Shown here piece after piece: positions 1-36,010 of a stretch of DNA of 36,010 nucleotides. Within the stretch, counting starts at the first letter, position 1, and each line of letters starts with the position of its first letter. The notes under the pieces are model-generated. The model did not search any database. It saw only the letters and a list, made by a program, of their open reading frames with translations, and was not told where the DNA came from. The DNA is from Nitrososphaerota archaeon (GTDB lineage Archaea; Thermoproteota; Nitrososphaeria; Nitrososphaerales; Nitrosopumilaceae). The stretch is from assembly GCA_029782475.1 (NCBI GenBank), contig JARPSM010000040.1:1-36010 (forward strand), in the 5' to 3' direction. A program made the position numbers and the translations under genes.

Positions 1-2
1 TG

Positions 3-104
3 TGTTACTCCCATCTGCATTGCAAGTATGGAGGTGCGTGTGTCTTTTTTACGCTGATTTATCACGTATCTTATTTGGTTTGCTGTTAATCTTGTTACCA
101 TCAT
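3..104 (-). CDS. Partial N-terminus of a probable integrase/transposase HTH domain, truncated by window edge
   Basis: Minus-strand reading MMVTRLTANQIRYVINQRKKDTRTSILAMQMGVT... open to the window edge; resembles the HTH start of archaeal transposases/integrases (LT..QIR.I..Q.KK......A..M.VT). Confidence 0.4.
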   Translation of the reverse strand, partial: MMVTRLTANQIRYVINQRKKDTRTSILAMQMGVT

Positions 105-140
105 TTTTCTTGATCGGCATAGACGATAATAATCGCTTAG

Positions 141-241
141 AACTTTGTTTCCTAATTCATTTGAACGTGACTAGACATGCCAAAAATTATTCAAAACAAT
201 GATCAATTTGTGCCCAGAATTTGTAATTAGGAAACAAAGTT
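141..241. mobile_element. MITE-like non-autonomous element, 101 bp, 17-bp perfect terminal inverted repeats, 8-bp TSD TCGCTTAG (133-140 and 242-249)
   Basis: Left end AACTTTGTTTCCTAATT; right end AATTAGGAAACAAAGTT; flanking identical TCGCTTAG on both sides; no ORF inside. Confidence 0.8.
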
Positions 242-468
242 TCGCTTAGACTATGTCTAATTTTAGGGCGACCTAATTTTCGTACAACAGACTACTTTCG
301 GGTTGAAAAAGTGGACAACGCCTTAGTAGACAATACGCTTAAGTTCAAAAAGATAGCAGAATATTCATGAACACATTAGATTATCTTATAAAACAAAATG
401 ATCAAATTTCAACATCAATGCCTGAATGTGATAACATCAATACAGATGGAGGAGAAGAGAAGTAGGAT

Positions 469-682
469 ATGATCGAAGCCTCACTTTCAAAACTAGATGA
501 CAAGGGTGTATTTACCGTCGTTAAAGTTGAAAATGTTGAAAAAAGTAGGTAAAGAAATAATCACAGAAATAAATATTGAAACTAAAGACGAATTTGAGGG
601 TGTGAAGAATTTCTACACTTCAAGAAAGATGATCGTTGCAAAATTTTATGATAATGGCAAACCAACAATAGTGTGTGTTTAG
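469..682 (+). pseudogene. Small hypothetical ORF interrupted by a frameshift at an A6 run (539-544)
   Basis: MIEASLSKLDDKGVFTVVKVENVEK... from ATG 469 continues in the next frame as VGKEIITEINIETKDEFEGVKNFYTSRKMIVAKFYDNGKPTIVCV*. Confidence 0.4.
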
Positions 683-689
683 GTCCAAA

Positions 690-1397
690 TCACAAATATT
701 TTCTCAATTGAGTCCCTAAATCCAGTCCCTGGTATTGCCAGGTCACCATTCAAGTCATGATGTTGGCAAACGTCACCATTCCTGTCTCGTTTCGAAGACA
801 GCCTCTGACCTTTCTTTGCATGACAACATATGTCATTGCCTGCTCTGCAGCATTGTTTGTGGGTGGAACTCCCGGATACAACAGAAAAGTAAACAGATCT
901 GTTCCTGCATTGTGTATCTTTGTATGGATTGTTCTAAACGACTCTTCATTTTTACACTCACACTCGTACTCTGAGAGAATCAAATCCAGTTCCTTGATTG
1001 CAGAATTGTACAGACGCCGATTCGGTTTTGTTATCTCTTTTGCAGTAATGCGTGCAAAGAGCTTTTGGATTTTATCGTAGAATTCCTTTGAATATTCTGT
1101 TTCCAATTGAATCCAGACATATTTTGCCTCGCGCAATATGTGGGCCCAGCATCGCTGTATAATTTTAAACAGACCATACGGTGGCCAACCATCACAGATG
1201 CAAACTCCCTTAAATTCTGCAAAATACTTTTTCAGCACGTCTCTGCCCCTGCTATCGCTCAAAAAATAGTAAAACAAATCTTGGTGTCTGGCAACCCATG
1301 ACCATCCCCGTTTGCCATTAATTGACATTCCTGTCTCATCAAAATTTGCATATTTGGAGGCAATAATTTTTTGTCTTATCTCCTCAACTGCAGGCAC
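690..1397 (-). pseudogene. IS66-family transposase remnant, 5'-truncated, in-frame TGA at 750-752
   Basis: NFDETGMSINGKRGWSWVA, CDGWPPYG, RCWAHILREAK, NNAAEQAM motifs typical of the IS66 DDE domain; reading past the TGA gives MVTWQYQGLDLGTQLRKYL*, which matches the C-terminus at 35889-36010. Confidence 0.8.
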
Positions 1398-1411
1398 GAC
1401 CTAAACACCCA

Positions 1412-1819
1412 CCATTTTCTAATGGGGATTTTACTGAACCCTTGATAATTCAAACATTTTCAAAGGTTGATCCTGGAGATGATTTCATATTCTTACATCT
1501 TTTCAAGAATCTGGATTTGATACTTGTTTTTCTCTAGCATCTACTCCTAGTATAGATAAGATTGAATTTTACAACCTTGTTGCAAAATTCATCAATCCTG
1601 GAAAATCACCAGAACCATTTGATGTTTCACTTGATATGCTAACTGGAACAGGAGATGTTCTGTATGAAATTCAATATACTAATTGTGGAGCCGTTGATTT
1701 CTTGTGATATCTACAACAAGGTGCTTGGGGTTTTCCAATTTTCTGAAGCAGAAGATGGCGAAATTCGTGAAAAATACATCTTTTATTGTGAAGGATATGG
1801 GATTGATTTCCCTGAATAA
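1412..1819 (+). pseudogene. Decayed hypothetical (probably secreted) protein gene, truncated at the IS66 remnant
   Basis: Segments in different frames: GDFTEPLIIQTFSKVDPGDDFIFLHLFKNLDL..., ASTPSIDKIEFYNLVAKFINPGKSPEPFDVSLDMLTGTGDVLYEIQYTNCGAVDF, SCDIYNKVLGVFQFSEAEDGEIREKYIFYCEGYGIDFPE*. Confidence 0.5.
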
Positions 1820-1859
1820 TTTGGATAAACTATTTTAAGAATAATTTCCAAGTAATATC

Positions 1860-2375
1860 ATGAAATTATCTCCTAAAATAAAAAAAGCTCTAAATGATCA
1901 AGTTACTCTTGAAGCCTCTGCAACAAACAATTATCTTGCAATGGCATCCTGGTGTGAAGTTACAGGATATCAAGGAGCTGCGGATTACTTTTACGCTCAG
2001 TCTGATGAAGAGAGAACTCATATGCTCAAAATAGTTCGCTATCTTAATTCACTTGGAACTATTGCAACAATTCCTGCAACAAAATCTTCTCCTAGTTCTT
2101 ACAAATCACTTGAAGTGCTAATCAACACTGCACTCAAAAATGAACAATCTGTAACTAAAGCAATTCATAACATGGTGGAGATTGCACAGAAAGAAAAAGA
2201 TCATTCAACATATGTTTTCTTGGAATGGTTTGTAAATGAACAAGTACAAGAAGAAACAAAATTTGAAACTATTTTGCAAAAGTTTGATCTACTTGGTCGA
2301 GATAAATTGGGAATAAATGAGATTGACAAATTCCTTGCTACAGAAGCTACTGCACCTGCAGATCCTGTCGCATAG
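1860..2375 (+). CDS. Ferritin
   Basis: 171 aa; LEASATNNYLAMASWCEVTGYQGAADYFYAQSDEERTHMLKI and EWFVNEQVQEE match the ferritin four-helix ferroxidase pattern. Confidence 0.9.
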   Translation: MKLSPKIKKALNDQVTLEASATNNYLAMASWCEVTGYQGAADYFYAQSDEERTHMLKIVRYLNSLGTIATIPATKSSPSSYKSLEVLINTALKNEQSVTKAIHNMVEIAQKEKDHSTYVFLEWFVNEQVQEETKFETILQKFDLLGRDKLGINEIDKFLATEATAPADPVA

Positions 2376-2417
2376 GTTTTCTAAAATAATTAATACCTCG
2401 TTATTTGCATACATGCT

Positions 2418-2750
2418 ATGACAGTTACTGTAACTAGAAAACCTGGTGGAATTACACAATTATTCAACACTGAAACTGGCAGAGTCACCTACAAGTGTAG
2501 GGCAGAATCAGCATTCATGTTAATTGAAGCATTTGGAGGGATTGTAAAATTCAATCAAAAAAATGCTATAGCTACTGTTACTGGGCACATTACTGAACTT
2601 GAATCATGTGATGTCTTGAAGAAAGGTCATTCTGAATACAAAGAAGCATTAACTATCATTGTCACAGCCCATAAAGAATTTGCAAAAACCATTTCTGATT
2701 CTTATCAAAAAGAAATCCGGGAACTAGAAAACAAACTATCTGCTCTTTAG
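2418..2750 (+). CDS. Hypothetical protein
   Basis: 110-aa ORF with good start context. Confidence 0.65.
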   Translation: MTVTVTRKPGGITQLFNTETGRVTYKCRAESAFMLIEAFGGIVKFNQKNAIATVTGHITELESCDVLKKGHSEYKEALTIIVTAHKEFAKTISDSYQKEIRELENKLSAL

Positions 2751-2752
2751 CT

Positions 2753-2926
2753 TTAACCGTAAATCATACAGTGTTCGCATTCACAAACTTCTTGTTCTTT
2801 TGATTTTTTTAGGCATTTTTTATGTTGACCTGCTTGACATTGTACACAAATCTCTTCAATGTTCTCAACACTTGTGTATTTTTTAGACTGATCAAATCCA
2901 AATCCGCCATCTTTTGGTCCTACCAT
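2753..2926 (-). CDS. Small cysteine-rich protein (57 aa), putative metal-binding
   Basis: Manual translation MVGPKDGGFGFDQSKKYTSVENIEEICVQCQAGQHKKCLKKSKEQEVCECEHCMIYG*; CxxC...C...CxCxxC; absent from the supplied ORF track. Confidence 0.7.
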   Translation of the reverse strand: MVGPKDGGFGFDQSKKYTSVENIEEICVQCQAGQHKKCLKKSKEQEVCECEHCMIYG

Positions 2927-2960
2927 GTTTTCACTTAATTGATGCTCTATTTCTACTTCA

Positions 2961-3260
2961 CTAATTGATTGCTGTTTCTATTGCTTTTTGTAAATCTATT
3001 TTGTGAGTCTCAATTATCCCTCGTATTTCAAAAGTATCTACATACCCACCTGCTGATGCTCTGGTTGCTTTGAGGAGATAGTGCAAAGATCCTTCTTCGA
3101 TTTTTCCTACATAATATCCGTAGAGAAAGTCTGCTTCATCTTTGCATTTCCAAATCTGTTTGATTGCTGGGAATGTCTGTTTAATTTCAGTGGGGATTTC
3201 TAGAATTCTTCTTTGAATGTATTGGTCTAATGATTTTCTAATTGTTGAATCTTGAAGCAA
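2961..3260 (-). CDS. Hypothetical protein (99 aa, TTG start)
   Basis: Open frame in an intergenic slot; no recognisable family. Confidence 0.55.
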   Translation of the reverse strand: MLQDSTIRKSLDQYIQRRILEIPTEIKQTFPAIKQIWKCKDEADFLYGYYVGKIEEGSLHYLLKATRASAGGYVDTFEIRGIIETHKIDLQKAIETAIN

Positions 3261-3288
3261 CTCAAAATCTCATTGGTGTCATTGCATT

Positions 3289-3435
3289 TTAGTCCTTTTT
3301 CTTTTCATCTTTAACTTCATCTGGTTTATCCCACATGTGCATTGTGCCTCTAACCATGAAAGATCCTACAATTATGGCAACTAATCCTGTAACTATGAAT
3401 AAAAATAATTTCCCAATATCTTTGATACTTGCCAC
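3289..3435 (-). CDS. Small single-TM protein (48 aa, GTG start)
   Basis: VASIKDIGKLFLFIVTGLVAIIVGSFMVRGTMHMWDKPDEVKDEKKKD*: one hydrophobic helix and a charged tail. Confidence 0.5.
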   Translation of the reverse strand: MASIKDIGKLFLFIVTGLVAIIVGSFMVRGTMHMWDKPDEVKDEKKKD

Positions 3436-3494
3436 ATAATATTCACTTAATCTATCTAATTATAATTGTCTGAGATGGACAATTAGATTCAATA

Positions 3495-3617
3495 ATGAGT
3501 CTGAAAAATTCCTCTCAAATGTCTAAAATTAAACAAATTGCAGCCTGGGTTGCAATTATTGGTGGCGGAATTGGATTCTTCTTCTTCTCAATTGAGATGG
3601 CTGAATTTATGCGATAG
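3495..3617 (+). CDS. Small single-TM protein (40 aa)
   Basis: MSLKNSSQMSKIKQIAAWVAIIGGGIGFFFFSIEMAEFMR*. Confidence 0.45.
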   Translation: MSLKNSSQMSKIKQIAAWVAIIGGGIGFFFFSIEMAEFMR

Positions 3618-3655
3618 TGTGAAAACTAAATACATTCAATTTTAAAATATTATTT

Positions 3656-4096
3656 GTGATAACTAGAGAAATTAAGAATTTTTTAAATCTGCAAAAACTT
3701 GGATATGTTGCAACTGTCTCCTCTGATGGGAAACCAAACATCTCTCCAAAGGGTACTATTATTGGATGGTCTTTAGAAACACTTGCTTTTGCAGATATCC
3801 GTTCACCTGACACTATGAAAAATTTAATTGATAATCCTAATGTAGAAATTAATGTAATTGATCCTCTTCTTCGTAAGGGATATTTGTTTCAAGGAACTGC
3901 TAGACTTTTACAAGATGGTATTCTATACCAAGAAATTCTGAACCATTATAGACAAAATGGAATTAAAAGCCCAATCAATTCTATTATTCTAGTTGATGTT
4001 TCATGTGTATCTGATGTAATTTCTCCTTTGTATGATCTTGGAATTTCTGAAGATGAAATAAAATCAAAATGGCAAAAACATTTTTCAACTCTATGA
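3656..4096 (+). CDS. Pyridoxamine 5'-phosphate oxidase-like (PPOX) flavin-binding protein
   Basis: LQKLGYVATVSSDGKPNISPKGTI...AFADIRSPDTMKNLIDNPNVEINVID...GTARL. Confidence 0.8.
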   Translation: MITREIKNFLNLQKLGYVATVSSDGKPNISPKGTIIGWSLETLAFADIRSPDTMKNLIDNPNVEINVIDPLLRKGYLFQGTARLLQDGILYQEILNHYRQNGIKSPINSIILVDVSCVSDVISPLYDLGISEDEIKSKWQKHFSTL

Positions 4097-4870
4097 TTTA
4101 TCTGGTAACTTTGTAGTTTTTTTAATATTCTCTAAATCTTTTTTTGTTTTTTCATGCTCTGCTCTTTCTTTTTCTAATAATGATTGAACTGTTTCTAGTT
4201 CTTTTAGTGTATTATTGAGTTTTGATTTTAATGAGCCAACCACTGCACTTGCAGCCTCTATAATTCCTGCAGAACTCTTCTGACTTTCCTTATTTACACC
4301 GATGAATTCTTTTTCAGATGTTGTGAGAACACTGGTGTCTTCAAAAGTATCTTTTTTATCTAATTCATTTTTTGCATTATATAATCTGGAATTTGCTTCT
4401 TCTAATTCTTTTTCAACTTCTACTTGTTGTTTTTTAATATTATGTAGTGTTGCTTGTTCTTTTTCAAGTTGTTCTTTAATCTCATCATATTTTTTTGTAA
4501 ATTCACCCAATTCTTCTTTTATTTTTGAATGATCTCCCTCAGTTTTGTTGAATTTTTCTACTGATTTTAAATCTTTAATTGACTCTGCTTTTTTTGCTTT
4601 CTCACGTGTTTCTATGTATTCTCGTTGAATGATGTCTAACTCTATCTTTTTTTGATTAAGTTCTTTTTTTACTAGCATTAAATTGCCAACTGTTGAATCA
4701 TATTCTTCTTTGACTGTGGTGGTTTTTTGAGTGATCTCATCTAGTTCTGTTTGTTTTTCTATGAATTCTTTTTGTAATGTTTCAACTTTTTTTTCTAGTT
4801 CTGTTTTTAGGGTTGTCTCTGCACTGCTATCTGTTGTGTCTTCTGCTTTCTTTTTGCCAAAAAATCCCAT
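4091..4870 (-). CDS. Coiled-coil protein
   Basis: 259 aa, heptad-rich Glu/Lys composition across most of its length. Confidence 0.75.
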   Translation of the reverse strand: MGFFGKKKAEDTTDSSAETTLKTELEKKVETLQKEFIEKQTELDEITQKTTTVKEEYDSTVGNLMLVKKELNQKKIELDIIQREYIETREKAKKAESIKDLKSVEKFNKTEGDHSKIKEELGEFTKKYDEIKEQLEKEQATLHNIKKQQVEVEKELEEANSRLYNAKNELDKKDTFEDTSVLTTSEKEFIGVNKESQKSSAGIIEAASAVVGSLKSKLNNTLKELETVQSLLEKERAEHEKTKKDLENIKKTTKLPDKS

Positions 4871-4906
4871 ATCTGTATCAGCATTTCTCCAAAAGATGAA
4901 CCTTTC

Positions 4907-5107
4907 TTATCCTTGTTTTACTCGCCATCTGAAAAATTTCAGATAGAATCCAATACTGCCAATTGTAATACCTGCAATCCAGGCGATGGGGCCTAATCCC
5001 ATCTCATTGGTGCTCTCTTGAGGAGCGAGGAACAACAACAATGCTCCGAGTATGATTAATGCAAATCCTCCACTGTTCTTTGATTTGTTATGTTCTCCAT
5101 GAACCAT
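4907..5107 (-). CDS. Small membrane protein (66 aa), two predicted TM helices
   Basis: GGFALIILGALLLFLAP...GPIAWIAGITIGSIGFYLKFF; starts 2 nt after the LysRS ORF. Confidence 0.6.
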   Translation of the reverse strand: MVHGEHNKSKNSGGFALIILGALLLFLAPQESTNEMGLGPIAWIAGITIGSIGFYLKFFRWRVKQG

Positions 5108-5109
5108 GA

Positions 5110-6699
5110 TTAAACATACTCTGAAAGTGTTTTTGCTACTTGCTTTCGTCCAATGTCTGAGATGAATGGGCCAATTTTTGGTCCTCTTGAGGTCCCAAGT
5201 ATAATTTGATATAATATTTTAAAGAAATCTTTTGGTTGAATGTCATTTCCCTTTGCAATTTGATATATTGTATTTTGAATATCTTCTAACTCTTCATCAC
5301 CGTTTAATGCTTTTATGAGTAATGTCAATGCCTTTTTTGCAGTGTCATCTAAATCAATTTGAATTTTTTCTTGTTCATCAAATTCGTTTGAATAGTTCCC
5401 TGCAAGTTCAATGAGTTTTTCTATTTCTGGTTCTGGATTTTTTATTACTCCATAATCTAACAATTTCTTCATTACTCGTTGACCTCTATTTTCTTTGAAA
5501 ATTTTTGCTAATTCAATTAATAATCTATAATTGACATGTGTGCTTGATTGTTTTGGAGGATTTAATAGATTTACATACTCGTACAACCCTTTATTTTTTA
5601 TTAGTTTTGCTTGGTTGTCTACTTTGATTCGTCCAAAGTAAATGTCTTCTAATTCATTGTATTCGCTCATCAATCCTGGGATATCGTCAAACCCTAATTC
5701 TCTTGCACCTGTAATTCTCTTGTAAAGTAGTAATAAGATTGATTTTGGACTGCCAAATTCTAACCATTTTTGAGCAGTGATTACATTTCCTAAAGATTTT
5801 GAAATCTTTTTTCCACCTTTATCTAAAAACATCTCGTACTTTACATGGTGAGGATGTGGGAATTCTAAAATTTCATCAGACACCCAATCATTTACTTTAA
5901 CTGAATCCATGATGTCTTTCCCATATGCTTCAAATCTAATGTCAAATGCTGTCCATCTTGCTGCAAATTCTACTTTCCAGGCTAATTTTCCAAGGTCTTT
6001 ACCAATGTCTGCCTCGCCTACATGACTGCATCCTTTGACCATTTTAGAGCCAATTTCTGTATCATGACAAGTGTACTTTACTTTCTTTTCATCTGCAATG
6101 TATTCAGAAGCTTCTGCTGTATAGAGACGATTACAGTTAGCACAAACTGGAAAATATGGTAAATATTTTTGATATTTTTCTTGTCCTACTAATTCTGAAA
6201 TTTTTTCTCCAATTTTTGTACTATTTTGTAAAATTGTGTGGATTTGATCTTTCAGCAATCCTTGTTTGTAAGTGTCAACTGCTCTTCTAAACTCATATTT
6301 TATTCCCACTTTATCTAAGCCGTCTAATAGAATGCTACTCATGTGCATTCCGTAAGAGTCATGGCATCCATACGGATCTGGAATTAATGATACTGGTTTT
6401 GCAATATGTTCTTCCAAGCCAAATTCTTGCATTCCTTCAGGAATTTTTCTTAATCCGTCAAGATCATCTGAATATGCAATTAGTTCTGATTTATATCCTA
6501 AATTTTCTAATGCAAGTTTAACTCCACAAGCTCTTACTGCATCTCCTAAACTGCCAATGTGTGGAATTCCAGAAGCTCCTAATCCACTTTCAACTTTGAG
6601 TAGATCTGTATTTCTCCCTAAGGCTTTTTCTCGTTCAAGTAGTTCTGAAGCTAATTTATCAATCCAAGTTCCTTTTCCGATAATTTTTTGTTCCGTCAT
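5110..6699 (-). CDS. lysK: Lysyl-tRNA synthetase, class I
   Basis: 529 aa; SGIPHIGSLGDAVRA (HIGH), KISKSLGNVIT (KMSKS-like), CxxC...C..H zinc region. Confidence 0.93.
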   Translation of the reverse strand: MTEQKIIGKGTWIDKLASELLEREKALGRNTDLLKVESGLGASGIPHIGSLGDAVRACGVKLALENLGYKSELIAYSDDLDGLRKIPEGMQEFGLEEHIAKPVSLIPDPYGCHDSYGMHMSSILLDGLDKVGIKYEFRRAVDTYKQGLLKDQIHTILQNSTKIGEKISELVGQEKYQKYLPYFPVCANCNRLYTAEASEYIADEKKVKYTCHDTEIGSKMVKGCSHVGEADIGKDLGKLAWKVEFAARWTAFDIRFEAYGKDIMDSVKVNDWVSDEILEFPHPHHVKYEMFLDKGGKKISKSLGNVITAQKWLEFGSPKSILLLLYKRITGARELGFDDIPGLMSEYNELEDIYFGRIKVDNQAKLIKNKGLYEYVNLLNPPKQSSTHVNYRLLIELAKIFKENRGQRVMKKLLDYGVIKNPEPEIEKLIELAGNYSNEFDEQEKIQIDLDDTAKKALTLLIKALNGDEELEDIQNTIYQIAKGNDIQPKDFFKILYQIILGTSRGPKIGPFISDIGRKQVAKTLSEYV

Positions 6700-6708
6700 A
6701 CCTTTTCT

Positions 6709-8295
6709 CTAATTCAATGTCTTGGACATGTATGGCCCATATAACGAATACCCTAATTTTTGATAATATTCTCTTGTACCTACTGCACTGATCACTAAAA
6801 GTTTTTTAGCATCAAACTCCTCTTTAGATATTTTTTCAGCTTCTTTCATCAAATTCTTTCCTAATCCTGCATGTTGAATTTCTTTTTCTTCTTTTTCTCC
6901 TAGTTTCAATGACTTTCCATACACGTGGATTTCTCTAACTATGCATGTGTCTTGATTAATTTCATCTCTGTGTGCATCTACACTTGGTTTTCTTAATCTC
7001 AAAAACCCGTAGATTGATTCATTCTTGTCTTCATATGACAAGAACACTTCTTTTCCGCCTGATGAATCATAATCAATTCTGTTTAATTTTACATCGCCTC
7101 CATCTGCCTTGTTGTTGGATAGTCCTGCTTCTCTACATCTAATGCATTTGCAAGAAAGTCCCTGTTTTGCAAGATTCTGGTGTACTATTTGCCTCAAATT
7201 TCCTGATTTTGGGCCTGCGATAATCTCTTTTGAAGATATTTCTCTTTGTACTCTCATGATTCTTACCCATTTTGGAACATTTCTTTTGGCTTCTGTTAGA
7301 ACTTTGATCATGTTTTCATCAGAGTATGGTGTGTATTTTCCCTGCTTGTATTCTTCGTATAGTGGAGTATTTTCAATAACTAGTGATGGGTAAATTTTCA
7401 ACATGTCTGGACGTAATTGTGGGTCTGAAAATAATTTTTTAAAATCTGCAATGTCTTCTTCTGGTTTCATTGTAGGTAGTCCTGGCATCATATGTGCCAC
7501 TAGTTTGTAACCTGCATCTTTTGAAATTTGAAATGATTCTACTACATCATTGTAATCATGACCTCTGTTTACTATTTTGTACACTCGTTCTTGCAGTGAT
7601 TGAACCCCAATCTCCACCCTTGTAATTCCATAACTTAACATCAAGTCTACATGTTCTTGTTTACAATAATCTGGTTTTGTTTCAATTGTAAATCCCACAT
7701 TCCTTATTGATGCATGTTCGTTGTTTGATTTTGCTTGTTCCAAATCTTTTGAATCTGTCCCATTTAATGCATCATAACATGATTTGATGAAATCTTTTTG
7801 ATAATCTTTTGGCATGAATAGAAATGTTCCACCAACAATTACTATTTCCATTTTAGATGGGTCATGTCCAAATGCAATTAATTTTTCAATCTTTGATTCG
7901 ATTTGTAATTTAGGATCGAATTCATTTTGTATTGCATTTAATGATGATGGCTCTTTCCCTGTATAACTATTAGGAGAATTAAATTCAATTCCTCCTGGAC
8001 AATACGTGCATCTTCCATGTGGGCATGCATATGGTTTTGGCATTAATGCAACCACTGATACTCCAGATGCTGTTTTAGCTGGTTTTCTAATTAGTACTTT
8101 TTTTAATTTATCAAAATCTGATTCTTTTGCCATTGACAATATTTCATAATTTCTTGGAATTCTTTCTAGTGCGTATTTTGTACAAATTTTTATAATTTCT
8201 TTTTTTACTTGTTTTTTAGTTGGCTCTTGAATCGTTAGTAAATTCCGAGTAATCTCACCACATGCTTTGGATATGACTGGGTCAAGCTTATTCAT
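6709..8295 (-). CDS. elp3: Elp3-like tRNA U34 modification enzyme (radical SAM + GNAT)
   Basis: PYACPHGRCTYCPGG radical-SAM cluster motif; IETKPDYC, RVEIGVQSL, GHDYNDV, C-terminal GNAT with GLGKNLMKEAE. Confidence 0.95.
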   Translation of the reverse strand: MNKLDPVISKACGEITRNLLTIQEPTKKQVKKEIIKICTKYALERIPRNYEILSMAKESDFDKLKKVLIRKPAKTASGVSVVALMPKPYACPHGRCTYCPGGIEFNSPNSYTGKEPSSLNAIQNEFDPKLQIESKIEKLIAFGHDPSKMEIVIVGGTFLFMPKDYQKDFIKSCYDALNGTDSKDLEQAKSNNEHASIRNVGFTIETKPDYCKQEHVDLMLSYGITRVEIGVQSLQERVYKIVNRGHDYNDVVESFQISKDAGYKLVAHMMPGLPTMKPEEDIADFKKLFSDPQLRPDMLKIYPSLVIENTPLYEEYKQGKYTPYSDENMIKVLTEAKRNVPKWVRIMRVQREISSKEIIAGPKSGNLRQIVHQNLAKQGLSCKCIRCREAGLSNNKADGGDVKLNRIDYDSSGGKEVFLSYEDKNESIYGFLRLRKPSVDAHRDEINQDTCIVREIHVYGKSLKLGEKEEKEIQHAGLGKNLMKEAEKISKEEFDAKKLLVISAVGTREYYQKLGYSLYGPYMSKTLN

Positions 8296-8351
8296 GAATG
8301 ATCATTTTGATTTGGACATAAATTCGTTAAATAATTTGGTATATTTGATAT

Positions 8352-8630
8352 CTATTTACGCCTAGTTGTTTTTCTTTTAATCGTCTTTCTAGCTGGTTTT
8401 CTCTTTACTACCTTTTTCCTCACTGTACTCTTTCTAGCTGGTTTTCTCTTTACTACCTTTTTCCTCACTGTACTCTTTCTAGCTGGTTTTCTCTTTACTA
8501 CCTTTTTCCTTACTGTACTCTCTCTTCCAATATTTTTTTTGATATCTTTTAATTTGTTTAATTCAGTTTGAATTTTTTTAATTTCTGCAATCATTTCTGC
8601 TTTGAATGAATCGTTGTTTGTTTCTGACAT
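8352..8630 (-). CDS. Lys/Arg-rich basic protein with tandem repeats, possible nucleic-acid-binding
   Basis: 92 aa; coiled N-terminus, then three KSTVRKKVVKRKPAR units and TIKRKTTRRK. Confidence 0.75.
   Translation of the reverse strand: MSETNNDSFKAEMIAEIKKIQTELNKLKDIKKNIGRESTVRKKVVKRKPARKSTVRKKVVKRKPARKSTVRKKVVKRKPARKTIKRKTTRRK
8389..8523. repeat. Three tandem 45-bp units encoding KSTVRKKVVKRKPAR
   Basis: CTAGCTGGTTTTCTCTTTACTACCTTTTTCCTCACTGTACTCTTT repeated at 8389, 8434 and 8479 with few substitutions. Confidence 0.9.
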
Positions 8631-8677
8631 GAGTTGACCTAAAGAATTTTCTATATAATTTAAGACTTGTTAATGAA

Positions 8678-9928
8678 TTATTCTGGTTTTTTCTCATTAT
8701 TTTTTAAAAGTGAGCCGTCTCCTTTTCTTTGCTCTTTCCTATATTCCACCTTTAACCATATTGGAGTGATAATTGTTGTTACTGCTACCATAATTACAAT
8801 TGTTGAATATACTTCTGATGTGAGTATTCCTGCTGTAACTCCTACTCCTGCTACAATTAACCCTACTTCTCCTCTTGAAATCATTCCAATACCTACTCGC
8901 ATTCCTTGTTGTTTGTTTTTCAAAAATAACATTGCCGGTAATCCACATCCAAATAATTTTGTTACAACTGCTACTATAATTACAACTGCACTGATAAGTA
9001 AAATTTCAACATTAACTGCTCTTAGGTCTACTTGAGCTCCGATAATTGCAAAGAACAATGGCGCAAAAATTAACCCTATTTTGCCTATGTAGTTTTCAAT
9101 TTTTTCAAATACTTTGGTAGTTGATAATGCCATTCCTACTGCAAACGCTCCAACTATCGGGGATAGCCCTATAGATCCTGCAAGAGCTGCCGCACCAAAG
9201 AACGATGCTGTTGCAATCCCTTCTACACTTCCTTTTGCTTTCCATAGTCTTGGTGTGATAATTTTTGGAATAATTACTACTGCTACTATTAACATTATTG
9301 CAAAGAATCCTAATACTTTTAAAATTGTAATTGTAATTTCTGTAATATCGATATTGTCTACTCCTCCATCTGAACCTGCAATTGATGAAACAACTGATAG
9401 TACTGCAATTGCTAAAATGTCATCTACTACTGCTGCACCGATGATTAATCTAGCTTCTGGAGTTTTAATTTTACCAAATTCACTTAGTACTTGAATTGAA
9501 ATTGCAATACTTGTCGCAGTAAGTGCAGTTGCAATTAACATTGATTGTAGTGCATCAAATCCAAATAGTTGGAATACTGCTAATCCTGCAAAGAATGGGA
9601 CTACAACACCTAATGTCCCAACTGTAAATGATGCCTTTCCTCCTCTGAGGAATTCTTTTGGGGTCATTTCTAATCCTGCCATAAACAAAATTACAATTGC
9701 CCCCATCTCTCCAAGTATTTTGATTTCATCGTTGATGTGAAGTAATTGCCTTCCATCAACTACAAAAAATGCTCCTAATGCAAATGGTCCTACGATCATT
9801 CCAGCTAATAGTTCACCTAAAACAATTGGAAGTTTCAATCTGAGGAAGAGCTCTGCCATTAATTTAGCTGCAAAAAGTAGTATTCCTACTCCGATAATTG
9901 TTTCAATAAATTGTGCCTCTGCAGCCAT
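8678..9928 (-). CDS. CPA2/Kef-type cation:proton antiporter
   Basis: 416 aa, multi-TM; LPIVLGELLAGMIVGP, TALTATSIAISIQVLSEFGK, ISRGEVGLIVAGVG. Confidence 0.9.
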   Translation of the reverse strand: MAAEAQFIETIIGVGILLFAAKLMAELFLRLKLPIVLGELLAGMIVGPFALGAFFVVDGRQLLHINDEIKILGEMGAIVILFMAGLEMTPKEFLRGGKASFTVGTLGVVVPFFAGLAVFQLFGFDALQSMLIATALTATSIAISIQVLSEFGKIKTPEARLIIGAAVVDDILAIAVLSVVSSIAGSDGGVDNIDITEITITILKVLGFFAIMLIVAVVIIPKIITPRLWKAKGSVEGIATASFFGAAALAGSIGLSPIVGAFAVGMALSTTKVFEKIENYIGKIGLIFAPLFFAIIGAQVDLRAVNVEILLISAVVIIVAVVTKLFGCGLPAMLFLKNKQQGMRVGIGMISRGEVGLIVAGVGVTAGILTSEVYSTIVIMVAVTTIITPIWLKVEYRKEQRKGDGSLLKNNEKKPE

Positions 9929-10031
9929 CTCTCTATAGGCTTAGAAAATTCTGTCATATAAGGTGATATTCTCTTAAAAATTATTCACTGTTGTTGAAAA
10001 CCCTTTTTCAATTCGATCTTTTTTTGAAAAA

Positions 10032-10241
10032 TTATTTTTTCTCTTTTAGCAAAGTTTCCATTATTTCGGTATTGGATCTAATCCATACTTTGAGATATTT
10101 TGAAAACAAATTCTCTAGTGCCTCCATTGGCAAACCTGCAAATCTAGGATCTGCTTGTAGATCCATGAATTGCTCGTGAAACTGTTCCAAATTTAATTTC
10201 TGTTCTTTGTTTGTTATGTCTAATTTTTCAATGACATTCAT
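10032..10241 (-). CDS. Hypothetical protein (69 aa)
   Basis: Intergenic ORF with plausible ATG; no family recognised. Confidence 0.55.
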   Translation of the reverse strand: MNVIEKLDITNKEQKLNLEQFHEQFMDLQADPRFAGLPMEALENLFSKYLKVWIRSNTEIMETLLKEKK

Positions 10242-10313
10242 ATGCTCATTTCATTTCTAATCTTTTCTTAAAACTTAAAGTTTTGGTGTTTCTTTGAATC
10301 TTTTAAATTCAAC

Positions 10314-11336
10314 TTATGCAATTTTTATAGAATTTACAAAGACACCTTTCTTTGAAATGATCTGTCCAATTTCTTGACTTGAAATTTTATGCTTTTTGAA
10401 TATTGATTTTATTTTTGTTGCCTGATCTTTTGGTGCAACTACGCAAAACCCTACTCCCATATTGAATGTCTTGTACATTTCCTCTGGTTTTACTCCTTGC
10501 TCTTCTACTAATCCCATAATTGGAGGGATTTTTGGTAGTGAATCTATTTCATAACCGATATTCTTCAAACGTAATAGTTTGGTAAATGCACCTCCTGTAA
10601 TATGTGCAAATCCATTAACTTTGCATTTTTTGTTTATTTCAAGAACTGGGTTTGTGTAAATTTCAGTTGGTTTGAGTAATGCATCACCAATTACTCCAAC
10701 TCCTTTTACTTTGTCTTTCACAGAATATTTTGTTAATAGTGCCTTTCTTGCTAGTGAATACCCGTTTGAATGAATTCCTGAACTATTTACACCAATAATG
10801 ACATCCCCTGATTTGATTTTATTTCCAAGCACCATCTCTTTTTTCTCCAATAATCCAACTACCATACCTGCTAAATCAAATGCAAACCCTTTACCTTCGA
10901 TTACATCTGGCATGATCGCTGTTTCTCCTCCTACAATTGGCATTGCTGATTTTTTAGCACCTGTTACTAGTCCTTTTACAATTTTTTTGAATATTGTTAC
11001 ATCATTTTTGTTTGAAGCGATGTAATCTACAAATGAAATTGGTGTTGCACCGATACAAATTATATCATTGACGTTCATTGCAACACAATCAATTCCTATT
11101 GTGTTGTATTTTTTCATCATGTTTGCAATTACAACTTTGGTTCCAACACCATCAGTATGTGTTGCTAATAGTTTCCCACCTGGGATTTCTACAATTCCTG
11201 CATAATGGCCAAACCCATGTGTCATCTTTGCTTTCTTTTGCAGCTTATGCGTTGATGAAATTAGTTTGCCGATGGCTTTTTGACTTTGTTTAATTTTAGA
11301 AATATCTACACCTGCTTTTTTGTATGTTAAAGCCAT
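10314..11336 (-). CDS. purM: Phosphoribosylformylglycinamidine cyclo-ligase
   Basis: GVDISKIKQSQKAIG, THTDGVGTKVVIAN, DCVAMNVNDIICIGATPISFVDYIA, NSSGIHSNGYSLARK, HITGGAF. Confidence 0.95.
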   Translation of the reverse strand: MALTYKKAGVDISKIKQSQKAIGKLISSTHKLQKKAKMTHGFGHYAGIVEIPGGKLLATHTDGVGTKVVIANMMKKYNTIGIDCVAMNVNDIICIGATPISFVDYIASNKNDVTIFKKIVKGLVTGAKKSAMPIVGGETAIMPDVIEGKGFAFDLAGMVVGLLEKKEMVLGNKIKSGDVIIGVNSSGIHSNGYSLARKALLTKYSVKDKVKGVGVIGDALLKPTEIYTNPVLEINKKCKVNGFAHITGGAFTKLLRLKNIGYEIDSLPKIPPIMGLVEEQGVKPEEMYKTFNMGVGFCVVAPKDQATKIKSIFKKHKISSQEIGQIISKKGVFVNSIKIA

Positions 11337-11385
11337 ATTTTGTTGCGTATCTGTTATGAATAAAAGAATTTGCCCTGTGTTTCGA

Positions 11386-12111
11386 TCACATGTACATGCC
11401 GGATATCTCTTCTCTATGCTTTGAATATTTTTGAGATAATTCGCTAAATTCTGAATGAATTCTGTCTTTTTGTTTTTTGAGTTCTGATGTGTCTATATTC
11501 ATATCATAAAATCGATTTAATGCTTCAATTAGAGTAGCTGCTGCTGCTGAATCTGGAGCTTCCTTGTTTGCTTTGGCCAATAGAGTTAATCCTTGAATCT
11601 CCCTAACTAGGCATTCATTTAGTATTCCTCCTGGAATTCCTGTGATGAATCCTTGTGGAATCATACTGATGTCTTTATCTGCCATTGTTCTAACTAGATC
11701 TTCTTCTGCTGCACAATATGCTTTGTCATCGTGTTCTGTACTTGCAACTCCATCTAAAATCACAATTTCTTTGGAGTCTTTCTGTGCTGCCCAATCTAGA
11801 ATTGATGATACTAGGGTGAATAATCCCTCCATTCTTAATGTAATTTCACAAATTATTGCGCAAACGGTTCCTTCTTTATTTGTATAAAATCGAAATGGGT
11901 GTCGTAATCTACCTCTCATGAATACTGTTGATGGCGGAAGATATTTTGATCTCATGACTGCAATTTCTTCCATTTCTAATTCTGTGATGATGTGATTAAT
12001 TGCAACTGGACCTACTAAACCTGCCCCTACAAATCCTGCAAAAATTATTGGGCTGTTTAATTCTACTTGTTTTATTTCAAAAACTTCAGCTTCTGGAAAT
12101 TCTTTTTGCAC
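11386..12111 (-). CDS. PAC2-family (proteasome assembly chaperone-like) protein
   Basis: FAGFVGAGLVGPVAINHIITELEMEEIA; GFITGIPGGILNEC; EAPDSAAAATLIEALNRFYDM. Confidence 0.85.
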   Translation of the reverse strand: MQKEFPEAEVFEIKQVELNSPIIFAGFVGAGLVGPVAINHIITELEMEEIAVMRSKYLPPSTVFMRGRLRHPFRFYTNKEGTVCAIICEITLRMEGLFTLVSSILDWAAQKDSKEIVILDGVASTEHDDKAYCAAEEDLVRTMADKDISMIPQGFITGIPGGILNECLVREIQGLTLLAKANKEAPDSAAAATLIEALNRFYDMNIDTSELKKQKDRIHSEFSELSQKYSKHREEISGMYM

Positions 12112-12186
12112 TGTTTACGTCGATGTGTTCTGATTAATTACCTTTGTCAATAAGTAAATTGTATGTGGAAATAAAAAAATAGATGA

Positions 12187-12543
12187 TTAGGCTACGTAGT
12201 TGTTCTTTTGCATGAATAGATTCAACATGATTCGTCCCTTATCTGTGATTGTGTAGATCACGTTTGCTCCCACTGCTTCTTTTTCTATGAATTTGTAATC
12301 TACACACAAGTGCAAATAGTTTAGAAATGATTTTTTCATTCTAATTTTTGACTTTGAATACAAATCCGTAAACGTCATAGGATTACCTTTTAGTTGGTAT
12401 AGCAATTTCAATAAAGACAACGTACTGTAATCTTTTGTTCTTGCTTTTACTGCATCGAGTACTTGTTCATCTCTATGTATGATGAAATCCTCGAATTGGT
12501 CTGCCACTTCTAGTGGTACATATGTTAGTCTTGTTCGCATCAT
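12187..12543 (-). CDS. Winged-helix transcriptional regulator
   Basis: 118 aa; LLYQLKGNPMTFTDLYSKSKIRMKKSFLNYLHLCVDYKFIEK...YTITDKGRIML. Confidence 0.7.
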   Translation of the reverse strand: MMRTRLTYVPLEVADQFEDFIIHRDEQVLDAVKARTKDYSTLSLLKLLYQLKGNPMTFTDLYSKSKIRMKKSFLNYLHLCVDYKFIEKEAVGANVIYTITDKGRIMLNLFMQKNNYVA

Positions 12544-12559
12544 ACCGTATAGTACGGTA
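12543..12559. promoter_or_regulatory. Inverted repeat TACCGTA-TAG-TACGGTA overlapping the regulator start codon
   Basis: Perfect 7-bp arms, 3-bp spacer, at the ATG of the wHTH gene (complement 12541-12543). Confidence 0.5.
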
Positions 12560-12715
12560 CATTACTTTATTAGTGTTTGATATGGTTTTTGTTGATCTTC
12601 TCAGCTGGTTTTTTTACACCTGATCGTGACTAGATCGGCTATTTTTGGAATTAGCTTGAATTGTGAAATTATAGTATATCACCTGATTTAAACAACCAAA
12701 ATTCAAAATCAATTT

Positions 12716-13660
12716 GTGGAAATTGCGATAAGTGCCATACTGACTGTAGTTGGATTAGTTATGTTGTGCTTTGGTGGTAACTGGTTAGTTAGTGGTGGTG
12801 TAGCAATTGCAAAAAAATTCCGTATTAGTAATTTAGTAATTGGTATGACCATTGTAGCGTATGGTACATCAACTCCTGAACTTGCAGCAAGTATTCAAGC
12901 AGCTGGAGAACACAGTGCAATAATTCTTGGAAATATTATTGGTAGTAACATTGCAAATGTTGGAATGGTTATTGGTATTGCAGCAATTATTGTTCCACTT
13001 GCAGTTAGTAAATCTGTTTTAAGAAAAGAAATTCCAATAATGCTTGGTGTTTCGTTACTTTTAATTTTAATTTCAATTGATGGGGTAATCTCTCAGTATG
13101 ATGGTGTAATTTTGCTTGCTGGTTTGGGATTATTTGCATATTATACATTCAAAGATGCAATGAAACAACGAGCAGAACATAAAGAAAATGAAGAAAAAGT
13201 TGAACAAAGTAAAAACAATGTTTATCTAAAATCTGCAGGATTAATTGGAATTGGTGTTGTTTTGTTGTATGTTGGTGCAATTCTTACAGTTGACAATGCT
13301 GTAATTTTAGCAAAAGAATTTGGATTGTCTGAAAAAATAATTGGATTGACTGTAATTGCTATTGGAACTTCCCTCCCAGAATTAATCACATCCATAGTTG
13401 CAATTAGAAAAGGCCATACAGACATTGGTGTTGGAAATATTATCGGAAGTAACATTTACAATATTTTGATGATTATGGGCATTGGTGCTGTACTTGGTGG
13501 AGTAATGGTTGATGCTGATGTTTATGTTGATTATGCAATAATGATCATATTCAGTTTATCTTTACTCATTGCTTTGAAGACTGGAATAATTGGTAGGCCT
13601 ATGGGTATTGCTTTGGCTATAGGTTATGTTGCCTATCTGATAGTCACTTTTTTCAAGTAA
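12716..13660 (+). CDS. CaCA-family calcium/sodium:cation antiporter
   Basis: Duplicated alpha-repeats VIGMTIVAYGTSTPELAASI...GNIIGSNIANV and IIGLTVIAIGTSLPELITSI...GNIIGSNIYNI. Confidence 0.93.
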   Translation: MEIAISAILTVVGLVMLCFGGNWLVSGGVAIAKKFRISNLVIGMTIVAYGTSTPELAASIQAAGEHSAIILGNIIGSNIANVGMVIGIAAIIVPLAVSKSVLRKEIPIMLGVSLLLILISIDGVISQYDGVILLAGLGLFAYYTFKDAMKQRAEHKENEEKVEQSKNNVYLKSAGLIGIGVVLLYVGAILTVDNAVILAKEFGLSEKIIGLTVIAIGTSLPELITSIVAIRKGHTDIGVGNIIGSNIYNILMIMGIGAVLGGVMVDADVYVDYAIMIIFSLSLLIALKTGIIGRPMGIALAIGYVAYLIVTFFK

Positions 13661-13667
13661 TTTGTGA

Positions 13668-15026
13668 CTAGATCGAATTTACTGCAATATTTTCTGCCTT
13701 TAGTGAGGGTGTAATTGATGGAAGTGATGCCCACTGGATGACGTTTCTTTGATTGTTTCCAATGGCTGAAATATTTTTCAACATGTTTGGAAGGTTGTGA
13801 ATTATTCTAACTGGTTTTCCTGGGCCTACTATTTCTCCATTTTTAATAATTCTAATTCCGCTTCTTGCTGTACATGAAAAATCTCCTCTGATTGGATTTA
13901 CTGCATATGTGTACCATAATCTTCCTACAAGCAAGCCATGTTTTGTTTCTTTTATCATTTCTTCTTGGGAATAATCTCCTTGCATTATTTTCAAATTGTG
14001 AGGCGATGATGTTGGAATTGGTTCAGAACTCCTTCCCATAGGGGAGCCAGAACGTGATGCATTACCTGTTGATTGATTCTCTTCTTTGTAACTGTCAAAT
14101 AGATTTGAAAATGTATTTTTGAAAATACCTTTTTCAATTAGATTTTGTTTCTTTGTTTTAATTCCTTCATCGTCTATTGATTTTGTTCCAATTCCTTCTG
14201 GTATGTGTGGATCATCTACTAGATCAAGTTCTTTAACTGCAATTTCTTTTTCATAACTGTTTGAAAAACAACTTTTCTTTTCTGAAAATGTTTTAAAATT
14301 AAAGTTAGATGCTACCACAAAAGCCAGTATCTCTCCTACTGAATACGGCTCAAAAATTATAGAATATACATCTGAATCAATTTTCTGTGGATTTATTGAT
14401 TCTATACACATTGTCTTTGCGTCTTTACCTATTTGTTCTGGAGAAAAATTTGAAAATGTTCTTCCACATGCATGTCCAATTCCTGATACTGGAGTTTGCC
14501 CTATTTCTGATTCGGCATTAATAATTCCTGAAATGTATGTGGCTTTATTTGAAAAATCAAGTCCATTGGAATTCATTAATTCAAATTTTTCAGATATTAT
14601 GTGGAGAGATCCGGTAATTGTGTTCACTTTGTCATTCTTTGCTGCATCGATCATATTTTGTGCGATATTCATGGATTCTGAGCCTGAAATATGCTCTAAT
14701 TTTTCATCAAATGTCCCCTCTAATTGAATATGTTCTGTTTTGGATGGTAATCCTCCCCAAAATTCTCTTGATTTGAGGTTCGATGATGCACTCAAAGCCC
14801 TCAACATTGTTTGCTCTATTTCTTCTTCATTTGTTGTCTGCATTGATGTGATTTTTTTATCGTGAATTAATCTAATTCCAAAACTTTGATCGAAATTTTG
14901 TTTAATTTCAACAATTTCTGAATCTGTAATTCTAACTGTGATGATTTTTTTCTTTACTAAAGTGATGTCGCATTCATCAATCTTTAATTTTTTTGCATTA
15001 TTTAGTGCCTTTTCTAAGGCGGACAA
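13668..15026 (-). CDS. TldD/PmbA (TldE)-family protein
   Basis: 452 aa; GDFSCTARSGIRIIKNGEIVGPGKPVRI...NISAIGNNQR; PMGRSSEPIPTSSPHNLKIMQG. Confidence 0.88.
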   Translation of the reverse strand: MSALEKALNNAKKLKIDECDITLVKKKIITVRITDSEIVEIKQNFDQSFGIRLIHDKKITSMQTTNEEEIEQTMLRALSASSNLKSREFWGGLPSKTEHIQLEGTFDEKLEHISGSESMNIAQNMIDAAKNDKVNTITGSLHIISEKFELMNSNGLDFSNKATYISGIINAESEIGQTPVSGIGHACGRTFSNFSPEQIGKDAKTMCIESINPQKIDSDVYSIIFEPYSVGEILAFVVASNFNFKTFSEKKSCFSNSYEKEIAVKELDLVDDPHIPEGIGTKSIDDEGIKTKKQNLIEKGIFKNTFSNLFDSYKEENQSTGNASRSGSPMGRSSEPIPTSSPHNLKIMQGDYSQEEMIKETKHGLLVGRLWYTYAVNPIRGDFSCTARSGIRIIKNGEIVGPGKPVRIIHNLPNMLKNISAIGNNQRNVIQWASLPSITPSLKAENIAVNSI

Positions 15027-15027
15027 A

Positions 15028-16296
15028 TTATTGCTTCCTAGGATTTTTGTAATTAAATTTATTAATTTTAACTAATTCTACATATGATCCGAATTGTTTA
15101 GCAGTAACTGTATCTAGCTTGTCTTTTATTTCTTCATCACCATCAAATTTTTTCAGAATTTCATAGTGAGTATTTCTTTCAGCGGGAACTCGTCCAATTT
15201 CTTTTACCATTCTTCTAATTTCTTTAGGTTTTAGTAATTGACCATACTGTGAACCTGCAGATGTGGAGATACTTTCGTTGATTAGAGTTCCACCAAAGTC
15301 ATTTGCTCCCCACATGAGTAATAATTGAGACATTTTTTGCCCTTCTTTTACCCATGACATTTGTAAATTATCAATTGAATTATTCAGCATAATTCTTGAA
15401 ACAGCATGTGTAAGTAAAACATCATTTCCACTACCTCCTTGTCTTATTCCTTCGTGTAGTCCGTGAATGTACATTGGTGCTTGAGTATGAATAAAGTTTA
15501 ACGGTACAAATTCTGTAAATCCGCCTGTCTCTTTTTGAATGTCTCTTAATTTTACAATATGCTTTACTCTATCTTCAAGTGTTTCTACATGTCCAAACAT
15601 CATAGTTGAAGTTGTGTTGATCCCCATCTTGTGAGCACTTTTGATAACTGTCTCCCAATCCTCTACACTAATTCTACCTGGAGAAATTTTATCTCTTAGT
15701 TCTTGATCCAAAATCTCAGCTGAGGTTCCTGGCAAAGTATTCACTCCTGCCTCTTTCATTCTTTTCAAAAATTCTTCAATTGAAACCTTTGAGCGTGTTG
15801 CCCCGTAAAGAATTTCTTCAGGGGAAAACCCATGAATATGAATATCTGGAATTTCTTTTTTGATGTCTCTGCAAATCTTTTCATACAAATCTCCCTCCAT
15901 ATCTGGCGGTAATCCTGCCTGTATGCAAACCTCTGTTGCTCCTAATTGATGTGCTTCTTTTGCTCTACGTACAATCTCCTCGTTTGGGAGGAAATATCCC
16001 TCCTCTTCTCTAAAATCTCTGCTAAATGAACAAAAACCACATTGCTTGATACAGACATTTGTGAAATTGATATTTCTGTTAACCACATATGATACCACGT
16101 CTCCTACTCTTCTCTTTCTTAATTCGTCTGCAACAAGACCTACTAAATGAAATCCTATTCCCTGTGCTGCCTTGAATAGTTCTAATCCTTCCTCTGCAGA
16201 AATCTCTTTTTCAGATAATGCATTATTTAGAATCCCTACCAACACTGGATCGGCATTTTTGAAAAGTGAATCAATGTTAGTAATCATCATCTCCAA
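15028..16296 (-). CDS. cofH: FO synthase subunit 2, radical SAM
   Basis: NRNINFTNVCIKQCGFCSFSRDF; TEVCIQAGLPPDMEG; GTSAEILDQELRDKISPGRIS; TTSTMMFGHVET. Confidence 0.95.
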   Translation of the reverse strand: MEMMITNIDSLFKNADPVLVGILNNALSEKEISAEEGLELFKAAQGIGFHLVGLVADELRKRRVGDVVSYVVNRNINFTNVCIKQCGFCSFSRDFREEEGYFLPNEEIVRRAKEAHQLGATEVCIQAGLPPDMEGDLYEKICRDIKKEIPDIHIHGFSPEEILYGATRSKVSIEEFLKRMKEAGVNTLPGTSAEILDQELRDKISPGRISVEDWETVIKSAHKMGINTTSTMMFGHVETLEDRVKHIVKLRDIQKETGGFTEFVPLNFIHTQAPMYIHGLHEGIRQGGSGNDVLLTHAVSRIMLNNSIDNLQMSWVKEGQKMSQLLLMWGANDFGGTLINESISTSAGSQYGQLLKPKEIRRMVKEIGRVPAERNTHYEILKKFDGDEEIKDKLDTVTAKQFGSYVELVKINKFNYKNPRKQ

Positions 16297-17456
16297 TACT
16301 CCTCTTTTACGAATCCTTCCTCATCTTCAATAACTGATATCTTATCTCTTAACTCTTTGCTAATAAAAGAAAAATATTCTGGGTATATTGGGAATCTGCA
16401 TTTCAAATCAAAACCTGCATTCTTTGAATGCTCGTCTACTTTGCTAATTTCTGGCCAAGAGAATTCGGGATTTACAAAATCTGGTGTAAGTGGAGATATT
16501 CCGCCCCAATCATTTATTCCAACTGACAAGAAACTCTGATATGATTTTGGTGATAAATTTGGAGGAATTTGTATATTCATTTCTGGCATGATGATTCTTG
16601 ATAGTGCCACCACTAATTTGAAATATTTTTCATCAGCTGATGGTTCATTCTTCATTCTGGTATCTTGTTTTGGTTGAAAGTTTTGTAAAATCACTTCTTG
16701 AATGTTTCCATGTTTATCATTTAGTCGTTTTATTGCAAACAATGAATCAATTATTTCCTCCATTGTTTCCCCAATTCCTACTAAAATCCCTGTAGTCATT
16801 GGTATGCCTAGTTTTCCAGAATTCTCTAAAATCTCTAATCTTGCTTTTGGTCTTTTACTTGCTGCCATCTGATGTGGCATTCCTTTTTCTGTTAACCTTT
16901 CACTAACATTCTCTAGCATTACACCCATTGACACATTGGTTTTCTTCAATTCTTTCATCTCTTCATAATTGAGATTCCCAGCATTTGTGTGTGGGAATAA
17001 CCCCATCTCCAATGCAATCTCTGAAGAATGAATTAGATACTCTACAGTAGATTTGAAACCGTTTTCTTTTAACCAATCTCGAGCTTGTTGATATTTTTGC
17101 TCTGGCTGTTCGCCTGTAACAAAAAGTGCTTCTACGCATTTGTATTTTTTTGCAAGTGTTAGTAGTTCAGTAATTTGTTGTTTTGACATCAACGAAAGTT
17201 TTGCTTCTCCAGGTTCTGATTTGTAAGTACAGTATGAGCAAGTGTCTTTACATAAATTAACAATGTTGAAAAATGCTTTTTTAGAAAACGTCACGGAATC
17301 TTTTTTGTATTTTTTTCTTAAATTCTGTGAGACTTGAAACAAGTCATTTGGATTTTTTATTGCTTTTTGATATATTCCAGTAATATCTTGACGGGAAACT
17401 GACTTGTTTTCTAAAATATTGTTTAAACTCTCTGAATCAAAGACAAGATTGTTCAA
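16287..17456 (-). CDS. cofG: FO synthase subunit 1, radical SAM
   Basis: NLCKDTCSYCTYKSEPGE; LFVTGEQPEQKY; TTGILVGIGETMEEI; LTPDFVNPEFSWP; overlaps cofH start by 10 bp. Confidence 0.94.
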   Translation of the reverse strand: MNNLVFDSESLNNILENKSVSRQDITGIYQKAIKNPNDLFQVSQNLRKKYKKDSVTFSKKAFFNIVNLCKDTCSYCTYKSEPGEAKLSLMSKQQITELLTLAKKYKCVEALFVTGEQPEQKYQQARDWLKENGFKSTVEYLIHSSEIALEMGLFPHTNAGNLNYEEMKELKKTNVSMGVMLENVSERLTEKGMPHQMAASKRPKARLEILENSGKLGIPMTTGILVGIGETMEEIIDSLFAIKRLNDKHGNIQEVILQNFQPKQDTRMKNEPSADEKYFKLVVALSRIIMPEMNIQIPPNLSPKSYQSFLSVGINDWGGISPLTPDFVNPEFSWPEISKVDEHSKNAGFDLKCRFPIYPEYFSFISKELRDKISVIEDEEGFVKEEYWR

Positions 17457-17498
17457 CAGAAGAATTTCTTGTTAGGAAGTATTTATGCTTGTATTAAT

Positions 17499-18635
17499 TT
17501 AATTTCCATTTGGTCTTGCATCTAGTGTAATTGTGACATTTGTAGTCCTTCCCTCTCTTAGAATTTCTAAAACCATTTCATCTCCTACTGATTTTGCTCT
17601 TTGCAAATGAACTAAAATATCGTCAATTTTCCTTACCTCTTGTCCATCTACTGCTAAGATGATGTCTCCTCCTATTGGATAGTTAACTCCATCAACTTCG
17701 GTGGTTTTTTCTGAACCAATTAGCCCTGCCTGAAATGCTGGACTATCTTCTACCACTGTAACAACTAGAAATCCAACTGCATCTTTAACATTCAAAACAT
17801 TTGCCATATCTGGATCAATATCTCTACCTGAAATTCCAATCCAAGGATGTTTGTATTCTCCATCCTCAATTAGTATCGGAACAATTTTTGCAACTGTCTG
17901 TGATGGAATTGAAAATCCAACTCCTGTAAATTCACCTGTTCCTGATTGTATTGCAGTGTTAATCCCAACTATTTCTCCACGCATGTTCAGTAGAGGTCCG
18001 CCAGAATTTCCTGGATTAATTGCTGCGTCAGTTTGAATTACATCTGGTATTCTGTATTGTGATTCTGTTGGAAGTAATCTACCTAATTGACTGATAATTC
18101 CTGAAGTCATGGAACCTGATAATCCAAATGGATTGCCAATTGCAGCTATTCCTTCACCAACTTTGAGATTGGATGAATCACCAATAGATAGTGGATGTAA
18201 AAGAGCTAAATCTGCATTGACTTTGATGACTGCAATGTCTGTATATTCATCTGCTCCGATGGTGTCTGCATTATATGATCGTCCGTCAAGAAATGTAACC
18301 ACAACTTTGCCTGCATCTTTTACAACATGTGCATTTGTTATGATGTGCCCTTTTTTATCAAAAACAAAACCTGAACCTACTCCTCCTGTAACATCCTCTG
18401 ATTCTCCTCTTTGAACATTAACTCTAACTACTCCTGGTTCTGACTTTTCAAAAATTTCAATTAATGATAAACTCTTGTAAACTGATGGGACTGTGTCTGC
18501 AACTATGCTTGCATTGTCATTGCTGATATCTGGTTTTAATGATGATTCTGGTGGTGTGATAAACAGTACTGCTACAATAACTAATACCATCGCTGCTCCT
18601 ATTGCCCCACCTACAAACACTCCTGATTTGTCCAC
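17499..18635 (-). CDS. HtrA/DegP-like S1C serine protease with PDZ domain, N-terminal membrane anchor
   Basis: ITNAHVVKDAG (His), DIAVIKV (Asp), AAINPGNSGGPLLNMRGEIVGINTA (Ser), C-terminal PDZ. Confidence 0.94.
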   Translation of the reverse strand: MDKSGVFVGGAIGAAMVLVIVAVLFITPPESSLKPDISNDNASIVADTVPSVYKSLSLIEIFEKSEPGVVRVNVQRGESEDVTGGVGSGFVFDKKGHIITNAHVVKDAGKVVVTFLDGRSYNADTIGADEYTDIAVIKVNADLALLHPLSIGDSSNLKVGEGIAAIGNPFGLSGSMTSGIISQLGRLLPTESQYRIPDVIQTDAAINPGNSGGPLLNMRGEIVGINTAIQSGTGEFTGVGFSIPSQTVAKIVPILIEDGEYKHPWIGISGRDIDPDMANVLNVKDAVGFLVVTVVEDSPAFQAGLIGSEKTTEVDGVNYPIGGDIILAVDGQEVRKIDDILVHLQRAKSVGDEMVLEILREGRTTNVTITLDARPNGN

Positions 18636-18673
18636 GAGATTTTTTATTCTCTATTTTCTATCTAAAAGGCTTG

Positions 18674-19882
18674 CTATACACTGATTGAACTTTGAGAATG
18701 ATCTTTCATTGAATAGCTTCTCCCTCTCCAAGTTACTGCTGATGTTCTTTTAGCTTGTACCAGTCCATTCAAAAACCCTAAAACTACTACTAAACTTCCA
18801 AGTGGTGCAAATACTGCATATGCTAGTTTTAACTTTAAACCTATTTTCACTTCTATGATTGCACCAATGTAAATTAGAACTGATGCAATTGCAGATGCAA
18901 TACAAAGTACTTTTGCAGATGTGGTCTCTACTGCTAAAGAAGTTGAAATTGCTAATATTGGAAATGGAACAAACAACAAAAATAATATTGCAAAAAATAT
19001 GCCTATTGCAATTTTTCCACTTTGAAGATATAGTGGAACCATTAGTCTTTTTAGAGCATTCCACAATGTGCCTTTGTCTCTGGCCCATACGGCATCAACC
19101 AAGTGCTCTGCACGCACCATTTTCATTTTGTACCCTGCTTCCTTTACTTTTTTTCCTAAAGCTCCATCCTCGATGATCTCCTGCTTGACTCCTTCATGCA
19201 TACCGACTTCTTGATATGTTGTTTTTTTCAGAATGAAAAAACTCCCAAAAAAATAACCTGTTTTTTTTGCTGGATTGTTTACATTTAATGCAGAAAATCT
19301 TGTATGCAAAAATGTTGAAATCATTGGCAGTGTGATGTTTGTCCAAAAATCAAATGTTAACATTTTTGGTATTGCTGATAATGCATCTAATTCAAATGAA
19401 TTCAAATGAGATACTGCAAGTGTTATTACATTTTCAGCATGCTTTGTATCTGCATCTGTGAAAAGTAATAGTTCCCCTGTTGCTTTACCGTACCCTTCCA
19501 TACATGCCCAGTTTTTACCCATCCATCCATCTGGCTTTGGTCTTGCAGATACTGGAATTATTTTTGGATATTTTTTTGCATACTCTGAAATTATTTCTCC
19601 AGTTTTATCTTCTGATGAGTCATCAATTACTATGATTTCATAATTTTCATAGTCTTGCTTTACTAGTGAGTCTAAACATTTTCCAATAAATTCTTCTTCG
19701 TTTCTAGCTGGTAAAATTATTGAAACTTTGGGATTTGTTTTGGATGTATTTTCAAATTTATCTAAATATGGAGTCAATCTAAATGAATCCAGCATTGATT
19801 TGAGAAGATAAACCCATGCTCCACAAACCCCGATTAGAATTGCAGTTAATGTATAATTGAAAATATCTAAAATTAAATCCAT
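18674..19882 (-). CDS. Family 2 glycosyltransferase, membrane-associated
   Basis: PKVSIILPARNEEEFIGKCLDSL...IVIDDSSEDKTGEI...LLFTDADT; several C-terminal TM helices. Confidence 0.92.
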   Translation of the reverse strand: MDLILDIFNYTLTAILIGVCGAWVYLLKSMLDSFRLTPYLDKFENTSKTNPKVSIILPARNEEEFIGKCLDSLVKQDYENYEIIVIDDSSEDKTGEIISEYAKKYPKIIPVSARPKPDGWMGKNWACMEGYGKATGELLLFTDADTKHAENVITLAVSHLNSFELDALSAIPKMLTFDFWTNITLPMISTFLHTRFSALNVNNPAKKTGYFFGSFFILKKTTYQEVGMHEGVKQEIIEDGALGKKVKEAGYKMKMVRAEHLVDAVWARDKGTLWNALKRLMVPLYLQSGKIAIGIFFAILFLLFVPFPILAISTSLAVETTSAKVLCIASAIASVLIYIGAIIEVKIGLKLKLAYAVFAPLGSLVVVLGFLNGLVQAKRTSAVTWRGRSYSMKDHSQSSISV

Positions 19883-19887
19883 TAAAA

Positions 19888-20304
19888 TTATCTCTCGATT
19901 TCTTCTTTGATGCTTTGCATTGCTTGCTCTGTCCCGCTTTTGATGTGTTTTTTAATCATACCTGTAAACATGCCCATCATACCTGTTAGTTTGATATCCC
20001 AATATGTGGCAAGTATTGTTTTTTCATCTTTGGTAGTTAGCGATACTATTTTTTCACCATCGATTATCCCTTTGATGAATCGTGCTTTAATTTTCTCTTT
20101 AGGGTATATTTTTACTTTTTGTAAACACTTTTGATCTCTAAATGCAATTATGAGTTCTCTATTGATGGTATTCCCTTCTTTTGAAATGTTTCTGACTTTT
20201 TTGGTGCCTTTCCAAAACTTTGGTTCATTATCTATATCTGAAACAATATCCCACACTTTCTCTATTGACGCATTGATTTCTACTTCTACTTGGATTGTAG
20301 CCAT
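19888..20304 (-). CDS. SRPBCC/START-like lipid-binding-fold protein
   Basis: MATIQVEVEINASIEKVWDIVSDIDNEPKFWKGTKKVR. Confidence 0.8.
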   Translation of the reverse strand: MATIQVEVEINASIEKVWDIVSDIDNEPKFWKGTKKVRNISKEGNTINRELIIAFRDQKCLQKVKIYPKEKIKARFIKGIIDGEKIVSLTTKDEKTILATYWDIKLTGMMGMFTGMIKKHIKSGTEQAMQSIKEEIER

Positions 20305-20458
20305 ACACTAAAACCACTTTTTCCGCATTAAATATATTGGATCCCTGCAGCATATCAAATAGACTGTGATCGGTAACATGCCTAAAATCCGGAACATTAA
20401 CTCCAGTTCCAATGGCGTTTGCCATTCTTCGGTCACAGTCCATCAAAATTTGAAAAAA

Positions 20459-20674
20459 ATGAAACCAACAAAATACATGCCAAAAATTGAAACATTCGAC
20501 GGTGCAGGTTTTTGGAAAAATGCATATGCTCATCAACGAGGGAAATTATTGAAAAAAGTCAACGTTCCTGAAGATCAAATAATTGAACTAGCCAACAAAA
20601 CATACATGGAGATTCCTGCGGCATTAAGATATGAAATTGAAACAAGTGGGATTAATAAAAAAGATTTACAATGA
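20459..20674 (+). CDS. Hypothetical protein (71 aa), start revised from the track
   Basis: MKPTKYMPKIETFDGAGFWKNAYAHQRGKLLKKVNVPEDQIIELANKTYMEIPAALRYEIETSGINKKDLQ; upstream extension to 20366 is low-complexity and overlaps the promoter of the divergent gene. Confidence 0.6.
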   Translation: MKPTKYMPKIETFDGAGFWKNAYAHQRGKLLKKVNVPEDQIIELANKTYMEIPAALRYEIETSGINKKDLQ

Positions 20675-20714
20675 AATTAGAAATTCATTTTAACGGGAGA
20701 AATTAAGATTAATC

Positions 20715-21047
20715 ATGTCTACAATAACTTATGATGATTTTGCAAAGTTAGACATTCGTGTTGCTAAAATTATTGCTACTGAACCAATTGAAGGAAAATC
20801 AAGAATTATCAAAGGTAGAGTCGATTTGGGAAATGACGATCAACGTGATGTAATAATTGGAGGGGCACAATACTACCAACCTGAAGATATAGTTGGAAAG
20901 ACTGTAATTGTGATAGCCAACCTTGAACCAAAAAAAATGGCAGGAGTTGAATCAAATGCAATGCTGTTGGCAGCTGATGTTGATGACAAACCTTTCTGGT
21001 TAACTGTAACAGAAGATGATGTTCCTTTGGGAAGTCCAATTAAATAA
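20715..21047 (+). CDS. Stand-alone tRNA-binding (EMAPII/MetG C-terminal-like) protein
   Basis: DFAKLDIRVAKIIATEPIEGKSRIIKGRVDLG...NLEPKKMAGVESNAMLLAA. Confidence 0.88.
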   Translation: MSTITYDDFAKLDIRVAKIIATEPIEGKSRIIKGRVDLGNDDQRDVIIGGAQYYQPEDIVGKTVIVIANLEPKKMAGVESNAMLLAADVDDKPFWLTVTEDDVPLGSPIK

Positions 21048-21102
21048 TTTAGATTAGAAATTATTTTTTAAATTAATGAACATTAGTTTTTAATTTATGA
21101 AA

Positions 21103-21663
21103 TTAATCATAAATCATTAATTCTTTTTCTTCTAACAATGAATGTAAATTGTTTACAGAACGATATACATCTTCTTCATGTTTAGCTCCTGCGCAGACGA
21201 GTTTTCCTGATGAGAATAACAAAATGACTGTCTTTGGATCTACCATTCTATGGATGAGTCCTGGGAACTGTTCGGGTTCATACATGCTTCGTGGCAATGT
21301 TCTTGCGGCTTGCTCTAAATGGATTTTTCCACCTAGATTGATGGATGCGACAATATTTTGAACTGTCACCACTGCGTTTTTTTTCACCTTAATCCCTCCT
21401 TTTCGAAGATTTTGTACTACTATTTTTACTGCTGTTTTAGCCAATTCTTCAGATTTTGAACCTGTACACACCATTTTACCTGAAGTGAAAATCAGTGTAG
21501 CTGTTTTTGGATTTTTTAATCTAAATACTAATCCTGGAAACTGGTCTGGATGGTATTCAACGTCTGGAAATTTTCTAGTAATATCATTCAAGTCCATTTT
21601 TTGCATTACATCTGCAGAAGCTACAACATTTTCTACACTTACTATGGGTTTTGTTTGTGGCAT
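21103..21663 (-). CDS. tbp: TATA-box-binding protein
   Basis: Two direct repeats: DVEYHPDQFPGLVFRLKNPKTATLIFTSGKMVCTGSKS and SMYEPEQFPGLIHRMVDPKTVILLFSSGKLVCAGAKHEEDV. Confidence 0.96.
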   Translation of the reverse strand: MPQTKPIVSVENVVASADVMQKMDLNDITRKFPDVEYHPDQFPGLVFRLKNPKTATLIFTSGKMVCTGSKSEELAKTAVKIVVQNLRKGGIKVKKNAVVTVQNIVASINLGGKIHLEQAARTLPRSMYEPEQFPGLIHRMVDPKTVILLFSSGKLVCAGAKHEEDVYRSVNNLHSLLEEKELMIYD

Positions 21664-21798
21664 ATTCGGCTTTTTTTGTCTCTAAACTATAATAAAAGCA
21701 CTCGCCATTACTTACTCACGAAAATACCTTTTTTTATATCGTTACAAATCATGATCTCTGAATTTGGGAACAATGCTTTAATTTGGTTCTAAGAAATC

Positions 21799-22929
21799 TT
21801 GATTCTAGTGAATTTTACAAATTTTGACTTTGATCAATTGTTTTCGATGAGCGATGACTCTAACCCGATAATGATGTTGGTATGGATTCTTCCGATAATC
21901 CTTTTCGTATTTTATGGACAGCAAATTCAACTATTTGTTACTTCACGAGAAATTAAGAAAGGAATTAAAAAACTGGGAGGTTTCAAGGAACAATCTAGAA
22001 CTGAATTAATTAATTATGTTAAAAATAATTTAAACGCAAAAGATGATCCTGTGAAGAACATTGATAAATTTTTAGATTATTTTACAATAATGCCTGTTGA
22101 TATGGATCCTAATGGGATTGTCGACAAAGTTAGACATACGGTAAGGTCTAGGGACGATTATACTCGAGAACATGTAAAGTTACTTTCCCCTGAAATGTCT
22201 GATGTTGAATTAACCAAAGTCCAAACTTTACTTGAACTTGCGTCTTCACTTCAACTAATCTATAAAATTGTCAACCACATGTTCTTAATTGCTAAAAAAC
22301 AAAACAACTATCCATTAATTTTACCTCTACAAATGATGCTTCCTTTCATAATGGAGCAAGCAGAGGCAATGAGTGATGCAATTCCTGCATTTAAGACAGG
22401 CCAACCCGTAGGTGATGGAATCGGTCCAATGGTTGTTGGGAAAATGATGCTAAATAATGAAAAAGAAACAGTAGCATTTCAAACATCTCTTGCAAAGATT
22501 GATTTTGAAAATAGAACATTGTTCCTTTTAAAAGCTGAAGGTCCTGGTTCGACAGTAGGTAGACCTGCAGATGGATTGGAAAAAATTATGTCTGAAAATA
22601 AAATTGATGCCGTAATTATGGTTGATGCTGCATTGAAAATGGAAGGTGAGAATTCTGCATCCATTGCTCAAGGTTTTGGTGCTGCCATTGGGGGTATTGG
22701 AACAGAAAGATTCCAAATTGAAGCCGTTGCAACAACTAGCAATATCCCGATATTCTCTATTGTGGTAAAACAATCTGTTAAAGAAGCAATCACTTTGATG
22801 ACCAAAGATATTGCTGACACTGCAGAAATTGTAAGATTACAAGTAGATGAAATGATCCTTGAAAATACTAAACCTGGCCAATCTATTGTGATAATTGGTG
22901 TTGGCAATACATCTGGAGTTCCTCAATGA
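21799..22929 (+). CDS. DUF1512-like archaeal membrane-anchored protein
   Basis: N-terminal TM; GDGIGPMVVGKMM; GPGSTVGRPADGLEKI; consistent with archaeal DUF1512. Confidence 0.75.
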   Translation: MILVNFTNFDFDQLFSMSDDSNPIMMLVWILPIILFVFYGQQIQLFVTSREIKKGIKKLGGFKEQSRTELINYVKNNLNAKDDPVKNIDKFLDYFTIMPVDMDPNGIVDKVRHTVRSRDDYTREHVKLLSPEMSDVELTKVQTLLELASSLQLIYKIVNHMFLIAKKQNNYPLILPLQMMLPFIMEQAEAMSDAIPAFKTGQPVGDGIGPMVVGKMMLNNEKETVAFQTSLAKIDFENRTLFLLKAEGPGSTVGRPADGLEKIMSENKIDAVIMVDAALKMEGENSASIAQGFGAAIGGIGTERFQIEAVATTSNIPIFSIVVKQSVKEAITLMTKDIADTAEIVRLQVDEMILENTKPGQSIVIIGVGNTSGVPQ

Positions 22930-23108
22930 TTTTCTCCAAGAAAAAAATTACCACTGAATACGCTGTAGAACAATGTACAAAATGCGGTACTTTGACTAAA
23001 AGAAAATTCAATAACGGCGATGTTTTGTTTGCTGAACTCTCAAAATGTACTTCTTGTGACGGACTAGCAAGAATTGAGAAAATTTTTGGTGAAACAATAG
23101 AGCAATAA
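22926..23108 (+). CDS. Small zinc-ribbon-like protein (60 aa)
   Basis: CTKCGTLTKRKFNNGDVLFAELSKCTSCDG; ATGA overlap with the upstream gene. Confidence 0.7.
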   Translation: MIFSKKKITTEYAVEQCTKCGTLTKRKFNNGDVLFAELSKCTSCDGLARIEKIFGETIEQ

Positions 23109-23116
23109 TTTTTAGA

Positions 23117-23230
23117 TTATTCTGTTTTGTATTTCACATTACAAGAAGGACAAAACCATGTTGCTGCTTCTCCTTGCTCTCTAAACATAAATCCACCACA
23201 TTTTGGGCATGCTCTAACTTCTTCACTCAT
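23117..23230 (-). CDS. Small zinc-ribbon protein (37 aa)
   Basis: Manual translation MSEEVRACPKCGGFMFREQGEAATWFCPSCNVKYKTE*; CxxC...CxxC; absent from the ORF track. Confidence 0.65.
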   Translation of the reverse strand: MSEEVRACPKCGGFMFREQGEAATWFCPSCNVKYKTE

Positions 23231-23245
23231 ATTTTCATGGTTTTC

Positions 23246-24142
23246 TTATTCGGCCTTGGTTGTCACAGTTACCCCGTTCTCATTTGGAATGAAGGTATGT
23301 TCTGCTTGTGCTACTTTTTGTTCATTAACTTCAATTAGTACGGGATATGCTTGAACTGCTTTTTTCTTTACTAGGAAATCTAATAGTTCACGTGCTTCTT
23401 TTTCTTCCCATTCTTTTGTTAGCCATCTTAGGGCAAATGGCAACATGTTGCAATTCTCCCAGATGAAATCTAATAGTCTGTCTGCTTTGTCATTTTTTGT
23501 TTTCTTTCTTGAATTTAATGCAAAAATATTTTTTATATTTCCATTTCTAACAAATCCTCCAGCTTTCTCTGTTGTTACAAATGGTTCACATGCATAGGCT
23601 GAATTTTCTGAAAGTGAAAACCCTCCGATTGACCAAATATTTGGAATTGATTTACCTGCATGGATTGTATATTGATCCAATGAATGTCCGCTAAGATTTG
23701 CAATTGGTTTGTATCCCATTTTTTTAATTGTTGTTTCAATAGTTCGTCCAATATCACTTGCTTTTACACCTGTTTTTATCATTGACATTGCATTTCCTAA
23801 TGCTTCTTCAGCAGCTTGAACTAATCCGTCAAATTCTGCATCATAACAAACAGTTACTGCCGTATCTGCAATGTATCCATCAATTTGTGCACCTAGATCA
23901 ATTTTTACTAAATCGGTGTCTTTGATTGTAATTGGATCATTTGGTTCTGCAGTATAGTGTGCTGCAATTTCATTAATACTGGCATTTACTGGAAATGCAC
24001 ATTTGGCACCTCTTTTTTTAATTTCATGTTCTACTTTTTCACAAATTTCAAAGACTGTTTTACCTATCCAGTCTTTTACTCGTACCATTTCTCTTACTTC
24101 AGCTGCAATCTTACCTGCTTTGATGTATTGTTCTGTTTGCAC
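23246..24142 (-). CDS. map: Methionine aminopeptidase, type II (GTG start proposed)
   Basis: KCAFPVNASINEIAAHYTAEPNDP, LVKIDLGAQIDGYIADTAVTV, NLSGHSLDQYTIHAGKSIPN, YACEPFVTT. The longer track ORF to 24295 runs through tRNA-Pro. Confidence 0.93.
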   Translation of the reverse strand: MQTEQYIKAGKIAAEVREMVRVKDWIGKTVFEICEKVEHEIKKRGAKCAFPVNASINEIAAHYTAEPNDPITIKDTDLVKIDLGAQIDGYIADTAVTVCYDAEFDGLVQAAEEALGNAMSMIKTGVKASDIGRTIETTIKKMGYKPIANLSGHSLDQYTIHAGKSIPNIWSIGGFSLSENSAYACEPFVTTEKAGGFVRNGNIKNIFALNSRKKTKNDKADRLLDFIWENCNMLPFALRWLTKEWEEKEARELLDFLVKKKAVQAYPVLIEVNEQKVAQAEHTFIPNENGVTVTTKAE

Positions 24143-24214
24143 AATTTTGATCCTAAATTTGCCTTTAAAATGATTATCTGTGAAGCTTAAATTGGGCGAT
24201 TTTCTGGTTTTACT

Positions 24215-24291
24215 GGGATCGTGGTCTAGCTTGGTATGATTCTGCGTTTGGGACGCAGAGGTCGCGAATTCAAATTTCGCCGATCCCACCA
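24215..24291 (+). tRNA. tRNA-Pro (anticodon TGG), 3' CCA encoded (24289-24291)
   Basis: Acceptor GGGATCG/CGATCCC, anticodon arm CTGCG-TTTGGGA-CGCAG, T arm GCGAA-TTCAAAT-TTCGC. Confidence 0.93.
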
Positions 24292-24336
24292 CCATATCAT
24301 CATTATCTTATTATCAAATCATATTCATATCCAATT

Positions 24337-24405
24337 GCCGAGCAATGAGGAAGAGTTAGAGAAATGACTTTGAATGAAGTAAACTAATTGAGTCTGAGCT
24401 CCGGC
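24337..24405 (+). ncRNA. Candidate archaeal C/D box sRNA
   Basis: Terminal stem GCCGAGC...GCTCCGGC (one bulge), C box ATGAGGA (24345-24351), D'-like ATGA (24364-24367), C'-like TGAATGA (24371-24377), D box CTGA (24394-24397). Confidence 0.45.
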
Positions 24406-24438
24406 ACATTTTTATCAATTCTTGAGTTTTTTGTTTTA

Positions 24439-24684
24439 ATGCAATTTGAGAGACGTGATATAGTTTTGATTGTTGGAATTTTTCTAATTGTTCTTGGAAT
24501 TACACAATACGTCCCATTCCATTATTCTGCTTTGATAGGCGTTGGATTTTATTTTGTAATCAAATTATATGTTGAACGGCGACGAAAATCCATTGAAAAC
24601 AGTATTGGGGGCGGAATTTGCATGGAATGTGGCTCTAAAATCATTCAGGCAAAATGCCCAAAATGTGACTATCTTCAAGAATAA
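24439..24684 (+). CDS. Small membrane protein with C-terminal zinc ribbon (start revised)
   Basis: MQFERRDIVLIVGIFLIVLGITQYVPFHYSALIGVGFYFVIKLYVERRRKS...CMECGSKIIQAKCPKCDYLQE. Confidence 0.65.
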   Translation: MQFERRDIVLIVGIFLIVLGITQYVPFHYSALIGVGFYFVIKLYVERRRKSIENSIGGGICMECGSKIIQAKCPKCDYLQE

Positions 24685-24818
24685 TTTCTTGGTATGCCTT
24701 AATACTGAAAAATCAGGATATTTTTTGATGGTTTTAAGATATCTGACTTTAACAATTAGCTCAACTTTTCCTCAATTCCATTCTAAAATGAGTCTTTTAG
24801 CCAATCAAATTAGGAATC

Positions 24819-27800
24819 ATGATGAATAGTAACTTGATGCTAGTATTTTCTGTAATTCTTTTTGCTGGAATTTTAGCTCCTGCATATGCCGAGTCTACTG
24901 ATCATGTTGTGATTAATGAAGTTGACATTAATCCTCCTGGAGATGATGCAACATCTATTTCAGAATGGATTGAAATTTACAATCCAACTGGTTCTGATGT
25001 TGATATCAGTGGATGGGAAATTGCATCTACAACTGTACTTAAAAAAACAATGACCATTCCATATGGTACTATAATAAAATCTGAACAATTCATGACCTAC
25101 TCTTATCAGAATGTTTGGTTCACTGATACAAATGAATCAGTCGAACTAAGGGATGAAAATAATATAATTATTGATAAAACTCCTAATCTCACTGATGTCC
25201 AAAGTGACTTTACCTCTTGGCAGAGACTCTATGATGGGTATGATTTTGATAGTTCTGATGATTGGAAATTTGTAACTTCAACTACTGGTTCATCAAATGG
25301 CAAACTAGTTGAAACACATGATTCTGAAAGTGTTATAGTATCTGTTTCATCTGAAAAACCATATTATTTGTTTGGTGATGTTGCAGTAATCACTGGAAGT
25401 GTATCTGAAGAAATTTACATTGTAAAACCATTCTTCCAACCTGAACAAATTGTAATGACTATTACTGGTCCTAATTTTAATAAAATTATCACAATGTATC
25501 CTGATCTAAATCTTGAATATGATACAACGCTTAGCTTGCATCAAGTACTTGGAATTAATGAAGGCACTTATGATGTATCTGTAACTTATGCTGATGTCAC
25601 TACAAACACTACTTTTTCAGTAGGTTATGAAATAACTGAACAGGAAATTAAACAAGATGGAGAATTAAGCATCACCACTAATGAATCTCAATACATCCCT
25701 GGCCAAACTGTCTCAATTGTTGGATTTGCTTCTGAGATAATTCAATTTGAAGGAATGAAATTCACTGTGACTGATCCGGCTGGTACTTTGATTTCAAATG
25801 GAAATCTATATCCAGTAAATAATGAATTCAAAACTAGCATATATCTTACAACTGTTGATCCTCAGTATGGTGCCTATGAAATAATTGCTGAATATTCTGA
25901 TAAATCTGCCACTACATCATTTAAAGTTGTAGAGGATTTCAAAGAAGACATTCCAATATCATTATGGGTTGATAAAGTTGCATATGGTTTGGGTGATACT
26001 GTTTCCATTAGTGGTAGAGTGAATCATGTTTTTGTTAGTACTTTAGATTTAGAAATCGTACAAACTAAACAAACTTTTACCAGTTCATCTGGAAGTAGTG
26101 CTGGATTTAAAATTTTAGATGGTGTTACTTTGAATGGTGATGGTTCTTTTGATTATTCATTCGTTATTCCTGATAATCCTAATCGTTTAGGTACTTACAA
26201 AGTCACTACATCTCAAGATATTGGCTCTGCAACTATTATAGTCCCTGTTGTGGATGATCCTGAAAACTTTATTGCATCTAATGAACCATTAACTGTTCAA
26301 ACTGACAAAGATGTCTATGACTTTGGTGAGTCTATGAATATTCGAGGTTTTGTTGAAGATCCACATTCAAATTCAAACTATGGGGCTGGATCTATTGTCT
26401 CCATTTCAATTTCTCATGAAGATGGAAGTCCTTTAGAAATACTTACACAAACATCTAAGAGCAGCTTGTCATCTGGTGGTGCGATTGCTGGATATACTTT
26501 TTCTGCTGTCCCTGAAACCTCTGGACTGTATTCAATTGATGTTGATATCGCTCAAAATATTTTTACTGTGGGAAATTATATTGTGAAATCCCAATACGGT
26601 GATTTTACTATCACTACTACTTTTTCAGTAGTTGATTCCCTTGATTTAGAAGATGGGGCTAAGATCAATATTGATAAGGAAATTTATGGATTAGGTGAAA
26701 CTGTCCATATGACTGGAATTCTCCCTCCAACTGGTGATAACTCTGTATCTATTTCTGTCACTAGGCCTGATGGAACTACTGCTGAAACTGGTGCTTTAGT
26801 TGAAAATCAAAAATTTTCATGGGATTGGGATGTACCCGTATATGAGAAACCTCAAAAATTAAAAGATGATGAAGGTAGGGATGTTAGACTTTCTAATTAT
26901 GGCATTTACAAAATAAAGGTAGCAATCTCATCTGAAAGTATAGATATTTTCTTCAAAGTTTCAGCAGATCCTGAAAATGATACCCTATCTACAAATCCCT
27001 TGTTTGTATCTACTGAAAAATCTCTATACAAAGCTGGTGAGAGATTAAAAGTTTCAGGTAATGTAATTAAACGTGAACAGGGTGATGAGGGATTAATTGT
27101 TACAGAAAGAATCCAAATAAAAATTATTGATGCTATCTACCAAACAAAAGTTATTCATGAATCAAATGTTTATCCAAATCAAGGTGGTGAATTCACTAGT
27201 CTATTTGAATTACCTGCAACTATTTTCAGTGAAGGTGAATACATAGTTCGTGCAAATTACCTACAAACTCAAAGTGAATCTAGATTTAGTGTTGCAAATG
27301 ACTTTTCATTTGGTGGGGATGTAGATTTGTCTTTGTTGTTGAATACTGATCGATCTGAATATTATCCTGGTGATGCTGTAGAAATTTCTGGAAAACCTTC
27401 AAAATTAATTTATGTTGAAAAATTTAAAGTTAGTATACTTCAACAAATAGATAATGAAATTGATTGTGGTTCGTTTTACTGTGGAACAAATACTGGACCT
27501 GTAACCACCATTAGACCTAGTCCTTCAGCTTCATTTACACACCAATATGTGATTCCTGATGTGCCAACTGCAATTGGATCATACAAAGTTACAGTTGACG
27601 CCGATTTTGAAACAAAATCAATTATTTTTAACGTTATTGAAAAACCATACACTCCAAAACTTGACACTGTAATTGAAAAGGAAAATAGAATTTCAGAAAA
27701 AGTAATTTCTATATTCACTGAAGAAAAAACAACTGATGATACTACTATTGCACCTAGAGTTCTTTCAGGATCTTTAGTGACTCCAATTCGTGGGGATGAA

Positions 27801-28097
27801 TCTGATGTTAATCTTAAAGTTTCAACTGTGACTGGAACTTGCATTATTGGTCTTGATGCTGATTGCCTAGTTCGTGAATCCACACGTAAACCAGGTCAAA
27901 TTTATGATGTTGTTAAAGTTGATGGTATCAGTCTTAATGTGAGATATAGTGGGTCTGATGTCCGTTTAGAGAAATTTAGTATATTGCCTGAGTCCTCTAT
28001 AGAATTCTTACCTGATGTAAATTGGAATGTTGAGGTAATCAAAGATGAACAGGTTTCAAGATTTTACTATAAAGTCACTTACAAAACATTAGAGTAA
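24819..28097 (+). CDS. Secreted/surface protein: lamin-tail-like domain plus about seven Ig-like repeats
   Basis: Signal peptide LMLVFSVILFAGILAPAYAES; VVINEVDINPPGDD..SEWIEIYNPTGSDVDISGWEI; recurring (D/E)KxxYxxG(D/E)xVxIxGxV motifs. Confidence 0.88.
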   Translation: MMNSNLMLVFSVILFAGILAPAYAESTDHVVINEVDINPPGDDATSISEWIEIYNPTGSDVDISGWEIASTTVLKKTMTIPYGTIIKSEQFMTYSYQNVWFTDTNESVELRDENNIIIDKTPNLTDVQSDFTSWQRLYDGYDFDSSDDWKFVTSTTGSSNGKLVETHDSESVIVSVSSEKPYYLFGDVAVITGSVSEEIYIVKPFFQPEQIVMTITGPNFNKIITMYPDLNLEYDTTLSLHQVLGINEGTYDVSVTYADVTTNTTFSVGYEITEQEIKQDGELSITTNESQYIPGQTVSIVGFASEIIQFEGMKFTVTDPAGTLISNGNLYPVNNEFKTSIYLTTVDPQYGAYEIIAEYSDKSATTSFKVVEDFKEDIPISLWVDKVAYGLGDTVSISGRVNHVFVSTLDLEIVQTKQTFTSSSGSSAGFKILDGVTLNGDGSFDYSFVIPDNPNRLGTYKVTTSQDIGSATIIVPVVDDPENFIASNEPLTVQTDKDVYDFGESMNIRGFVEDPHSNSNYGAGSIVSISISHEDGSPLEILTQTSKSSLSSGGAIAGYTFSAVPETSGLYSIDVDIAQNIFTVGNYIVKSQYGDFTITTTFSVVDSLDLEDGAKINIDKEIYGLGETVHMTGILPPTGDNSVSISVTRPDGTTAETGALVENQKFSWDWDVPVYEKPQKLKDDEGRDVRLSNYGIYKIKVAISSESIDIFFKVSADPENDTLSTNPLFVSTEKSLYKAGERLKVSGNVIKREQGDEGLIVTERIQIKIIDAIYQTKVIHESNVYPNQGGEFTSLFELPATIFSEGEYIVRANYLQTQSESRFSVANDFSFGGDVDLSLLLNTDRSEYYPGDAVEISGKPSKLIYVEKFKVSILQQIDNEIDCGSFYCGTNTGPVTTIRPSPSASFTHQYVIPDVPTAIGSYKVTVDADFETKSIIFNVIEKPYTPKLDTVIEKENRISEKVISIFTEEKTTDDTTIAPRVLSGSLVTPIRGDESDVNLKVSTVTGTCIIGLDADCLVRESTRKPGQIYDVVKVDGISLNVRYSGSDVRLEKFSILPESSIEFLPDVNWNVEVIKDEQVSRFYYKVTYKTLE

Positions 28098-28133
28098 ATC
28101 CAAAATACTCTGTGTATCTTATTCTCTATTGAA

Positions 28134-28625
28134 ATGAAACTCCAAGTTTTAATGTTCTATCAAGATGATCCAAAAAAATGCACAGCTGCCAAAATGGTCA
28201 AATTTGGTCTTGCACAAAATATTAAAAAAATTGGTGCTAAAGGATTAGTCTTAGATCCATTTTCTGAAAAAACTTTACTTCCTAAAGACAAATCAATCAT
28301 TAATACAATAATTGGCATAGATTGTTCTTGGAATCTTGCTGATCAAGCATTTTCTAAAAAATTCTCTGGGATTAAAAGAAAATTACCTCCATTACTTGCT
28401 GGAAACCCTGTAAATTATTCAAAATTAAATAAATTGACTACTGTTGAGGCATTGGCTGCATCTTTGTTTATTTTAGGTTCTAGAGATCAGGCTTTGGAAT
28501 TGCTCAACAAATTCAAATGGGGTCATACTTTTTATGAATTAAATCAAAATCTTTTAGAGGAATATTCAAATCTTGAAAATGAATCACAAATAGATTTAAT
28601 TTTAAAAGATTATGGTTTGATTTGA
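28134..28625 (+). CDS. tsr3: Tsr3 (DUF367) rRNA aminocarboxypropyltransferase
   Basis: DDPKKCTAAKMVKFGLA; LPKDKSIINTIIGIDCSWNLAD; RKLPPLLAGNPVNYSKLNKLTTVEALAASLFILG; FKWGHTFYELN. Confidence 0.92.
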   Translation: MKLQVLMFYQDDPKKCTAAKMVKFGLAQNIKKIGAKGLVLDPFSEKTLLPKDKSIINTIIGIDCSWNLADQAFSKKFSGIKRKLPPLLAGNPVNYSKLNKLTTVEALAASLFILGSRDQALELLNKFKWGHTFYELNQNLLEEYSNLENESQIDLILKDYGLI

Positions 28626-31081
28626 TTTCTTTTTTTTACATATACTAGAATAATTATAACTAGTATGATTGGTATTGTCCAAAACCAGTACTCTGACTCT
28701 TTCTCAGCAAACTCTGTCTCCTCTGTAGTTGATATCGGCAAACCCCTTTCATTGTCACTTACAATAAAACTAGATTCATAAAAATCTGGTTTTAATACTG
28801 AATTTGATATTGCAAATATTTTGATGTTGTTTGCTCCTGTTCCCAAGTGGTTTGACTCTTCAGAAGATATTTTGATTGTTGCACTATTGTTGTCAACAAA
28901 GTATGTATCTGAACTAACATTTTCCCCATCACTGCCTGTTAAAAAATACAAAATTGAATCAGAGTTTTTTGTTTCAACAACTATGATAATTTCATCTCCT
29001 CTTTGAACTGATTTTTCAATCTCTATTTTTTCAATTGTTGGTACTTTTGCTTTTTCAAATTTTGCCCACTCTCCTTTTTTGAATGGATATGAATCATCCT
29101 CAAATGCAGTTACTTTGATGGTCCTTGATTCTGGTGAATATGATTCTAAATAAAATGGTCCGTTACTAATTACTGCATGCTGTTTATTCTGAATCCAGTC
29201 TATTGAAGAGTCATATCTGGATTGATAGTATTCTGAACTTTCATTGTTTTCAATAAATGATTGCGGGATGTGATTTGATTTTTTAAATTCTTTTAAATAT
29301 TCTTTTATCATGTTTGCATCATTTGTAATAATCAACGATAACCAGTTTACATTTTTACTTGTAGCCCCGGATCTTGAAAATGACACTTTACCATCCATTA
29401 CTGCTTTTTCCATGGCTGCTGTAATTTCCCAAGGTACTGTATTCCACAACACTGCCCATTCTGCAATTTCTCCTTCATCAAAATGCCAATAATCTACATA
29501 CACTTCGATGGTGTCCTCATCAATTTGATTTATCCCTTTGATTGTTTGGATACTTTGTGCAGCTCTTGGTGTGAATTCTGTATCAAATGTTTTATCATTT
29601 TCATCTGTTTGAGTTCCCCATTCAACTGTGAAATACAATGAATGTATGACATCATTCATATCCATTTTTTCACCATTGTGCCAATTACTGAATTTAAAAT
29701 CAAATGTTACCTTGCTTGTAGATTGTGAATTTGCCTCAACATTTACCCATTTTTGTAATGTTGGACTCCATATTTTAGATTCTTGAGGGATGCTGATTTT
29801 GTTATTTGGCCCTTGATTTTCAACTTCCCATGTTGCTCTTACGGGGAATGTTTTCCCAGTAAATGGATGTTTGAATGTTGCAGGATCTGAAATGATTCCC
29901 CAAATATGTATACTATAACTATCTCCAAACCCCATTATTGGATTCCATGCGCCTTGATAGATTTGCTTAACTCCAATCACTAATTCTTCATTATTGTTAT
30001 TTGCATTTATTGGAGTAAATCTACTTGGAACTCCTGCACCAAAATCGTTTACTATTCCACTAGTTTTTTCATTTACAACATATTGATCTATTTTACTTGC
30101 TAAAAAAACACGTACTGATTCATTAATCCCTTCTACAACTGCATCTTGAATTAACTTGGTTCTTTGTTCTGATGTTTCAAAATCTCCGGTGTAAATTTTC
30201 TGTGTTAATGAATCTAGTCTTTCATTTTTATAATTCCAGTATGAGGGATCATTGAATCCTGGCATATTTGAAAACCATGGGGAATACATTTGTCCCAATC
30301 CTACAGAATCATATTTTACAAATGCTGAACGCCCCCATCCTTCTGTATACAAATTCCATTTTACGTCTGAGGGATTTGAACCATATACCACGACAAATGC
30401 TTTATTCAAATCCCCAAATTCTTTTTTTACTGTAAATCCAATTTTTTCTAATTCTACTGATAATATCTCTCCAATTGATTTTCTCACTGGATCATCGCTT
30501 CTGATAAAAATTGTAATTTCAATTGGCTTTCCATTTATTTGCCATTTTTCATTAATTTTGGTTGCTCCTTTTTCGTTTAGACTTTTTGAGATGATTTGAT
30601 TTGCTAGTGTTGGATTATATCTAAAATTATACGTCTCTAACTGTTCAATTACTGTAAGGTATTCTGGGTCTGATGGACTATAGTATGAGATAATTGGTGA
30701 GCCGTATCCTCCCATCAGTTCATTCACAATTAATTTTCTATCTACTAGATAATTTAGAGCGAATCTTGTGTCTTTGCTTGAAAATGGATTAAATTTTTGA
30801 GATTCTGCAGGGTTTATCAGAATGCTGTATGATCCTCCGGCGGAATCAAACACCTGTAACCCTTCTCGGTTTTGGTTACTTTCTAGTCTATCTGGAGATA
30901 CTGTGAAATAATAAATGTCCAAATTTTCATTCCTCACCTCTTCTAATGCTGTATTTTCATCTAAATACTGAATAAATTTTACAGAATCAAAAAATGTATT
31001 TTTTTCTGCAAATGATTCATCATATACAATTGATGAAACTAAAAAAGCTAGTATGATAACTAGCACTTTATTCATATTCAT
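28610..31081 (-). CDS. ABC-type solute-binding protein (SBP family 5-like), C-terminally membrane-anchored
   Basis: Signal peptide; FSSKDTRFALNYLVDRKLIVNELMGGYGSPI; WHNGEKMDMNDVIHSLYF; C-terminal TM WFWTIPIILVIIILVYVKKRNQ. Confidence 0.88.
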   Translation of the reverse strand: MNMNKVLVIILAFLVSSIVYDESFAEKNTFFDSVKFIQYLDENTALEEVRNENLDIYYFTVSPDRLESNQNREGLQVFDSAGGSYSILINPAESQKFNPFSSKDTRFALNYLVDRKLIVNELMGGYGSPIISYYSPSDPEYLTVIEQLETYNFRYNPTLANQIISKSLNEKGATKINEKWQINGKPIEITIFIRSDDPVRKSIGEILSVELEKIGFTVKKEFGDLNKAFVVVYGSNPSDVKWNLYTEGWGRSAFVKYDSVGLGQMYSPWFSNMPGFNDPSYWNYKNERLDSLTQKIYTGDFETSEQRTKLIQDAVVEGINESVRVFLASKIDQYVVNEKTSGIVNDFGAGVPSRFTPINANNNNEELVIGVKQIYQGAWNPIMGFGDSYSIHIWGIISDPATFKHPFTGKTFPVRATWEVENQGPNNKISIPQESKIWSPTLQKWVNVEANSQSTSKVTFDFKFSNWHNGEKMDMNDVIHSLYFTVEWGTQTDENDKTFDTEFTPRAAQSIQTIKGINQIDEDTIEVYVDYWHFDEGEIAEWAVLWNTVPWEITAAMEKAVMDGKVSFSRSGATSKNVNWLSLIITNDANMIKEYLKEFKKSNHIPQSFIENNESSEYYQSRYDSSIDWIQNKQHAVISNGPFYLESYSPESRTIKVTAFEDDSYPFKKGEWAKFEKAKVPTIEKIEIEKSVQRGDEIIIVVETKNSDSILYFLTGSDGENVSSDTYFVDNNSATIKISSEESNHLGTGANNIKIFAISNSVLKPDFYESSFIVSDNERGLPISTTEETEFAEKESEYWFWTIPIILVIIILVYVKKRNQIKP

Positions 31082-31110
31082 TATTTTAAAACCATATACT
31101 AAAACCTATA

Positions 31111-31132
31111 TAATAATACCCTGGTATTATTA
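31111..31132. promoter_or_regulatory. 22-bp palindrome TAATAATACC-CT-GGTATTATTA in a divergent intergenic region
   Basis: Perfect 10-bp arms, flanked by direct repeats TAAAACCTATAT at 31100-31111 and 31138-31149. Confidence 0.65.
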
Positions 31133-31174
31133 GCTGATAAAACCTATATTTCTATCATGAATCAAACACAATAA

Positions 31175-31813
31175 TTGAAAATTCATCCTAAAATGATAAT
31201 TGGGTTACAGGGAATTATACAAGGCGGTATCTCCGTTCAAGATTTTTGTGCTGTTACAAAAATGAGTGATGTTGAATCTAAAACAATTCTAGATGAATTT
31301 ATTAAAAATGATATTGGAACAAAAGATGATGATAATTCATATATTTTTGAAGATGGCGATAAACTAAAAATTGCAATATCCTTACTTGAAAAAGGCTACC
31401 CTATAGATGAAATTGCAGTTGCACTAGAATGGCGGGATTTTGAGGGTTTAACTGCAGAAATTTTATCTGAAAAAAACTTTGCAGTCATGAAAAATATGAT
31501 GTTGACAAAACCTCGAATGGAAATTGATGTTGTTGGAATTAGACTTGGAGTTGCAATTTTAATTGATTGTAAACATTGGAAACGTAATAGTGAATCTGCC
31601 TTATCGACTATGGTGAAAAAACAAATTGCTAGGGCAAAACATTATGTTGAAAAAACCCCTGGGGCTATTGCTGTACCTGTGATTGTAACTCTATATCAGG
31701 ATAAAATTGATTTTATTGAGAATGTACCCATAGTCCCAATTTTTCAATTTGCTTCATTTATTGATGAATTTTATGGAAATATTGATCAAATGAATACTAT
31801 AGGAACAGACTAG
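31175..31813 (+). CDS. wHTH + PD-(D/E)XK-like nuclease/restriction-endonuclease-fold protein
   Basis: N-terminal HTH-like region; RMEIDVVGIRLGVAILIDCKHWKR resembles (E)xD...(D/E)xK with downstream KQIARAKHYV. Confidence 0.6.
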   Translation: MKIHPKMIIGLQGIIQGGISVQDFCAVTKMSDVESKTILDEFIKNDIGTKDDDNSYIFEDGDKLKIAISLLEKGYPIDEIAVALEWRDFEGLTAEILSEKNFAVMKNMMLTKPRMEIDVVGIRLGVAILIDCKHWKRNSESALSTMVKKQIARAKHYVEKTPGAIAVPVIVTLYQDKIDFIENVPIVPIFQFASFIDEFYGNIDQMNTIGTD

Positions 31814-33545
31814 TTACAAATAATATCATACATCCAATCACAAACCCCTTGGTAATTTTTAATGAATTATCTAATGCCTTGGAATAATCCTCATAAATTC
31901 CCTGTCCCATCACTTTTACATTTGATTCATTTTCTAAAATTTCGAATTTTGCTGATGCGGTATTCTTTTCTGCATTTTTTGCAATTTCAAAAAACCATTT
32001 TGCTAGTTTATCTGCACTTGTAATCAATCCTAATTGATAGTATCCATTTCTATTCCTGGCCTTAACTGGCGCATAATGTGTATCTGATGTGCAAATTTCA
32101 AGTAATTGATAATCTTTTTTTGCAAAAATATCTATAATTTTCTCTCTTACTCCGTTCTCCATGTTGTTGGAATCTGCCCATCCTAAGAAATATTTTTTCT
32201 CATTAATTTTAAGACAAATAATTCCCAATCCTCCCATTCCCAAGTCTTCTGTCCATACATCCATTTCATCAGTATTGGCATAGCCGAGCTCTATTGGAAA
32301 ACTCTCTTTTGTAATTAGAGTGTCCAAACATGATTTGGCAGCTTTTAACATGTCTTCTCCATCTTCTTTTGAAATTTCCTCACCCATTGCATTATGAGTA
32401 TCGACAATTAGTGTTCTTGAATAATTTCTATTATTTGCATACTGGACTATTTCTGTTTTCATGTAACTGGGAAGATCCTCCATACCTTGCGGTGATAATG
32501 ATAAAAACAATAATGGATTGTTCTCAAAAAGCAAACCTGTCACTCTAGCTTTGTTTATTTGAACTGTTACTGGCTCTGTACATTTCATACCTGCCTCTTT
32601 GACTTTGCTGTTCTCTAAATCTTTCAAATATTTTTCAACTTCCTTTCTTGATGGAAGATTCAATGCATGATCTGAAATACTGTGCATGACCATTGCTGAT
32701 GATGACAAATTTTTGTAAATTAGGTAAGGGATGTTGCTTCCTCCTACAGGGTGATATGGTCCTGGATGTATTCCTGGTAACACCATTCTGAATCCTTTTT
32801 GGTTATTCTTTGTTGAAAATTTTATCTGTGACGTATTTATTTTGGTTTCATTTGAGCGTTCTTCCATGAGCATTTCTGCATCTTCAAAATCATTCCCTTG
32901 AGATGCAAGATATGCTTGAATTGTTTTATGAGTGCTTTCCATTCCTGGTCTTCCTGCTCTGTCTGTTACAAATGACCATACACTTGCAATTATGATGAAA
33001 GATACTCCATATCCTAATCCAATTGGTTCGCCAAGTATTGAAATCCATAAATCTTGTGGAACTAATACCAAAAACATTGCTAGTGGTTGAATGAGACAAA
33101 TGGCCCAAGCTTTTTTTAGACTTGCACCAAGTGTTGTAGTATAAATTCCTATTCTGAAACTTGCAAAAAGTAATAATCCAAAAGTAATGAAGAATACTTG
33201 TAAATCTTTTGATAAAACTATGCTTGAAAGTATTCCCATCAAAAGTGTGACAGTCCACAACATATTTCCAAAAAGAGATGAATGCAATGATTTTGAATAT
33301 TCTTTCTTTTTTGCAAATCGTGTATCTAATAATTGTGTTAAAGCTAATACACCTAAAACAATTGGCAACCTGTACCAATTCTCTTCAAACCCTAAATTGC
33401 CTAAATATCCAAAATATACTGCAAGAACTGTAACTGATGCTACTATCATTGAAACAACTAGTGAGAAATATTTTGATGATGGATTAACCAGAGTAAGGGA
33501 AAATCTATTGTGTATATTTGAAACATCGTCTACTTCTTGTTCCAT
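31797..33545 (-). CDS. DUF2070-family archaeal membrane protein
   Basis: Multi-TM N-terminus; LPGIHPGPYHPVGGSNIPYLIY, HSISDHALNLPSRKEV, DTHNAMGEE, CTSDTHYAP. Confidence 0.85.
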   Translation of the reverse strand: MEQEVDDVSNIHNRFSLTLVNPSSKYFSLVVSMIVASVTVLAVYFGYLGNLGFEENWYRLPIVLGVLALTQLLDTRFAKKKEYSKSLHSSLFGNMLWTVTLLMGILSSIVLSKDLQVFFITFGLLLFASFRIGIYTTTLGASLKKAWAICLIQPLAMFLVLVPQDLWISILGEPIGLGYGVSFIIIASVWSFVTDRAGRPGMESTHKTIQAYLASQGNDFEDAEMLMEERSNETKINTSQIKFSTKNNQKGFRMVLPGIHPGPYHPVGGSNIPYLIYKNLSSSAMVMHSISDHALNLPSRKEVEKYLKDLENSKVKEAGMKCTEPVTVQINKARVTGLLFENNPLLFLSLSPQGMEDLPSYMKTEIVQYANNRNYSRTLIVDTHNAMGEEISKEDGEDMLKAAKSCLDTLITKESFPIELGYANTDEMDVWTEDLGMGGLGIICLKINEKKYFLGWADSNNMENGVREKIIDIFAKKDYQLLEICTSDTHYAPVKARNRNGYYQLGLITSADKLAKWFFEIAKNAEKNTASAKFEILENESNVKVMGQGIYEDYSKALDNSLKITKGFVIGCMILFVTSLFL

Positions 33546-33552
33546 TGTTCCT

Positions 33553-33717
33553 TCACGGAGCTAAAAATAAATCAATTATCCATGAAACGACAATTAGACT
33601 AATTGGGACTGATACTACAATTTTTGGATCAATTTTGTATCCCTTTGTCTCATCTTCAAAGAATCTCATGAGACCTCCACCTGATGCTGGGAGTGGTGCT
33701 GATTTTTTATCTGCCAT
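33553..33717 (-). CDS. Preprotein translocase subunit Sec61beta (SecG-type, archaeal)
   Basis: Manual translation MADKKSAPLPASGGGLMRFFEDETKGYKIDPKIVVSVPISLIVVSWIIDLFLAP*; 54 aa, absent from the ORF track. Confidence 0.9.
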   Translation of the reverse strand: MADKKSAPLPASGGGLMRFFEDETKGYKIDPKIVVSVPISLIVVSWIIDLFLAP

Positions 33718-33920
33718 TACAATTCGTCATCGCGGATTTTAACATAAAAACTTTATTCTGAGACCAAAATTTAATCCTAAATCGAACTCTGTTTCCTAAT
33801 TCCACATGTTTAGGCACAAATCACGACCGAAAAATATTTGGATCACGGATTTTACAACTATTTTGTGTCTCAGAAGATAAAATATGATGACCAACGATAC
33901 ATCTCACGTGGGGAACACTC

Positions 33921-34959
33921 TTGCATTTGGATTCAGAGACAATGTCTGAAGGCGTTGATGAATTAAACGATGGTAGTGTAGGGCATCCTTTTGTTTATTC
34001 TGATGCATGTTTCATGGCTGCTGCTGCATTATTTAAAAATACAATAAAGATTCCATACAGACAGTTGCAGAGAATCATTGAGATCTGTCTTAAGGGAAAA
34101 GACACTCCAAAATTTTCTGCAATATGGAAGAGAATCAACAAGATAAGATAGAGGACAGTGACGGCAAAACCTGGTTTGCAGATGGAAAAAAGAAGATGGA
34201 GATTGTGTTTCTTGTAGGCGACTCGACAGGCCTCAAACCAACCATCGTGGTGACTGGATGGGAGACAAGTGGAACGTACGACGTGGATTCATAAAGTTGC
34301 ATGTGATGGTGGACAGTAAGACTAAGAAAATATATGCTGCAACTATAACAGATGAGAAGACAGGGGATGCACCGCAATTTAAGAAATTAGTAGACGAGGC
34401 AATGCAGAATATTAAAGACTCACCCAATGTCACTGCATCTGATGAATTGTGTGTTGGTGCAGACGGAGCATATGATTCTAATGAGCATTTTAAACATTGT
34501 AAAGAAAATGATCTGATTCCTGTAATTCCAATAAGGAAGAATTTTTCATATAAAAAAGATGGAGATACTACAAGAAACGAACAGGAGTTGATTCAGCTTG
34601 GCAACTGTAAAATAAATCGTAAAAACAAGCAGGTATTTGATAAACTCACAGAAGAACAGAAACTAGAAAAACAAAAGCAATGGGAAAAAAATTACAAGAA
34701 TGAAATGGCATTAAACAAGCAGGTATTTGATAAACTCACAGAAGAACAGAAATTAGAAAACCAAAAAGAGTGGAAAGAAAATGTCAAATATCAAAGGCGT
34801 TGGGCAGTTGAGATTGCATTTTCTACATACAAAAGGATTTTTGGTGAGAATATCTCCTCAAGCAGTAGATGGGATCAGGTAGTACAAGAGATAAAATTCA
34901 AGATTATGATATACAACAAGATGATTGACAGGGCAATGGAGGTGGTGGTGGGAGTCTAA
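33921..34959 (+). pseudogene. IS5-like transposase, at least two frameshifts (near 34140 and 34235)
   Basis: YRQLQRIIEICLKGKDTPKFSAIWKRINK / MEIVFLVGDSTGLKP / TNHRGDWMGDKWNVRRGFIKLHVMVDSKTKKIYA...VGADGAYDS...RRWAVEIAFSTYKRIFGE in three frames. Confidence 0.8.
34623..34787 (+). repeat. Direct duplication at a 90-bp interval inside the transposase
   Basis: AAACAAGCAGGTATTTGATAAACTCACAGAAGAACAGAAA at 34623 and at 34713; encodes NKQVFDKLTEEQKLE twice. Confidence 0.85.
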
Positions 34960-35309
34960 AAGAACACCATGACAAATCTGGGATAGTGAAAATCTAAGTC
35001 AGAATTGGGAAACAGAGTTACTTGCAGGTTATCGGCTATAATATGACGGCATAGTCTCTGAGAAAACAAAATTGACGGGATGTATAACTAGCGTGAGCTA
35101 TAACATAAAATGCAAAAAATCCAAGAATTCCTTATGTTTTGGCGAGATGTGGTTTTTAATGCATCGAGTTTGATGTGAAATGCTGGAAATTATGCCTTGA
35201 AAAATCTGTAAAATTGTCAAAAGTGGACAAAGCCCACCCACCTAAATTATTCTTCAATCAAATTGACGCTTAGAGTTGAGGTTATAATGTTGTAATTTGT
35301 GTAAACATC

Positions 35310-35768
35310 ATGGCATCCGATGGCGAGATTGTAATGGAAATCGATGAAAATTTTCTAATTGAAACAAATGAAAAAGTTCTCTTAAGAGAAAAGGAAAGAG
35401 CCGGCAAAAAAGTCTACATTGAGACTGTCCCTCAAAATCTTGCTCGCGTATTGCCTAAAGTAAGCGAGTATGGTACTTCTGGAAATATAGAACAAGATTT
35501 GATTCAAAAAACAGCTGCCATAATGGCTGCTGTTCCTTGGACTCAGGCGTTCTTTGATGGCAATAGAAGAACATCGATCGTTGTAGCAGGAACATTTCTA
35601 CGCGATAATGGCTATGAATTAGATATTAGTCCAGAAGAAGAAAATAAAAAACTAAGAGAAATGTTAAGTGAGATCAAGAAACATCAACGTGACCTTGAGC
35701 CGACTATCATGAAGCAGTTGTTTTTATATATCTCAGAAAGGATGAACAAGTATGAGCCCAAAACATGA
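35310..35768 (+). CDS. Fic/Doc (Fido)-family-like protein with variant catalytic motif
   Basis: PWTQAFFDGNRRTSIVVAGTFLRDNGYELD aligns to HPFxDGNxRTA..A..FL..NGY, with Gln79 in place of His. Confidence 0.7.
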   Translation: MASDGEIVMEIDENFLIETNEKVLLREKERAGKKVYIETVPQNLARVLPKVSEYGTSGNIEQDLIQKTAAIMAAVPWTQAFFDGNRRTSIVVAGTFLRDNGYELDISPEEENKKLREMLSEIKKHQRDLEPTIMKQLFLYISERMNKYEPKT

Positions 35769-35835
35769 GAAAACCACTGACGAACTCATTGAGAAATACT
35801 CTAAACTCTTAGATGATCTTGCTACTGACGATTAA
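35752..35835 (+). CDS. Possible 27-aa micro-ORF overlapping the Fic-like gene
   Basis: MSPKHEKTTDELIEKYSKLLDDLATDD*. Confidence 0.3.
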   Translation: MSPKHEKTTDELIEKYSKLLDDLATDD

Positions 35836-35888
35836 TTTCTAAAAATATTATATTTTCATTCCCAAAATAATGGTATGAATCAAGCACT

Positions 35889-36010
35889 TTAGATGTATTT
35901 TGCCAACTCAGTGAACGGATCTAGTTCCCTTATTCTCCAGGTCTCAAAACATGTTAGAAAAACAGACAGCCTCCTCATTCCCTTTTGGCTTTTCATCTGT
36001 CTGCGAACAT
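35889..36010 (-). mobile_element. C-terminus of an IS66-like transposase, truncated by window edge
   Basis: VRRQMKSQKGMRRLSVFLTCFETWRIRELDPFTELAKYI*; co-linear with VRGCLRNETGMVTFANIMT(*)MVTWQYQGLDLGTQLRKYL* of the left IS66 remnant. Confidence 0.65.

Follow-up and report, generated by a model that had tools for sequence, protein, structure and literature searches.

The 101-bp sequence at positions 141 to 241 (plus strand) of the window, by which we mean the whole analysed stretch of 36,010 nucleotides (contig C147), is very probably a non-autonomous DNA transposon (MITE) that was moved by an IS5-family transposase of this genome with duplication of an 8-bp target. We found dispersed copies with precise ends, 8-bp target-site duplications (TSDs), empty sites, one end shared with an IS, and an 8-bp duplication around a sister IS. 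The dispersal, the independent TSDs, and the empty sites support the reading given in the preliminary description, a non-autonomous derivative mobilised by an IS5-type transposase. Such a transposase would recognise the 17-bp ends together with the adjacent subterminal block and would move the 101-bp unit in trans; repair of an 8-bp staggered cut would then duplicate the target.

Structure and copies of the 101-bp element

The element is bounded by perfect 17-bp terminal inverted repeats (TIRs), AACTTTGTTTCCTAATT at 141 to 157 on the plus strand and AATTAGGAAACAAAGTT at 225 to 241 on the minus strand. The TSD TCGCTTAG directly adjoins it on the left (133 to 140) and on the right (242 to 249). 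TIRs and TSD are thus present in the window sequence exactly as first described, and the claimed lack of coding capacity was borne out: the 101 bp hold no ORF and allow incidental read-through only. The window was also scanned for inverted repeats with arms of 12 bp or more, 60 to 400 bp apart and bordered by a perfect direct repeat of 8 bp. The MITE was the single such site in the whole window, and the same scan of 100 mononucleotide shuffles of the window returned zero sites. Near the MITE, at 750 to 1397, lies an IS66-family transposase (PF03050), apparently N-terminally truncated.

BLAST of the 101 bp against its own genome (G000; 1.92 Mb, 157 contigs), the search for dispersed copies proposed earlier, revealed nine near-full copies on nine contigs. 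Subfamily A comprises the window copy and the copy at G000:C150:4506-4606, which are identical at 101 of 101 positions, and the copy on C49, identical over its 96 bp. The copies on C14, C124, C99, and C100 form subfamily B, with approximately 84 to 87% identity to A and 96 to 98% among themselves; those on C70 and C7 are decayed. Decayed ends were seen in several copies (C7, C70, C99, C100, and C49). The C99 and C100 copies (loci L006 and L008) have their right flank in common over approximately 79 bp, while their left flanks differ. Given the common right flank, these two insertions may not have been independent, and the MITE may have been moved or duplicated together with part of another IS at these loci.

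In this genome, exact occurrences of the TIR core TGTTTCCTAATT are mostly found in MITE copies or at IS ends. Two single TIR-like ends, at C27:15170 and C75:3903, were examined and are considered relics or chance occurrences. The latter (G000:C75:3903-3925, locus L061) reproduces the IS left tip exactly over 23 bp and stands alone, with no other IS sequence adjoining.

In a set of 150 genomes (94 of them of good quality), the MITE was matched at E <= 1e-4 in its own genome only; the 149 others, congeners included, gave no match at this threshold. A 24-base internal pattern of the MITE was absent from the genome_contigs and viral_contigs collections, which may leave out the genome of origin. 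The family is apparently species-restricted, as judged from this sequence comparison.

Target-site duplications and empty sites

Three copies retain intact 8-bp TSDs, perfect on both sides and independent of each other: TCGCTTAG in the window, CTTTAGAA on C150, and TCACACAC on C14. This answers the earlier proposal that each copy should have its own 8-bp TSD for these three; in the other six of the nine copies, the TSD is decayed or unrecognisable. The C49 copy is preceded by CTATTGTA and followed by CTATGTA (aligned as CTAT-GTA), and its right TIR, which adjoins this decayed TSD, has lost 4 to 5 bp. For C124, C99, C100, C70, and C7, no defensible TSD was recognised.

To look for empty sites, we joined both flanks of four MITE copies with one TSD and searched with the joined sequences. 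All three copies with intact TSDs have an empty site, in the same genome for the window copy and in relatives for the C150 and C14 copies, so that the check for empty alleles suggested in the preliminary description came out positive.

The empty allele of the window site, G000:C14:903-1114, lacks exactly the 101-bp element and one TSD, and contains TCGCTTAG once. By direct comparison it is approximately 95% identical to the window target overall, with 97% identity to the left of the site and 91% to the right. The target is a repeated sequence at 1 to 322 (minus strand) in which the MITE interrupts the start region of an ORF. This repeat ends near 322, and its last 31 bp or so are found many times over in the genome. 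Its terminal sequence at 283 to 322 reads TTGTCCACTTTTTCAACCCGAAAGTAGTC on the minus strand, is likewise widespread there, and probably marks where an IS present in many copies ends. The ORF (MMVTRLTANQIRY...) looks to us like the N-terminus of a transposase, and a Pfam search with it gave nothing firm. The window MITE was probably inserted into another mobile element.

The other two empty sites lie in genes. On C150, the MITE interrupts a TFIIB-like gene, a paralogue. In seven relatives the alignment continues across the site without a break, and in G003 the site falls within an intact 306-amino-acid (aa) TFIIB ORF. When the C150 flanks were joined, read-through gave IDKFNDDSKGKPLAYKIRQ, matching the G003 TFIIB protein. 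The interrupted paralogue (L001, 1281-1908) also carries further frame breaks. On C14, a KaiC-like gene is interrupted; G002 and 15 more relatives (16 in all) align through the site, which in G002 is located close to the end of an intact KaiC-like protein of 245 aa. The joined C14 target exceeds that of the relatives by 2 bp. The extra 2 bp may be due to slippage in a CACACA run, and the TSD there is perhaps altered.

Empty sites also bear on the hairpin that the MITE strand forms through its ends, which is stable (z -4.1) and would suit an ordinary regulatory or structured-RNA repeat (REP-like, terminator, or attenuator) with palindromic ends arisen by chance. However, the TIRs alone suffice for this hairpin. 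The insertions are exact, with one target word duplicated; two genes are interrupted that are uninterrupted in relatives, and one insertion lies in another repeat. We consider a regulatory repeat extremely improbable, and the regulatory-hairpin reading was rejected on the empty sites.

The IS5-family element and the source of the transposase

The IS near the other end of the window (33785 to 35019, plus strand) had been described as IS5-like, and its best NCBIfam model, NF033579, places it in the IS5 family (PF01609, E 1.1e-22). It is a decayed copy and a probable relative of the transposase source. Its ends are AACTCTGTTTCCTAATTCC on the left (from 33785) and AATTGGGAAACAGAGTT on the right (35003 to 35019); the left end differs from the MITE TIR at 1 of 17 positions, in agreement with the one-position difference noted previously. 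The DDE transposase is frameshifted: the C-terminal two thirds are encoded at 34258 to 34959 (plus strand) and the N-terminal part in another frame at 33918 to 34214, and the window fragment, being partial, reaches 113 bits on NF033579, below the cut-off of 140. In addition, the pseudogene contains an internal tandem duplication of approximately 90 bp at 34623 to 34795 on the plus strand (34623 to 34705 and 34713 to 34795, 85.5% alike), which is absent in the intact transposase of a sister IS, the congener in genome G044. That transposase has an open frame of 334 aa and scores 195 bits against the same cut-off, with PF01609 and PF13737. Directly beside the window IS, at 35025 to 35097, is a 3' fragment of a different IS transposase; contig C100 (L008) terminates in this sequence too.

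We looked for TSDs around the window IS and the G044 IS and found none at either. Another sister IS, an internally deleted copy of 849 bp in a congeneric genome (G054), is flanked on either side by TTTCTCCA, an 8-bp duplication. Elsewhere in the order, more distant members of the family frequently have 8-bp repeats beside tips like TGCTTTGTTGCATAATTC, and a few fit 9 bp. A different duplication length in related ISs had been named as evidence against the MITE; the relatives leave 8-bp duplications, apart from the few that fit 9 bp. The IS here may be close to the ISH1- and IS903-like groups of the IS5 family, with which it has in common a DDE_Tnp_1 transposase (NF033579), tips of the form xxCTTTGTTnnnTAATT, and the 8-bp duplication made by ISH1. 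It differs in that its tips begin with AACT and not GGCT.

How the MITE relates to this IS was assessed at both ends. The window IS and other partial IS copies match the MITE in the TIR and, at one end, beyond it. The right 36 bp of the MITE (MITE 66 to 101; window 206 to 241, minus strand), consisting of the TIR and the subterminal block GGCACAAAT, are 84 to 86% identical to the left 37 bp of the IS (E 5e-5 to 1e-3). For the non-TIR part of this end, comparison with the left ends of the window and G044 ISs gave shuffle p values of 0.0006 to 0.013 (24 comparisons), and the G044 IS retains the block TAGGC(A/T)CAAAT at nearly the same spacing from its tip. The subterminal region of the MITE left end had no significant match to IS right ends. 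Since the right end resembles IS left ends above shuffles and there is no significant right-end match, the MITE probably goes back to an element of this IS5 family, but simply deleting the interior of the visible window IS copy would not produce it.

Because it is frameshifted and without a duplication, the IS copy in the window is an unlikely transposase donor. It is the only copy with both ends, and no intact transposase of this IS is assembled in the genome; four contigs (C87, C41, C105, and C28) end inside further copies of the IS. A transposase scan of genome_contigs yielded no confirmed relative. With the window copy dead, a further copy that is unassembled has to supply the active transposase, unless it has been lost.

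The missing intact transposase and the clear resemblance of just one MITE end to the window IS would also fit a different mover, an unassembled element of IS5 type whose tips are the same, the window IS being only a cousin. Moreover, the IS left ends at the ends of C87 and C41 carry the tip AACTTTG, as does MITE subfamily A, whereas the window IS has AACTCTG. However, these two ends match the window IS with 99% identity across 135 bp and thus most likely belong to the same IS, the difference being one of copy and not of family. We regard a separate mover as unlikely and retain the IS5-family element seen in the window as the probable partner.

Two complete copies with 101 of 101 identical positions, a third with 96 of 96, their different targets, and the absence from congeners agree with the fairly recent insertion proposed at the outset. 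Because identical copies occupy different targets and relatives lack the element, we infer recent activity; this comparison points to recent mobility and is not proof of present mobility. The family could by now be an immobile relic with no working transposase left, as the decayed ends in five copies and the pseudogene state of the visible transposase might suggest. Against this stand the identical copies, each in a different target and two of them with perfect TSDs, and again the absence from congeners, although these indicate recent and not present mobility. We judge the relic explanation rather improbable and favour a recently mobile MITE.

Relation to known elements and meaning for the lineage

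Archaeal MITEs with IS5-family partners are known, for example those partnered by ISMba19, ISMma12, and ISMac15 (PMC3852290). Like these, the present element is short (101 bp here, 140 to 252 bp there), has TIRs of similar length (17 bp versus 15 to 17 bp), and is multicopy with an IS5-family partner in the genome. It differs in its TSD, 8 bp instead of 0 or 3, and in its host, which is not a methanogen as the hosts there are. From its gene content and the preliminary description, this host is probably a Nitrosopumilus-like archaeon. A review (PMC10969869) lists Sulfolobus, halophiles, and others for archaeal MITEs. IS5 elements, similar to the IS5-family partner here, were reported in several Thaumarchaeota species (PMC6563490); a word search of the main text of that paper found no mention of MITE, miniature, or non-autonomous elements. 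In our search of open-access papers, no thaumarchaeal MITE was described.

The 101-bp element is a real MITE that moved recently and has a probable IS5-type partner. Though clear-cut, it is an ordinary case of an already known type of element, and it leaves ideas of MITE mechanism unchanged. That a very recent expansion of a species-restricted MITE inactivated the TFIIB paralogue and the KaiC-like ATPase gene, and may thereby have changed host regulation, is a tentative proposal that we hold doubtful. What the element provides is a MITE family with empty sites, documented for a probably ammonia-oxidising archaeal group, and a usable strain marker. In addition, insertion of such an element can disrupt a paralogue of a general transcription factor in this lineage, as the C150 copy shows.
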